Shown here: in pieces, positions 1 to 64,000 of the stretch
Numbering within the stretch: position 1 is the stretch's first letter
How the letters are laid out: every line of letters begins with the position of its first letter
NCBI GenBank assembly: GCA_020625875.1
Contig: JAHLAX010000070.1
Span: forward strand, 1 to 64,000
DNA: 64,000 nt
From: a bacterium
GTDB taxonomy: Bacteria; Bacillota; Clostridia; Oscillospirales; Acutalibacteraceae
Direction: 5' to 3'
Position numbers and translations under genes: made by a program
Notes under the pieces: generated by a model
The model's database searches: none
The model's input: only the letters and a program-made list of their open reading frames with translations
Told to the model about the DNA's origin: nothing

Positions 1-413
1 TCAAGCACATCCGTACCAGGGGTAACAGGCACGCCAGCCGCGCGCATTGTTTTGCGCGCCATATCCTTGTCGCCCAGAAGATTAATCATCTCGGACGTGG
101 GACCGATAAACTCAATATTGCATTTTTCACAAAGCTCAACAAACTTAGCGTTCTCGGACAAAAGACCGTAGCCGGGGTGAATCGCCTGAGCTCCGCTCTC
201 GACTGCCGCTGTGAGAATAGCGGGCATATTAAGGTAACTGTCAGCTACTCTGGCGCCGCCTACACAGTAGCTTTCGTCAGCAAGCTGAACATGCATAGCT
301 TCTTTATCGGCGGTAGAATAAATCGCGACTGTAGATATACCCATTTCGCGGCACGCGCGAATAATACGAACCGCGATTTCGCCGCGGTTTGCAACAAGAA
401 TTTTACTAAACAT
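1..413 (-). CDS. accC: Acetyl-CoA carboxylase biotin carboxylase subunit, N-terminal part (truncated by window edge)
   Basis: Reverse strand reads [67 protein letters not shown]..., the classic biotin carboxylase N-terminus; directly downstream of fabZ/accB. Confidence 0.95.
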
Positions 414-431
414 TACTTCACATCCGAATTA

Positions 432-848
432 TTAATCAATAAGCGCAAAGCTGAAATCAGCGCTTACACAAAGCTTTCCATTCACTGAGCCTTTGGCGCT
501 GATAAAATAGAAGTTTCCGCGTGAGCGGGTAAGAGTGCAGGTAGTCTCGAGCGTATCCCCGGGCTTTACCATACCCTTGAATTTAACATTGTCCATCTTT
601 GTGAAATACGGGGTTTTACCCGCGCATTTATCGGCGAGCATAACGCAGCTTGACTGAGCCATCATCTCGCACAGAATAACCCCAGGTACGACGGGATTAC
701 CCGGAAAGTGTCCCTTTAAAAAGAACTCGTCGCCGCTTACGGTGTATCTGCCGAAGGACGTTGTGTCGTCAATCTTCTCCGCTTCCTGAACGAGCAGCAT
801 ATTGTCGCGGTGCGGAATAATTTTTTTTATTTCTTCCTGATTTAACAT
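432..848 (-). CDS. fabZ: 3-hydroxyacyl-ACP dehydratase FabZ
   Basis: ORF 138 aa, IIPHRDNMLLVQ...GHFPGNPVVPGVILCEMMAQ hotdog-fold signature. Confidence 0.96.
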   Translation of the reverse strand: MLNQEEIKKIIPHRDNMLLVQEAEKIDDTTSFGRYTVSGDEFFLKGHFPGNPVVPGVILCEMMAQSSCVMLADKCAGKTPYFTKMDNVKFKGMVKPGDTLETTCTLTRSRGNFYFISAKGSVNGKLCVSADFSFALID

Positions 849-858
849 AAATTCACCT

Positions 859-1275
859 TTATCCTAACTTAAACAGGGGCTGGTCGAACTCAATAACGTC
901 GCCGTTTTCAACAAGAATTTCTGTAACGGTGCCGCTCTTGTCGGCGGTAATCTCGTTCATAATCTTCATAGCCTCAATGATGCAGACAACATCGCCCTTG
1001 TTGATTGTATCTCCAACGCTGACAAAAGCGGGCTTATCGGGAGCGGGAGCGGCGTAGAACACGCCGACCATCGGGCTTTTGATAGCGTTGCCAGCCGCGG
1101 CGGGAACGGGCGCGGCAGGAGCGGCTACAGCTTGAGGCGCGGCAGCAGGCGCTTCGGGAGCGTAAAGCTCTCTCTCAAGGCGTATGCTGTCCTCCTCGTC
1201 AGAAATCTCAATGCAGCTGAGTGAGCTGTCCTCAAGGATTTTTATATATTCTTTTAATGTTTCAATGTCTATCAT
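859..1275 (-). CDS. accB: Acetyl-CoA carboxylase biotin carboxyl carrier protein
   Basis: Ala/Pro-rich linker and C-terminal biotinyl motif EAMKIMNEI. Confidence 0.96.
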
Positions 1276-1289
1276 TTCAAATACCTCGC

Positions 1290-2528
1290 TTAAATCTTCT
1301 TGAATACAAGACAGGTGTCGTGTCCGCCGAAGCCGAGATTCGTACTCGCGGAAACTGTGAGTTTTCTTTCTTTAGCTTTACCGATTGTGTAGTCTAGGTC
1401 ACATTCGGGGTCAACCTCATCGGTACCGATTGTGGGCGGAATCTTGCCCTCATTAACCGCGAGAACCGCTACTATAGCCTCAACAGCGCCCGTAGCACCT
1501 AGCATATGACCTGTCATAGACTTGGTCGAGCTGATGCTTATGTCGTAAGCCTTTTCGCCGAGCGCGGACTTCACCGCCATCGTCTCGGTCTTATCATTCA
1601 TAGGAGTTGATGTGCCGTGAGCATTGAGATAAATTACATCATCATCAGTAACTCCGCCTTCTTCAAATCCGATACGAATAGCCTCAGCCAAACCCTCGCC
1701 GTCGGGAGCGGGAGCCGTCACATGGTGTGCGTCACATGTGTTGCCGTAGCCAACCATCTCGGCGTAAATCTTAGCGCCGCGAGCCTTGGCGTGCTCATAT
1801 TCCTCGAGCACAAGCACACCCGCGCCCTCGCCCATTACGAAGCCGTCACGCTTTACATCAAATGGGATTGAAGCTTTTTTGGGGTCCTCCTGAGTTGAGA
1901 GCGCCTTCATATTTGAAAAGCCCGCGATTGTAAGCGGATGAACAACACACTCGGCGCCGCCCGCGATTACCGCGTCGGCGTATCCGTCCTTAACAGCGTG
2001 GAACGCCTCGCCCACCGAGTTGGAGCCCGAAGCGCACGCTGACATTGTTGAAAGGCTGGGGCCTTTGGCGTTGTACTTGATGGCAACCTGTCCTGTGGCG
2101 ATATTGCCTATCATCTTGGGGATAAAATGAGGACTTACCTTGCGGGGACCTTTTTCAATCAAAGCCTGTGTATTCTCAACAAACGAATATAGACCGCCGA
2201 TGCCCGCGCCTATGTAGGAGCCTAAACGCTTCGGCTCAATCGTACCGATAATTCCGCTGTCCTCGACAGCCTCAGTTGCCGCCTTAAGGGCAAAAATCGT
2301 GTACATATCGGTTTTTCTTACGTCACGCTTTTCTATAACGGTTGTGGGATCAAAATCCTTGACCTCGCCCGCGATTTTGACAGCTAAGCCCTCGGTATCA
2401 AATTTTTTGATTGTATCAATACCGCATACGCCGTCAAGCATATTTTTCCACATAGTAGGAATATCATTACCGACAGGCGTAACCGCGCCTATACCCGTAA
2501 CAACTACTCGTCTGCTCATATGTATCAA
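1290..2528 (-). CDS. fabF: Beta-ketoacyl-ACP synthase II
   Basis: [17 protein letters not shown]..., [16 protein letters not shown] active site, [11 protein letters not shown]; start probably the internal MSRRVVVTG. Confidence 0.96.
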
Positions 2529-2643
2529 ACCTTTCGTTTAACTGGTGTTATTACTATAACAAATAAAATCAGGTGCGGGTGTCCCGCCCACAACTGTTCA
2601 CTGTTAACTGACCACTGATCACTGTAATTTGGCTTTAGCCAAA

Positions 2644-3387
2644 TTACATAGCTATTCCGCCGTCGACACGGATAACCTCGCCCGTAACGTAGGACGCATA
2701 GTCGCTGCAAAGAAACGCGATAACATTGGCTACGTCTTCGGGCAAACCGCGGCGCTTCATAGGAATCATAGCCGCGATTTCGTCCTTAACCTTGTCCGAA
2801 AGCGCCTGCGTCATTGGAGTGTCTATGTATCCTGGAGCGACAGCGTTGACCGTAACACCTCTGGCGGCAAGCTCCTTTGCCACAGCCTTCGTCATTCCGA
2901 TAACGCCCGCTTTTGAAGCGCAGTAGTTAGCCTGACCCGCGTTGCCGTTAAGACCGACTATAGACGCGAGGTTGACAATTCTGCCGCTTCTCTGGCGCAT
3001 AAAGGGCTTATAAACGTGCTTTGTCATATTGAAAGCGCCTTTGAGATTAACATTTATAACCGCGTCAAACTCAGCCTCAGTCATATTGAGCATAAGCTTG
3101 TCGCGTGTTATACCCGCGTTGTTGATAAGGAAATCAATCTTGCCGAATTCCTCAATTATCTGTTTAATGACAGCCTCGCCCGCCGCGAAGTCGCTCACGT
3201 CGCAGTCATACGCGCTGACCTTAACGCCCAAATCACCGACGGCTTTTAAAGCTGCCTGCTTGTCCTCATCGCTGCCGATTCCGACAAGCGCGATGTCAGC
3301 GCCTTTGGACGCTAGTTTTTCGGCAACCGCTCTGCCGATTCCGCTGTAGCCGCCTGTGATAACGGCTGTTTTGCCTTTAAAATTCAT
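2644..3387 (-). CDS. fabG: 3-oxoacyl-ACP reductase FabG
   Basis: SDR family: TGGYSGIGRAVAE, NNAG, YCASKAGVIGMTK. Confidence 0.95.
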   Translation of the reverse strand: MNFKGKTAVITGGYSGIGRAVAEKLASKGADIALVGIGSDEDKQAALKAVGDLGVKVSAYDCDVSDFAAGEAVIKQIIEEFGKIDFLINNAGITRDKLMLNMTEAEFDAVINVNLKGAFNMTKHVYKPFMRQRSGRIVNLASIVGLNGNAGQANYCASKAGVIGMTKAVAKELAARGVTVNAVAPGYIDTPMTQALSDKVKDEIAAMIPMKRRGLPEDVANVIAFLCSDYASYVTGEVIRVDGGIAM

Positions 3388-3398
3388 AGTGTTACTCC

Positions 3399-4301
3399 TT
3401 AATTATCTAAAGCTTCTAAATCAGCTGAATTCTCAACTTTGATTGCTTTAACGTCGCCGTTAATGCGCTTGATAAGTCCTGTGAGCGTTTTGCCCACGCC
3501 GACCTCTATAAAAGTATCAACGCCGCTCTCTGCCATATTTTCAACAATTGTCTGCCAGCGCACGGGGTTTTCAACCTGAGCTTTTACGAGCGCCTTGTAA
3601 TCGCCCTCATAGGGCTTGGCTGTATAGTTGGAATAAACGGGGATTGCGGGCTCTGAGAACTCCACATTGTTCATATATTCCATCAGCCCGTCTGCCGCTT
3701 CAGCCATAAAAGGCGAGTGGAACGCTCCGCTGACCGCTAGGCGCTTTGCCCTTCCCTTTTCGTTTGAGAACGCCTCGATAAGCGCGTCAACATTCTCCTC
3801 TTTTGTCGCGACAACTGTCTGAGCGGGAGAATTGTAATTGACGGGATATGTACTGTCGAATTTTGCGCAAATCTCCTCAATTTTATCAGCAGGCAGCTTC
3901 ATAACCGCGAGCATAGCGCCGGGGTTAGCCTTTGCTGCCTTGTCCATCAGCTCGCCGCGTCTGCAAACGAGCTTAAAGGCTTCTTCGTCAGAAAGCATAC
4001 CGCTGAAAGCGAGCGCCGCGATTTCGCCGAGCGAAAAGCCGGCGACGCAGTCAACCTTAACGCCCTTTTCGACTACCGCTCTCGCCGCCGCCAAATCAGC
4101 CGTGAACACACAGGGCTGAGTGTTAACAGTAACCGAGAGTTCCTCGATTGTTGAGTCAAAACACTGCTTTGAGGTTTCGGGGCGAATTTTATCCGCCATA
4201 TCAAAAACCGCTTTTGCCGCGGGACTACTGTCATAGAGCTCCTTGCCCATTCCGACATACTGAGCTCCCTGTCCCGAAAAAACTAACGCTATTTTACCCA
4301 T
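3399..4301 (-). CDS. fabD: Malonyl-CoA:ACP transacylase
   Basis: ALVFSGQGAQYVGMGKEL, GFSLGEIAAL active-site motif. Confidence 0.95.
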   Translation of the reverse strand: MGKIALVFSGQGAQYVGMGKELYDSSPAAKAVFDMADKIRPETSKQCFDSTIEELSVTVNTQPCVFTADLAAARAVVEKGVKVDCVAGFSLGEIAALAFSGMLSDEEAFKLVCRRGELMDKAAKANPGAMLAVMKLPADKIEEICAKFDSTYPVNYNSPAQTVVATKEENVDALIEAFSNEKGRAKRLAVSGAFHSPFMAEAADGLMEYMNNVEFSEPAIPVYSNYTAKPYEGDYKALVKAQVENPVRWQTIVENMAESGVDTFIEVGVGKTLTGLIKRINGDVKAIKVENSADLEALDN

Positions 4302-5239
4302 TTATCGGCACCGCCTAAAACTTCTTCCGCTTTATTGAATAAATCCTCTATTATATCCTTGGCGGGTTCTTCCTTAGTTACCATTGAGGCAACCTGTCCC
4401 GCGAGCACACAGCCGTTCTTGACATCGCCCTCACGAGCGGCGAGACGAAGCACTCCCGCGCCCTTAGCCTCGAGCTCCTCATCAGAGTAGCTTGTGCTGT
4501 CGTACTCCATTTTGGTGTATTCTCTTGTATAGCTCGACTTGATACATCTTACGGGATGCCCGAGACGTTTGCCTGTAACAACCGTGTCTATATCCTTAGC
4601 TTTTAATATCTTATCCTTATACTCCTGAGCGATTGTGCACTCGGTAGCTACCAAAAAGCGTGTACCAACCTGAATTCCCGAAGCTCCGAGCATAAAGCAC
4701 GCGGCTACCTGACGGCCGTCGGCGATACCGCCCGCCGCGATAACAGGAATATTAACCGCGTCTACAACCTGGGGAACGAGCGCCATTGTGGTAAGGTCGC
4801 CCACATGACCGCCGCTCTCGCCGCCCTCGGCGATTACAGCGAACGCTCCAAGCTTTTCCATACGTCTGGCGAGCGCTGTTGAAGGCACAACGGGAATAAC
4901 TTTAATACCCGCGCTTGTCCACTTTTCCATATATTTCCCGGGGTTGCCCGCGCCTGTAGTGACAACCTTTACGCCTTCCTCAACGACGACGTCCGCGACC
5001 TCGTCGGCAAAGGGGCTCATAAGCATAATATTAACACCGAATGGCTTGTCGGTAAGCTCCTTGCACTTTTTTATTTCAGCTCGAAGCTGCTCGCCGTTGG
5101 AGTTCATAGCGGCAATAAGCCCAAGACCACCCGCGTTGCTTACACCCGCCGCGAGCGAGGCGTCAGCTACCCAAGCCATACCTCCCTGAAAAATCGGATA
5201 TTTGATACCCAACTGTTCATTAATAATTGTCGAAATCAT
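4289..5239 (-). CDS. fabK: Enoyl-ACP reductase II (FMN-dependent, FabK)
   Basis: Nitronate monooxygenase/FabK family: YPIFQGGMAWVADASLAAGVSNAGGLGLIA, EGGESGGHVG; first gene of the fab operon. Confidence 0.94.
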   Translation of the reverse strand: MISTIINEQLGIKYPIFQGGMAWVADASLAAGVSNAGGLGLIAAMNSNGEQLRAEIKKCKELTDKPFGVNIMLMSPFADEVADVVVEEGVKVVTTGAGNPGKYMEKWTSAGIKVIPVVPSTALARRMEKLGAFAVIAEGGESGGHVGDLTTMALVPQVVDAVNIPVIAAGGIADGRQVAACFMLGASGIQVGTRFLVATECTIAQEYKDKILKAKDIDTVVTGKRLGHPVRCIKSSYTREYTKMEYDSTSYSDEELEAKGAGVLRLAAREGDVKNGCVLAGQVASMVTKEEPAKDIIEDLFNKAEEVLGGADKWVK

Positions 5240-5371
5240 TATGTATCACCCTTTCGGTAAAACAATATAACTGAGCATAATAACTCAGAATACACACATA
5301 TTAATTTTACTATATCAGGGTGAATAAGTCAATGCAAAATAGCGGTATTTTCAACAATTTAACGCAATTGT

Positions 5372-5719
5372 CTAGCTGCACAAATCCTCGAGGACGCTTC
5401 TTAGTTCGCTCTTATCGCTTACAGTGATTCCTCTCTCCAGCTCATCGCGGTCTTTTTCGGGCAATATCGCTACTCTTGTGTCGGTAGTTTTGATAATTTT
5501 TCCCGTAGAAGCATCCTCAACCGCGATTCTTCCGCTGACTGTTTTTACAACATATCCCGATTCGGATGGTGTTGTTTTTTGTTCGGTCGCGGCTGTCGCG
5601 CTGATTATCAGCGCGGGATTATTCATCCTCGGATAAACGCTGCTCACAACCATTATAAGTCCTAAAAGGGCATACGCTCCCATCACACAGACAAGAATTA
5701 TTTTAACTGTTTTTTTCAT
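5372..5719 (-). CDS. Small membrane-anchored protein with C-terminal domain resembling BofC C-terminal region
   Basis: ORF 5372..5749, likely start MKKTVKII at 5719; one TM helix then GYVVKTVSGRIAVEDASTGKIIKTTDTRVAILPEKDRDELERGITVSDKSELRSVLEDL, reminiscent of BofC-like tails. Confidence 0.5.
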   Translation of the reverse strand: MKKTVKIILVCVMGAYALLGLIMVVSSVYPRMNNPALIISATAATEQKTTPSESGYVVKTVSGRIAVEDASTGKIIKTTDTRVAILPEKDRDELERGITVSDKSELRSVLEDLCS

Positions 5720-5888
5720 ACGGATACACCTCAATAGTACTTTTAGCAATAAAAGCTCCTTTATTCATAAAAAAACATAAAAAATATCTTATAAAAGGTT
5801 TATTTTTTCGGAGCGTTGTGTTACAATAATAGAGAATAATGTATTAGTATGTGAAAATATGTCAAAAATCTGATAAGGAGATAATCCT

Positions 5889-8258
5889 ATGAGAAAAACA
5901 GATATCAGTAAATTCACTGACCATAACATTGTATTGAACAGCTCAAAGCATCCCGCCAAGCGCGTGCTCAAAGCGATAGGCAGAACTCTGTTCACCGCTT
6001 TAATGGTATTGGTATGCGCGGGAGTTATCGTCGGTATCTCAATGATGATTTATATTATCGGTATAGCTACCGAGCCCACAGGCATAGACCTCAAAGCTAA
6101 ATCGGTTAACCAAACCAGCTTTATCTATGTAAAAAACGACAAGGGCGCGTTTAAAAAGTATCAGTCTCTTTACGATACTGAGAACCGTGTTTGGGTTGAC
6201 TTCAAAAAAATACCCGATAATATGAAAAACGCCGTAATAGCGATTGAGGACAAGCGTTTCCCCGAGCACAATGGCGTTGACTGGACGCGTACCTTCGGCG
6301 CGGTACTTAACCTCGCGAACGGAGAAGCGAGCTACGGCGGCTCCACGCTGACCCAGCAGTTAATCAAAAACGTATCGGATGATAACGAAGTTTCGCTGAA
6401 TCGTAAAATCCGCGAGATTGTGCGAGCTCTCAAGCTCGAAACAGAATACACAAAGGATGAAATCCTCGAAGCTTATCTAAATGTAGTTAACTTCGGCAAC
6501 AACTGTCAGGGTGTTCAGGCGGCGGCAAACCTGTATTTTGGCAAGAGCATAAGCAAATGCTCGCTGGCTCAGTGCGCGGCTATCGCAAGCATAACCCAGA
6601 ACCCGAGCAAGTATAACCCGCTCGTTTATCCAGAGGAGAACAAAACACGCCGTGAGGTGGTTCTGTATGAAATGCTGGAGCAAAAGAAGATTACTCAGGA
6701 AGATTATCAAAAGGCAATAAAGGAATCCGACAAGCTTAAATTTGTTGGATTTAAGAAGAGCAACAAAACCAATGTAAACAGCAAGGTTCAGAATTGGTAT
6801 ATGGACGAACTGCAAAACGACCTCACCAAAGACCTCGCGGTATATTACAACATAAGCGAGAAAGCTGCTTCTGACAAGGTGTTCACCGAAGGACTTAAGA
6901 TTTATTCGGCAATGGACACAAAAATGCAGAAGTATCTTGAGGACGCGGCAATGAGCATCGACAGCGATGGGGGGCTGCAGTGCGCGGCGACGATTATGGA
7001 CCTCAACGGCGCCGTTATCGCTACCACTGGCTCGTCTCAACAAAAGACCTCTAACCTGCTGTTCGACAGAGCAACCGACTCGGTTCTTCAGCCAGGTTCA
7101 TCAATCAAACCCGTTGTCGTTTATCCCTACGCTATCGAGCGCCGCAAGCTTAGCTACAGCTCGGTTGTAAAGGATAAGCCACTTAAAAAGTATAAGGTTG
7201 ATTCAAATGGCAACTACATCGAAGGTCCGAACAACTGGTACGCGGGCTATAAGGGCAATATGCTCCTGCCCGACGCTATTGAATGGTCGGCTAACGCTAC
7301 CGCGGCCCAGGTTATGAACAAGATTACACCTCAAGCCGCTTATAACCACGTTGTAACAATGATGGGCTTTGAACACCTCGATGAAAGCGACCGCCGCAAC
7401 GCGGGCGGACTTTCAATCGGCGGTCTCACAGGCGGTGTTACCGTCAGAGAAATGGCGGCGGCGTTCACCTATATGGGCAACGGCGGAAAGTACTATAAGC
7501 CATACACATATTATTACGTCACCGACTCTGACGATAATATCATTATCGACAACCGCGACTCTATACCCAAGGAAGCGTACTCCGCTGAAACGGCATATAT
7601 TATGAACAGGCTGCTTCACTATAACTTAACCTACTCGTCGCACACCAACGCGGGCAACGCGAGAATTGACGGATGGGATATAATCGGCAAGACAGGTACA
7701 ACTGATGAAGATAAAGACTCCTGGTTCTGCGGCATAAGCCCCTATGCTTCAATGGCTGTATGGACAGGCTTTGATACTCCTCAGACTATTTCAGTCGGCG
7801 GTCAGATGACGGCGACCAACCTGTTCAACAAGGTTATGTCACGTTATCTCGAGGGCAAAAAGCACAAAGAATATAATAAGCCGAGCTCAATTATCGAGGC
7901 GAATTACAACCAGTCAAACGGCGTTGTATACAGCACCGACAGCGTTGAGGACGGTCAGAACAAGGGCTACTATACTTCTGATAACATTCCAAAAGAAGCG
8001 AGCGAATATGTAGACTACTACGAATACGAAAGCACCAACGGCTCGGATGACGAGGACGCGACAGAAGACGATAATAAAAAGAAGAAAAAGCGCGACTCCG
8101 AAACCGAAGAAACCGCCGCCGCTACAACCGAAAAAGCTGAGGAAGATACCGAAGCAGAACCTTCAGAAGAACAATCGGAAGAAGAAAAAGCCGAGGACAA
8201 AACAGAAGCCACTCAGGCTGATACCGAAAAAGTTTCGGAAAGCAAATCCGAAGAATAA
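5889..8258 (+). CDS. Class A penicillin-binding protein (PBP1A-type) with long charged C-terminal tail
   Basis: TM segment, transglycosylase motif AIEDKRFPEHNGVDWTRT...GGSTLTQQLIKN, transpeptidase LQPGSSIKP and GKTGTT motifs. Confidence 0.95.
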   Translation: MRKTDISKFTDHNIVLNSSKHPAKRVLKAIGRTLFTALMVLVCAGVIVGISMMIYIIGIATEPTGIDLKAKSVNQTSFIYVKNDKGAFKKYQSLYDTENRVWVDFKKIPDNMKNAVIAIEDKRFPEHNGVDWTRTFGAVLNLANGEASYGGSTLTQQLIKNVSDDNEVSLNRKIREIVRALKLETEYTKDEILEAYLNVVNFGNNCQGVQAAANLYFGKSISKCSLAQCAAIASITQNPSKYNPLVYPEENKTRREVVLYEMLEQKKITQEDYQKAIKESDKLKFVGFKKSNKTNVNSKVQNWYMDELQNDLTKDLAVYYNISEKAASDKVFTEGLKIYSAMDTKMQKYLEDAAMSIDSDGGLQCAATIMDLNGAVIATTGSSQQKTSNLLFDRATDSVLQPGSSIKPVVVYPYAIERRKLSYSSVVKDKPLKKYKVDSNGNYIEGPNNWYAGYKGNMLLPDAIEWSANATAAQVMNKITPQAAYNHVVTMMGFEHLDESDRRNAGGLSIGGLTGGVTVREMAAAFTYMGNGGKYYKPYTYYYVTDSDDNIIIDNRDSIPKEAYSAETAYIMNRLLHYNLTYSSHTNAGNARIDGWDIIGKTGTTDEDKDSWFCGISPYASMAVWTGFDTPQTISVGGQMTATNLFNKVMSRYLEGKKHKEYNKPSSIIEANYNQSNGVVYSTDSVEDGQNKGYYTSDNIPKEASEYVDYYEYESTNGSDDEDATEDDNKKKKKRDSETEETAAATTEKAEEDTEAEPSEEQSEEEKAEDKTEATQADTEKVSESKSEE

Positions 8259-8287
8259 CCTGCAAAAGAAAGGAATGGGATTTTCAA

Positions 8288-9496
8288 ATGGTAGAAATTG
8301 CTATAATGGGACACGGAGTAGTAGGCTCGGGTGTCACTCAGATTCTCAAATCACATAAACAGAAGCTTTACTCGGCGGTCGGCGAGGAAATACATCTCAA
8401 AAAAATACTTGACCTGCGCGAGTTTCCTGACTCACCTTACGCGGACAAATTCACAAAAGATTTCAACGATATTTTAAACGATGTTGAAATTCGTGTTGTC
8501 GCTGAGGTTATGGGAGGAATACATCCCGCGTATGAATATGTTAAGAAGCTTCTGCTCGCGGGCAAAAGCGTAGTTACATCCAACAAAGAGCTCGTTGCCG
8601 CCAAGGGCGCCGAGCTGCTTCAGATAGCCAAAGAGAACAACCTCAACTTTCTTTTTGAGGCTTCGGTCGGCGGAGGTATTCCGATTATCCGTCCGATAAA
8701 CCAATGTTTAGTCGCTAACAACGTAAAAGAAATAGCGGGTATTCTCAACGGTACCACAAACTTCATTCTCACAAAAATGATTGAGGACGGAATGGATTTC
8801 AGCGCGGCGCTTAAGCTCGCCCAGGATCTTGGCTTCGCCGAGCGCAACCCCGAAGCTGACGTTGAGGGATATGACGCGGTACGCAAGATTTGTATTCTCG
8901 CATCGCTGACATTCGGAAAGCACGTTTATCCCGACAATATACATACCGAGGGTATCACAAAAATCACTCTTGAGGACGTTAAGTTCGCCACAAAATTCAG
9001 CAGCGTAATCAAGCTTATCGGCGACGTAAAAATGCTTGATGACGGCAAGATGGATATTTTTGTGGCTCCGATGATGATAAAGAAAAGCAGTCAGCTCGCG
9101 AATATCGACAACGAGTTTAACGGTATTATGGTACGCGGAGACTGCACTGACGACGTTGTGTTCTACGGCAAGGGCGCGGGCTCAATGCCCACGGCGAGCG
9201 CTGTTGTCGCGGATATTGTTGACTGTGTTAAGCATCTTAAGAGAAGAAAGTTCCTGTTCTGGGTTGACAGCAACAACGAGAACGTGCTGCCCTATGAGGA
9301 CAGCAAGACAGCGATGTATGTTCGCGTTGAGGCATCACTCGAAAGCAAGCTCAAAGAGATTTTCGGCAGTGATATTCAAACAATCTCCAACGGCTCAACC
9401 ACAGCGGCCATCACACCTGTTATGACTATAGGTGAATTTGAGGAAAAGACAAAAGACCTCAACCTGCTCTCTAAGATAAGAGTAGGAGATTTATAA
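8288..9496 (+). CDS. hom: Homoserine dehydrogenase
   Basis: EIAIMGHGVVGSGV, VTSNKELVA, GILNGTTNFIL, EADVEGYDA; C-terminal ACT-like region. Confidence 0.95.
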   Translation: MVEIAIMGHGVVGSGVTQILKSHKQKLYSAVGEEIHLKKILDLREFPDSPYADKFTKDFNDILNDVEIRVVAEVMGGIHPAYEYVKKLLLAGKSVVTSNKELVAAKGAELLQIAKENNLNFLFEASVGGGIPIIRPINQCLVANNVKEIAGILNGTTNFILTKMIEDGMDFSAALKLAQDLGFAERNPEADVEGYDAVRKICILASLTFGKHVYPDNIHTEGITKITLEDVKFATKFSSVIKLIGDVKMLDDGKMDIFVAPMMIKKSSQLANIDNEFNGIMVRGDCTDDVVFYGKGAGSMPTASAVVADIVDCVKHLKRRKFLFWVDSNNENVLPYEDSKTAMYVRVEASLESKLKEIFGSDIQTISNGSTTAAITPVMTIGEFEEKTKDLNLLSKIRVGDL

Positions 9497-9596
9497 TATA
9501 GTTTGTTAGTAGTTAGTATTCAGTAGTCAGTTATTTGTTCACAACTAAGAACTGACTACTGATTACTGTAAACTGTTATAAAAGGAGTAATCATTA

Positions 9597-10805
9597 ATGA
9601 GTTTAATTGTACAGAAATTCGGCGGAAGCTCTGTCGCCAATGCCGAACGCGTTTTTAATGTTGCGCGTATTGTCACCGAAACATACGACAAAGGTAATGA
9701 CGTGGTCGTTGTTGTGTCCGCTCAGGGCGACACCACCGACGACCTTATTGCCAAGGGTAATGAAATCAACCCTAACGCTTCAAAGCGTGAGCGTGATATG
9801 CTTGTATCCGCCGGTGAACAGATTTCAATCTCTCTGCTCGCTATGGCTATTGAAAAGCTCGGGTATCCAGTTGTTTCGCTTTTAGGCTGGCAGGCGGGCT
9901 TCCAGACAAGCTCAGCCCACACTTCGGCGCGTATAAGACGCGTTCAGCCCAACCGAATCCGCAAGGAGCTCGACAAAAAGCGCATAGTAATTGTCGCGGG
10001 ATTCCAGGGCGTATCGAGATACGATGATATTACAACGCTCGGACGCGGCGGATCTGACACATCTGCTGTCGCTATCGCGGCGGCTATGCATGCTGACCTC
10101 TGTCAGATTTTCACCGATGTTGAGGGCGTATATACAGCTGACCCGAGAAAGGTGAAGAACGCCCGCAAGCTCAGGGATATTTCATATGACGAAATGCTTG
10201 AGCTCGCCACAATGGGCGCTCAGGTACTTAACAACCGCTCGGTTGAAATGGCTAAAAAATACAACATCGAACTCGAGGTGCTTTCAAGTCTTGTAAAAGC
10301 CCCGGGCACAATAGTAAAGGAGAAAAGTAAAATGGAAAAAATGTTAATCAGCGGCGTAGCTAAAGACACTGATATTGCCAGAATATCTGTAATCGGTATC
10401 CCCGATGTTCCGGGATGCGCGTTCAAAATGTTCTCAAAGCTCTCAGCTAAAAATATCAACGTAGATATTATTCTTCAGTCAATCGGTCGTGACGGCACAA
10501 AGGACATCTCGTTCACCATCGCCGCGGACAGACTCGAAGACGCTAAAGCGGCACTGAATGATTTTGTTGAAAATGTTGGCGCTAAGGATATATTGACATC
10601 CACAGACGTTGCCAAGATTTCTATTGTAGGCGCGGGTATGGAAAGCCACGCCGGTGTAGCGACAAAGATGTTTGAGGCGCTGTATGACGCTCAGATTAAC
10701 ATTCGTATGATTGCGACAAGCGAAATAAAAGTTTCGGTTCTTATCGCCAAGAAGGACGCCGACAGAGCTGTATCGGCAATTCACGAAAAATTCTTTGAGG
10801 AATAA
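9597..10805 (+). CDS. lysC: Aspartate kinase
   Basis: LIVQKFGGSSVAN, LGRGGSDTSAVAIAAA, two ACT domains. Confidence 0.96.
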   Translation: MSLIVQKFGGSSVANAERVFNVARIVTETYDKGNDVVVVVSAQGDTTDDLIAKGNEINPNASKRERDMLVSAGEQISISLLAMAIEKLGYPVVSLLGWQAGFQTSSAHTSARIRRVQPNRIRKELDKKRIVIVAGFQGVSRYDDITTLGRGGSDTSAVAIAAAMHADLCQIFTDVEGVYTADPRKVKNARKLRDISYDEMLELATMGAQVLNNRSVEMAKKYNIELEVLSSLVKAPGTIVKEKSKMEKMLISGVAKDTDIARISVIGIPDVPGCAFKMFSKLSAKNINVDIILQSIGRDGTKDISFTIAADRLEDAKAALNDFVENVGAKDILTSTDVAKISIVGAGMESHAGVATKMFEALYDAQINIRMIATSEIKVSVLIAKKDADRAVSAIHEKFFEE

Positions 10806-10835
10806 AAAAGGCAGGCGTTATGCCTGCCTTTTTCA
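10806..10835 (+). terminator. Rho-independent terminator after lysC
   Basis: AAAAAGGCAGGC GTTAT GCCTGCCTTTTT perfect hairpin with T tail. Confidence 0.85.
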
Positions 10836-11023
10836 GTGTTAAGTGTTAAGTGGTAAGTGGTAAGTGAATGTCGTGGAGAAACGTTCCATCTTCCGAGAAC
10901 CTCGCGACCCGATTGGATAAATAATGATAAGAACTAATAAACCTTGGAGCTGATTTTCAACTCCAAGGTTTAATTTTACTAACTACTAATTACTAACTAC
11001 TGGCCACTGCCTAATACTGGCTG
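10836..11023. repeat. Intergenic repeat element: TAAGTG/TAGT-type repeats flanking a conserved block and terminator-like hairpin
   Basis: Left AGTGTTAAGTGTTAAGTGGTAAGTGG, right ACTAACTACTAATTACTAACTACTGGCC; internal block at 10888-10922 matches 34854-34888 (29/35); hairpin AACCTTGGAG...CTCCAAGGTT. Confidence 0.6.
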
Positions 11024-12667
11024 CTGCGCGCCGTGTCTGTACGGAATACAGAACGCTACGGTTACGGCGTGGTCACCGACGCGCTCAAGGTTAGTGAGCA
11101 GTTCGATGAAGATTGTGCCCGCCTCCGCGCTGCACTCACCCTTTGACAGACGCTCAATATGGTGCTGTCTGAACAGCTCGCAATACTCGTCAATCTCGTC
11201 TTCTGTCTGAAGCACAGCCTCGGTAAGGTTCGGGTCTTTGCTCTGATGAGTGAACATATAGAAACTGTCCTCGAGAATACGCTGTACAGTCTCGCACAGT
11301 GTTTTGATTTCTTTCATAGCCTCATCCGTAAAGGTCGCTTCGCCGTTAATAAGCTGGAGCGCGGACTGGCAGATATTCTCACTGCGGTCGCCTATGCGCT
11401 CGAGGTCCTGAATGGCGTTGTACATAGCGCCCATAACCTTACGGTCATAGTCGACGATGTCAAGACCGTTGATTTTAACAATATATTTCGTAATGCTGTT
11501 GGTCAGCTTATCGACAACTTTTTCGTTCTCCTCTACCCTGTCAATGGCTTTTTTATCGCCGTTGAGCAGCGCCTCAAGCGACATATCGAAGCTCGCTCTC
11601 GCGAGGCTCGCCAGACGAGCGCACTCCTTCTCCGTCTGCTGTACAGCAAAGGGAGGCGTGGTGAGGATACGGGGGTCGAGGTAAACGGTGATCTCGTCCT
11701 CTTTTGTTTCCTTATCGGGCAGGATAAGCTTGGTGAGCTTGATAAGCAGTCCTGAAAGCGGTAAGAAAACTATGGTGGTAGCTATATTAAACAGAATATG
11801 AACCGCGGAAATCTGAGCGGGTGTATTTCCCTTTAAGAAGGGAATGCTTTGGAAGATGCTTGTCAGAGAATAAGGCGTCGTGTCCAGAAGCACAACGATA
11901 CCTGTCAACAACAGCGCCGAGAAAAAGCTGATAAAGAAGTTACACAGCGCGACCTGCTTACTCTCGCGGTTAGCTCCCGCGGCCGAGAGGAACACGGGCA
12001 TACACGCGCCGACGTTCATACCGAATACGATAAAAATACAGTTTTCAAGAGAAACTACTCCGCTCATACCGAGCGCCATAAGGATACCGACCGAAGCGGA
12101 CGAGCTCTGGATGATACCCGTAAAAACCATACCTGCCAAAAGACCGAGTATCGGATTGGACAGGCTCTTGATCATATTCGCGAACACGACGGATTCCTTG
12201 AGGAAACCGAAGTTCGAGCTCATCATCGACATACCCATAAACAATATGCCGAAGCCCGCGGCGATCTGACCGTAATACTTGTGGTTGTTCTTTTTGGAGA
12301 ACGTGATTATCGCGGCGCCCGCGAACGCAAACAGCGGCACATAAGCCTTGATGTCAATCGAAAGCAACAGCGACGTTACGGTAGTACCGATTTTAGAACC
12401 GAACAGAATACCTACGCACTGGTAAATATCCATCAGTCCCGCGTTGACGAAACCGACAACCATCGCGTCAGTTGCCGACGAGCTCTGGATAACCGCGGTT
12501 ACCATCAAGCCGACCAGCATTGCGATAAACTTGTTGCTCGTAATCTTCTCGAGCAACGCGCGAAGCTTTGAACCTGCGGCGAGTTCCAGACCTTCGCCCA
12601 TTAGCTTCATACCCAACAGGAAAAGTCCGAGGCCGCCCAAAACGCTTATAACGCTGAATATACTCAT
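10997..12667 (-). CDS. Na/Pi cotransporter family protein with C-terminal PhoU-like domain
   Basis: Two QSSSA repeats typical of NptA/PNaS family, C-terminal PhoU-like helices; start ATG at 12667 preceded by GGAGGGA. Confidence 0.92.
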   Translation of the reverse strand: MSIFSVISVLGGLGLFLLGMKLMGEGLELAAGSKLRALLEKITSNKFIAMLVGLMVTAVIQSSSATDAMVVGFVNAGLMDIYQCVGILFGSKIGTTVTSLLLSIDIKAYVPLFAFAGAAIITFSKKNNHKYYGQIAAGFGILFMGMSMMSSNFGFLKESVVFANMIKSLSNPILGLLAGMVFTGIIQSSSASVGILMALGMSGVVSLENCIFIVFGMNVGACMPVFLSAAGANRESKQVALCNFFISFFSALLLTGIVVLLDTTPYSLTSIFQSIPFLKGNTPAQISAVHILFNIATTIVFLPLSGLLIKLTKLILPDKETKEDEITVYLDPRILTTPPFAVQQTEKECARLASLARASFDMSLEALLNGDKKAIDRVEENEKVVDKLTNSITKYIVKINGLDIVDYDRKVMGAMYNAIQDLERIGDRSENICQSALQLINGEATFTDEAMKEIKTLCETVQRILEDSFYMFTHQSKDPNLTEAVLQTEDEIDEYCELFRQHHIERLSKGECSAEAGTIFIELLTNLERVGDHAVTVAFCIPYRHGAQQPVLGSGQ

Positions 12668-12783
12668 AGTTCCCTCCGTAGCAGGATAGAAAATGCGGCT
12701 GGAAAATGTGACGAAAAATGTCAACTTCCACCATTACTATAGTAATATATGGAAACGCAATAAATATTCTGATAAAGAATTAT

Positions 12784-14535
12784 TTAGAATTTATTTTTCG
12801 GTAGCTCTGGGTCAACATACACAGTGTGGTTGTTCACAAAAATTACCATCCCCGGTTTAGCACCGTTAGGCTTTGAAACGTGCTTGACGAGCGTGTAATC
12901 GACCGCCACGTTCGAGCTCTCGCGAGCCTTGCTGTGATAAGCGGCGATTCGTGCCGCTTCGATAATTGATGTGTCGGGCACATCTTTGCCCTCGGTTACA
13001 AGAATAGTGTGAGAACCCGCTATATCCTTAGTGTGGAACCACAAATCTCGCTTATGCGCGGTTTTTAACGTGAGCATATCATTTTGCTTGTTATTTCTGC
13101 CGACGAGCACTTTGAAACCGTCAGATGTTGTATATTCCAGCGGCGGAAGCTGCGCGGGCTTTTTCACAGCGCTTTTAGGACGTTTTATATAGCCCTGCTC
13201 CATAAACTCAAGACGAATCTGATTGAGTTCCTTCTCACTAGTCACTCTCGACAGCGAATCCGATAGCGTATCAAGGTACTCGAGCTCCTCCTCGGCTTTC
13301 TTTATCTGAACGGTAAGAACCTGCTCGGCGGTTTTCGCCTTGTTATAATCCTTATAAAACTTCTGAGCGTTCTGAGCGGGCGAAATCGCGGGATTAAGTT
13401 TAATAGTCAAGGGAGCGTTGTTCTCATCATAATAATTCTCAACTGTCACACTCTCGGCGCCCCGTTCAATCCTGTAGAGATTAGCCTGAAGCAAGTCGCC
13501 CTGGATTCTGAGCTGTTCGCGGTTCTCGCAAGCGGCAAGCTCGCGCTTTTGAGCGTTGATTTTATTAGATGTTCTGTTAATCAGATTGCTGAGAGTTTTT
13601 GACAAGTCTGTCTTTTTGACGCGCATACGGTCGGCACTGTCGCGCTCAGCGTAATAACTGTCAAGCAAGGCACAGAAGCTGTCGCGCCTTTGGCGCTCAC
13701 AGAGACTGCCATATTGCTCAATATCAATGAACGCTATATCAAACGGTCTTGCCTCTCCCTTGTGAAAAATAATATACGGCGTACCCGAACAGGTCAGCAA
13801 CAAATCGGACAGTTTATTAATTTCATCTTTTAATTTGTACTTGTCATTATCGGATAGAGTTTTATTGCTCGCTGTTTTACCGCCGAGAATTCTATGCTCC
13901 AGCTCACGGCAGATAACAGGCGAAATACCCTCAACCGCGTTCAGAATAGCCTTATTGAGCGGCTTTTCGTCGGGTGTGTTGATAATCTTATCAATAACCT
14001 CGTCCTTATCACTGAGCAGTATATTGAGCTTGTCCTGCTTTTCGGGAAGCTCATAGGGCAAATTCGGCAGTACCAAACGACGGCTCGACATAGTTATATC
14101 CACTCTTTTTAGCGCGTCGATAATCTTATTGTTTTCGTCAACAAAAATAACGTTGCTGTACTTGCCCATAATCTCAACAACGAGCGTCAGCCTGACTTTG
14201 TCGCCGAGCTCATTTGTGCAGTCAAAATCAAAGAACAAGATTCTGTCAAGTCCCGATTGGCGAATATCAACGAGCTTTCCCCCACCGAGACGCTTACGCA
14301 TCAGCATACAAAGCATAGGCGGCGAGGCTGGGTTCTCAACACTGTACTCGGTGAAATTCACGCGCGGCGAATTAGCCCTTGTCGAGACAAGCAGCTTTTT
14401 GTTGCCCTCCATTGTGCGGAGGTGTATTAAGATTTCATCACGGTTTGGCTGATAAATCTGATACACACGCGCACCGAGAGCTGTTGTCTTCAGCTCATTT
14501 ACAACATGGCGCAGCATCATTCCGTCGAGAGCCAA
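12784..14535 (-). CDS. rqcH: Rqc2/NEMF homolog RqcH (fibronectin-binding-like, ribosome quality control)
   Basis: MALDGMMLRHVVNELK, NFACT-N and NFACT-R region LVGRNNKQNDMLTLKTAHKRDLWFHTKDIAGSH. Confidence 0.93.
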   Translation of the reverse strand: MALDGMMLRHVVNELKTTALGARVYQIYQPNRDEILIHLRTMEGNKKLLVSTRANSPRVNFTEYSVENPASPPMLCMLMRKRLGGGKLVDIRQSGLDRILFFDFDCTNELGDKVRLTLVVEIMGKYSNVIFVDENNKIIDALKRVDITMSSRRLVLPNLPYELPEKQDKLNILLSDKDEVIDKIINTPDEKPLNKAILNAVEGISPVICRELEHRILGGKTASNKTLSDNDKYKLKDEINKLSDLLLTCSGTPYIIFHKGEARPFDIAFIDIEQYGSLCERQRRDSFCALLDSYYAERDSADRMRVKKTDLSKTLSNLINRTSNKINAQKRELAACENREQLRIQGDLLQANLYRIERGAESVTVENYYDENNAPLTIKLNPAISPAQNAQKFYKDYNKAKTAEQVLTVQIKKAEEELEYLDTLSDSLSRVTSEKELNQIRLEFMEQGYIKRPKSAVKKPAQLPPLEYTTSDGFKVLVGRNNKQNDMLTLKTAHKRDLWFHTKDIAGSHTILVTEGKDVPDTSIIEAARIAAYHSKARESSNVAVDYTLVKHVSKPNGAKPGMVIFVNNHTVYVDPELPKNKF

Positions 14536-14560
14536 TGGTTTTCACCTCCGGTGAAAATAG

Positions 14561-14709
14561 TAGTTAGTAGTCAGTAGTTAGTTGTCAGTTGTTTGCGCGA
14601 AAAACAATAGCAGTAATATAACAATCATTTCCCGAGAGAAGTCTGCCCATATTCTGTCTGAAACCTGTTAATGATTAACTGACTACTGATTACTAACTAC
14701 TAACTACTC
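14561..14709. repeat. Palindromic intergenic repeat element between rqcH and rlmH
   Basis: Left TAGTTAGTAGTCAGTAGTTAGTTGTCAGTT is an imperfect inverted copy (about 26/30) of right AACTGACTACTGATTACTAACTACTAACTA. Confidence 0.7.
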
Positions 14710-15190
14710 ATTTATGGTACTTCCCGTTCCCATTAATCTCAAAAGCTCTGTAAATCTGCTCACAGAGCACAACGCGAGCCATCTGGTGCGGGAAGGTCAT
14801 TCTGCTCATAGAGAGCTTAAAGTCCGAGCGCTGCTTGACTTCGTTCGAAAGTCCCCAGCTCCCGCCTATGATAAAATCTACGGTGCTCTTACCGCTGAGC
14901 GATATATCCGAAAGCTTGTCGGCGAGCTCTGGCGAGCTTATCATCTTACCCTCGATACACATCGAGATAACATACGAGCCTTTTGATACAGCGCCGAGAA
15001 TCCGCTTGCCTTCAGCATTCAGAATCGAATCAATCTGCGCGGTATTTGGGTTTTGATAGGTCTTTTCCTCATCAAGCTCTACAATATTAAAACGACAAAA
15101 CGCCGACAGCCGTTTTTTATACTCGGCTATCGCGTCCGTCCAATATTTTTCCTTAATTTTTCCTATACAAATAATATTTACAGTAAGCAT
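14708..15190 (-). CDS. rlmH: 23S rRNA (pseudouridine1915-N3)-methyltransferase
   Basis: 160 aa; IICIGKIKEKYW, FIIGGSWGLSNEV, MTFPHQMARVVLCEQIYRA. Confidence 0.96.
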   Translation of the reverse strand: MLTVNIICIGKIKEKYWTDAIAEYKKRLSAFCRFNIVELDEEKTYQNPNTAQIDSILNAEGKRILGAVSKGSYVISMCIEGKMISSPELADKLSDISLSGKSTVDFIIGGSWGLSNEVKQRSDFKLSMSRMTFPHQMARVVLCEQIYRAFEINGNGKYHK

Positions 15191-15196
15191 ATGTCT

Positions 15197-15985
15197 TCAA
15201 AATACTATGGATTTTCCGTTACATACAGCGGGAACGTCGGACAATGTAAAATCCAAATCCCGCTTCATCCCTACAGCTTTGAGCGTATTAACGCTCGTGT
15301 TCACGGCAAGCTCGGGAAGATTATTATTCTCTGATATATGGCCGAGCATAAGCCGAAAAACTCCACAGCGTATAAAGTCAGCAAGCTCGCCCGCGCAGGC
15401 GTCGTTGCTGAGATGACCTTTATCGGAAAGTATGCGAGCTTTCACGTTGGGCGGATAGAATCCGTTTTTGAGCATATTTATATCGTGGTTCGACTCTACA
15501 ACTGCAAAATCACTTTTTCGTATTACGTCACGCACATTGTCGGTCATAACGCCCAAATCCGTGGCTATTGTCGCGCGCCTGCCGTCAGCGGTTATAACCT
15601 GATAGCAACAGCTCTCTCTGGCGTCGTGAGAAGTATCACAACGAACAATCCGCATATTGCCAATATCCACAGTATCGCTGATAACATCGCAGTTATTCAG
15701 CGGTTCTACAAAGCCTTTTTCTTCCATCGCGAGCAGAGTACCCACGCTGGCGTAAATCTTAAGCCCGTGTTTCTTGGCAAACACACGAAGACCGCTGCAG
15801 TGATCTACGTGCTCGTGCGTCACAAAAACAGCGCCGATTGACTTGGGACTTATACCGCAATAATCAAGCGCCTCATCGAGCTGTTTAGCGCTTCTTCCCG
15901 CGTCAATCAGCACACCCTCGCCCGAGGAGCCTATGTAATAGCTGTTGCCCTTGCTGCCGGAAAACAGCGGAACAACTTTAGCCAT
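15197..15985 (-). CDS. MBL-fold metallohydrolase (WalJ/YycJ-like)
   Basis: SGSKGNSYYIGSSGEGVLIDAG, THEHVDHCSG; adjacent to rlmH. Confidence 0.9.
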   Translation of the reverse strand: MAKVVPLFSGSKGNSYYIGSSGEGVLIDAGRSAKQLDEALDYCGISPKSIGAVFVTHEHVDHCSGLRVFAKKHGLKIYASVGTLLAMEEKGFVEPLNNCDVISDTVDIGNMRIVRCDTSHDARESCCYQVITADGRRATIATDLGVMTDNVRDVIRKSDFAVVESNHDINMLKNGFYPPNVKARILSDKGHLSNDACAGELADFIRCGVFRLMLGHISENNNLPELAVNTSVNTLKAVGMKRDLDFTLSDVPAVCNGKSIVF

Positions 15986-16046
15986 AGCAGGTTCTCTCCT
16001 TTCGTATAAATTCGTATAATTCTTAACTTTTATTATAACACAAAAT

Positions 16047-16155
16047 TAAGTAATAAGGAATAGGTAATAAGTAAAATATAAAAAACGCCTGACGCTAAAA
16101 CAAACATCAGACGTTTAATCTCAATAAAACTTATTACTTACTACTTATTACTTAG
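16047..16155. repeat. Inverted-repeat element downstream of murA containing a terminator hairpin
   Basis: TAAGTAATAAGGAATAGGTAATAAGT versus ACTTATTACTTACTACTTATTACTTA flank; internal minus-strand hairpin AAACGTCTGATG...CGTCAGGCGTTTTTT. Confidence 0.7.
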
Positions 16156-16156
16156 C

Positions 16157-17467
16157 TTACGCTCTGAGGCTTCTCTCGCTGTGATCCTCGTAGTAAACTT
16201 TCTTAATATCGGCACCGAGGTTAGTGAGCTTCTCAACAATATCCTCGTATCCGCGCTCGATATACTGAATTGAGCTAACCTCTGTGGTACCGCTCGCGCA
16301 AAGTCCCGCGATAATCATAGCCGCGCCCGCTCTGAGGTCTGTAGCCTTAACAGGAGCAGCAGAAAGACGAGAACCGCCTTCGATGATAGCGAGTCTGCCC
16401 TCAACAGAAACGTGAGCGCCCATAAGTGTGAGCTCAGAAACATACTGATAACGGTTATCCCAAACGCTCTCGTTGATAATGCTTGTGCCCTCAACTGTTG
16501 TCAGAAGCACAGCGAACTGAGGCTGACAGTCAGTCGGGAAGCCGGGGTGAGGCATTGTCTTGATATTGCAGCGGTGAAGTGGACGCTTTGTCGCGTCAAC
16601 AAGAACTGCCTCGTCGAACTCCTTAATCTCACAGCCGATTTCGCGAAGCTTCGCGGTAATAGACTCTAAGTGCTTGGGAGTTACGTTCTTAACGAGTACT
16701 CTGCCCCTTGTAGCGGCAGCAGCGCACATATAAGTACCCGCCTCAATCTGGTCGGGGATAATTGAATAGTTAACGCCGTGGAGGAAGTCTACTCCGCGGA
16801 TTTTGATTGTATCGGTACCAGCGCCTCTGATCTGAGCGCCCATAGAGTTGAGGAAGTTAGCGAGGTCAACTATATGCGGCTCTTTGGCTGCGTTCTCGAT
16901 AATTGTCTGACCCTCAGCCTTAACAGCCGCGAGCATAATGTTGATTGTCGCGCCGACAGAAGCGAAGTCGAGGTAGATATGGCTGCCTCTGAGCTTATAA
17001 TCGGAACGAACATCAATAATGGCGCCGTTTACGAGCTCGTGACGAGCTCCCATAGCAGCAAAACCCTTAAGATGCAAATCGATAGGACGCGCGCCGAAAT
17101 TACAGCCACCTGGGAGACAAACTCTCGCCTCGTGGCTTCTGCCGAGTAACGCGCCCAAAAGGTAGTACGACGCGCGCATTCCGCGGACTAAATCCGAGGT
17201 CGCGCTCGTTGTTTCGATGCTCTTAGGGTCTATATATAATGTATTTTTATTTATTCTTTTTACTTCAGCGCCCATCTCCTGAAGGATGCGTCCGATAAGA
17301 GAAACGTCGCTGATATTAGGTATATTTTCTATACGGCAGGGCTCGTCACAAAGAATAACGGCGGGAATAATCGCAACCGCGGCATTCTTGGCGCCGCTGA
17401 TAGCTACATCGCCATCAAGCACCTTGCCTCCGTTTATTACAAATTTTTCCAACGTGGCACACTCCAA
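16157..17467 (-). CDS. murA: UDP-N-acetylglucosamine 1-carboxyvinyltransferase
   Basis: FVINGGKVLDGDVAISGAKNAAVAI; active-site Cys in LPGGCNFGARPIDLH. Confidence 0.95.
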   Translation of the reverse strand: MECATLEKFVINGGKVLDGDVAISGAKNAAVAIIPAVILCDEPCRIENIPNISDVSLIGRILQEMGAEVKRINKNTLYIDPKSIETTSATSDLVRGMRASYYLLGALLGRSHEARVCLPGGCNFGARPIDLHLKGFAAMGARHELVNGAIIDVRSDYKLRGSHIYLDFASVGATINIMLAAVKAEGQTIIENAAKEPHIVDLANFLNSMGAQIRGAGTDTIKIRGVDFLHGVNYSIIPDQIEAGTYMCAAAATRGRVLVKNVTPKHLESITAKLREIGCEIKEFDEAVLVDATKRPLHRCNIKTMPHPGFPTDCQPQFAVLLTTVEGTSIINESVWDNRYQYVSELTLMGAHVSVEGRLAIIEGGSRLSAAPVKATDLRAGAAMIIAGLCASGTTEVSSIQYIERGYEDIVEKLTNLGADIKKVYYEDHSERSLRA

Positions 17468-17881
17468 ATAAAAACTATTAACTCATCTAGTCACATAATG
17501 TCAAAGCTCGTTCTATCTAAACTCCCGATTAGCGGTCGTTACTCAAAAGCTGATGACACTCGCGCTTCTTTTAGTTTTTCATTTACCTTCTCAAATATGA
17601 TTCCCCAACATTAATTATATGTTACAAATATGTAAGAAAATCACAATTTGTTGTGGCGTCGCACATATATCACCACAATTTCATCCATAAAAATAATACC
17701 CCATTACAAACTCAAAGTCAAGACGTTTTCGGAAAATGTAACCTAAATTTGGTAATCTTGTATGTTATTTGTCAGCAGACTGTAATTTTTATTCGGATAA
17801 TGACTAAAGAGGTTAAATGACTGTTATTTTTTCCTAAAAAGAATTAAAAAACTGACATATTTTTCTTTTTCAGAAAAAACA

Positions 17882-17918
17882 AAACGCCCCGAAAACGGGG
17901 CGTTAAAGATTTTTTATT
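17882..17918. terminator. Terminator hairpin at the end of the acyltransferase gene
   Basis: AACGCCCCGAAAACGGGGCGTT, with A-rich left and T-rich right flanks. Confidence 0.8.
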
Positions 17919-18930
17919 TATCTTTTATGGAGTATAGCTTTTTTACTCCCATTTGTATCCACTTAAACGGATACGAGAACGGTTTGAGTGAAAGAATAAT
18001 AGTTATAGCGAGCGAGATTGCCATAATGAACAAGAACGCTCTGTTGCTGTCGATTGTGAAATGTACAAGATTTGAATCGAACAGAGTAATCTTCAGTATC
18101 ATATGAAGCACAAAGATTTGCAGCGAGTTCTGACCAATCTTTGCTATTATACTCTTCTTTTCTGGTATCAACAGCACAAGCGCCGCTATCATCATCAGAG
18201 CGATAATCATAACATAAATCCTCAACGCGCTGCCTTCCCAGAACCCGAGATGAAGCTTGATATTATTATTCTTGCCGTAGAACAGCTTTTTCCACGGATA
18301 GTCCATATTGAATATCCACATTGATACGGACGCGGCGAAACACGCCAGACCAAGCGGAATTCTCGCGTACCACTTCCACGAGCGGATTTTCTTTACGGTG
18401 TCGCCGTTTAGATAGTAGCCGATGAAGTAGAACGGAGCGAAAGCCGAAAAACGCATAATCGTCATATATTGTGACGCTTTTTCGTCATTCGCGATGAGCA
18501 TAGCGAACACAACAGTCGCCGAAATCACAAACCACGCGGGTAGCTTCTCGCAAATCGGCGTAAGCAGATAGAGGAAGAATAACGCGAGAAGATACCACAA
18601 GCCTCTGCACGGGTTAAAGAATGAAAGTGTACCGACCTTAATATGCATTAAATACCTGATGCCCATAAACAAAAGCTGGAACACAGCGTAGTACGCGAAC
18701 AGCGTCGCCGCCTTTTCGGGACGAATTTTGCCGTTGACACAATATCGTTTCGCGAAGAATCCGGATACGAATATAAACGCGGCCATATGGAACGAATAGA
18801 TAAACATATCCATCGCTCTGGCGGGAATCGCGTAATCCTTGATTTCACACACTCCGAGAGCGTGCGCGGATACAACGAAATAAATCAAAAGGGCTTTCAT
18901 ATTATCCCACATATATTCACGTTGTTGCAT
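17914..18930 (-). CDS. Acyltransferase 3 family membrane protein
   Basis: Multi-TM OafA/Acyltransferase_3-like: YMWDNMKALLIYFVVSAHALG; AGGAGG upstream of ATG at 18930. Confidence 0.85.
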   Translation of the reverse strand: MQQREYMWDNMKALLIYFVVSAHALGVCEIKDYAIPARAMDMFIYSFHMAAFIFVSGFFAKRYCVNGKIRPEKAATLFAYYAVFQLLFMGIRYLMHIKVGTLSFFNPCRGLWYLLALFFLYLLTPICEKLPAWFVISATVVFAMLIANDEKASQYMTIMRFSAFAPFYFIGYYLNGDTVKKIRSWKWYARIPLGLACFAASVSMWIFNMDYPWKKLFYGKNNNIKLHLGFWEGSALRIYVMIIALMMIAALVLLIPEKKSIIAKIGQNSLQIFVLHMILKITLFDSNLVHFTIDSNRAFLFIMAISLAITIILSLKPFSYPFKWIQMGVKKLYSIKDK

Positions 18931-18987
18931 ATAAAACCTCCTTATTATCAATCAAAATAATAACTTATTATGAACACAAAGTCAATA

Positions 18988-19257
18988 TTAGTTTTCGTTA
19001 ATTATTTGATTCTGCAAATCTCTCGAAAGTCTCATAATCTCAACGAACAACTGACGGGTATACGAGCCGTACTCGCCGCTTTGAGCGCCGACGCGGTCGA
19101 GCACCTCATTTTCTCTCGCTTCATTGAGAATCGGAATATTATTCGCCGTTTTGTACTCAGCAACGTCTTTTGAACAATTCATACGCCTGACAAAAAGCTC
19201 GACAAGCTGCTCGTCTATTTCGTTTATTTCTTTTCTTATTTCATCTAACTTTCTCAT
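18988..19257 (-). CDS. Chorismate mutase (AroH/AroQ type, monofunctional)
   Basis: LDEIRKEINEIDEQLVELFVRRMNCSKDVAEYK; overlaps aroC stop, end of shikimate operon. Confidence 0.93.
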   Translation of the reverse strand: MRKLDEIRKEINEIDEQLVELFVRRMNCSKDVAEYKTANNIPILNEARENEVLDRVGAQSGEYGSYTRQLFVEIMRLSRDLQNQIINEN

Positions 19258-20327
19258 ATCATCACCATATCCAGCACGGCAATCGCCGCAACCGCCTCAA
19301 CCACGCTGACCGCTCTCGGAACAATACACGGGTCGTGTCTGCCTTTGATTTCAAGCGTAGTGTTTTCACCTGTACTGAGGTTGACTGTTTTCTGTTCTTT
19401 AGCTATTGATGGAGTGGGCTTGAACGCCGCGCGGAAGATAATCGGCATACCGTCAGATATTCCGCCGAGGATTCCGCCGCAGTTATTTGTAGTCGTAACT
19501 ACTTTTCCGTCTTTATACTCAAAGCTGTCGTTGTTTTCGCTGCCTCTGAGTTTTGAACTTTCAAAGCCCGCGCCGAACTCCACACCTTTAACAGCTGGAA
19601 TCCCGAAAAGCGCCTGACTGAGTTTACCCTCAATCCCATCGAACAACGGTCCGCCTATTCCCGCGGGCATACCTGTTACGGCGCATTCAACTACACCGCC
19701 TACACTGTCGAGCCCCTGTCTAGCCGCTTCAACAGCGGCGCGCATAGCTTCTTCCCTGTTCTTATCAATCAGGGCAAAGCTCTCTGTATTCAACCTGTCA
19801 ATCAGCTCATCATTTACGCTTACAGGGTTAAATCGCTCGTCCTCAACATCTGCGATTGACGCTATATGCGCGGCGATTTTTATACCCTTGCTTTCGAGTA
19901 TCTGGCGCGCTACAGCACCCGCGAAAACTATAGGAGCCGTCAGTCTTCCGCTGAAGTGACCGCCGCCGCGTATATCGTTCTTACCGTTGTATTTAACATA
20001 AGCGGTATAGTCCGCGTGAGCGGGACGCGGCTTGTCGAGTATATTTGAATAGTCGCCGCTCTTGGTGTTGGTATTCTCAATAAAACAAACTATGGGAGCG
20101 CCTGTTGTCACACCGTCAAGGATGCCCGACTTGATTTCGGGAAAGTCCTTTTCAAGCCGCGGCGTGGCGGTTTTGTCCTTACCAGGAGCGCGTCTCGCCA
20201 TCTGGGCATACACCTTGTCCATATTAATCTCAAAACCCGCGGGGATATTTTCGAGCACACAGCCTATTCCCGCGCCGTGGCTTTCGCCGAACACAGCGAG
20301 CTTTATTCTATCTCCGTAAGTTGACAT
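19254..20327 (-). CDS. aroC: Chorismate synthase
   Basis: FGESHGAGIGCVLENIPAG, GGGHFSGRLTAPIV, GRHDPCIVPRA. Confidence 0.96.
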   Translation of the reverse strand: MSTYGDRIKLAVFGESHGAGIGCVLENIPAGFEINMDKVYAQMARRAPGKDKTATPRLEKDFPEIKSGILDGVTTGAPIVCFIENTNTKSGDYSNILDKPRPAHADYTAYVKYNGKNDIRGGGHFSGRLTAPIVFAGAVARQILESKGIKIAAHIASIADVEDERFNPVSVNDELIDRLNTESFALIDKNREEAMRAAVEAARQGLDSVGGVVECAVTGMPAGIGGPLFDGIEGKLSQALFGIPAVKGVEFGAGFESSKLRGSENNDSFEYKDGKVVTTTNNCGGILGGISDGMPIIFRAAFKPTPSIAKEQKTVNLSTGENTTLEIKGRHDPCIVPRAVSVVEAVAAIAVLDMVMI

Positions 20328-21576
20328 CGGTTATACCTCCCAGTTTTTCATATTCTTCAAAGTAATTCGGAAAGCTTTTGTTAATGCTTTCCTTGTCGGT
20401 TACCTCGACCTTGTCTTCACAGCGCAAGGCGGCTATTGAGGCCGACATAACGATTCTGTGGTCATTACATCCGTTGACCTTTCCGCCTTTTAAGCTGTCT
20501 TTGCCTGAAATAAGCAAGCCGTCCGCGGTAACTTTAACCTCGCCGCCCAAGGCGTTCAGCATATCCGCGGTACTCTTAAGCCTGTCGCTCTCTTTGGCTC
20601 TGAGTCTTTCGGCGTTATATATTCTTGTCGTCCCTTTGGCAAAGCTCGCTGCAACAGCGAGTATCGGTACCAAATCGGGAATCTGCGACGCGTCAATATC
20701 AATTGCTCTCAGCTCGGATTTTTTAACCCGAACTCCGTTGTCCGTAAGCTCAACATCTGCGCCGAACTCCCGCAAGAGAAGGGCAATCTTCTTATCGCCC
20801 TGAGCTGACATAAAATCAAGCCCCTCAACACTGACAGCACCCGAAACAGCTCCCGCCGCCATAAAGAACGCCGCCTGCGACCAATCACCCTCACATCGGT
20901 AATCCTGAGCCTTATAACGCTGATTGCCGCTCACAAAATAACCGTAATCTGTCCGCTCAACAATTACACCAAAACGTTCCATACAGCGGATAGTCATATC
21001 AACATAACCCTCAGACTGGAGCTCGGTAGTGAGCACAATTCTGCTGTCACCCTTTAAAAGCGGCAGCGCCAACAAAAAACCTGTTATAAACTGAGAACTG
21101 ATGTTTCCCGCGATATTGAAAACACCGCTTTGAAGCTTGCCCTCAATTGTAAGCGGAAGGTTTTTTTCACAAGCGCACTTAACTCCCGCCTCAGGCAAGC
21201 TTTCAAGATAAACTCCCAGCGGACGCTCGGGGAGCCTTCCCCTGCCTTTGAACGTGGCGGTAACGCCGCCCGCCGCGGCAATCGGAATAAAAAACCGCAA
21301 GGTTGAGCCGCTCTCAAAACAATCGAGAACGGCGGATTTTTTCTTGAAAAGACCTGTACCGTCAATCGTCAGAACACTGCCGTCGAGAGCTGTTTTCGCG
21401 CCGAGAGCCTCAATACAGTTAACGGTGGCGGTGATGTCATCGGACATAGCGACAGGCGCTACCTTACAAACACCGCCCGAAAGAGCGGCGCAGATTACAG
21501 CGCGGTGCACATCGCTTTTTGACGGCGGCGCGCACACGGTTCCGTTAAGTTGTGACGGTGTAATTGTGATGTTCAT
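20308..21576 (-). CDS. aroA: 3-phosphoshikimate 1-carboxyvinyltransferase (EPSP synthase)
   Basis: APPSKSDVHRAVICAAL, SGSTLRFFIPIAA, ESDRLK. Confidence 0.95.
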   Translation of the reverse strand: MNITITPSQLNGTVCAPPSKSDVHRAVICAALSGGVCKVAPVAMSDDITATVNCIEALGAKTALDGSVLTIDGTGLFKKKSAVLDCFESGSTLRFFIPIAAAGGVTATFKGRGRLPERPLGVYLESLPEAGVKCACEKNLPLTIEGKLQSGVFNIAGNISSQFITGFLLALPLLKGDSRIVLTTELQSEGYVDMTIRCMERFGVIVERTDYGYFVSGNQRYKAQDYRCEGDWSQAAFFMAAGAVSGAVSVEGLDFMSAQGDKKIALLLREFGADVELTDNGVRVKKSELRAIDIDASQIPDLVPILAVAASFAKGTTRIYNAERLRAKESDRLKSTADMLNALGGEVKVTADGLLISGKDSLKGGKVNGCNDHRIVMSASIAALRCEDKVEVTDKESINKSFPNYFEEYEKLGGITDVNLRR

Positions 21577-21589
21577 ATAATCTCCTTTT

Positions 21590-21758
21590 AAGCCTTCCCC
21601 CTTTTTTGGGGAAGGTGCCGAGCAAAGCGAGGCGGATGAGAGCAGACAAATGTACGTTTATTCAAATTCTAGCCAACATGAATTTATACATTTTTCAAAT
21701 GTATAAATTCCCCTCATCAGTCAGCTGCGCTGACAGCTTCTCCCACAGGGAGAAGCCT
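21590..21758. repeat. MITE-like palindromic element inserted between aroB and aroA
   Basis: Ends AAGCCTTCCCCC..GGGGAAGGTGCCGAGCAAAGCGAGGCGGATGAG and CTCATCAGTCAGCTGCGCTGACAGCTTCTCCC..GGGAGAAGCCT are imperfect inverted repeats; centre has a 14-bp perfect stem GAATTTATACATTT/AAATGTATAAATTC. Confidence 0.8.
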
Positions 21759-21759
21759 A

Positions 21760-22806
21760 TCAACTAATAAATTCCTCGAGTTTACCGAGCTCTGTCGGCT
21801 TTATAAAACTTTCGCCTATTCTTTTCAGCAGCACGAGATTAACGCTGCCGTTCGAGGCTTTTTTATCGCTTGAGCAAATGTCAGCTATTTCCTTAACAGA
21901 GGCTGTATCGGATGTAGGCAGATCGTATTTTTCACAGAGGACTTTAATCCTCTCGGATGAGTCTTTTTCGGTAAGTCCCGCTTTTTCACCCGCTTGTGTA
22001 ATCATAACCATCCCTACAGCGACCGCCTGTCCGTGCGAAAGACCCTCGAAGTTATAAATCTTCTCAAGGCTGTGACCGAGTGTATGACCGAAGTTTAAAA
22101 GCATACGCTCGCCGCTTTCCTTCTCATCGCGCTCAACAACATCGCGCTTGATGCTTACGCAAGTAAAAACAATTTCTTCGATTATATCATAGGCGTTATT
22201 GTTTTCAAGTGTCACGAAAAGCTTTTTATCCTTAATGCATCCATACTTTATTACCTCTCCCATTCCATCGGACAGATAATAATCGGACAGGGTATCCAAT
22301 GTATCGGGATCTATAATAACAAGTATCGGCTGATGAAACGCTCCGACAAGGTTTTTGCCCTGATCAATATCCACACCCGTTTTTCCGCCGACAGAGGAAT
22401 CAACCTGGGCTAGAAGCGATGTGGGAATCTGTACAAAGTTAATTCCGCGCATATATGTAGCCGCGGCGAAGCCCGCCATATCGCCCGTTACTCCTCCGCC
22501 GAGCGCGACTACAAGGTCCTTTCTCGACATATTAAAATCAGCCATATAGCTGTACATCGCCGAAATCGTATCAAGACGCTTGTTCTTCTCCCCCGCTTCA
22601 AATGTAAACAAAGCGGCGTCAAAACCCGACTGTCTGAGCGAATCAATAACGGTTTCGCCGTATATCGCGCCGACGTTTGAGTCAGTGATTACACAAACCT
22701 TAGCGGCGCTCGAAACGCTTTTAATAAGCTCGCCTGTTTTTTTGATAAGTCCTCTTTCGATAAGAATATCGTACGGGACATTCGTATTAACGCTTACTTT
22801 TCTCAT
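21760..22806 (-). CDS. aroB: 3-dehydroquinate synthase
   Basis: ALGGGVTGDMAGFAAATYMRGINFVQIPTSLLAQVDSSVGGKTGVD. Confidence 0.96.
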   Translation of the reverse strand: MRKVSVNTNVPYDILIERGLIKKTGELIKSVSSAAKVCVITDSNVGAIYGETVIDSLRQSGFDAALFTFEAGEKNKRLDTISAMYSYMADFNMSRKDLVVALGGGVTGDMAGFAAATYMRGINFVQIPTSLLAQVDSSVGGKTGVDIDQGKNLVGAFHQPILVIIDPDTLDTLSDYYLSDGMGEVIKYGCIKDKKLFVTLENNNAYDIIEEIVFTCVSIKRDVVERDEKESGERMLLNFGHTLGHSLEKIYNFEGLSHGQAVAVGMVMITQAGEKAGLTEKDSSERIKVLCEKYDLPTSDTASVKEIADICSSDKKASNGSVNLVLLKRIGESFIKPTELGKLEEFIS

Positions 22807-23633
22807 TCGCCCAACTTCTCCTTGGTTTTGTGAGCCGCTTCAAGCAGCTGTTCAATCGCTTCTTTATCGTTCGCTTTTACCGCGTCGGTTATCGCGTGAA
22901 TATTATCAATTAATGTATCCAGTTCTTTTATAAGCGGCTCTCTGTTTTCTAGGAACAGCTCGCTCCACAGTACCGCGTTGATATTAGCTACTCTGGACAC
23001 ATCCTTATACGAGCCCGCCGAAAAGCCCTTATGATTAAGACAACACGGGCTTAGAACATAGGCGCACGCCAATACGTGAGGCAGCTGCGAGGTAAAAGCA
23101 ATCATCCTGTCGTGCTCCTCGGGGTCGGTAATTTTAATTGTACCGAAGCGCATTTTCAGCGCCAAATCCGACAGAGTTCTGACAGCTTCTCCGCTCGCTT
23201 CACATGGCGTAATAATATAGCTTGCTCCTTCAAACAGCTCAGCCTCGCTGCTTTCAAAGCCGTTCGTCTCTTTTCCCGCCATAGGATGGCTGCCGACAAA
23301 TTCAAAACCAAACTGTTTTGACAGTTCCACCATTCGCGGACATATTTCGCGCTTTATGCCCGACGAATCGGTAACAATCGCGCCCTTTTTTATATGCTGT
23401 CCGTTTTTCTCAATAAAGCTAATCGCCGCCTGAGGATATAATGCCAGAATGACTACATCGGCTGTTTTAAGGCTTTCTTCCGTTCCTATTTCGTCAATCG
23501 CTTTTTCCTCAAGCGCTATCTCAAGCACCGATTGTGTGCGGTTTATTCCGATTATATGATGATCTGTGTATTTCTTCAGCGCTTTAGCGAAGCTGCCGCC
23601 GATGATACCCAATCCAACCACTGCTATATTCAT
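22803..23633 (-). CDS. tyrA: Prephenate dehydrogenase
   Basis: NIAVVGLGIIGGSFAKALK, SHPMAGKE, FTSQLPHVLA. Confidence 0.93.
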   Translation of the reverse strand: MNIAVVGLGIIGGSFAKALKKYTDHHIIGINRTQSVLEIALEEKAIDEIGTEESLKTADVVILALYPQAAISFIEKNGQHIKKGAIVTDSSGIKREICPRMVELSKQFGFEFVGSHPMAGKETNGFESSEAELFEGASYIITPCEASGEAVRTLSDLALKMRFGTIKITDPEEHDRMIAFTSQLPHVLACAYVLSPCCLNHKGFSAGSYKDVSRVANINAVLWSELFLENREPLIKELDTLIDNIHAITDAVKANDKEAIEQLLEAAHKTKEKLGE

Positions 23634-23646
23634 TTCTAAGGTCTCC

Positions 23647-24147
23647 TTATATAACTACACTGAGAATATTGCCCGCTACTCTTGAGCTTGAAAAGTTTCC
23701 GTTAACGTATACCGAAGCCGCCGAACGGTACAGCGGCAACCGCTTTTCGAGCAATTCCTTTATAACCTCGTTGCGATTCTCAACCTGCAACAACGGGCGT
23801 CGTGTGTCATGCTTCAATCTCTCACATAAATTCTCATAACTGACGTCAATAAAAATGATTTTGCTGCCCTTTTTAAGTATTTCAACATTTTCGGGAATTG
23901 TCAGCGTGCCGCCCCCCGCGGCTATTATAAGGTCGTCTTTTTCGCTGAGCTCTCTGCACACTTCGGTTTCAATCTCTCTGAAGCCGCTTTCACCCTTTTC
24001 GGCGAAAATCTCAGAGATTGTCATACCTGTTTTTTCTTCGATGTATCTGTCAGTATCAACAAACTCGCGCCCTGTTTTATAGGCGAGCTTGCGCCCGATT
24101 GAGCTTTTTCCGCAGCCCATAAAGCCACAGAGAATGATATTTCTCAC
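23647..24147 (-). CDS. aroK: Shikimate kinase
   Basis: IILCGFMGCGKSSIGRKLA, DTDRYIEEKTGMTISEIF, AAGGGTL. Confidence 0.95.
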   Translation of the reverse strand: MRNIILCGFMGCGKSSIGRKLAYKTGREFVDTDRYIEEKTGMTISEIFAEKGESGFREIETEVCRELSEKDDLIIAAGGGTLTIPENVEILKKGSKIIFIDVSYENLCERLKHDTRRPLLQVENRNEVIKELLEKRLPLYRSAASVYVNGNFSSSRVAGNILSVVI

Positions 24148-24986
24148 TTGTTTTTCAACTCCTCGTACGCGTCAACGCACAACTTCTCAATATCTCTGAC
24201 ATCATAGTCCGAACCGTCCCAATGCTTATGCGCGACCACTGCCTGCCACACGAGCATCGACATTCCGCCCTCGGCGTTTGAGCCGTTAGCTTTAGCCTTT
24301 TTTATCAGCATTGTTTCAAGCGGATTATATATAGCGTCAAAAACATTTTCACAATTTTTGAGCTGGCTGTCAGTAATCGGCTGAGCGTCCGTATATGGCG
24401 ACATACCGACAGGCGTAGCGTTGACAAGAGTTTTTATATCGCCCGAAAGCTTTGTTATATCAACACATTTTACGTCAGCGCCGCTGACTGCCGCTTTTAT
24501 CTCATCAGCTAGCTTCTCCGCCTTTTTAAAGCTTCGTTCTCTAACGGCAAGCTCAAGAATTGCGCCGTTAAGCGCAGCCTCAAACGCCATGGTGCGCGCC
24601 GCGCCTCCGCAGCCTAGAATTACAACTCTGTCAGCGAGAGGGATGCGCGCGTACTCAAGAGCCTTTAAAAACCCGTCAGGATCGGTTGTATAGCCTTTGG
24701 CTTTGCCGTTATTATTATAAACTGTATTAACACTGCCGTAAAGCTTAGCCTTGGAATCAAGCTCGTCAAGCAGTGGAATAACCCGCTGTTTATGAGGGAT
24801 AGTTATATTATAACCGTCAAGCCTGCTGAGCGTTTCTTTATATTCATAATCAAAATTCTCAGGAGCAATATCAATCACGCCATATTCGGCATCTACGCCC
24901 GCAAGTCTGAACAGACGTTTATGAATAAAGGGCGACATTGTGTGACCTATCGGATGTCCGATGACAGCGTATCGTTTTGTTTTCAT
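24144..24986 (-). CDS. aroE: Shikimate dehydrogenase
   Basis: YAVIGHPIGHTMSPFIHK, NITIPHKQ; start at 24986 with GGAGGT ribosome-binding site; longer ORF to 25091 less likely. Confidence 0.94.
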   Translation of the reverse strand: MKTKRYAVIGHPIGHTMSPFIHKRLFRLAGVDAEYGVIDIAPENFDYEYKETLSRLDGYNITIPHKQRVIPLLDELDSKAKLYGSVNTVYNNNGKAKGYTTDPDGFLKALEYARIPLADRVVILGCGGAARTMAFEAALNGAILELAVRERSFKKAEKLADEIKAAVSGADVKCVDITKLSGDIKTLVNATPVGMSPYTDAQPITDSQLKNCENVFDAIYNPLETMLIKKAKANGSNAEGGMSMLVWQAVVAHKHWDGSDYDVRDIEKLCVDAYEELKNK

Positions 24987-25184
24987 GTGAACACCTCCGA
25001 GGTTTTTTCGCCAAAAAGTAAAATTTTTGAAATAAATATTGACAAAGTGGTTATTAACTAATAATATAGACACGTAACAACAATTAATCACATCAAGTTG
25101 TTAGCCACATTATTGTATCAAAAATTCTCTGATTTGTCTATAAAAAGAGGATTTGCGGCAAAATTATTTTAGGAGGAAATAAAA

Positions 25185-25412
25185 ATGATTTTAGAAAAAG
25201 TTAAAACTATCTTAGCTGAGCAGTTTGACGTTGACGAAGACAAGATTTCTGTTGAGACAGACCTTCAGGAGGATTTAGGCGCTGATTCACTCGACGTTGT
25301 TGATCTTCTTATGTCAATCGAGGACGAATTTGAAATCGAAGTTCCCGACGATGAGATTGAGAACCTCAAGACAGTAGGCGCTCTCGTTAACTACATCGAA
25401 GCTAATTCATAA
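25185..25412 (+). CDS. acpP: Acyl carrier protein
   Basis: EDLGADSLDVVDLLMSIEDEFEIEVPDDE; phosphopantetheine Ser; AGGAGG RBS. Confidence 0.97.
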   Translation: MILEKVKTILAEQFDVDEDKISVETDLQEDLGADSLDVVDLLMSIEDEFEIEVPDDEIENLKTVGALVNYIEANS

Positions 25413-25423
25413 TTTAAACATTA

Positions 25424-25456
25424 AAATGGCTGTTCGTATGAACAGCCATTTTTAAT
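25424..25456. terminator. Bidirectional terminator between acpP and lipid kinase gene
   Basis: AAAATGGCTGTTCGTATGAACAGCCATTTTT. Confidence 0.85.
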
Positions 25457-26354
25457 TTTCAGGAATAATTACTCTTAAAGCTTTTGGCAGCACAGAAATC
25501 TTAGCGCCGCTTACAGTGACGATTTCGCCGTCTACTCCTATTTCAAAGGGATTATCGCTTATGTACTCAATTTCACGACATTTCTTATGAGTTATAAAGT
25601 CAGCCCTTGGATTATCGAGATGGCCGCCCTTGACAAAGCTCGGCAACAACCCGATAAACTTCAGCACACCAATGGTAGGGATAGCCATAAAATCAATCAG
25701 TCCATCGCTGTTGTCAGCTCTCGGCGCGCATTTTATTCCGCCGCCATAATACTTGCCCTTCGCGCAAAGCGACAGCAGGTAGGTGCCGTCATTCACAAAA
25801 TCCTCTCCGTCGATTCGGATTCTGAAATTGTGCTTACGTCCTTTGAAAAGGCAATAAAAAATCGAAAGCTTATAGGCTAAGCTCGGCGTAATAAGCTTCT
25901 TTTTCTTGAATTTCTCAACGTTTTTCGCGACAGCGCAGTCATAGCCGACAGTCACCGAATTGCAACTCACCATATCGTTGCACTTAAGAAGGTCAATTTG
26001 AGTTTCGCTGCCGTTAAGCATTTTTTCAATATCAAGGAACGCTCCCGAGGGGCAGTCAAAGCTCCGCACAAAGTCGTTGCCGCTGCCTGTCGGAATCGGC
26101 GCGAACGCGCAGTTATCAAGGTCATATATACCTGTTATAACTTCGTTGATAGTACCGTCGCCTCCACACGCGTAAACACGCACATACTCGTCATTCTGAC
26201 TGACAAAATCACGGGCAAGGGTTGTGGCGTGGCCTTGGCTTTCGGTATACTTAATAACCACATCGCTGTTATTCAATTTGTTCAGTTGAGCGATAACACG
26301 TTCAAGGATAACTCCCTTACCCGCTGTTTTGTTAACGATAAAAAGATGTTTCAA
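25452..26354 (-). CDS. Diacylglycerol/lipid kinase family protein
   Basis: NKTAGKGV, CGGDGTINEVITGI, PIPTGSGNDFVRSF. Confidence 0.92.
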   Translation of the reverse strand: MKHLFIVNKTAGKGVILERVIAQLNKLNNSDVVIKYTESQGHATTLARDFVSQNDEYVRVYACGGDGTINEVITGIYDLDNCAFAPIPTGSGNDFVRSFDCPSGAFLDIEKMLNGSETQIDLLKCNDMVSCNSVTVGYDCAVAKNVEKFKKKKLITPSLAYKLSIFYCLFKGRKHNFRIRIDGEDFVNDGTYLLSLCAKGKYYGGGIKCAPRADNSDGLIDFMAIPTIGVLKFIGLLPSFVKGGHLDNPRADFITHKKCREIEYISDNPFEIGVDGEIVTVSGAKISVLPKALRVIIPEN

Positions 26355-26522
26355 TACCTTCCTCTATCTGATTCTTTTCTTGCCGAACAACAATTTCAGT
26401 ATAGCCGCTAAAGCATACGAAACAAAAGTGAAAAAACAAAAATTCAACATTCAAAACCCCTCCTCAAAAATGTCTTTAATTACATTATAGAGGATTGGGT
26501 GTCCCATAAACGGGACTATGAA

Positions 26523-27560
26523 TTATTCTTCATCTTCGTAATCTTCGTAATTTTCGTTATTTTCCGTTTCGGTCACGGTTGTTTCCGCTGTTGTTTCTTC
26601 GGAATCAGTCTGCTTTTTATAAATAGTTTTTGTAATTGCTAAAGAATCGTTCTTGATGATATAGTCAAGGTTAAGGCTCTTGACCTGATCTTTCATATAC
26701 TTGATTGTGATTACGCCTTTTTTGCTGACTGTCCATGTGCACTCTGTGGACAAGTTGCCCGTTTCACGCACTGCTGTTCCGTCAGAATTAAACCTGTAGG
26801 ACTTCTTTTCTTTTTTATTCAGCCAGTAACCAATCAGCTTTTCATCTGCTTTAAAATCATTTGACGGTGAAATCTTTTTAGCCTTTGCCTCGGCTCGAAC
26901 AAACTCATACACTCTGGACGTTGAAACCTCAGTAAGTATAAGCGTGTAATCCTTCTTTTGAGTTCCTGTGAATTCAAAATCAAAAGCGCCCTCGAAGCTA
27001 TCCTCAATAGAAATATATACTGCTTTTCTATTCTTTTCGGACAAGTCCTTATAAACTCCCGTAGCAGTGATGCTTCCGTAGTTTTCCTGAGCGATTCCGT
27101 CTTCGGTGAAGCTGTAATAAGGAATAGCGGTGGTTTTTGTTTCGGTCATTCCTTTTATCTTCCAGCTTCCTATAAGGTCTTTTATAGAATAGTTCTTAAC
27201 CTTTTTTTCGGTGGTTGGCTGAGTCTCTTTGCTTTCGGTAGTCGCCTCTGTTTTAGGCACATAAGCGGGCACATTCTCGACCACGCTTTTCTGAACAAAT
27301 CTTAGCGAAAATATAGTAAACAGCGAAAAGAAAAGTACAAATATAACCGCTATAACAAAGATATTGAACTCAGCAACATTCATATACTTAGGGTTATAGT
27401 TGATAGTCTCGGAAGTATCGGCGTCATTCTTTTTCTGAATCTGAACAAAGCCGTCCTTACGATAGTCATTGAAGTCAGCGTTCTTGTCAATATCCTGCAT
27501 ACAAAACGGACATATTGTTTCAAAATCGTCTATTGTTTCGCCGCAACGCGGACAAATCAT
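26523..27560 (-). CDS. Zinc-ribbon membrane protein of unknown function
   Basis: N-terminal CPRCGETIDDFETICPFC zinc ribbon, single TM, DUF-like beta repeats (KLIGYWLNKKEKKSYRF), acidic C-terminus; start overlaps upstream WYL gene by 4 nt. Confidence 0.75.
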   Translation of the reverse strand: MICPRCGETIDDFETICPFCMQDIDKNADFNDYRKDGFVQIQKKNDADTSETINYNPKYMNVAEFNIFVIAVIFVLFFSLFTIFSLRFVQKSVVENVPAYVPKTEATTESKETQPTTEKKVKNYSIKDLIGSWKIKGMTETKTTAIPYYSFTEDGIAQENYGSITATGVYKDLSEKNRKAVYISIEDSFEGAFDFEFTGTQKKDYTLILTEVSTSRVYEFVRAEAKAKKISPSNDFKADEKLIGYWLNKKEKKSYRFNSDGTAVRETGNLSTECTWTVSKKGVITIKYMKDQVKSLNLDYIIKNDSLAITKTIYKKQTDSEETTAETTVTETENNENYEDYEDEE

Positions 27561-28582
27561 ATTTTCGCCTCCTTTTCATAAAGTCGCGCGACCTTTGAGC
27601 AGTGCGCCGTAAAACGCTCGCGCACATCATCGGGAGAGATAATCTCAATCTTTTCGCCCAAGGCGAAAAGCCACCCGAAGAACTGGTCGCTTATATTAAC
27701 CTTTACCTTTAGGATAAAGCTATTCTCGTTATTATCATCTGCTGTTATAAAAACATTCTTGCCAAACCTGTCGGCAATTACTCCCGCCAGAGTTTTTGAG
27801 ACCGAGAGCGTCAGCTCTCTTTCTTCACCAGCGAACATCGAGAACGTTGACTTGGCGTACTCAACCAGATTCATCTTCTCTACACGCTCTCCGCCTTTTC
27901 GCTCGTTTTCGGTGACGGTGATATGCTCCATCTTATCAACTCTGTAATGGCGCAGGCTCTCTTTATCTTCGTCATACGCGATGAGATAATAATTCTCATC
28001 ATCCCAACAAAGCGCCCACGGACTTACATTATAGAGCTCGCCGCCGCGCCTTCTCGACAGAGCGAGCTTTTCGGTAGTGCCGAGATTAAGCTTCCACTCG
28101 TTATAATAAAAAGTTACGGAGCGATTTTTGCTGACGGCGTCGTGCAGCCTGTCAACATTATAGTATATAGTTTCGTTTGATGTTTTAACACGGTTCGAGA
28201 GTATTACCTGATTTTGCAGAAGCTTTGCCTCGCTCTCACTCGCGAGTGATTCAACCTTTTTAATGAGCTCGCTGCTCTTTTTTTCTGTGATAAACTTTGA
28301 GCTCTGAACAGCGTCAACCAAGAGCTTCAGCTCGGAAATCTGAAAATCTCGCGCGCCGATATAATACCTGACTGTAGTTGTTTTTTCTGAACATATATCA
28401 AGCCCGAAGCTCTCGAGAATATGCAAATCGTCATAAATACTTTTGCGCTCGGCTGTAATCCCGTAATCGTCAAGCTCAGAAATAAGCTCGCTTACGGTTA
28501 ATCCGTGGTTCTCGTCGGTTTTTTCGAGTAGTATTTTTTGCAGGTATAAAAGCTTTTGCTTTTGTCTCGGGTTTTTAGCCAT
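27557..28582 (-). CDS. HTH/WYL-domain transcriptional regulator
   Basis: N-terminal wHTH region and WYL-like core ALCWDDENYYLIAYDEDKESLRHYRVDKM. Confidence 0.9.
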   Translation of the reverse strand: MAKNPRQKQKLLYLQKILLEKTDENHGLTVSELISELDDYGITAERKSIYDDLHILESFGLDICSEKTTTVRYYIGARDFQISELKLLVDAVQSSKFITEKKSSELIKKVESLASESEAKLLQNQVILSNRVKTSNETIYYNVDRLHDAVSKNRSVTFYYNEWKLNLGTTEKLALSRRRGGELYNVSPWALCWDDENYYLIAYDEDKESLRHYRVDKMEHITVTENERKGGERVEKMNLVEYAKSTFSMFAGEERELTLSVSKTLAGVIADRFGKNVFITADDNNENSFILKVKVNISDQFFGWLFALGEKIEIISPDDVRERFTAHCSKVARLYEKEAKI

Positions 28583-28603
28583 AGTTACCTCTTTATTAGT
28601 ATC

Positions 28604-29533
28604 CTACGCAATAGTTTGAGCCAAAGCTATAATAACGGGCATTGTGAGAATTGAGAGTAATGTGGTTATCGAAACTAAGCCAACCGACAACTGTGTATCG
28701 CGCCCGAATTTTGTTGAAAACATTGTAGTCATCGCCGCAACAGGAGCCGAAGCCGCAACGGTGCAGGATATAAGAATATCCGAATCAACCGAAAAAAGCC
28801 TCATAACCAAAAGCGCGATAACAGGGAACAATACAAGCCTTACTCCCGCCACAGCGTAAATCGTCTTATCCTTAAGATGCTCTAAAAGCTTCGCTTGTGA
28901 CAAATAATAGCCAATTACCAGCATCGGCACAGGAGTGTTTAACCCAGCCAGAAAGCTTATGGGGCTGAGCACAATATCGGGCAAAGTGATTCTTGTCAAA
29001 AACAAAATCGTCGCGACAGCCGCTCCGAGCACACCAGGGTTAAGGATAAGCTTTTTAGCGGAAAATGATTTTCTGCCGCCGCTCATATCTATAAGCCCGT
29101 AGCTCCAGACTATTATGTTGAAAACCGCTACAAAAATCGCGCCGTAAAAAACGCCTTTGCTGCCGAGTACCGCCCTTTGCAAAGGGAGCGACATAAACCC
29201 GCAGTTTGAGAACACCGCGGCGAATCTCAACACTACTCGCCTGCTCTCGTCTTTTGCCCGAAAGATTAAACGGCTTATGAGAATTGAACAGAAATGAATC
29301 ATCACGGCGCACAACGCCGTAATCGCCAGATTGACCACAATCTTTTCGTTAAATCTGACTTCCTGAAACGATTTAATCATTATGCAGGGAGTAGCAATAT
29401 ACAAAGCAAGATTAGTCAGGTGTTTGGCGCTAAGCTCGTTTATAAATCTGACCTTTGCGCAGGCAAAGCCAACCGCGATCAGTATAAACAAAACGGCAAC
29501 CTGTTCGGATACAATCAGTAAATTTTGAACCAT
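28604..29533 (-). CDS. AEC family auxin-efflux-like transporter
   Basis: ~10 TM; GFACAKVRFINELSAKHLTNLALYIATPCIMIKSF; C-terminal AEC pattern. Confidence 0.88.
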   Translation of the reverse strand: MVQNLLIVSEQVAVLFILIAVGFACAKVRFINELSAKHLTNLALYIATPCIMIKSFQEVRFNEKIVVNLAITALCAVMIHFCSILISRLIFRAKDESRRVVLRFAAVFSNCGFMSLPLQRAVLGSKGVFYGAIFVAVFNIIVWSYGLIDMSGGRKSFSAKKLILNPGVLGAAVATILFLTRITLPDIVLSPISFLAGLNTPVPMLVIGYYLSQAKLLEHLKDKTIYAVAGVRLVLFPVIALLVMRLFSVDSDILISCTVAASAPVAAMTTMFSTKFGRDTQLSVGLVSITTLLSILTMPVIIALAQTIA

Positions 29534-29788
29534 AAAATTACCTCTGTCGCGTTATGAATTTAAAGCCAGACATAATACGACATAATAACACACGATAGTA
29601 TTATAACAGCATTTCTCTTTAATTACAATAGGATTAGGGTTGAGTTTTTTATCTTTTACGATATTGTCATCATTTTTGAAAAATCCAGATATAATGGGAT
29701 AATGCTCACTTTTTTGTTGTCATTTTTGCATAAAAACCCGCATTATAATTGTGCAATTTGGACAAAGTTACAAATTTTTTTAGATTCG

Positions 29789-29816
29789 TTGACTTTTATA
29801 TATTTTATAGTATAAT
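29789..29816 (+). promoter_or_regulatory. Sigma-A-like promoter for the Lys/Ala-rich protein
   Basis: TTGACT - 16 nt - TATAAT. Confidence 0.6.
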
Positions 29817-29880
29817 ACGATTGTAAACAAAAATATGCTTACATTTAATAAAGAATCTAATTTTTTAGGAGGGTCATAAA

Positions 29881-30306
29881 ATGGCTACAACAAAAAAGAC
29901 AGAAACAAAGACAGAAGTAAAGACAACAAAGGCTGCTGAAACAAAGGCAACTAAGGCTGCTGAGACAAAGACAACAAAGGCTGCCGCTGCTGCTAAGACA
30001 GCTGAGAAGAAGGCTCCCGCTAAGAAGGCTGCCGCTAAGACAACTACAGCCGCTAAGAAGGCTCCCGCTAAGAAAGCCGCTACAACTAAGAAGGCTGCTA
30101 CAACTAAAAAGGCTGCCGCTACAAAGGTTAACGTTGTAGTTGAGTTCGGCGGAGTTCAGGTTTCAATCGACGAGATGATCCAGAACGTTAAGCTCACATA
30201 CGGCAAGACTGCTAAGGACATCACAGTTTATCTCAAGCCCGAAGAGAGCAAGGCTTACTATGTAGCTGACGGCAACGAAGGCGAAATGGACGTATTCTTC
30301 TGCTAA
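29881..30306 (+). CDS. Lys/Ala/Thr-rich (histone H1-like tail) protein with conserved C-terminal domain (DUF6465-like)
   Basis: N-terminal ~80 aa of KTTKAAETKATKAAE/KKAPAKKAA repeats; C-terminus VNVVVEFGGVQVSIDEMIQNVKLTYGKTAKDITVYLKPEESKAYYVADG; GGAGG RBS. Confidence 0.75.
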   Translation: MATTKKTETKTEVKTTKAAETKATKAAETKTTKAAAAAKTAEKKAPAKKAAAKTTTAAKKAPAKKAATTKKAATTKKAAATKVNVVVEFGGVQVSIDEMIQNVKLTYGKTAKDITVYLKPEESKAYYVADGNEGEMDVFFC

Positions 30307-30322
30307 TAATAAAAGCATTATT

Positions 30323-30353
30323 AAAGAGCTGTTCAATTGAACGGCTCTTTTTT
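30323..30353 (+). terminator. Rho-independent terminator
   Basis: AAGAGCTGTTCAATTGAACGGCTCTTTTTTT. Confidence 0.85.
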
Positions 30354-30402
30354 TCAACAGCAGATAACACAGAAGGCTGCCGCTTACGCGACAGCCTTCT
30401 CT

Positions 30403-30801
30403 CTATCTGTTCTCAATAAAATATTTAATAATATCACGACGGGTTACTATACCGATAAACTTGTTTCTGTCATCCACAACAGGAACGAAGTTCTGGTTCA
30501 TCGCGCTTTCGATAAGCTCCTCAGCGGTAGCGCTGACTTTAACGGGGCGCATATAATCCTTTCTGATAATATCTTTGACACAATACTGCTCCTGATCTTT
30601 AATACTGCCGCGCCCATACTTGATTATGTGCCAGAGAAAATCGCCCTCGCTGATTGTGCCGACATAATCGCCCGAACGGGTAATAACGGGGATAGCGGTA
30701 TAACCGTGGCTCTTCATTTTTTCCAAACCCTGACGAAGCGTATTGTCGTCATATATATAGCTTACGTCGTTTTTTATCTTGAGTAAAAACAAAAAGTTCA
30801 T
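30403..30801 (-). CDS. CBS domain-containing protein
   Basis: Paired CBS repeats: NTLRQGLEKMKSHGYTAIPVITRSGDYVGTISEGDFL and ELIESAMNQNFVPVVDDRNKFIGIVTRRDIIKY. Confidence 0.88.
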   Translation of the reverse strand: MNFLFLLKIKNDVSYIYDDNTLRQGLEKMKSHGYTAIPVITRSGDYVGTISEGDFLWHIIKYGRGSIKDQEQYCVKDIIRKDYMRPVKVSATAEELIESAMNQNFVPVVDDRNKFIGIVTRRDIIKYFIENR

Positions 30802-30904
30802 TGTCGTTACCTTACCTTTCGTTTTTACTATAATCTATTTAATCGAGAACGTCAATAGACTTTTCGTTTATTTCATCTATAATTCAAAGACCTTTCACAA
30901 AACA

Positions 30905-30936
30905 ACGGACAGCTCAGCGATTAACTGAGCTGTCCG
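30905..30936. terminator. Terminator hairpin for secreted peptidase gene
   Basis: CGGACAGCTCAGCGATTAACTGAGCTGTCCG. Confidence 0.75.
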
Positions 30937-30941
30937 AATTA

Positions 30942-32543
30942 TTAATTATCCACTGTAACGACCTGATAATCATAGCTGTAGCGATAGCCGTCGCCTGTTG
31001 TCAGGTTGCCGTCCCAAGGGTCAAGTATTTTAAAATCTCTTAGTTTTGTGCCTTTTCCGTCGTAATCATAGAAAGTCACATAATGGTGGTCAGAGTTGCC
31101 TACAGCAACAAGACCGACGCAAGACTCATTCTTGTCAAGCGAGGTTTTAATCGCCTTAAGCATACGGGCGCTTGTTTCGTAATAATTGTTTATTCCGCCT
31201 GCCCATGTGCACCCGCCCGGGCACCAGACGCTGCCGGGGGTAATCCTCTGCCCCGTAACCTGCCAATATGTATACGCGTAAGCGTAGGCGCTGCACATTA
31301 CTGACGAATCGTAATAATTGTACTGGGACTGATGACCGACTTTGCCTGCAATCTTTTCCATCTTTTCATCCTTGATGGGATTCTTCTGAACATTGACTTT
31401 TAGCTTCAGGGCTTTTCCGTTGACTTTAACCTTAAGCGTTGTGTTGCCTCTGCGGGAAGCCTTGATTTTTACAGTCTCGTCACTTGTTTCGCTCTGAATC
31501 TCAGCGTATTCGGTATCGGTATATTCATTGTCAACCGTCTGAGCTTTTCCGACTATGTCTACCGAAAGCGTCTTTCCGTTCTTTATCTTAACTGAGTCAA
31601 CCTTCTTGTTTTTAACGGCGAGATACGGATTTTTTGAAACCGTAAATACGCGCTTAATAGTTTTCTTGCCGTTTTTTATGCTTAGAGTTGTTTTACCCTT
31701 TGTGAGGATAACAGCTTTGCCGCCCTTGGCTATCGAAATAACCTTAGGGTCGGACGACTTCCAGCCTTTGACATATTTTCCGCCGAGCTGAGTGTAGAAC
31801 ACTGTGCCGTTCAGAAAGTCAACAATCTCTGTCTTTTGGTTGTCGGTATTGTTTTTGCTGATATTGATGATCGCTTTAGCCTCGCTGTTATCAGCGTATT
31901 TAAACTTTGAGCTGACGTCTTTTGTCGTGAGCGTTTTGTCATCAACATAGAGTTTTTTGAAGTTGTCGTTCTGCTTGCCTTTAAGATAGCCGACAGAGTT
32001 TTTCTTCATTGTGACAAAAGAGCTTGTTACAAACGCGTAGAGATTTTTGCAGTTATAAAAAGCGTCAGCGCATATAGTGCTGTGGTGCTTGTCCGAAATA
32101 ACCGAGCCCTTAAAGGTAACCTTTTTGAGCGTATTAAGCTTTGAAAATGCCTTTGAGCGGATTTGGCGGATTTTATAACCGTCAATCTTTTTGATTGTAT
32201 AGCTCTTTGGGAACTTATCCTTGCCGATATATTTTATGATGTCGGCGTATTTAAGCTTTCCGTTATCGTAGATATAAAGCTTAAAATTTTTGTCTTTACT
32301 TTTAAACTCGCCTTTGATAACCTTTGGTTTTTCCGCCTTTTTAGGCGCGGCGGTCTTAGCGGGCTGAGTTGAAGCGGGTTGTGTTGAAGTCAATTGCGAC
32401 TCTTCAGTTTTGTCCGTTCCAGAGTTCACTGCCGAAGCATATAACGCCGTTTGCGTAATCTCGGACTGTTCCTCGGCGAACACTATTGTTGTTCCGCCGA
32501 GCGCTATCAGCGCCGCGATTAGTAACGATAATAATGGTTTCAT
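30942..32543 (-). CDS. Secreted multidomain protein with C-terminal papain-like (C39-type) peptidase domain
   Basis: Signal peptide, leucine-rich/BspA-like N-terminal segment (YKIRQIRSKAFSKLNTLKKVTF), Ig-like Lys-rich repeats, C-terminal SVMCSAYAYAYTYW...SDHHYVTFYDYDG...KILDPWDGN (Cys/His/Asp). Confidence 0.7.
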   Translation of the reverse strand: MKPLLSLLIAALIALGGTTIVFAEEQSEITQTALYASAVNSGTDKTEESQLTSTQPASTQPAKTAAPKKAEKPKVIKGEFKSKDKNFKLYIYDNGKLKYADIIKYIGKDKFPKSYTIKKIDGYKIRQIRSKAFSKLNTLKKVTFKGSVISDKHHSTICADAFYNCKNLYAFVTSSFVTMKKNSVGYLKGKQNDNFKKLYVDDKTLTTKDVSSKFKYADNSEAKAIINISKNNTDNQKTEIVDFLNGTVFYTQLGGKYVKGWKSSDPKVISIAKGGKAVILTKGKTTLSIKNGKKTIKRVFTVSKNPYLAVKNKKVDSVKIKNGKTLSVDIVGKAQTVDNEYTDTEYAEIQSETSDETVKIKASRRGNTTLKVKVNGKALKLKVNVQKNPIKDEKMEKIAGKVGHQSQYNYYDSSVMCSAYAYAYTYWQVTGQRITPGSVWCPGGCTWAGGINNYYETSARMLKAIKTSLDKNESCVGLVAVGNSDHHYVTFYDYDGKGTKLRDFKILDPWDGNLTTGDGYRYSYDYQVVTVDN

Positions 32544-32728
32544 AATCCTTAATCTCCTGAATCTTCTAAATCATCGGTTCGGATTTTTTACACGCATATT
32601 TTTAATATTACCACATTTCGCCTTAAAATTCAATAAATATGGGCGTTTCACGGAGATTTCAGAATATTAGATAAAAACATTATTATATAGTAAAAAGTGT
32701 TTGTATCTTTGTATAATTAAAACGGGCT

Positions 32729-32757
32729 GTCAAGAAGCGACAGCCCGTAAAACTGTT
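32729..32757. terminator. Terminator hairpin
   Basis: ACGGGCTGTCAAGAAGCGACAGCCCGT. Confidence 0.75.
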
Positions 32758-34009
32758 ATTTTTTTGTCTTTTTGCTCTTAACCTTACTCCATTTTGAATA
32801 AAGCTTTGTGCCGTTTATCGAGCGGTAAGCTCTCACTCTCACGAAGTATTTTTTACCTCCCTTGAGCTTTTTGAGTACGCGCGAGTTCTTTTTCTTGCCC
32901 TTGATAGTAACAGTCTTTTTGCCCTTGAACTTTTTGCTCGTGCTATACTGAACCTGATAGCCCGAGGTCTTTTTGCTCTGCTTCTTCCACTTAACAGTTA
33001 AGCCCTTTGAACGAGCCTTAAGCGAAGTAATCTTCGTGGCCGCTGGAGCGCCTTTAGTTTTTACCTTAATTGTGACAGATTCATAACCGCTGTTGCCTGT
33101 ATAGCCTGCCGCGTAGTTATATGTTGTAGGTACATAAACTCTGCCCGCCAGAACTGTCCTGGTAGGAGTCTGCGAAACATCGGTACTTGAACCGTTCCAG
33201 TAGATTGTTGAAATTGTCGGGCTGAACTTTGAGCCGCTGGCAAGCCACTTCTTAAAGCTATAAGAATTGCCCCCTGTATACGCGCCGATAGCAAAAGTAG
33301 GATTAAAGCTATTTGATTTTGTATTTTTGATAGTCGCTTTTGTAATTTTAATATTTCCTGCCATATTCAAAAGCCCGAACATATACGAAGTCTTGAAGGT
33401 GCCGCCGTTAATACGAAGCTTGCCGCCCATAGTTGAAGCGCCTACATGGTCACCGTCAAACGTGCCTCCCTGAACGGTACAGGTTCCGCCGCCGACGTGA
33501 AGTCCGACGGGATCGTTCTGACCGTTGCTCGCGCCGCAGTAATAGCCGTTCTTGATTGTGAGCTTGCCTTTTGTAATCTGAACAGCGCCCTGACCGTATG
33601 AGCGAATGCTCGGACGTGACCTTTTAGCCGTCTTGGCTTTGGAGTCTTTAAGCGTAACTGTAGCGCCCCTGATATCAATTACGGTACATCTCGGATCAGA
33701 GCTCTGGAGCGTGTGACCGTTAAGGTCGATTACAAACTTACCCTTGGTAAGCAGACAGGTGCCGTTTTCGTCACTTGAAATATCGTCCGAAAGCGTCATA
33801 CTGTTGCCGAGCTTGTATGTGCCGGGGCCAAAGCCCTTGCCCTTCCAGTTAAGATTGCGCATCTGCTTTGGAGTTTTGATTACTTTTACTTTAGCGTCCG
33901 CCTTTGTGCCCGAAAGTAGCATAAAAGCGATAACCGCAACCAACGCGAACAGAATCGCCGCGGTGATTCTGAAGCTTTTTTTACTTAAAGTCTGTTTAAA
34001 CATAAACAA
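32756..34009 (-). CDS. Secreted protein with right-handed beta-helix-like region and C-terminal fibronectin type III domain
   Basis: N-terminal TM/signal; repeated GGTCTVQGGTF/GGKLRINGGTF/AGNIKITKATI turns; C-terminal APAATKITSLKARSKGLTVKWKKQSKKTSGYQVQYSTSKKF...KKYFVRVRAYRSINGTKLYSKWSKVKSKKTKK. Confidence 0.75.
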   Translation of the reverse strand: MFMFKQTLSKKSFRITAAILFALVAVIAFMLLSGTKADAKVKVIKTPKQMRNLNWKGKGFGPGTYKLGNSMTLSDDISSDENGTCLLTKGKFVIDLNGHTLQSSDPRCTVIDIRGATVTLKDSKAKTAKRSRPSIRSYGQGAVQITKGKLTIKNGYYCGASNGQNDPVGLHVGGGTCTVQGGTFDGDHVGASTMGGKLRINGGTFKTSYMFGLLNMAGNIKITKATIKNTKSNSFNPTFAIGAYTGGNSYSFKKWLASGSKFSPTISTIYWNGSSTDVSQTPTRTVLAGRVYVPTTYNYAAGYTGNSGYESVTIKVKTKGAPAATKITSLKARSKGLTVKWKKQSKKTSGYQVQYSTSKKFKGKKTVTIKGKKKNSRVLKKLKGGKKYFVRVRAYRSINGTKLYSKWSKVKSKKTKK

Positions 34010-34230
34010 TCCCCCTTATACATATCTAGTATATACCTCACATAAAGTGATTTCAATACACTTTTTTCACTATTTTCGAACCTCCTTTTTGTTCAAATCA
34101 CCTAAACAGGGGATTTTTGAGTATGAATCAAGCAAAACTGTCCTTTAAAATTTGTTAAAAACTGTCTATTTATTAATGACAGTTTTGTGCTATCATATAC
34201 GCGTAATCAATAAACCATCGCGAGGGATTT

Positions 34231-34809
34231 ATGAAAAAGAAACACTCAAGGAGGAATAATATGCAATACGCAAACACCAAATCCAAACCAAACACAAATA
34301 TCCGCGTACTTGTACTGACCGCGCTTTTTGCCGCGCTTTCGACAGCGGCGACAATGGTAATAAAAATCCCGACCTTAACAGGATATGTTCACCCCGGAGA
34401 CGGTATAATCTATCTGGGCGCGTGCATATTGCCCGGTCCCTACGGAATAATCGCGGGCGCGCTCGGCGGCGGACTCGCCGACCTTATTTCAGGCTATCCT
34501 CATTGGATAATCCCTTCCGCGATCATCAAGGCGCTGAACGCTGTTCCGTTTGTAATAGCCTGCTATCTCAGAAGAAGAGCGAACAAGAGCGACAGAATAG
34601 TTCATCCGCTAACGCTCGCTTCTCTCGTTCCCGCTTCTCTGTTTACGATATTCGGCTACTTCACCGCTCATCTTTTTATGAAGGATTGGGCTTACGCCGT
34701 TTCCGCGATTCCCAACGAAATCTTCCAAGCCGTCGCCGCGGCAGTTCTGTTTGTTGCTCTCGGCTTTGGTCTTGACGGCATAGGCTTTAAGCGCAAGGTT
34801 CTTAAATAG
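34231..34809 (+). CDS. ECF transporter S component
   Basis: ~5-6 TM; RVLVLTALFAALSTAATMVIKIPTLTGYVHPGDGIIYLGACILPGPYGIIAGALGGGLADLISGYP typical of ECF S subunits; start may be internal ATG at 34261. Confidence 0.85.
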   Translation: MKKKHSRRNNMQYANTKSKPNTNIRVLVLTALFAALSTAATMVIKIPTLTGYVHPGDGIIYLGACILPGPYGIIAGALGGGLADLISGYPHWIIPSAIIKALNAVPFVIACYLRRRANKSDRIVHPLTLASLVPASLFTIFGYFTAHLFMKDWAYAVSAIPNEIFQAVAAAVLFVALGFGLDGIGFKRKVLK

Positions 34810-35014
34810 TTGTCAGCAGTCAGTTGCTAGTTGTTTTCGGGTATTAACCTTTTATCTTCAGAGAGCTTCGCGTCCCGAATGGATAAAATATTATATATAC
34901 TAACTTAGCCTTGAGATTCATCAAAATCTCAAGGCTTTCTTTATAATCGGGTGTGGGCGGAGCCCGTCAATAACTGATAACTAACTACTAATTACTAAAT
35001 ACTGACCACTGCTT
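34809..35014. repeat. Intergenic repeat element with conserved internal block and terminator-like hairpin (second copy)
   Basis: Left GTTGTCAGCAGTCAGTTGCTAGTTGT, right AACTGATAACTAACTACTAATTACTAAATACTGACCACTGC; block 34854-34888; 12-bp hairpin AGCCTTGAGATT/AATCTCAAGGCT. Confidence 0.65.
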
Positions 35015-35176
35015 TCGTCATTACGCACAAAACCGAAGCGAATTTTTTGGTTGATTTAACGGCGATATTTTTCTTTTAAGCTATTGTGCAGGTTTTACAA
35101 AAATGTTATAATTTTATGGTAATTTGTCTGCAATCCAGAGTAATTGCAAAATTTCAAATGAAAGGGCTGTATCATT

Positions 35177-37240
35177 TTGAAACAGTATATCGCAAAAAAC
35201 ATTCTTAATCTTGCTTTCGCGGGTCACGCGGGCTGCGGCAAAACTTCTGTTGCCGAGTCTATGCTTTTCCTCGCCAAGGCGAGCGACCGTCTCGGTAAGG
35301 TAACCGACGGCAACACCGTGCTCGACTATGACGCTGAAGAAATCAAGCGTCAGGTATCGCTGATGACAGCGGTTGCTCCCCTCGAGTGGAAGAACACCAA
35401 AATCAACATTATCGACACTCCAGGTCTGTTTGACTTTGAGGGCGGCGTAGCCGAGGGTATGCGCGCGGCTGACAGCGCTATCATCGTTGTATCGGGCAAG
35501 GACGGCATCGACGTTGGTACCGAAAAGGCTGTTAAGGCCGCGAAGAAGCAGGATTTAGCTAAAATATTCTTCGTAAACGGCGTTTGTGACGAGAACGCGC
35601 GCTTCTATGATGTATTCGAGGACCTCAAGTCTACATTTGGTCCTTCGGTATGTCCTGTTGTTGTTCCCTATATCGAGAACGGCAAGGCAGATGTTTATGT
35701 TAATCTCTTTGAGTTCCGCGCTTACAAATACGCTAAAGGCGTTGCTACTCCCACAGAAATGCCTGCTCTGGGCGACCGTCTTGACGGTTTGAGAGAAGCC
35801 ATTAAAGAGGCTGTAGCCGAAACAAGCGAAGAAATGCTTGACAAGTTCCTCGAAGGCGAGGAGTTCACTCCCGAAGAGATTATCACTGGTCTTTCACAGG
35901 GTGTTAAGGACGGCTCAATCTGCCCCGTATTCTGCGGCGACGCTCAGAATATGGCTGCTATTGATATGTTCCTCAATTCTCTTATCTGGCTTGCTCCCAA
36001 GGCTGACAGCCGCACAGAAACAGGCGCTGACCCCAACGGCGATCCCGTTGAAGTTAGCGTAAACGCAGACGGCGCTGCCGCGGCTGTAGTATTCAAGACA
36101 GTATCAGACCCGTTCGTCGGCAAGCTCTCATATATTAAGACAGTATCGGGCAAAATCTCATCAGATGTTCCCGTTATCAATATGCGTACAGGCGAGAACG
36201 TAAGAATCACAAAGGTTCTCACACCTCGCGGCAAAAAACAGGAGGATTCTCAGTTTATCGGCGCGGGCGATATTGGCGCTATTCCGAAGCTCAACGACGT
36301 TAAGACCGGCGACACTCTCTGTTCACCGCTCAGAAAAGTTACCCTTAAGGGCGTTGAATATCCTGTAGCTTCATACGCTCAGGCTATCAAGCCCAAGACA
36401 AAGGGCGATGAGGATAAGGTAGCTCAGGCTGTTAAGAAGATTATGGAAGAAGACCCGTCCATCAAATACTTCCATAACCACGAAACACACGAGATGGTTG
36501 TTTACGGCCTCGGTGAGCAGCACCTTGATGTAGTTGTATCAAAGATTAAATCCAAATATAATGTTGACGCTATGCTTGAGAATCCGAAGATTGCTTATCG
36601 CGAGACTATCCGCAAGCCTGTTAAGGTTCAGGGACGTCACAAGAAGCAGTCGGGCGGACACGGTCAGTTCGGTGATGTATGGATCGAGTTCTCACCCTGC
36701 GACAGCGACAGTCTTGAGTTCAGCGAGAGCGTTGTAGGCGGCGCGGTTCCCAAGGGCTTCTTCCCCGCTGTTGAGAAGGGCTTGCGCGACGCTATCCTCC
36801 ACGGTCCTCTCGCGGGCTATCCCGTAGTTGGTCTTAAGGCTAACCTATACGACGGTTCTTATCACCCCGTAGACAGCTCTGAAATGGCGTTCAAGATGGC
36901 GGCTAATATCGCGTATAAGAACGGTATGCCTCAGGCTTCTCCCACACTCCTCGAGCCCTTCGGCACACTTCAGGCGACTGTTCCCGACGCCAACATGGGC
37001 GACGTTATGGGCGAAGTTAACAAGCGCCGCGGTCGTGTAATGGGTATGAATCCCGCCGACGAAAAAGGTATGCAGGTTGTAGAGGCTGAGGTTCCCGAGG
37101 CTGAGATGGGCGATTTTGCCACATTCATCCGTCAGTGCACACAGGGACGCGGAAGCTACACATTTGAGTTTGTACGTTACGAGGACTGCCCCGCTAACGT
37201 AGCTCAGAAGGTTATAGACGCAGCAAAAGTTGAGGAGTAA
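35177..37240 (+). CDS. Elongation factor G paralog (translational GTPase-like)
   Basis: TTG start; P-loop GHAGCGKTS, DTPGLFDF, EF-G domains III-V (YRETIRKPVKVQGRHKKQSGGHGQFGDVWIEFSP); diverged G3/G4 motifs. Confidence 0.9.
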   Translation: MKQYIAKNILNLAFAGHAGCGKTSVAESMLFLAKASDRLGKVTDGNTVLDYDAEEIKRQVSLMTAVAPLEWKNTKINIIDTPGLFDFEGGVAEGMRAADSAIIVVSGKDGIDVGTEKAVKAAKKQDLAKIFFVNGVCDENARFYDVFEDLKSTFGPSVCPVVVPYIENGKADVYVNLFEFRAYKYAKGVATPTEMPALGDRLDGLREAIKEAVAETSEEMLDKFLEGEEFTPEEIITGLSQGVKDGSICPVFCGDAQNMAAIDMFLNSLIWLAPKADSRTETGADPNGDPVEVSVNADGAAAAVVFKTVSDPFVGKLSYIKTVSGKISSDVPVINMRTGENVRITKVLTPRGKKQEDSQFIGAGDIGAIPKLNDVKTGDTLCSPLRKVTLKGVEYPVASYAQAIKPKTKGDEDKVAQAVKKIMEEDPSIKYFHNHETHEMVVYGLGEQHLDVVVSKIKSKYNVDAMLENPKIAYRETIRKPVKVQGRHKKQSGGHGQFGDVWIEFSPCDSDSLEFSESVVGGAVPKGFFPAVEKGLRDAILHGPLAGYPVVGLKANLYDGSYHPVDSSEMAFKMAANIAYKNGMPQASPTLLEPFGTLQATVPDANMGDVMGEVNKRRGRVMGMNPADEKGMQVVEAEVPEAEMGDFATFIRQCTQGRGSYTFEFVRYEDCPANVAQKVIDAAKVEE

Positions 37241-37284
37241 TTTCCTCTCTTTATAAGGTTATGAAAAATAGGTAAAAACGGCTA

Positions 37285-37312
37285 AGGGGCTGTCGCGCGA
37301 GCGGCAGCCCCA
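37285..37312 (+). terminator. GC-rich hairpin between the EF-G paralog and the next gene
   Basis: GGGGCTGTCGCGCGAGCGGCAGCCCC; weak T tail. Confidence 0.5.
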
Positions 37313-37332
37313 AATAACAGGAGACTAAACGT

Positions 37333-38430
37333 ATGAGAAAACCTAAGAAAAACAAAAAAAGACGCTTATGGCTCAAAATCCCGCTGAGTATTATATGTAT
37401 TGTGCTCGTGGCGGTAATCGCGTATGTATCGTATGTGTTCATCAGCTATTCGCGTATTGAGGATAAGCAAAAGCTCAGCGTCAAAGGTACGGCAACCAGC
37501 ACAAAGGTAAACATTGGTAAAACCTATACGGCTCTGACATACAACATAGGTTTCGGCGCTTATACACCTGACTTTACGTTCTTTATGGACGGCGGCTCAC
37601 AGTCATGGGCAAAATCTGAAAAAAGCGTTATCAAATGCGTCACAGGAACCGCCGCGGCGGCTCAGATACACAACGCCGACTTTGTGTTCTATCAGGAGGT
37701 AGACACCGATTCAACCCGAAGCTATCACGTCGACGAAAGCAAGCTTATCACCGACAGGCTTAAGGACTACAACAGCGTCTTTGCCAGCAACTATCACTCC
37801 GCGTTTTTGATGTACCCGATTTTACAGCCGCACGGCGCGTCAAACAGCGGATTATTGACTCTTAGCAAAACTAAGATTAATTCCGCGATAAGACGCAGTC
37901 TGCCAATCGCCACGGACTTTATGAAAATTGTTGATCTCGACCGCTGTTACAGCGTTTCAAGGCTCGAGACAGACAACGGCAAGGAGCTTGTGGTCTATAA
38001 TATTCACGCCTCAGCCTACATAAATGATTCAAAAATACTCGATAATCAATTTAAGATGCTATTTAAAGATATGGAAAGCGAGTATAAAAAGGGTAACTAT
38101 GTAATCTGCGGAGGCGACTTCAACCACGATTTCACAGGAAAGTCCGTAAAAAAGCTCAATCCCAAAAACAAGGAAGAGCACATATGGGCAAGCCCCTTCC
38201 CCGACAAAATGCTGCCAAAGGGTATAAATAAAAACACAAAATATTCTGACGGAAAAACTACCGCGACCACGCGCAACGCCGATATACCATACAGCAAAAA
38301 AAGCTTCACGGTCATATTAGACGGCTTCCTGACCTCGGACAACATCAAGGTAAACTTCGTAAAAAATATTGATACGGGATTCAGATACTCTGACCACAAC
38401 CCTGTAGTAATGAAATTTTCGCTCAAATAA
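37333..38430 (+). CDS. Endonuclease/exonuclease/phosphatase family protein, membrane anchored
   Basis: N-terminal TM; ALTYNIGFGAY, FYQEVD, CGGDFNHD, YSDHNPVVMKF motifs. Confidence 0.88.
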   Translation: MRKPKKNKKRRLWLKIPLSIICIVLVAVIAYVSYVFISYSRIEDKQKLSVKGTATSTKVNIGKTYTALTYNIGFGAYTPDFTFFMDGGSQSWAKSEKSVIKCVTGTAAAAQIHNADFVFYQEVDTDSTRSYHVDESKLITDRLKDYNSVFASNYHSAFLMYPILQPHGASNSGLLTLSKTKINSAIRRSLPIATDFMKIVDLDRCYSVSRLETDNGKELVVYNIHASAYINDSKILDNQFKMLFKDMESEYKKGNYVICGGDFNHDFTGKSVKKLNPKNKEEHIWASPFPDKMLPKGINKNTKYSDGKTTATTRNADIPYSKKSFTVILDGFLTSDNIKVNFVKNIDTGFRYSDHNPVVMKFSLK

Positions 38431-38456
38431 GCGCACCGCACGAAAGGAAAAATATT

Positions 38457-38675
38457 ATGAGTTTTGAACCGTGGATGCTCGCGGCTATAGATGACGCAGG
38501 TCATAACGGAATTACCGACAAACATATTGAACGCGTCGCGGTTGCCATACGAAATTCAGGACTTACATATATTGATGATTCCTCGTTCGCGCGAATATGC
38601 CGCGGCGTTGGAATTGACTCTACCAATTTTACCGCTGATGATATTGAAAAGCTTAATCATCTGCTAAACGGCTGA
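38457..38675 (+). CDS. Small hypothetical protein (72 aa)
   Basis: ORF close downstream of the EEP gene with GAAAGGA RBS. Confidence 0.6.
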   Translation: MSFEPWMLAAIDDAGHNGITDKHIERVAVAIRNSGLTYIDDSSFARICRGVGIDSTNFTADDIEKLNHLLNG

Positions 38676-38758
38676 TTTTGTTTGAAGATTATTGCAAAAG
38701 CAAAGTCGACTATGTTATAATATTCACGTAATGTAATCCTATTTATGAGGTGTAAACT

Positions 38759-39982
38759 ATGATTGTTAACAATATTGATTTTGATACATATTTTAAAAAG
38801 TATCCCGATAAGGACGGTTACTTCGGAAAGTACGGCGGCGTATTTGTTGATGATAAGCTCAAAAAAGCTATGGCTGAAATCACCCAGGCTTATTACTCTA
38901 TTTGTCAGTCACGCAAATTTATCGCTGAGCTCAGACGTATACGCAAGGAGTTTCAGGGCAGACCTACCCCTATCACCCATCTTGAAAGACTCTCAAACTC
39001 GCTCGGCGGACGTGTTCAGCTCTACGCCAAGCGCGAGGATTTGAACCACTCGGGCGCTCACAAGCTCAACCACTGTATGGGCGAGGCGCTGCTCGCGAAA
39101 TATATGGGCAAAAAGAAAGTTATCGCCGAGACAGGCGCGGGGCAGCACGGTGTCGCGCTCGCCACAGCGGCGGCGTACTTCGGCTTGGAATGCGATATTT
39201 ATATGGGCTCTGTCGATATAAAGAAACAGGCTCCCAACGTCGCGAGAATGAAGGTTCTCGGCGCGAATGTCGTAGAGGTAACACACGGGCTAAAGACGCT
39301 CAAAGAAGCTGTAGACGCGGCGTTTGAAGCTTACAGCAAGGAGTATAACGACGCGATTTACTGCATCGGCTCCGTGCTCGGTCCTCATCCGTTCCCGATG
39401 ATGGTCCGCGACTTTCAGAGCGTTGTCGGCGTTGAGGCTAGAGAACAGTTCGTTGATATGACAGGGCATCTCCCCAACGCGATTGTAGCCTGTGTAGGCG
39501 GCGGCAGCAACGCGGCGGGCTTGTTCTCGGGCTTTTTGAATGACCCTGTAGACATCTACGGCGTTGAACCGCTCGGCAGAGGCTCGAAGCTCGGCGACCA
39601 CGCGGCTAGCCTTAAATACGGCACCGAGGGCGTTATGCACGGCTTTAACAGCATTATGCTCAAGGATGAGAACGGCGAGCCCGCTCCCGTTTATTCAGTA
39701 GCCAGCGGTCTTGATTATCCGTCATCTGGCCCTGAACACGCTTTTCTACGTGATATTGGCAGAGTTAAATATGACGTAATAGACGACAAAGAAACCATTG
39801 ACGCTTTTTATAAACTGTCACGCTTAGAGGGAATAATCCCCGCGATTGAAAGCTCCCACGCGATCGCTTTCGGTATGAAGCTCGCTAAGCAAATGGAGCA
39901 CGGCTCCGTGCTGATTAACCTCTCGGGCAGAGGCGACAAGGATATGGACTACGTCATCGAAAAGTACGGCATTCCCGAATAA
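38759..39982 (+). CDS. trpB: Tryptophan synthase beta chain
   Basis: [38 protein letters not shown] (PLP Lys), [33 protein letters not shown]. Confidence 0.92.
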
Positions 39983-40029
39983 TAAAGAAATAACAAAAAA
40001 CGCTCTGCCAGAGAGGAGGTCATAGAGGT

Positions 40030-40797
40030 ATGGCGAAAAAAGAAAATGAATCAACAAAAAACGAGCTCATCAAAAACGGCGATAGTGCCCCGAGCAACGC
40101 GCTCAAAGACAGAAGAACTATCTTGACCGCCAAAAGGCTCGAAACCATAGTCGCGATACTTCTCGGCATCACCACATTACTCTCGGCATGGGCTTCGTGG
40201 ATTGGACATCTGCACGGCGGAATCCAGTCTATCAACTTTACAAAAAGCAACAACGCGTCGTCACAGGGCACCGCGGAATATAACCTCGGTATGCAGATGT
40301 ATCTTTCCGATTATATGGTGTGGAACACCATAAAGGATTATGACTATGAACTGGCATCCGCAAAGGCTGACGGCAACCAGAAAAAAATATCCCTCATAAA
40401 AGAAAAGATTAAGACATACAAAGAGCATAACATCAGCGAAATACTGAGCGAAGGCATAAAGTGGATGGAGAAAAACAACGAGGACAATCCATTTAAAATG
40501 CCGAAAATGTCAGAAAAGTATTTTGAGTCGGGGCAGGAGACGTTCAATCAGTCGAAAGAACTGCTTGAGGAAGGCAAGCGCGACAACGCCAAGGGCGACT
40601 CTTATATGCTCGTAACCGTAATATACTCACTGACGCTCTTTCTGCTCGGCATTGTCGGAACATTCAAAAATATGCCGAACCGAATAGCGGTCTTGCTGAT
40701 TGCGGTTGTATTTCTTACTTTCGGCGTCATATATATGTGTACGATACCGCTGCCGACGGGCTTTGAGAAAATGAATTTCTTTGAATTTAATAAATAG
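40030..40797 (+). CDS. Membrane protein of unknown function (DUF4337-like layout)
   Basis: One N-terminal TM, long helical region, two C-terminal TMs. Confidence 0.6.
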   Translation: MAKKENESTKNELIKNGDSAPSNALKDRRTILTAKRLETIVAILLGITTLLSAWASWIGHLHGGIQSINFTKSNNASSQGTAEYNLGMQMYLSDYMVWNTIKDYDYELASAKADGNQKKISLIKEKIKTYKEHNISEILSEGIKWMEKNNEDNPFKMPKMSEKYFESGQETFNQSKELLEEGKRDNAKGDSYMLVTVIYSLTLFLLGIVGTFKNMPNRIAVLLIAVVFLTFGVIYMCTIPLPTGFEKMNFFEFNK

Positions 40798-40810
40798 ATT
40801 TTTTATAAAA

Positions 40811-40858
40811 ACAAGACTGTCATCCTGAACAAATCATAGGATGACAGTTATTTTTTAT
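40811..40858 (+). terminator. Rho-independent terminator
   Basis: GACTGTCATCCTGAACAAATCATAGGATGACAGTTATTTTTT. Confidence 0.8.
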
Positions 40859-40968
40859 CTAACGGTAAGCCTATATCATCAAACACCTATACTATCAACA
40901 AAAAATCATTTGAAAAATATTATTGATATATGTTATAATAAGCTATCAATAATTTGCGGGAGAATATA

Positions 40969-42564
40969 ATGAAACTGAGAAAAACACGCGCCATTGAAGT
41001 TCCTCTCAAAGAAGGTAACTTTGAAACAGTTGATAAGTATATTAAAGAGTGGATGTCACAAAAACACCTTAATCAAACAATTACAATGGAAGTTATGCTT
41101 TTGGTTGAAGCGCTGTTTAATCAGCTGATGGAACAGGGTTATGATTCCAATACTATTCTGACGATAAAGCCGCAGAGAAGCTTTGGCGAAAGCAGTATCA
41201 AGATAGGATTTGAAGGCGACGCCTATGTTCCGGATGAGGAAAGTCAGGATGAGCTTTCGCCCGAATACAGAATCATGCAGGCGTACAAAGATAAAATCAG
41301 CTACAGATACCGATTAGGCTACAACAGCATACAAATCATTGTAAAAAGAAACTACAGGCAATCTTTGATGTACTGCGCGCTCGGAACTCTGCTCGCTATC
41401 CTCGCGTATATTCCGATAAGCGCTTTTATGAGCGCGGATCAACAGGTCGAGCTTGACAGCAAATTAATCTATCCGTTGATGAAGCTTTTTGGAAACGCTA
41501 TGTTGATGGTCGGCACGCCGGTTACGCTGTTTTCACTGATAAAGAATCTTACGGACATATATATTGTTTCAGAAAAAAATTCATCAAGCAGAAAATTGCA
41601 GATGAAAACAATCGTTACTTCTGTTATTTCTATTATGTTAGCGTTCGGGACAAGCCTGTTCATTGCCGTTTTGATGAACTTTCACGAGGGCTATCTCGGC
41701 TCAAAAGCAGCTTTGACACACGGATTGTCTTTTTCGGAGCTTATGTCTTCGGTTATACCGTCCAGCATTTTTGAATCGTTTGATACATATATACCGTTCC
41801 CGATTATTATCGTCGCGCTGCTAATAACATACGCGATGTGCTCAATCGGTAAGCATTTCGATGAAATACAAAAAATAATCAACGTCTGCTATTCACTATT
41901 TTCCAGAATGTTGAACGTCATTATGTTCACACTGCCGTTTTTCTGCTTTTTGTCAATACTGACTGCGCTTCTGCCGAGCGGATTTACCCACCTTATTATT
42001 ATCGTTGAATTTGCAGGTGTGGTTTTAGCCAGCCTGATTGTTATGATTGTTTTTTATCTGCTACGACTGCTGATTGGAGGCGTCAGGATAGGTCATTTTG
42101 TAAAACGACTTCCGCCGTTGATTTGGGAAAACTTTAAAATCAATTCAGCCATCAACGCTGTTCCGTTCAATATCAGATACTGCGTGCGAAAATACAAGTT
42201 CAACAGAAACCGCATTTCGGCAAAGCTTCCGATTCTTGCAGAAACCAACCTGGACGGCAACTGTTTTCTGATTATGCTGATTTCAATGCTTTTAGTGTTC
42301 GTATTGGGAGTTAATGTTTCGTGGATGCATATTGTGGGAATCGCGGTTCTTATCCTGTTCCTCTCGCTCGGCGCGCCCAACCAGCCTGGCTCTATTGTAA
42401 TCGGTGTGTTAATTATCACCTTTTTCCTACAGGCGGATGGGATAATCTCAATCGCGATATATGCCGAAGTATTCTTTGGAGCGATTCAGAACATCATCAA
42501 CGTCACAGGAGATATTGTTACCGTAGCGATAGAGGAGAGCAAGGCAGCTCTAAAGAAAGCGTAA
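40969..42564 (+). CDS. Dicarboxylate/amino acid:cation symporter-like (SDF family) protein with N-terminal degenerate HATPase/RsbW-like domain
   Basis: ATG at 40969 with GGGAGA RBS; N-terminal MEVMLLVEALFNQLMEQG resembles an HATPase N-box; C-terminal SDF-like features LPILAETNLDGNCF (cf. NMDGT), GAPNQPGSIVIG, NVTGDIVTVAIEE. Confidence 0.75.
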   Translation: MKLRKTRAIEVPLKEGNFETVDKYIKEWMSQKHLNQTITMEVMLLVEALFNQLMEQGYDSNTILTIKPQRSFGESSIKIGFEGDAYVPDEESQDELSPEYRIMQAYKDKISYRYRLGYNSIQIIVKRNYRQSLMYCALGTLLAILAYIPISAFMSADQQVELDSKLIYPLMKLFGNAMLMVGTPVTLFSLIKNLTDIYIVSEKNSSSRKLQMKTIVTSVISIMLAFGTSLFIAVLMNFHEGYLGSKAALTHGLSFSELMSSVIPSSIFESFDTYIPFPIIIVALLITYAMCSIGKHFDEIQKIINVCYSLFSRMLNVIMFTLPFFCFLSILTALLPSGFTHLIIIVEFAGVVLASLIVMIVFYLLRLLIGGVRIGHFVKRLPPLIWENFKINSAINAVPFNIRYCVRKYKFNRNRISAKLPILAETNLDGNCFLIMLISMLLVFVLGVNVSWMHIVGIAVLILFLSLGAPNQPGSIVIGVLIITFFLQADGIISIAIYAEVFFGAIQNIINVTGDIVTVAIEESKAALKKA

Positions 42565-42593
42565 CCAACCAGACAAAGTAAAATAAAAGAACA

Positions 42594-42632
42594 AAACGAC
42601 ACCGTTGAATTAAATGACGGTGTCGTTTTTTT
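42594..42632 (+). terminator. Rho-independent terminator after the symporter-like gene
   Basis: AAACGACACCGT TGAATTAAATG ACGGTGTCGTTTTTTT. Confidence 0.88.
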
Positions 42633-42700
42633 GCAGGTTAAAAGTTTGTTGGTTCTATCTCGTTCTAACTGTCGGAATAGCGACTATTATGGTTAAATAT

Positions 42701-42880
42701 GTTCGAGTCCCTTTCTGTTAGTGCTTCGCACAAAGCGCGCTGAAAGTATGTTTAATCTTGCGAAGTGCTCCATCTCGTTTGTTGCGGCGTGTTTGTAGCT
42801 ATAGGTTCATCTGCGCTCCTCCCTAAAATTGTCCCACCGGGACAATTTCTTAACGGTCGGCTTCGAGTCCCTTTCAGCGC
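42701..42880. repeat. Partial tRNA-Arg 3'-end fragments beside the intact gene
   Basis: GTTCGAGTCCCTTTC (+) at 42701-42715, GCGCGCTGAAAG (-) at 42735-42746, GGTCGG-CTTCGAGTCCCTTTCAGCGC (+) at 42855-42880. Confidence 0.75.
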
Positions 42881-42920
42881 ATAAAATAACAGGTACCCTA
42901 TTGGGTACCTGTTATTTTAT
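42881..42920. terminator. Perfect 18-bp hairpin downstream of tRNA-Arg, probable terminator
   Basis: ATAAAATAACAGGTACCC TATT GGGTACCTGTTATTTTAT. Confidence 0.8.
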
Positions 42921-42921
42921 A

Positions 42922-42998
42922 TGGCGCGCTGAAAGGGACTCGAACCCCCGACCTACTGGTTCGTAGCCAGTCACTCTATCCAGCTGAGCTATCAGCGC
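42922..42998 (-). tRNA. tRNA-Arg (anticodon ACG), CCA encoded
   Basis: Reverse strand GCGCTGATAGCTCAGCTGGATAGAGTGACTGGCTACGAACCAGTAGGTCGGGGGTTCGAGTCCCTTTCAGCGCGCCA; 7-bp acceptor stem and anticodon stem ACTGG/CCAGT. Confidence 0.96.
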
Positions 42999-43063
42999 GT
43001 ATCGGGCGGAATTTTTCCGCCCGTATATAATAACACTTTTAATTGAAAAATGCAAGTGTTATT

Positions 43064-44467
43064 TTAAATATTGTTATAAAAAGCGTAAAAAGCGCGGTAT
43101 GTCTCGTAAACATCAACCTTGCTGATAATCTCGAACGGAGCGTGCATCGACAGCACAGCAACGCCCAAATCAACAACATCAACGTTCATATTCGCGACAT
43201 ACTTGGCTATGGTTCCGCCGCCGCCGATGTCTACCTTACCGAGCTCGCCGACCTGCCACATAATCTTTTCACTCTCAAGCATTGAGCGGATTTCGCCCAT
43301 ATACTCTGCTGAAGCGTCAGAAGTGTCGTACTTTCCGCCGTGGCCTGTATACTTCGAAATAATTACGCCCTGATTAATATAGCTTGCGTTCTTCGGCTCG
43401 TAGGCGCTCGCGTAAATCGGGTCAAACGCGGCGTTAACGTCAGCCGAGAGACATTTGCTCTTAGAAAGCGCACGGTAGCCCTCTTCACCGTCAGCCTTGG
43501 CAAGGTCATAAATAAAGTAGCGCAAAAAGTCGCTCTGCATACCAGTGTTGCCGTCGGAGCCTGTCTCCTCTTTATCGGTCAGATATGTGATACAGGTACG
43601 TTTCGGCTTTTCGGTATTAAGCGCCGCCATAAGCGCGGGATAAGCGCAGACCTTGTCATCGTGGCCGTAACCGCCTATAAGACTGCGGTCAAAACCGATG
43701 TCGCGGCTCTTCTGAGCGGGCACAAGGCACAGCTCGGCGGAAAGGAAATCACTCTCGGTGATGCCGTATCTGTCGTTGAGAATCTTCATAACGTTGAGTT
43801 TTACAAGGTCGCTCTCGTCGTCTTCCGTTTCAATCGGTCTTGAGCCGATGAGCACGTTGAGGTTCTCGCCCTCGATTGCCTGAGAGAGTTTTTTTGAAGC
43901 CTGTTCTCTGGCGAGATGCGGTAACAAATCGGTAATGCAGAAGCATGGGTCGCTTTCATCAACACCGACCTTGATATTAACCTTTTCGCCATTTAGCTTT
44001 ACAACCGTACCGTGAAGCGCGAGCGGCATAACCGTCCACTGGTACTTTTTGATACCGCCGTAATAGTGAGTTTTAAAATAAGCGAGAGAATTGTCCTCAT
44101 AAAGGGGATTGGGCTTGAGGTCAACGCGGGGTGAGTCGATATGCGCTATTGAGAGCATAACGCCGTCCTTTGTGCCCTGTTCGCCGATTACCGCGAGAGC
44201 GATTGCCTTGTCACGGTTGATATAATAAACCTTATCGCCCGCGCTATACTTTTTGTCCTGCTCAAACTCAACAAAGCCGTTTTCCTTAGCGAGCTTCAGC
44301 GAATACTCAACAGCCTCGCGCTCAACAGGTGAGTTGTCGAGGAAGGTTTTATAGCCTTCGCAGAACTCATCCGCCTTTTTAACGGTTTCTTCTGATACGG
44401 TCGCCATACCCTTTTTTGAGGGCATAAGAAGCTGCTCTTTTAATTCCTTTGTTTTATTATCTGCCAT
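43064..44467 (-). CDS. M18 family aminopeptidase
   Basis: LSIAHIDSPRVDLKPNPLYED, GGYGHDDKVCAYPAL, DKEETGSDGNTG, SKYTGHGGKYDTSDAS. Confidence 0.92.
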   Translation of the reverse strand: MADNKTKELKEQLLMPSKKGMATVSEETVKKADEFCEGYKTFLDNSPVEREAVEYSLKLAKENGFVEFEQDKKYSAGDKVYYINRDKAIALAVIGEQGTKDGVMLSIAHIDSPRVDLKPNPLYEDNSLAYFKTHYYGGIKKYQWTVMPLALHGTVVKLNGEKVNIKVGVDESDPCFCITDLLPHLAREQASKKLSQAIEGENLNVLIGSRPIETEDDESDLVKLNVMKILNDRYGITESDFLSAELCLVPAQKSRDIGFDRSLIGGYGHDDKVCAYPALMAALNTEKPKRTCITYLTDKEETGSDGNTGMQSDFLRYFIYDLAKADGEEGYRALSKSKCLSADVNAAFDPIYASAYEPKNASYINQGVIISKYTGHGGKYDTSDASAEYMGEIRSMLESEKIMWQVGELGKVDIGGGGTIAKYVANMNVDVVDLGVAVLSMHAPFEIISKVDVYETYRAFYAFYNNI

Positions 44468-44598
44468 TTTAATTACCTCCGAATTTAAATCTATTAATTC
44501 ATCCTGTCAAGTTTATTATATTCCTTTGACCCGCCGTTTATCAGCAATTAGTCAAAAACAAATTCTAAAAAGGCGGATTCGACTGTCGGGGCACCCAA

Positions 44599-45261
44599 CT
44601 AACTAAAGTAAATCTTTTTATACTTTTCTTTAGCGTCGAGCACACGGTCAACGTGGTTTTTTGTTTCTTCGTACGGTATGTTTTCGAGCGTTACGCCGTC
44701 GGAGCTATAATCGGGATTCTTAAGCCAGCTTTTGACGTTATCGGGACCCGCGTTATAAGCGGCGATAACCAGCCTTTCGTCACCGAATTCCTTAAAAAGA
44801 TAGCTGATAAAATATGTACCGAAATCAATATTGATTGACGGTTCAAGCAGTCCGTCGTCAACATACGAAATATCGCGCAGCCTGCAAAGCCAATCGTAGG
44901 TTTCGTTCGTCAGCTGCATAAGCCCTATGGCTCCCGCCGAGCTCACCGCGTCCTTGTCAAAATGAGATTCGGTACGTATCATCGCGTAGACAAGCTCTTT
45001 TTCGACATTATAATCAGCACTCGCTTTGTCAACATACTCGCTGTATTTAATCGGATAAAGCGCGCTTCCGATTTTTTTCTGAGTTTTGCTGTTAGTTAAT
45101 ACCAAAATACCGACAACAAGCACTGCGATTAGTATTACGGCAATAACAATACGCTTGCGCTTTGGTTTTTTTCTTCTTTGTCTTGAGCGCCTGCCGCGTC
45201 TGTCGCGCGATTCGCGGCTTTCGCTTCTGTTGCGCCTGTCGTATTTTCTAGTTTGAGCCAA
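44599..45261 (-). CDS. Lytic transglycosylase (SLT domain) with basic N-terminus and TM
   Basis: VYAMIRTESHFDKDAVSSAGAIGLMQL, AAYNAGPDNVKSWL. Confidence 0.92.
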   Translation of the reverse strand: MAQTRKYDRRNRSESRESRDRRGRRSRQRRKKPKRKRIVIAVILIAVLVVGILVLTNSKTQKKIGSALYPIKYSEYVDKASADYNVEKELVYAMIRTESHFDKDAVSSAGAIGLMQLTNETYDWLCRLRDISYVDDGLLEPSINIDFGTYFISYLFKEFGDERLVIAAYNAGPDNVKSWLKNPDYSSDGVTLENIPYEETKNHVDRVLDAKEKYKKIYFS

Positions 45262-45865
45262 ATCGCACCTCTAAATCATTAATTACCTTTTCTGTCGCTG
45301 TTTTCAGCGACTCAAAATCAGAATTATTCTCAATTATATAATCGCTGTTCTGTCTGAAAAACTGCTCGGAATACTGCGCGTTCATACGCTGTTCAGCCTG
45401 AGCCGTCGTAATTCCGTCACGCTCGATTATACGGCTGAGTCGGGACTCCTTTGGCGCGGTTACGCATATCACGCAATCACAAATCAACTCAAGCCCGCTC
45501 TCAAAAAGCTGAGACGCGTCGAACAGTATTTTTGTCGCTCCCGAAACTGTCAGTCTTTTAAGCTCATTAAAAAACAATGTAGTAATAAAGGGATGGGTAA
45601 CGCTGTTCAAAAGCTTTTTTGTATCAGCGTTTTTAAATGCGCGCTCAGCGAGCAGGCTTCTGTTGAGCTCATCGTCATCAAAAATGTCGCTGCCGAAATT
45701 TGCTTTAAGACTTTGAATCACAAGCGGATTGCTCATAATCGCCCGAGCCAAGGCGTCGGCACATATTACCGAATAACCGTTATCACGGAATATCCCCGCG
45801 ACTTCGCTTTTACCCGCGCCCGTAGTACCGGTAAGCCCTATTAGTTTATAGTTTTTCAAGGTCAA
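45248..45865 (-). CDS. coaE: Dephospho-CoA kinase
   Basis: IGLTGTTGAGKSEVAGIF, CADALARAI, ITHPF-like VTHPFI. Confidence 0.94.
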   Translation of the reverse strand: MTLKNYKLIGLTGTTGAGKSEVAGIFRDNGYSVICADALARAIMSNPLVIQSLKANFGSDIFDDDELNRSLLAERAFKNADTKKLLNSVTHPFITTLFFNELKRLTVSGATKILFDASQLFESGLELICDCVICVTAPKESRLSRIIERDGITTAQAEQRMNAQYSEQFFRQNSDYIIENNSDFESLKTATEKVINDLEVRFGSN

Positions 45866-46874
45866 TCACCTCAAATCCAGCAGCGCGGATAAGTCGGTTA
45901 TAAAGCGCCATTCCCACGCCGTCAGGCTTGGGGCAGCGCGCGTAAACAGTTTTAACATTCTCGCCGTCAATCTGTCTGAGCCTGTCAAATAATTTTTGCG
46001 CCTGAATGTCGATGTCCTCACTGTTGCCCAGCGAGAATGAACGAACATTCAATTCTTCAACGTCCTCATTATAACAGAGCGCGGCGTCGTTTTTGCCCGC
46101 GTTTTTATTCACATAATCAATGTAACCCTCTCCCCTGACGAGTATAACACGAGCTTTAGGGGCATAGTGCTTATACTTCATCCCGGGGGAAGCGGCTTTC
46201 GCGTTTTCATCAAGCTGATTAAGCACAGCGTCGTCAACGTCAACAGCGCCGATTACGCTCTCTATCTGTTCAACGGTTATTCCGCCCGGACGCAAGAGCC
46301 GAGGTTTGTCGGGTACCATTGTTATAACCGTACTTTCGAGACCTACTCTGCACTCGCCGCCATCAACAACAGCGTCAATCCTGCCATTTAAATCGTTCAT
46401 AACGTGCGCGGCTGAAGTCGGACTGGGCGAGCCTGAAATATTAGCCGAGGGAGCGGCTAAAGGAACGCCCGCCGCTTTTATAATCGCCTGAGCAGTTTTG
46501 TGCTCGGGAAAACGTATCGCCACAGTATCAAGCCCCGCGCTGACCTCATCGGGTATCGCGCTGCCCTTGGGCATAATCATTGTGAGCGGACCGCTCCAGA
46601 ATCTTTCGGCGAGCAGTTTCGCTTTTTTGGGGAAGTCGGCGACCAGATTAAACCTCTCAATATCACCAATCTCGGCTATATGGACAATCAGCGGATTGTC
46701 CATAGGTCTGCCCTTTGCCTTAAAAATCCCCGCGACCGCCGCGCCGTCAAGGGCGTTAGCGGCAAGACCGTAGACCGTTTCGGTCGGTATACCGACTAAG
46801 CCGCCGTTACGCAGGATTTCGCCCGCCTGTTTTATATCGTTTTCGTTATCGCATAGTAAGAGAGTGTTCATCAA
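45846..46874 (-). CDS. L-threonylcarbamoyladenylate synthase (TsaC/Sua5 family with C-terminal Sua5 domain)
   Basis: [45 protein letters not shown]. Confidence 0.93.
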
Positions 46875-47947
46875 TTCTCCATACTTTCTTTCAGCTTCTG
46901 AGCTCTGTCAGCGGCGACAAGCGAATCAATTACCTCGTCCAAATCGCCGTTGAGAATATCCTCGAGCTTATAAAGCGTAAGTCCGATTCTGTGGTCGGTC
47001 AATCTGCCCTGCGGGTAGTTATAGGTACGGATACGCTCGCTTCGGTCACCCGAGCCGACCTGGCTTTTGCGCTCGGCTGAGATTGCGCTGTCCTGAGCCT
47101 CCTGCTTTTCCTGAAGCAGTCTGGACTTTAGCACCTTGAGCGCCTTGTCCTTGTTTTTATACTGGCTTCGCTCGTCCTGACACTCAACAACCATACCCGT
47201 GGGCAGGTGAGTGATTCTGATAGCGGAGGATGTCTTGTTGATATGCTGACCGCCCGCGCCAGATGAGCGGAAGGTGTCTATCTTTAAATCCTTAGGGTTG
47301 ATTTCCATCTCAACCTCATCAGCCTCGGGCAGAACCGCCACAGTAGTTGTAGAGGTATGAATACGCCCCTGACTTTCGGTTTCGGGCACGCGCTGAACGC
47401 GGTGAACGCCGCTCTCGTACTTAAAGCGGCTGTAAGCGCCCGCGCCGTTAATCATAAACGAGATTTCTTTATATCCGCCAAGTTCGGTTTCGTTGGCGTT
47501 TATTAGTTCAATCTTAAATCCCTTGCGCTCGGCGTACATCGAGTACATTCTGAAAAGCACCGCCGAAAACAGCGCGCTCTCCTCGCCGCCCGCGCCGCCG
47601 CGGATTTCGACGATTACGTTGCGTTCATCGTTTGGGTCCTTAGGCAGAAGCAGAATTTTTAATTCATCTGAAAGGACCTCAATGTTCTTTTTAGCTTCGT
47701 CAAGCTCAATCTGGGCGAGCTCACGGAGCTCTTCATCAACTGAGTTGTCGTTCAAAATCTCAAGACTGTCGTCAATTGTCGTCTGAGTATCCTTATACTC
47801 GCGGTATTTTAGTACAACGGGCTCAAGCTCGTGGATTTCTTTCATAATCTTCTGGTACTCATCCACGTTCGCCGCGATGTCGGGCTCATATATTTTTTTA
47901 TTCAGTTCGCTGTAGCGTTTGTCAAAAATCTCTATCTTTTCAAACAT
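46871..47947 (-). CDS. prfA: Peptide chain release factor 1
   Basis: GGQ motif in [27 protein letters not shown]1-type [18 protein letters not shown]. Confidence 0.95.
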
Positions 47948-47948
47948 A

Positions 47949-48125
47949 TTAACTCAATACTCTCTTTATACTTTTTTCAACCTTTTTTCTTGGAACCATA
48001 ACCTCTCGCCCGCAGTTCTCGCATTTGATTTTAAAATCCATTCCGACCCTTAAGAGTTCAAAGGTCTTGCAGCCGCAGGGATGAGGCTTTTTGAGTTCAA
48101 TTCTGTCGCCAACTTTTAAATTCAT
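47949..48125 (-). CDS. DUF951 family small zinc-binding-like protein (58 aa), not in the supplied ORF track
   Basis: Reverse strand [65 protein letters not shown] cysteines. Confidence 0.9.
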
Positions 48126-48226
48126 ATTATCATCTTATTATACAATATTCTATTAAAAATAGCAAATTCATTTTACTATCCTATTAAGTAAATATGCGGG
48201 AGCAGCAGGAGCGGCTCCCCTACAAT

Positions 48227-49468
48227 CTATATTAGATATTCATCTAGTTTTCTATACATTGCTTCGTCGATTACTGCCTCGACCTCTATTCCGTCAGCGG
48301 TGTAGGTCTCGCTGATGAGGTTTGCCTTCTCACGTATCTCATTCACAACTCCGCCCATATTGAACGGCAAAAGCAGTTTTACGCGCTTAACGCGCACGGG
48401 CAGGTTGTTCTCAATCGCTTTGAGCAGTTTGTCGATACCCGTGCCGTTTTTCGCGCTGATGTGAACATTGAGGTTATCGTCGGGCGCGATTTCGAGCGGC
48501 GAGAGTTTGTCGCATTTATTATAGACATTGATTATCGGGGTATCGCCGCAGCCGAGCTCCGCGATTAAATCGGCTGTGACCTCTCTGTGCGTCATTACCT
48601 CGGGGGAACTCGCGTCACACACGTTGAGAATAATATCGGACTGAGCTGCCTCCTCGAGCGTAGATTTGAAAGCTTCTACAAGTCCGTGCGGCAGTCTGCG
48701 CACAAGACCAACGGTATCAATCAGCATAACCGTAACGCCGTCGGGCAACTTCAACGCGCGCGAGGTCGGGTCAAGTGTAGCGAAAAGCTTATCCTGAGCA
48801 AGTACGCCCGCGTCTGTCAAAAAGTTCATCAGAGTGCTTTTGCCTGCGTTTGTGTAGCCGACAATCGCGACTGTGATTATGCCGTCCTTGTCGCGGCGCT
48901 CGCGCAGACGGTTGCGGTGGTTTTCAACGTCCTTAAGCTGTTCTTTCAGCGTTTCCATACGGCGGTGAATGTGTCGGCGGTCGGTTTCTAGCTTTGTTTC
49001 ACCTGGTCCTCGTGTGCCGATACCGCCGCCGAGACGCGACAGTTCAACGCCCTTGCCCGTAAGTCGTGGCAGAGTGTATTTTAGCTGAGCGAGCTCAACC
49101 TGGAGCTTACCCTCTTTTGAACGCGCTCTTAGCGCGAAAATATCGAGAATCAATGTTGTACGGTCGATAACGCGCGTGTCGGTTTCTCGCTCCAATGTTT
49201 TTATCTGGGTGGGGCTGAGCTCACTGTCGCAGACAATCAGGTCAATCTCCTGACTTTCGCAGATTTCCTTGATTTCAATCAGCTTTCCGCTGCCGACATA
49301 TGTCGCGGTTTCGGGACGGTCAAGCTTTTGAATAACCGTGAACACAGGCTCAGCGCCCGCGCTCTTGACAAGCTCCTCGAGCTCGTCCATACTCGACTCG
49401 GCGTCAAACTTACCTGTGTCTACAGACACCAACAGCGCCCTTGTGATTTTTTCTTCGGTTTCTATCAT
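48227..49468 (-). CDS. hflX: GTPase HflX
   Basis: GPGETKLETDRRHIHRR, VGYTNAGKSTLMNFLT, DTVGLVRRLPHGLVEAFKSTLEE. Confidence 0.94.
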   Translation of the reverse strand: MIETEEKITRALLVSVDTGKFDAESSMDELEELVKSAGAEPVFTVIQKLDRPETATYVGSGKLIEIKEICESQEIDLIVCDSELSPTQIKTLERETDTRVIDRTTLILDIFALRARSKEGKLQVELAQLKYTLPRLTGKGVELSRLGGGIGTRGPGETKLETDRRHIHRRMETLKEQLKDVENHRNRLRERRDKDGIITVAIVGYTNAGKSTLMNFLTDAGVLAQDKLFATLDPTSRALKLPDGVTVMLIDTVGLVRRLPHGLVEAFKSTLEEAAQSDIILNVCDASSPEVMTHREVTADLIAELGCGDTPIINVYNKCDKLSPLEIAPDDNLNVHISAKNGTGIDKLLKAIENNLPVRVKRVKLLLPFNMGGVVNEIREKANLISETYTADGIEVEAVIDEAMYRKLDEYLI

Positions 49469-49633
49469 AAGGTACCTCATTTTAATTTGAGCATTTAGTG
49501 AACAGTGAATACAAATGAGTACGGGCGAAGCCCGTCCTTCACTGATCACTAGTATAGTATAAAATCATTTATTTTTCAACTTATTACTTGACATCAATAA
49601 AAAAAAGGGGTATTATATTTTAGACAATAAAAC

Positions 49634-49714
49634 ACAGGGGTGCTGACAGCGAGCCTACTGTCGGCTGAGATTATACCCTAAACCTGATTCGGATAATGCC
49701 GACGTAGGGAGCTT
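49634..49714 (+). promoter_or_regulatory. TPP riboswitch (THI element)
   Basis: GGGGTGC...CGGCTGAGATTATACCCTAAACCTGATTCGGATAATGCCGACGTAGGGA, matching the THI consensus CUGAGA...ACCUGAU...GGAUAAUGCC..CGUAGGGA. Confidence 0.95.
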
Positions 49715-49734
49715 GTTAACATATTTGCATTTTG

Positions 49735-49767
49735 AGCACTACGCCTGCGCGTGGTGCTTTTATTTTT
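49735..49767 (+). terminator. Intrinsic terminator between TPP aptamer and thiT
   Basis: AGCACTACGC CTGC GCGTGGTGCT TTTATTTTT, 10-bp stem. Confidence 0.85.
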
Positions 49768-49782
49768 AAAGGAGTAATGAAA

Positions 49783-50367
49783 ATGAGTAAAAAAACAAAA
49801 ACCTCAACAAACGTAAAAAGACTTGTGCTGACAGCCGTACTGATAGCATTGGCGTCGGCGCTCAGCCTCATAAAAATCTGGCAGATGCCTCTCGGCGGTT
49901 CTATCACACTGCTCTCTATGCTTCCGATCGTCCTCATCTCAATCGAATACGGCATAAGCTGGGGACTTGTGGGCGCGTTTGTATATTCGCTCGTACAGCT
50001 TGGCTTTGACTTTGCGTCGGTTATGTCATGGGGACTGAGTCCCGCGGCTATCGTGGGTACGATCCTGCTCGACTATATCCTCGCTTACACAGCGATCGGC
50101 GTCAGCGGAATTTTCAGAAAAAAGGGCGTAGCGGGAATCTGTATCGGTATTTTTATCGCTCTCTGTCTCAGATTTGTTTGTCACCTTATTTCAGGTACAA
50201 TTATTTTTGATATCTGGATGCCGAAGGAATGGAGCAATCCTCTGCTCTACTCGATATGCTACAACGGCATATATATGCTGCCCGAATTTGTACTGACCAC
50301 TATCGGCGCGGTTATCCTGTTCAAAACCCCGAGCTTTAACAAGCTTGTTTCATCAAACCTTAAATAA
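49783..50367 (+). CDS. thiT: Energy-coupled thiamine transporter ThiT
   Basis: ECF S component downstream of TPP riboswitch; WQMPLGGSITLLSMLPIVLISIEYGISWGLVGAFVYSLVQL; start chosen from RBS AAAGGAG. Confidence 0.93.
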   Translation: MSKKTKTSTNVKRLVLTAVLIALASALSLIKIWQMPLGGSITLLSMLPIVLISIEYGISWGLVGAFVYSLVQLGFDFASVMSWGLSPAAIVGTILLDYILAYTAIGVSGIFRKKGVAGICIGIFIALCLRFVCHLISGTIIFDIWMPKEWSNPLLYSICYNGIYMLPEFVLTTIGAVILFKTPSFNKLVSSNLK

Positions 50368-50416
50368 TTTGACAAAACACATTTTGTTATGTATAATGCT
50401 TTATTGAATTAAAGCA

Positions 50417-51511
50417 TTGAAACAGGTGATTATCATTAGCAAAGTAAAAGCGTTTATGAAACGCAAAAACATTGAAATATCGCTCAAGCGCTATGGCGTA
50501 GACGCGCTGGGCGCTATGGCGCAGGGACTATTTTGTTCGCTGTTAATCGGCACGATTATAAAAACAATCGGCGTACAGTTTAACCTGCAGTTCCTCACGG
50601 ACATAGGCACCTACGCTATGGCAATCGCGGGTCCCGCTATGGCGGTGGCTATTGGCTACGCGCTGAAGGCTGACCCGATGGTGCTGTTCTCGCTTGTCGC
50701 CGTCGGTTGGGCGGCTAACGCCGAGGGCGGCGCGGGCGGACCGCTGGCGGTATTCATCATCGCGATTATCGCGGCTGAATGCGGCAAAATAGTATCTAAA
50801 GAAACCAAGGTCGATATTCTCGTTACCCCCGCCGTCACAATTCTTGTCGGCGTATCGCTGGCGAAGCTCATAGCGCCGCCGATAGGACAAGCCGCGAGCG
50901 CGTTCGGTATTCTGATAAACAACGCGACAAACCTGCAGCCCTTCCTTATGGGAATCGCGGTATCCGTACTTGTCGGCATAGCGCTGACTCTGCCGATTTC
51001 GTCGGCGGCTATCTGCTCGGTACTGGCGCTTACGGGACTTTCGGGCGGCGCCGCTGTCGCGGGCTGCTGCGCGCAGATGGTAGGCTTCGCGGTTATGTCG
51101 TTTAGGGAAAACCGCTGGGGCGGACTCGTAAGTCAGGGCCTCGGAACATCAATGCTCCAGATGCCTAACATCGTCAAGAATCCGCGTATCTGGATTGCGC
51201 CGACGGTTGTTTCGGCAATTACGGGACCAATCGCTACTTGCGTTTTCGGTCTACAGATGAACGGCGCGGCAATCAACTCAGGTATGGGAACCTGCGGACT
51301 GTGCGGTCCTATAGGTGTTATCACGGGATGGTTTAATCCCAGTGAAGAAGCCATAGCCAAGGGCGCCTCGGCTATCGCGCCGACAGCGTTCGACTGGATA
51401 GGTCTTGTGCTTATCTGCGTTGTTCTCCCCGCTGTACTCGCTCCGCTGATTAACGCTTTGCTCAGAAAAATCGGCTGGGTTAAGGACGGAGACTTAAAGC
51501 TTGGAGCTTAA
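50417..51511 (+). CDS. PTS sugar transporter subunit IIC-like (PTS_EIIC_2 family) membrane protein
   Basis: Gly/Ala-rich multi-TM: YGVDALGAMAQGLFCSLLIGTIIKTIG...GPMAVAIGYALKADPMVLFS; start likely internal (MKRKNIEIS). Confidence 0.85.
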   Translation: MKQVIIISKVKAFMKRKNIEISLKRYGVDALGAMAQGLFCSLLIGTIIKTIGVQFNLQFLTDIGTYAMAIAGPAMAVAIGYALKADPMVLFSLVAVGWAANAEGGAGGPLAVFIIAIIAAECGKIVSKETKVDILVTPAVTILVGVSLAKLIAPPIGQAASAFGILINNATNLQPFLMGIAVSVLVGIALTLPISSAAICSVLALTGLSGGAAVAGCCAQMVGFAVMSFRENRWGGLVSQGLGTSMLQMPNIVKNPRIWIAPTVVSAITGPIATCVFGLQMNGAAINSGMGTCGLCGPIGVITGWFNPSEEAIAKGASAIAPTAFDWIGLVLICVVLPAVLAPLINALLRKIGWVKDGDLKLGA

Positions 51512-51524
51512 CAAAAGACTATAA

Positions 51525-51566
51525 TGAAGCCGCCGCGGCAAAAACCGCGGCGGTCGCTTTTATTTT
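51525..51566 (+). terminator. Rho-independent terminator
   Basis: GCCGCCGCGGCAAAAACCGCGGCGGTCGCTTTTATTTT. Confidence 0.75.
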
Positions 51567-51590
51567 ATACTCTTTTTTAGCCGTACGTTC

Positions 51591-52676
51591 CTAAACAATA
51601 TATTTATTTAATCCTTTGATACTGTTTAAGACGGCCGAAATCGCGAATGATACCACTACCGTTATAAGACATATAAGCGGAGTTGAGATAATCGGATTAA
51701 AGGACGATGGAGTAAAATGAAGCTTGTTGGTCATATAATCAATAACAACCATATGCACAAGATATACTCCAAAGCTGTAGCCCGAAAGCGTTCTTACAGC
51801 CTTACTGAGTTTTGAGTCGCTGTTCTTAACATGATAGTGCTTTTTAAAGAACACAAACACAGCCGCCGCCATAGCCGCGACATTCGTTGTCTGATAGTCA
51901 TAATAGCCCACATACGCCGCATTACCCGCTTTTGAGCGGATTAAGGTTGCTGCTATTGTATAAACAAGCCCCGCTATACCGAGCAGATAGATAACCCATT
52001 CGAGCTTCTTTGAAATCTCAAATTTATAAAGCACATAACCGAGCACAAAATATCCTGTATAGCCCAACGGCATAAACAAATACATATGTGTTTTTGTTGT
52101 ATTGATAAAATCGATGAGCTTTATCGACACGGGAGTCTTGAATACTTCAAGCGTCTTAAGAAGGTCGGGCAAAAAGAAAGCGAAGATAAGCGCCAGAATA
52201 AGGAACAGCCTGATAAGACTTTTTTCCTCAACAATCTTCCTGATAAACGGCGTTACAAGATAAAGTCCTATCATCATAGGAATAAACCACATATGATAAT
52301 GACCTTTAAGAATCATATTCAATGTGCTGTCAAAATTGTTGTAATATATCTGGCATAAAACCGCGTAAATCAACGACCAGAACAAATACGCCGTCACAAG
52401 CCTGAGAACGTTTTTCTTCAAGATTTCTTTAAACGGCTTTTTGCTGTCGAGGAACAACGCTCCGCTTATCATAACAAAAACGGGAACCGACCAGCGCGAG
52501 ATGCTGTCGTAAATATTCAACGTCTGCCACTGCCAGCTATGAACCGACATATTATTAAAGCTTTGAAAAATAGTATGTATCATCAAAACAAAAACAATCG
52601 CGACTACCCGCAGAGCGTCAAGATAATCAACACGTTCTCTTGCGCTCGGCAGCTTGTTCACTGCTTTATCATTCAT
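51591..52676 (-). CDS. Acyltransferase 3 family protein
   Basis: RVDYLDALRVVAIVFVLMIHT, multi-TM, SRWSVPVFVMISGALFL. Confidence 0.9.
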   Translation of the reverse strand: MNDKAVNKLPSARERVDYLDALRVVAIVFVLMIHTIFQSFNNMSVHSWQWQTLNIYDSISRWSVPVFVMISGALFLDSKKPFKEILKKNVLRLVTAYLFWSLIYAVLCQIYYNNFDSTLNMILKGHYHMWFIPMMIGLYLVTPFIRKIVEEKSLIRLFLILALIFAFFLPDLLKTLEVFKTPVSIKLIDFINTTKTHMYLFMPLGYTGYFVLGYVLYKFEISKKLEWVIYLLGIAGLVYTIAATLIRSKAGNAAYVGYYDYQTTNVAAMAAAVFVFFKKHYHVKNSDSKLSKAVRTLSGYSFGVYLVHMVVIDYMTNKLHFTPSSFNPIISTPLICLITVVVSFAISAVLNSIKGLNKYIV

Positions 52677-52716
52677 CTAAAACTCCCCTTATCTTTTGCG
52701 CACAAAAGCGCTCGTA

Positions 52717-55617
52717 TTATGTCAAATAATTTATTGTAATTATGTTACTGCTCGGGTCAAAGGTGAATCTCAGTTTTGAACCGACAGATAGTCCGTTAAT
52801 CGTAATGCTCTTTCCTCTCGAGCTCATCTCGGTGAGAGTGAACTCATCGCTTCCGCCTGCCGCGAAGGATGGCGTAGCGCTGGATTGGAGACTGAGGTAT
52901 TTTGACTTCTTGTTATCATATAGACTCAGGCTGATATTCTCAGCGGATACGGTGGTGTAATCAAGAGTATATGTGTTGTTCGTATAGCCGAAGTATGTGT
53001 CCTTGTTATCCCATCCGTGAACACCCGACTGATAGAACAAAAGCAGATAGTGCTCATTTTCGTTGACATTATGCTCGGGATTTGTGGGAATAGTCGGCTC
53101 AACAGAGCTGTTGAAGTTAAAGTTGCCGACCTTGCACTTACCGTCTGTTCCTGTTCCGCTGATATAGAAGCAGTTATGCTCAAAGTTTTCAAGCGTTATA
53201 TCGACAGTCTGGCTTCCGCCCTGACCGCTGTTGAAAATCATAGTTTTAAACTGTCCCGCGTAGTCGAACTTAACGCCATAGACATCGTGTCCGTAATTTG
53301 TGCCGACTTTCTGCATTTTAACACCAGGCCAGCTGGCGTTATTCGAGGAACCTGTCCACGCGTAGGCATAGACGTTCGCCCAATCATAGGTATTCTCGAA
53401 GTAGTAAATGTTCCTCAAATCGAACACCTGAGGCGCGCCAATATGCTCGGCAATCTCACGCAGCGAGGCTATTGACGAATCCAATTGCTCACTTGTTCCG
53501 TTATTCTTGCGCAGCTTTTTGAGAGCCTGATACTGGTCGTAGGAGGCAAAGGAATAATACGCGTCAAGATAAGTTTTCGCGTCATCACTTGAAGCCGCTG
53601 TCGAATACTTACCCTTTTTTCCGCTTAGCAGCTGTCCTGTGTCAGCGGGGAGCTTATTGATTCGCTTTACAAGCCAAAGCTGTATATATGTAGCGTCATC
53701 AATATCCACTATGCCGCTGCCGTCGGTGTCGGCAGCCTTTTCCTGCTGAGCGCTAAAATCTATTCTGCCCGCGAGCTTAAGCTGAATTGTGGTAACGTCA
53801 CGCACCGACACTTTTCCGTCGAGATTCGCGTCGCCGAGAATATAATCTTCTACAGGCTCGCTCTCGCTTGAAGCATCTGACGACGGATCGGTAACAGGTT
53901 CATTCTGCCACTTTTCGGCTTTAACCGTGTATTTACCGTCCTGAGTACCGTTGGGCGTAAAGAAATCGTTGGTACCGTCTAATGTAATATCAACTGTCTG
54001 AGAATTGTTGTCGCCGTTGTTCCATACTATGCCCGTATGCTCGGCGGGAATATCGCAGTAGTATAACTCTACATCGTTTTTATCCAAGCCGTATAACACA
54101 GCTCCGTACCCGGGCCATGTGCAGGTAACTGTCTGATTCTCGGTTGCCCAGCTGTGACAGTCAACGGTCCCCCATTTTTGTGTGTTGGCAAAGTAAATAC
54201 GCTTGGTTGCTGTTCCCTCAGGCAGAGTGCAGCCTGTAACGCCTGTAGTCGCTGACGGGTCTTTTGTTGTGGGCTGAGCGGTTTCGTTTGTCGCGTCAGC
54301 GAACGTTCCGCGCGCGCCGTCCATAATATAGCTGTAAGCGGGATAAATAAGCTCGTCAGTGAGGTCGGCGCCATAGTAGATAACGCTGCTGTCATAAACC
54401 TCAACAAGATAGCCCTGGGAGTCATAACCGCCTATGCCTTTCTCTTTATTATAATCAAGACCTGTGTCGTCGGCGTCTGCCCTGGTCGTACCCGCAACCG
54501 AGGGATTGTGAATCATAGAGCAGGCTGTTCCGTTTTCGTCGGAGTAGTTATAGCCCATTGAGAAGTCTTCATGGGTATGTCCCGACATCCAGATTAGTTT
54601 TGGATACTTTATCAAGAGATTTTTGAACTTAACAGTTGTAATATAACTCTCGCTCAGATGAGCCTTGTAATACGGTCTGCTCATACGGTCGCCCGCGCCA
54701 AAGCCGTCAATCGGCGAATGCTGAATAATATAGATGTTTACGCCCGTGCCGTAATAGGTTTTGAGCAGATTCTCTACCCAAGTCATCTGCTGCGAACTGA
54801 ACTCGTCGCATTTCGAGGGATTGGGATCATACTCGAGCGCCATAAAGATAAATACATCGCCCGTGGTTTTTTCGATCATATAATAATACGGCTTATTAGC
54901 GTCATAATTTGCTTTGGTGCTGTCAGTACCCGAAGCGCGCACGAACGATTTAATACCGCTTTCAACGCCACAGCGCATATCGTGGTTGCCGTCGCTTTCC
55001 CAGACAGGATTTACGTAATTGGAGTTTGCTAGAGTTTTTTCGTAATCATCCCACTCGCCGTCGGGACCCGCCGCGTTTGTAACGGTATCGCCCGAAGTTA
55101 CTATAAAATCAGTTTTTGTATCGACGCCGAACTTGAGCGCCTGCGCCCATCTCTCGGTTGCTTTGGTATAGAAGCCGTTTCTGTCGATGTGAATATCAGA
55201 ATATGAATTAAACTTATACTTAAGGCTGCCCGCGTTCAGTCGCTTATTGTCGGGAATTACATATTCCGCCGCAATACTGCCCGCGCTGTTCTTAGCGACA
55301 ACCCTTGTAGCTTTCGCGGGAATAGCGGTATGGTATCCAAACTTGAAGCTTGCCGATGAGACGGAAGTTAAGTCAAGCTCGGTAATCGGATAAAACCCGC
55401 TGAGAACATCGGTGTTATCAGCCCAGTAAAGCTTATATTTATCCGAGGTGTCGCTCGTTAAGCTCAGCGTTCCCTCGGCATAGCCCGAAAGATTATTCTT
55501 AAACACATAATTAATCTCTGTGCCAGTCACCGAAGACACCTCCGCCGCTGTAACAAAACAAATGGATATAAGCAAAAACGCCAGCAAAAGCGAAATAGGT
55601 TTAAGTGATTTTTTCAT
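52717..55617 (-). CDS. Secreted calcineurin-like metallophosphoesterase with dockerin type I and two starch-binding-like (CBM26-like) modules
   Basis: Signal peptide; SDIHID, TSGDTVTNAAG, ESDGNHD, IIQHSP, MSGHTHED; dockerin GDANLDGKVSVRDVTTIQLKLAG...ADTDGSGIVDIDDATYIQLWLVKRI; two modules IYFANTQKWGTVDCHSW... and IYYFENTYDWANVYAYAW... Confidence 0.85.
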   Translation of the reverse strand: MKKSLKPISLLLAFLLISICFVTAAEVSSVTGTEINYVFKNNLSGYAEGTLSLTSDTSDKYKLYWADNTDVLSGFYPITELDLTSVSSASFKFGYHTAIPAKATRVVAKNSAGSIAAEYVIPDNKRLNAGSLKYKFNSYSDIHIDRNGFYTKATERWAQALKFGVDTKTDFIVTSGDTVTNAAGPDGEWDDYEKTLANSNYVNPVWESDGNHDMRCGVESGIKSFVRASGTDSTKANYDANKPYYYMIEKTTGDVFIFMALEYDPNPSKCDEFSSQQMTWVENLLKTYYGTGVNIYIIQHSPIDGFGAGDRMSRPYYKAHLSESYITTVKFKNLLIKYPKLIWMSGHTHEDFSMGYNYSDENGTACSMIHNPSVAGTTRADADDTGLDYNKEKGIGGYDSQGYLVEVYDSSVIYYGADLTDELIYPAYSYIMDGARGTFADATNETAQPTTKDPSATTGVTGCTLPEGTATKRIYFANTQKWGTVDCHSWATENQTVTCTWPGYGAVLYGLDKNDVELYYCDIPAEHTGIVWNNGDNNSQTVDITLDGTNDFFTPNGTQDGKYTVKAEKWQNEPVTDPSSDASSESEPVEDYILGDANLDGKVSVRDVTTIQLKLAGRIDFSAQQEKAADTDGSGIVDIDDATYIQLWLVKRINKLPADTGQLLSGKKGKYSTAASSDDAKTYLDAYYSFASYDQYQALKKLRKNNGTSEQLDSSIASLREIAEHIGAPQVFDLRNIYYFENTYDWANVYAYAWTGSSNNASWPGVKMQKVGTNYGHDVYGVKFDYAGQFKTMIFNSGQGGSQTVDITLENFEHNCFYISGTGTDGKCKVGNFNFNSSVEPTIPTNPEHNVNENEHYLLLFYQSGVHGWDNKDTYFGYTNNTYTLDYTTVSAENISLSLYDNKKSKYLSLQSSATPSFAAGGSDEFTLTEMSSRGKSITINGLSVGSKLRFTFDPSSNIITINYLT

Positions 55618-55732
55618 ATCATTCACCTCTTGCAAATAAATATATATATTAATTATAGTATAAATCCTGTGCTGATTTATAGCGGCAATATGCACAATTT
55701 TTCACGCTCTGTTTAGTGCTAATTAACCAAAA

Positions 55733-55770
55733 GAAAAGCTGCCTTTATGAGGCAGCTTTTACATTGATTT
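55733..55770. terminator. Terminator hairpin for CHAP-domain gene
   Basis: AAAAGCTGCCTTTATGAGGCAGCTTTT. Confidence 0.75.
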
Positions 55771-57955
55771 TACATGAAAGAGTAATTCCGTCAACCGTGG
55801 CTGTAACTGTAGTCTTGCCCGCCTTGATGCCCTTAACCACACCCTTTGATGTGACAGTGGCAATCTTTTTATCCGCGCTTTTCCAGCTTATTATATCTCC
55901 GCCGTGCTGCGAAACCTTCAGAGTTTTTGTCTCTTTTTCTTTTACGGTAGCCGATTTATCGCTGAGAATCGGGTCATATACGCTTATGTTGCAGTTAAGC
56001 TTCAAGTCATTTATAGTTGCCGTGATTTTTGCCTTACCATAGCTTACAGCGGTTATCTCGCCTGCCCCGTTTACCGTCGCGACATTCTTATCAGAGGTCG
56101 ACCACTTAATATCGCCATAGCCGCCCTGTACCGCCACAGCCATCGTTTTCCCCTTGAGGAATCCCGCCGACTTAGCCGACAGAGTCGGCTTTTTAACGGT
56201 GAGATTAAAGCTGAGATTTGCGTCTCCGCTCTTTACGGCAATCTGAGTTTTACCCGCCTTCAAGGCTGTTATCTCACCCGATGAGTTTACCTTAGCTATC
56301 TTCGTATCGGCTGATGTAAACTTGGTTTTGGCGTCGGGTGACTGCAGCTTGATTTTGTACGGCTCATTCAGATATAGCGACTTGGATGTTTCTTTCAGAT
56401 AAGGTCTTACAAGATAACATTTGTTGCCGATAGTGCCGCAAACATATTTGCAGTGATTTATAATTACCCAGCCCTTCATACCGTTGTACGAAGTATATCC
56501 GAAGGAATATTTGTCTGTGTACTGAACCTTGGTTACCTTGAGCAATACGCCCTTAGGAATTAAAACTATGTTCTTTCTCTTGTTTGTATACGTTGTTTTG
56601 AGATTAGCTTCCTTAGATGTTGTAAAGCGTTCGTAGGTTGTGGGATACTTGGTAACCGTAAAGTTACACTTCAGGTTAACTCCGCTGACTTTAGCTGTTA
56701 TGACAGCGGTACCCTCCTTAAGCGCTGTAACCTTACCCTTGGAATCAACTTTAGCTATTGTTTTGTCGGATGACGACCACTGCGGAGTGCTCTTTGTATT
56801 CTTTACAGAGAGAGTACAGCTGTCGCCCTTGCAGGCTTGTGCGGTCTTTTTGCTTATTGACGGATTCTTAACCGTTACGGTACAGGTCGCGGTGCCTGTT
56901 GAGGTTTTAAGCTTAATCTTAGCCGTGCCTTTTTTGAGCGCGGTAATCTTACCCTTGGAGTTAACCTTGGCTATAGTCTTGTCAGAGCTTGAGTATTTGC
57001 CTCCAAGCCCGTTTGTCGCGGTCAGCTTTTTGGTATAGTCAAGATACAGCGTCACGGTTTTTGGCGAAACCTTAGGCTTGAGCTGATAATAGACTCCGTC
57101 AATATTGCCGTAAATATAGTCGCAATAATCGAGAGCTACCCAACCGCTTTTTGATTTATAGGTAGTATAGCCCCAGATATAATCGTCCTTTACGCTGAAT
57201 TTTTTTACATTAAGCTCTGTTCCGTAGGTCATAGAAGTCACAAGAGCTGAGGATGTGCTGGCGCTCTTGCGCATATTTAGCGAATCTACGCTTACCTGCC
57301 ACACCTCATATTTAGTAGGTTCTTCAGCGGCTGTGCGTGAGTAGTTGGGGTGACCGTATCCTATGACATAACTGCTGCCGAGAGTACGCGAGTTATCATT
57401 TGTATACTCGCAAACGCTGGCGTTCGTGGAGTTACCCTCTATAACGTCAAGATAGTTGCCCTTTACTCCCGCAACAATTCCAACATGAGTTGACACGCTC
57501 TGGCTCGCCATATCGCTGTAGAACACAATATCGCCCTTTACGGGAGTGTATTTACCGCCGAAGTACTTGCTGTCGTACCATCTCTTCTGAGCTCTGAACC
57601 AGTTCATACCCGCGGTACAGGCGGCAAATCTTGTGACAACGGTCTGAGGAATCTTAGCCTGAGCGGCACACCAGCTCACGAACATAGCGCACCAGGGCTG
57701 GTCAACAAACGACGGAATATACCAATATCCGTACTTTGTACCAACGCCGTTCTCTTTGTAGCCTATCTGAGTACGCGCGACGCCGACAATATCTGTTGCG
57801 CCCATGCCTGTGTTTTTGTAAGTGTTCGGATAACCCGTAGGATAGCCGGCGGCGTCAGCGCTCTCGCCCGAATTAAAGGTGAGACCCGCGAAAGCCGAGA
57901 ATACGATGACAGCCATCAGGACTATTGAAGCTGTCTGTTTGAATACTTTACTCAT
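55745..57955 (-). CDS. Secreted CHAP-domain (amidase-like) protein with SH3-like region and multiple bacterial Ig-like (Big_2) repeats
   Basis: VGVARTQIGYKENG...QPWCAMFVSWCAAQA...VSTHVGIVAGV; repeated KxAKVNSKGKITALKKGTAKI units; start MSKVFKQ at 57955. Confidence 0.88.
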   Translation of the reverse strand: MSKVFKQTASIVLMAVIVFSAFAGLTFNSGESADAAGYPTGYPNTYKNTGMGATDIVGVARTQIGYKENGVGTKYGYWYIPSFVDQPWCAMFVSWCAAQAKIPQTVVTRFAACTAGMNWFRAQKRWYDSKYFGGKYTPVKGDIVFYSDMASQSVSTHVGIVAGVKGNYLDVIEGNSTNASVCEYTNDNSRTLGSSYVIGYGHPNYSRTAAEEPTKYEVWQVSVDSLNMRKSASTSSALVTSMTYGTELNVKKFSVKDDYIWGYTTYKSKSGWVALDYCDYIYGNIDGVYYQLKPKVSPKTVTLYLDYTKKLTATNGLGGKYSSSDKTIAKVNSKGKITALKKGTAKIKLKTSTGTATCTVTVKNPSISKKTAQACKGDSCTLSVKNTKSTPQWSSSDKTIAKVDSKGKVTALKEGTAVITAKVSGVNLKCNFTVTKYPTTYERFTTSKEANLKTTYTNKRKNIVLIPKGVLLKVTKVQYTDKYSFGYTSYNGMKGWVIINHCKYVCGTIGNKCYLVRPYLKETSKSLYLNEPYKIKLQSPDAKTKFTSADTKIAKVNSSGEITALKAGKTQIAVKSGDANLSFNLTVKKPTLSAKSAGFLKGKTMAVAVQGGYGDIKWSTSDKNVATVNGAGEITAVSYGKAKITATINDLKLNCNISVYDPILSDKSATVKEKETKTLKVSQHGGDIISWKSADKKIATVTSKGVVKGIKAGKTTVTATVDGITLSCKINVKAAS

Positions 57956-58133
57956 AAAACCATTCCAATCAAATTCTGAATCAAAACTTCTATCTCTTTT
58001 TTCGACAATGTTTACTAAATTGTAACACAAAACACAGGCAAGGTCAACCGTATGAATAAGAAAAACAAACACGGAAAAACCCGATAATTATGCGAAAAAA
58101 GGACAGCTTTCGCCGTCCTTTAGTGAATAAAGT

Positions 58134-58916
58134 TTACAAATATTCTATTATTTCAGCCAAAAAAAGCTGAATCATTGTAGCGTCTCTGATATTGATTTTA
58201 CCGTCGTAGCAGACCTGAGCGACAGTTTTTTGATTATCATTCAAAGATTTTTTGTCAACCAACGCCAGCTGAAGCTCGGTTACATCGTTTATGTTGACAC
58301 TGCCGTTTAGGTCAATATCGCCTTTTAAGTGAGCGAACTTCGCGTCGACAGAGAAGCCTTCTGCCGCTATTTGACTATGCGAAATCAGCTTTACGTCGCC
58401 GTCCACCGATATATCTTCAGCTTCATTGTCATTTACGCAGGTTTTGTTGGCAATCAGGTTTACGAATTCAACTGTTATATCCTGACTTTCTATATCATCA
58501 ATCGCCTCAACAGTATATGTCAAAAGCGCGTGTTCGGCTGTAAAATCATAAAAGCCCGTGCCCGCGGTAAAAGTGGTTATTACCGAATTATATGTCAACT
58601 GACGTTCCTCGGTCAGGTTAGAAACAGCGGATACTCCGCTATTTCCCCTGCAATCCGTTACCCTGAGCTTTGAGCTGTCAAAGCTCAGCACAACTGTTCC
58701 GTCAACAATTTTTAAATCCGAGCGCAGACTGATTGTAACATCAAAGCTTTCGCCCTTGCCCGCGCTTTGCGAAAATGATTCAAAAAATCCTTGATTTGAT
58801 TTTATCGTCACATGATTATTTACACCGCCCCGCGCGGACGCGGAAAACGGAAAAACACACATAAGCGCGCACAGCAAAACCGCAAAAGGTTTTTTTAATA
58901 TATTCAAATTAATCAT
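58134..58916 (-). CDS. Secreted protein with cohesin-like domain and C-terminal dockerin type I
   Basis: Signal peptide; SAGKGESFDVTISLRSDLKIVDGTVVLSFDSSKLRV...; DIDLNGSVNINDVTELQLALVDK...CYDGKINIRDATMIQLFLAEI; start overlaps upstream stop. Confidence 0.78.
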   Translation of the reverse strand: MINLNILKKPFAVLLCALMCVFPFSASARGGVNNHVTIKSNQGFFESFSQSAGKGESFDVTISLRSDLKIVDGTVVLSFDSSKLRVTDCRGNSGVSAVSNLTEERQLTYNSVITTFTAGTGFYDFTAEHALLTYTVEAIDDIESQDITVEFVNLIANKTCVNDNEAEDISVDGDVKLISHSQIAAEGFSVDAKFAHLKGDIDLNGSVNINDVTELQLALVDKKSLNDNQKTVAQVCYDGKINIRDATMIQLFLAEIIEYL

Positions 58917-59715
58917 CCTCGTCATAGAACGGGTCGGTATCCTCAATCGCCTTCTTGGCGAAAGGCACCGAATAAGGAATCATCGAAAGCTGAAAGCCGT
59001 TGAGATGAGGTGAAGCAGCAATCGAGATGCCCTTAAAAATTTCTTCCATATTGCTGCCTGTGAAATCAACAATCACCAGATAACTCGGCTTTTCGTCATT
59101 TTCACGCTTAAATGTACGCAGATAAGCTCTGTGAACATCGTCGCGCTCGTTGAGATAGTTGATAACCGCCGCCATCATATCTACAGGATATTCGTCGGGA
59201 GCGGGATCGCCCAGCTCAACCTTTTCGTCGTTGCGGATTTCCTGCTTATTTAGCCCATCGCCGCGGCTGTCCTTTTGCTCCTTGAGCGACATAACCATAG
59301 GCTTTGGGAAAGCGACCGATTTGCCAAACGGATTTATAACAAAACCCATTACCTCGCACTGCGGTTCCGAAAGCACCTGAGCGTAGCTGTCAAAGGTCAT
59401 AACAACGTTATCCTTGCCCTTTGAACCTTCCCATTTCAGCTTTTCGGATTCATCGGTGAACGCGGGGAAAAACTTTTCTTTATTATTATTCTCGATAAGC
59501 TGAAACTGAACCTGAGTTTCCTGCTGCATCACAGTCGCGCCGTTTTGGTCGGTTTTTGCTACGTTGCGCGGTTTCGACACAACCCCAGGGGTAATAAACT
59601 GAGCCGCCATAACGCAATCAATCATATGATTAACGGTTTCGGGCGTGTTGTTCTCCTGCATCTGAGCTATTGCATCGAGAAGCTCAGGATTCTTTATATT
59701 CTCAACATTAGGCAT
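58909..59715 (-). CDS. SseB-like (enhanced serine sensitivity) domain protein
   Basis: N-terminal SseB-like DGCVMAAQFITPGV...FFPAFTDESEKLKW...GFVINPFGKSVAFPK and C-terminal YLNERDDVHRAYLRTFKRENDEKPSYLVIVDFTG. Confidence 0.8.
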   Translation of the reverse strand: MPNVENIKNPELLDAIAQMQENNTPETVNHMIDCVMAAQFITPGVVSKPRNVAKTDQNGATVMQQETQVQFQLIENNNKEKFFPAFTDESEKLKWEGSKGKDNVVMTFDSYAQVLSEPQCEVMGFVINPFGKSVAFPKPMVMSLKEQKDSRGDGLNKQEIRNDEKVELGDPAPDEYPVDMMAAVINYLNERDDVHRAYLRTFKRENDEKPSYLVIVDFTGSNMEEIFKGISIAASPHLNGFQLSMIPYSVPFAKKAIEDTDPFYDEDD

Positions 59716-59726
59716 AATTAGTCCTC

Positions 59727-60611
59727 CTAAAATGTGCTGTATTTTTCCTCGGGTGTCTTTACCCTTTCGGAATTAAAGTATATATAAGTCTGGTCAACAA
59801 TCAGCTTGTTTCCGCCGAAATCGATAACAAAAACGCATTTGCTGTCAATTGATTCCTTTGAAGCTACCTTAAGCGGATTGCGCCTGAACTCACCCTCATC
59901 TGTGGCGTACCTCAGCGCGAAATTATCCGCCGAAATACTGATACTGCCATAGCCCGTAAAGGGCGACAGCTCCGCGTCACCGAGCAGATAATACTGCTTT
60001 TTCAGCAGCTTTATTCCAATGTCAACATTAACAAGACTGCCTATATATTCGCCCGCATCATTAAGAAACATACCGGTTTTATAATACCCTATAGATACGG
60101 TCAGGTTTGAGCGCACGGCTACGGGATTAGCGATACCGTTCGCTCCCGAAAGTCCGCTGTTAATATCAACGCTTACAACATAAGCCGAGCTTCGGTTTAT
60201 AGCCTCTATAATTTGAATCATATCGTCTCTGAGTCTTCCCGAAAAGCCCGTGCCGAGAATACAGTCGACTATAATGTCATAGGATGACAAATCGGTGTAC
60301 TCATCGCAAAAGCACTCGCTCACACCTTTTTTGACGCATTGTTTATAATAATACGCGCCGTCTTCAGAGAGGTTTTCGCTCACTCTCAGAACCACAGGCG
60401 AAAAACCGTGGTCCGAAAGAATCTCAGCCAGAGCGTAACCGTCGCCGCCGTTGTTTCCGCTGCCGCAGATTACGGCTATCGAGCCCTTCCAGCTGACATT
60501 ATCAAAAACGCCCTGCGCCGCTCGCCTCATCAGCTCCTGTCCGCTGACCGAGGTGTTTATTGTAAAAGCGTCGCTCTCGCGCATATTCTTAACTGTAATT
60601 ACGTTTTCCAT
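59727..60611 (-). CDS. NAD(P)H-hydrate epimerase-like (YjeF N-terminal domain) protein without dehydratase domain
   Basis: SGQELMRRAAQGVF, IAVICGSGNNGGDGYALAEIL, IIVDCILGTGFSG, VVSVDINSGLSGANG. Confidence 0.88.
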   Translation of the reverse strand: MENVITVKNMRESDAFTINTSVSGQELMRRAAQGVFDNVSWKGSIAVICGSGNNGGDGYALAEILSDHGFSPVVLRVSENLSEDGAYYYKQCVKKGVSECFCDEYTDLSSYDIIVDCILGTGFSGRLRDDMIQIIEAINRSSAYVVSVDINSGLSGANGIANPVAVRSNLTVSIGYYKTGMFLNDAGEYIGSLVNVDIGIKLLKKQYYLLGDAELSPFTGYGSISISADNFALRYATDEGEFRRNPLKVASKESIDSKCVFVIDFGGNKLIVDQTYIYFNSERVKTPEEKYSTF

Positions 60612-60613
60612 TA

Positions 60614-61084
60614 TTATTCAGATTTTTTCCTTTTTAGTATTCTGGCGGCTGTGCTTCTCATTTTGTATTTTAGATTAATAAGCTTGTGCCAAACTCTCAA
60701 TATAGCGCGTCTGCGTTTGAGAGATTTGCACCAGAATCTCACATATCTTAAGTAAGAAGCATCCCTTACGGTATGCTTCTTATTGCCTTTATACCAGCTG
60801 TCAAGCTTGCCTATTATCTGTTCGCGCTTTACTCCGTATTCGAGCGTCCATTGATTATCGCCACAACAAACATAGCCGTCGTCTTTTATATCGAGAATGC
60901 GGTGAAGCACATACTCGCCGCTTTCGCGAATATAGAGCGGAACATCATATTTTTTGAGCTCATCCGCCCTTACTACACATATTTCGTTGCTGTTGTGCTT
61001 AAGAAGCGGAAACATACTCGTCCCTTTCGGGCGGGTAACATAATAGCCGTTTTCTTGTATAAACTCCGCGATAGTTTTAATCAT
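60614..61084 (-). CDS. S24/S26 family peptidase-like protein
   Basis: RPKGTSMFPLLKHNSNEICVV (catalytic-Ser-like), GEYVLHRILDIKDDGYVCCGDNQ; no N-terminal TM. Confidence 0.82.
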   Translation of the reverse strand: MIKTIAEFIQENGYYVTRPKGTSMFPLLKHNSNEICVVRADELKKYDVPLYIRESGEYVLHRILDIKDDGYVCCGDNQWTLEYGVKREQIIGKLDSWYKGNKKHTVRDASYLRYVRFWCKSLKRRRAILRVWHKLINLKYKMRSTAARILKRKKSE

Positions 61085-61343
61085 CCAAAAGCCCCGCAGC
61101 TTTGAGATTCGTCACAAACGCTTCAGCGTCGCGCTTAGCGACGTCTTCGCTCACCTCGTATTTATTAAGCATAGCAGAAACGAGCTCGTCAAAACTTGTC
61201 TCAACCTTGAGCGTATTATAAATAAACTCTCCTACGCTGTTTATCGTGATAAGCCTGTTAAAATCTTCGCTCTCATCACCCACAGCGACCACAATATAAT
61301 CGTCGCCGAACTGTCTGAGCATAAAGCCGTCTTTAATCTTCAT
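61077..61343 (-). CDS. PqqD family (RRE-like) protein
   Basis: KDGFMLRQFGDDYIVVAVGDESEDFNRLITINSVGEFIYNTLKVETSFDELVSAMLNKYEVSEDVAKRDAEAFVTNLKAAGLLDD. Confidence 0.85.
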   Translation of the reverse strand: MKIKDGFMLRQFGDDYIVVAVGDESEDFNRLITINSVGEFIYNTLKVETSFDELVSAMLNKYEVSEDVAKRDAEAFVTNLKAAGLLDD

Positions 61344-61359
61344 AGTCAGTTTCCTTGTA

Positions 61360-62073
61360 TTAGTTGCTTTTTATTCCGTTATACGCGACAACCGCCGCGT
61401 CATCGTTCATATTGACGCGCAAATCATAGCAGTCAACCTGTTTTAAAAATCCGTCAATAAGGTCGAGCAGCTTGCCCATAAGCTCGGGCTGGCTGGGTCT
61501 GACGGTCTGATTGAGCATTTTAGCCACAACAGAGATTGTGTCAATCTTGCCGATGGAGTTTTCCTCGGCTCTCGAAAGAAAGCAAAGCGCCTTAGCGGGC
61601 ACTCGGATATTACACCCCATACCTTCCTTACCCTGCCACGGAGTACCGTAAACATAGAACACGCCGTCAATTTTGCGTACTATGGGCTTGTCGTCATTTA
61701 TAACCGTCACTCTGTCGCCAAAATTCTTCATCCAAAGATTGCGGTGAGTGCTCTTGCCCGTGCCGCTTTTTGCGGTAAACATTATTGCCTGATTGTCAAC
61801 GCTGATAGCCGAGCAGTGAAAGAAAAACGCGTCGTACCTGTCCATCACGACATAAATATATTTTCGGTACAACGCGGTAAATTCGAGCACGTGCGCCGCG
61901 ACATCGTACGGCGAAAGCACGCGCTCGTTTTCAATATCTTCTTCGGTAACTGCCACAGCGAACTCTGGCTCCTCGCCCTCGTCAGCTATGTAGTCTTTCA
62001 TAAGCTCGTATGTATAGCGGTACTTGATGTCCGCGCTGAAAACTATATCCGCGATTTTATAGTTAAAAATCAT
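61360..62073 (-). CDS. HPr-kinase-like P-loop protein (not canonical HprK)
   Basis: FFHCSAISVDNQAIMFTAKSGTGKSTHRNLWMKNFGDRVTVINDDKPIVRKIDGVFYVYGTPWQGKEG. Confidence 0.82.
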   Translation of the reverse strand: MIFNYKIADIVFSADIKYRYTYELMKDYIADEGEEPEFAVAVTEEDIENERVLSPYDVAAHVLEFTALYRKYIYVVMDRYDAFFFHCSAISVDNQAIMFTAKSGTGKSTHRNLWMKNFGDRVTVINDDKPIVRKIDGVFYVYGTPWQGKEGMGCNIRVPAKALCFLSRAEENSIGKIDTISVVAKMLNQTVRPSQPELMGKLLDLIDGFLKQVDCYDLRVNMNDDAAVVAYNGIKSN

Positions 62074-62594
62074 TATGGTCTGATAATTTCCGCGTAATAT
62101 CCGTCAGTTGTAACAGGAATCTTTTTGTATACACCTGATAAATATATCTGAATGGTTGTCGCGTCTCTGAGAGTCTTCTGAGCGTCGAGATATGTATCGC
62201 CGTTCTTTTCAAACGCTGCTGTGCGCTCTATCTTTTCTACGAGCGTAAGCTGATAGATGGTTACATCATTAATATTTACCTTTCCGTTGCCGTCAACATC
62301 GCCCGCAAGGTATGTAACCTCTTCTCCGCCATTTGTTTCGGGATCAGTCTCATCTCCTACGGGAGAGGAACCTACGTTGTCAATATAATCATCAACCGAC
62401 TCTATTTCTTTGTCTATAACTTTGGGCTCGCCGCCTGCTTCTTCAGAGGCATAAACCGTAACAGCCGAGAAGCAAACCAATGCCGCAATCAAAAGCGCTA
62501 TAGCTGATAACATAAATCTTCTATTCATAATTACCAAAACCTTTCTGTCCGCGTTCTTACTTTTATGCCTCACCGCGGACTGATAAAGCATCAA
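62073..62594 (-). CDS. Secreted dockerin type I-like protein
   Basis: Signal peptide; YLAGDVDGNGKVNINDVTIYQLTLVEKIERTAAFEKNGDTYLDAQKTLRDATTIQIYLSGV; start probably internal MNRRFMLSAI; stop/start overlap TAATG with next gene. Confidence 0.8.
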   Translation of the reverse strand: MMLYQSAVRHKSKNADRKVLVIMNRRFMLSAIALLIAALVCFSAVTVYASEEAGGEPKVIDKEIESVDDYIDNVGSSPVGDETDPETNGGEEVTYLAGDVDGNGKVNINDVTIYQLTLVEKIERTAAFEKNGDTYLDAQKTLRDATTIQIYLSGVYKKIPVTTDGYYAEIIRP

Positions 62595-62600
62595 ATCAGA

Positions 62601-63212
62601 TTATTCTAAATCAGAGAAATCTATTTCAACATTATCCTTCGGGATACCTGAACTGTTGCTTCCCGAAGAACTTGAGCTCGATGATTTGCTCGAAGTGGAG
62701 CTTGACTTTGAACTTGTTTTTGAGCTTGTTTTCGAACTTGTCTTTGAGCTTGAGGACGAAGTCTTGCTGCTTTTGTTCGCTGGCTTCACAACGCTGCTTG
62801 TCTGCGTTGTTTTTGAGCTGGATTTTGATGATGAGGATTTTGCGGAAGAAGTCTTTTTCTTTTCGCCGTTGTCGGAGCTTGTGTTTGAGCTCTTAGCTGT
62901 TGAAGCCGCCTTGCCTACCGACGGATGCTCCGCTACATACTTTTCAACATCAACACTGTTGCCGTCCTTATCTGTAACAGAAACAACGTCACCGTTCTTG
63001 TCTTTGGTAATAACGTTCTTGTCAGCGTCCTTCTCGACACTTGAGCCGTCAGCCTTGGTCTCAACAACCTTAGTTGTCTCTGAAACAGACGTTGTACTCT
63101 TTGTCGCAGTCGAAGAACTGCCCTTAGTTGAACTGTCTTCGCCGCAGGCTGCCATAAATGACGCCAAAATCAAGCACGCGCATAAAACAGCGATAATTCT
63201 TTTGATATTCAT
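62601..63212 (-). CDS. Ser/Lys/Thr-rich low-complexity lipoprotein
   Basis: MNIKRIIAVLCACLILASFMAAC lipobox; SSSKTSSKTSSKTSSKSSSTSSKSSSSSSSG repeats. Confidence 0.8.
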   Translation of the reverse strand: MNIKRIIAVLCACLILASFMAACGEDSSTKGSSSTATKSTTSVSETTKVVETKADGSSVEKDADKNVITKDKNGDVVSVTDKDGNSVDVEKYVAEHPSVGKAASTAKSSNTSSDNGEKKKTSSAKSSSSKSSSKTTQTSSVVKPANKSSKTSSSSSKTSSKTSSKTSSKSSSTSSKSSSSSSSGSNSSGIPKDNVEIDFSDLE

Positions 63213-63426
63213 AACAATCACCTTTTATAATAATATTTTTCCACATATAATAATACAATAAATCACACAAAAACGCAATACCTAATTCGTTGGTAATTAT
63301 GAACAAAATAACAGTTTGTACATAGTATAAAACAGAGAGGACAAACTCTCATTTATAGAATTACCTCCTGACACAAAACAATCAGCGTCTTTCGCTTCGG
63401 GTTACTTCTGTTAACCCAGAAAGGCG

Positions 63427-63456
63427 TTGACTTTTTTATATACTTGGGTATATAAT
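63427..63456 (+). promoter_or_regulatory. Sigma-A-like promoter for murT
   Basis: TTGACT - 18 nt - TATAAT, 30 nt upstream of ATG. Confidence 0.6.
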
Positions 63457-63485
63457 TTGAGTTAGAAAAAACAGGAGTACAATAT

Positions 63486-64000
63486 ATGTTAAGATTCAGT
63501 ATTTTTATCGGAAAACTAATTCAAAAACTCACCCGACTGCGCGGAGGCGGCTCCGCTCTGCCAGGGCTTGTAGTTGAGCGCATCAACCCGCGTTTTGTTA
63601 AAAAAGTTCTTTCAAAGCTGCCATACGGCGTTGCAGCCGTTTCAGGCACAAACGGAAAAACAACGACCACCAAAATTGTGGCGGAGCTGCTCGAAAAGCA
63701 AGGACTGAGAGTTTTTACAAACAACACGGGCAGCAACTTTGTGCGCGGAGTTATCTCGTCGATACTTGATAATATAACAATCAGCGGAAAGTTTGAGTAC
63801 GACATCGCTGTTCTGGAGCTCGATGAAGCTCACGCCGTTAAATTCTGTGAGGCCGCTCCGATTGACTACGCTCTGCTTTTAAATGTTCAGCGCGACCAGC
63901 TTGACCGCTTCGGCGAAATTGACCACACCGCCGTATTGCTCCAGAAGGTGGCGACAGCCGCCAAGCAGGAGGTAGTGCTCAACCGCGAGGATCCGCGCGT
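63486..64000 (+). CDS. murT: Lipid II isoglutaminyl synthase subunit MurT (Mur ligase family), truncated by window edge
   Basis: Plus strand MLRFSIFIGKLIQKLTRLRGGGSALPGLVVERINPRFVKKVLSKLPYGVAAVSGTNGKTTTTKIVAELLEKQGLRVFTNNTGSNFVRG...; not in ORF track because it has no stop. Confidence 0.9.
   Translation, partial: MLRFSIFIGKLIQKLTRLRGGGSALPGLVVERINPRFVKKVLSKLPYGVAAVSGTNGKTTTTKIVAELLEKQGLRVFTNNTGSNFVRGVISSILDNITISGKFEYDIAVLELDEAHAVKFCEAAPIDYALLLNVQRDQLDRFGEIDHTAVLLQKVATAAKQEVVLNREDPR

Follow-up and report, generated by a model that had tools for sequence, protein, structure and literature searches.

The gene at 52717..55617 (-) of the 64,000-nt stretch of DNA analysed here (the window) encodes a 966-aa secreted metallophosphoesterase bearing two CBM26 modules with a dockerin between them and, at the C terminus, an X25/CBM69-like module, and on balance we favour its assignment as an amylosome component that hydrolyses starch phosphate esters, with the C6 and C3 monoesters of amylopectin as the likeliest targets. 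Targeting of the protein to starch is strongly supported, and the substrate is one that we infer. The identities of the modules, the intact metal site, the co-evolution with alpha-glucan-binding modules and the starch-related genomic context are all features that we read from sequences and predicted structures. An original prediction made on this DNA had proposed a complex-bound starch phosphatase; CBM26, secretion, the dockerin, cohesins in the same genome and an enzyme set of the R. bromii type all support the placement of the protein in that proposal, with dephosphorylation of starch itself as the predicted part.

Although the mechanically called open reading frame is longer, reaching a GTG at 55695, the ATG at 55617 (-) is the better start. 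The ribosome-binding-site-like AGAGGTG lies 6 nt 5′ of this ATG (55624..55630 (-)) and a TATAAT at 55652-55657 (-) is a likely −10 element, both identified by reading the sequence rather than by statistics. An intrinsic-terminator-like hairpin with 11 pairs and a T-rich tail (55734..55760 (-)) sits between the upstream CHAP/Big_2 gene and the esterase gene, which suggests that the latter has a transcript of its own.

The protein begins with a signal peptide (residues 1-25, 55543..55617; this and the following features are all on the (-) strand), read from the sequence as a KK n-region, a hydrophobic core and a cleavage-like site between TAA and E, with no lipobox in this region, which supports the secretion originally claimed. 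It is followed by an N-terminal beta-sandwich domain (residues ~33-130, 55228..55521), delimited by alignment and predicted structure, that invariably adjoins the esterase core, and by the calcineurin-like metallophosphoesterase core itself (residues ~136-432, 54322..55212), delimited by alignment and predicted fold. Behind the core come a first CBM26 (residues 473-565, 53923..54201), a type I dockerin (residues 594-650, 53668..53838), a helical linker, a second CBM26 (residues 737-830, 53128..53409) and the C-terminal module, CT (residues 857-962, 52732..53049). The two modules of about 100 aa that had been likened to CBM26 do belong to that family, as Pfam PF16738 matches two stretches (E 1.2e-21; 77.1 bits against a cut-off of 28.1) and our own HMM scores them at 91 bits and 126 bits, respectively; the second also matches R. 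bromii Amy16 and Sas6. The predicted dockerin pair likewise holds, with both Ca-binding repeats, DANLDGKVSVRD and DTDGSGIVDIDD, intact: the Dockerin_1 score was 20.9 bits in the whole-protein scan (cut-off 22.9) and 28.1 bits, which passes the cut-off, in the genome-wide search. When the full-length protein is compared with PDB sequences, the top match is R. bromii Amy16, aligned to both CBM26 modules and the dockerin. Two features had escaped the original prediction, the CT beta-sandwich and HX, a helical segment that is conserved (residues 672-723, 53449..53604). This segment, of about 60 aa, is present in nearly every clade member, including members that have no CBM.

At E ≤ 1, Pfam PF00149 (Metallophos) gives no match to the 966-aa protein. 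The paralogue and many relatives score about 26-43 bits against a cut-off of 21.5, and we assign the metallophosphoesterase domain on the basis of these above-threshold paralogues and orthologues, the invariant ligands and the predicted fold. The metal motifs listed in the original prediction were confirmed, with SDIH at 140, GDTV at 176, GNHD at 210 and GHTH at 346, and to them we add a histidine motif, QHSP at residue 299, that was absent from its list. The calcineurin-like ligand set D-x-H, GD, GNH(D/E), H and GHxH is present in full, and D141, H143, D177, N211, H212, H300, H347 and H349 are invariant in 62/62 aligned relatives. An AlphaFold2 model of residues 26-436 (pLDDT 95) has 157 PDB matches at E ≤ 0.001, and the best 50 of these are all metallophosphoesterase-fold or related phosphatase enzymes. 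The best folds, namely purple acid phosphatases, wheat purple acid phytase, Rv0805, SMPDL3A and Mre11, span phosphomonoesterases (purple acid phosphatases and phytases), phosphodiesterases (SMPDL3A and Rv0805) and a nuclease (Mre11), and among profile matches acid-sphingomyelinase-like phosphodiesterase 3a ranks first (E 1.9e-6).

The fold nearest to the two-domain esterase model is that of purple acid phosphatases and their phytases (4dhl, 6gj9), at 12-14% identity, but we rejected identity with this group, as the window protein has SDIH instead of DxG and GDTVT instead of GDxxY, and the tyrosine ligand is missing; residue 180, at the tyrosine position, is T here and T, S, G or N across the family. 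Metallophosphodiesterases of the SMPDL3A/Rv0805 type have the DxH...GD...GNH...H...GHxH pattern in common with the window protein, along with profile and fold matches, but they carry no starch module or dockerin, have another N-terminal domain and are only 14-16% identical to it. The catalytic site is predicted, from its ligands and modelled fold, to hydrolyse phosphate esters through a dinuclear metal centre.

The CT module belongs to no Pfam family; in the family set, 51 proteins together carry 57 copies of it, at most three each, and a histidine and a tryptophan are invariant in its alignment. Its predicted structure (pLDDT 92) is a beta-sandwich, and a comparison with 350,542 PDB chains returned only two matches below 0.001, to AmyP-SBD (2.5e-4) and to R. 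bromii Sca5 X25-2 (7e-4), at TM 0.50-0.58 and with no matching Pfam sequence family. Because both of these are starch-binding domains, the window protein probably has three starch-binding modules, two CBM26 and CT, and not two. Sca5 X25-2 binds maltoheptaose tightly and also binds amylopectin, whereas single X25 lobes of Sca5 on their own show no maltooligosaccharide binding (PMC9112005).

The window genome (2.4 Mb in 284 contigs) contains 21 dockerin matches, corresponding to about 20 dockerin proteins, and five cohesins above the cut-off. Among the dockerin proteins are several CBM26-bearing GH13 amylases or pullulanases and a Sas6-like protein, such that dockerin, cohesins and GH13-CBM26-dockerin enzymes, the genomic signature of an amylosome, occur together in one genome; others are CotH kinase-like proteins, a CBM26-bearing putative esterase, GH53, a papain-like peptidase and LRR proteins. 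The same genome encodes a paralogue of the esterase (L063:9121-11586) that is 37% identical to it over 836 aa and has CBM26, a dockerin and an AMPK1_CBM (glycogen-binding)/X25-like match just below the family cut-off. This paralogue has a GH31 gene on one side and, on the other, a pullulanase gene whose product carries dockerin and CBM26, and a second species (L092) shows the same pullulanase-esterase-GH31 order; a GH77 gene adjoins one Lachnospiraceae copy. We rejected gene neighbourhood as a general line of support, as pullulanase and GH31 neighbours occur in only two related genomes and most copies stand alone.

Several further proteins in this genome have modules in common with the esterase. 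A CotH kinase-like domain is joined to CBM26 and a dockerin at L065:3578-6247 (+) (contig C279), possibly a starch-bound secreted kinase of the same amylosome, and L199:4397-5854 (+) (contig C133) combines a dockerin and CBM26 with a putative esterase of PF00756, by its domains another starch-targeted enzyme that is not a glycosidase. Within the window, 58134-58946 (-) and 62073-62594 (-) encode small dockerin proteins of 270 and 173 aa that show no further Pfam family above threshold and have counterparts in a related genome (G185, L087). Just beyond the window and about 10 kb from the esterase gene, L064:17548-19901 (+) (contig C37 65547-67900) encodes at least 784 aa of a protein that has two CBM26 and in which no catalytic Pfam domain was found.

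A family scan over 84,980 species genomes yielded 201 relatives, of which the nearest 80 were kept, with modules called by home-made HMMs and Pfam. These 80 are all of Clostridia type (Ruminococcus, Lachnospiraceae and similar) and, by record titles, mostly from gut or rumen. CBM26 is found in 63/80, CT alone in 3/80 and CBM41 in 4/80 (as PUD, the pullulanase-associated domain, E 1e-16 to 1e-19); 9/80, of Lachnospiraceae type, have no known starch module and 1/80 is cut by a contig end. Dockerins occur in 22 of the 80. The commonest architecture is esterase, HX, CBM26 and CT, relative to which the window protein has an additional CBM26-dockerin block inserted behind the esterase. On a 95-row tree, CBM26/CT presence changes three times and dockerin presence nine times, which identifies starch targeting as a stable trait of these sequences and complex membership as a variable one. 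The esterase is thereby supported, from sequence, as evolutionarily coupled to alpha-glucan-binding modules of three or four kinds. Outside the clade there are dockerin-bearing relatives without CBM26 and plain secreted forms of 450 aa without any extra module; since module-free clade members and CBM26-free sister groups exist, the catalytic chemistry may be older than starch targeting. In the R. bromii genus, 52/100 sampled genomes carry the family at E ≤ 1e-60, compared with 2/391 genomes drawn from the class, the window genome being one of the two; the family is widespread in the gut and apparently undescribed.

In 14 relatives (L109, L118, L121, L122, L123, L124, L161, L164, L167, L168, L172, L173, L174 and L179), some with CBM26, some with CBM41 and some with no CBM, a cupin/HTH AraC-family regulator lies directly 3′ of the esterase gene and in the same orientation (e.g. 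L168:10054-10905), a position in which no AraC-type regulator is found at the window locus. An orthologue in RUG13054 (L106:7899-10976 = L087:7257-10337) contains one in-frame TGA within the esterase domain and is either a pseudogene or an assembly error.

The window organism falls, by sequence, within the R. bromii genus, which is presumably GTDB Ruminococcus_E (a name we deduced), because R. bromii Amy16 is matched at 100% identity over 116 aa in the same-genus genome G397. A search of this R. bromii genome found no homologue of the esterase family, and as R. bromii is the model amylosome species, the gene content indicates that the esterase is not essential to amylosomes. The window protein has its signal peptide, CBM26, dockerin and X25-like modules in common with R. 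bromii Amy10, Amy12, Amy16, Sas6 and Sas20 (PMC5814915, PMC9112005), but its catalytic module is a metallophosphoesterase and not GH13, and the esterase family does not figure among the amylosome proteins in the literature examined.

We propose that the signal peptide would direct export of the esterase, that the dockerin would attach it to cohesins on the scaffold of an amylosome of the R. bromii type and that the two CBM26 and the X25/CBM69-like CT module would keep it on starch; the modules thus probably place the enzyme outside the cell, on starch and in a cohesin complex. There the dinuclear-metal esterase would cleave the phosphate esters that plants add to starch, which would lift a block on processive amylolysis and liberate phosphate at the feeding site. 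We would expect these particular module copies to bind starch, the dockerin to bind cohesin and the esterase to act as a phosphatase on this substrate, to the benefit of the cell. Amylopectin monoesters at C6 and C3 are the abundant natural phosphate esters of starch, and because the protein would combine starch targeting with a phosphoesterase site, dephosphorylation of amylopectin is the most economical reading. Cereal starch, probably the main substrate in the rumen, is low in monoester phosphate, and this, together with the use of the fold by diesterases and nucleases, counts against the amylopectin reading. Glucan phosphate hinders processive starch-degrading enzymes (PMC13011383), and in plants its removal is needed for full starch breakdown (PMC9254107).

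All alpha-glucan phosphatases known to date are dual-specificity phosphatases (DSPs) (PMC13011383). Among these, laforin, SEX4, LSF2 and TgLaforin carry out the task proposed here, alpha-glucan dephosphorylation, and most combine, like the window protein, a phosphatase domain with a starch- or glycogen-binding module (PMC13011383, PMC9254107). However, they are intracellular eukaryotic enzymes of the PTP superfamily, whereas the window protein is secreted, bacterial and predicted to be metal-dependent and calcineurin-like, and with its metallophosphoesterase catalytic domain we rejected its membership in the DSP type.

A different substrate is unlikely but deserves weight in the form of a broad phosphatase or phytase-type enzyme that sits on starch particles and harvests phosphate from phytate, nucleotides and sugar phosphates, with starch binding merely positioning it at food. 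Phytate does go along with seed starch, purple acid phosphatases, the wheat phytase among them, are the nearest folds, and plain secreted relatives without modules occur, but the purple acid phosphatase tyrosine is replaced by T180, and repeated fusion to varied alpha-glucan-binding modules, together with the pullulanase-esterase-GH31 order, better suits a substrate borne on the glucan. We give little credence to a phosphodiesterase that would act on the amylose-complexed lysophospholipids of cereal starch, opening the lipid-amylose complexes, or on other granule phosphodiesters. The phosphorus of cereal starch is mostly lysophospholipid, the top-ranked profile match is a phosphodiesterase and the Rv0805 ligand set DxH/GNHD/GHxH is identical to that of the window protein, and yet we saw no lipid-binding feature in the window protein and the substrates of SMPDL3A itself are nucleotides.

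Two readings depart further from starch phosphate. The window genome encodes CotH-CBM26-dockerin (L065) and CotH-dockerin (L197) proteins, whose kinase activity might be countered by a phosphatase of the complex proteins; this seems highly improbable, as CotH is found in 158/161 genomes of the genus and the esterase in about half, and dockerin-free esterases also exist, and we rejected a matched CotH kinase-phosphatase pair on this unmatched occurrence and the near universality of CotH in the genus. That the fold is retained for chemistry other than phosphate-ester hydrolysis, or as a non-catalytic domain, we can scarcely credit: the calcineurin-like lasso-peptide epimerase MslH provides a precedent (PMC10406935), and the window copy lacks a Pfam Metallophos score, but all 62 aligned relatives keep the metal ligands and the catalytic GNH histidine unchanged.

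We found no report in the open-licence literature of a starch-binding or dockerin-bearing metallophosphoesterase, nor of a microbial extracellular enzyme that removes starch phosphate; to our knowledge, this removal has so far been described only for unrelated plant and animal enzymes. The individual parts of the window protein are all known, and it is their combination, spread and probable task that are new. We consider it an evenly balanced proposition that gut Ruminococcus and Lachnospiraceae evolved secreted starch phosphatases from the calcineurin-like fold, convergent in task with SEX4 and laforin, through repeated joining to CBM26, CBM41, X25/CBM69-like and CBM48-like modules, with some lineages entering the amylosome via dockerins. 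Phosphate is the chief natural covalent decoration of starch and obstructs processive enzymes, and starch dephosphorylation by this family, if true, would explain the full use of phosphorylated (e.g. potato) starch by gut degraders, would supply an enzyme of practical value in starch processing as well as a marker, readable from genomes, of high-phosphate resistant starch use, and would widen the amylosome past glycoside hydrolases in a case of convergence on glucan dephosphorylation.
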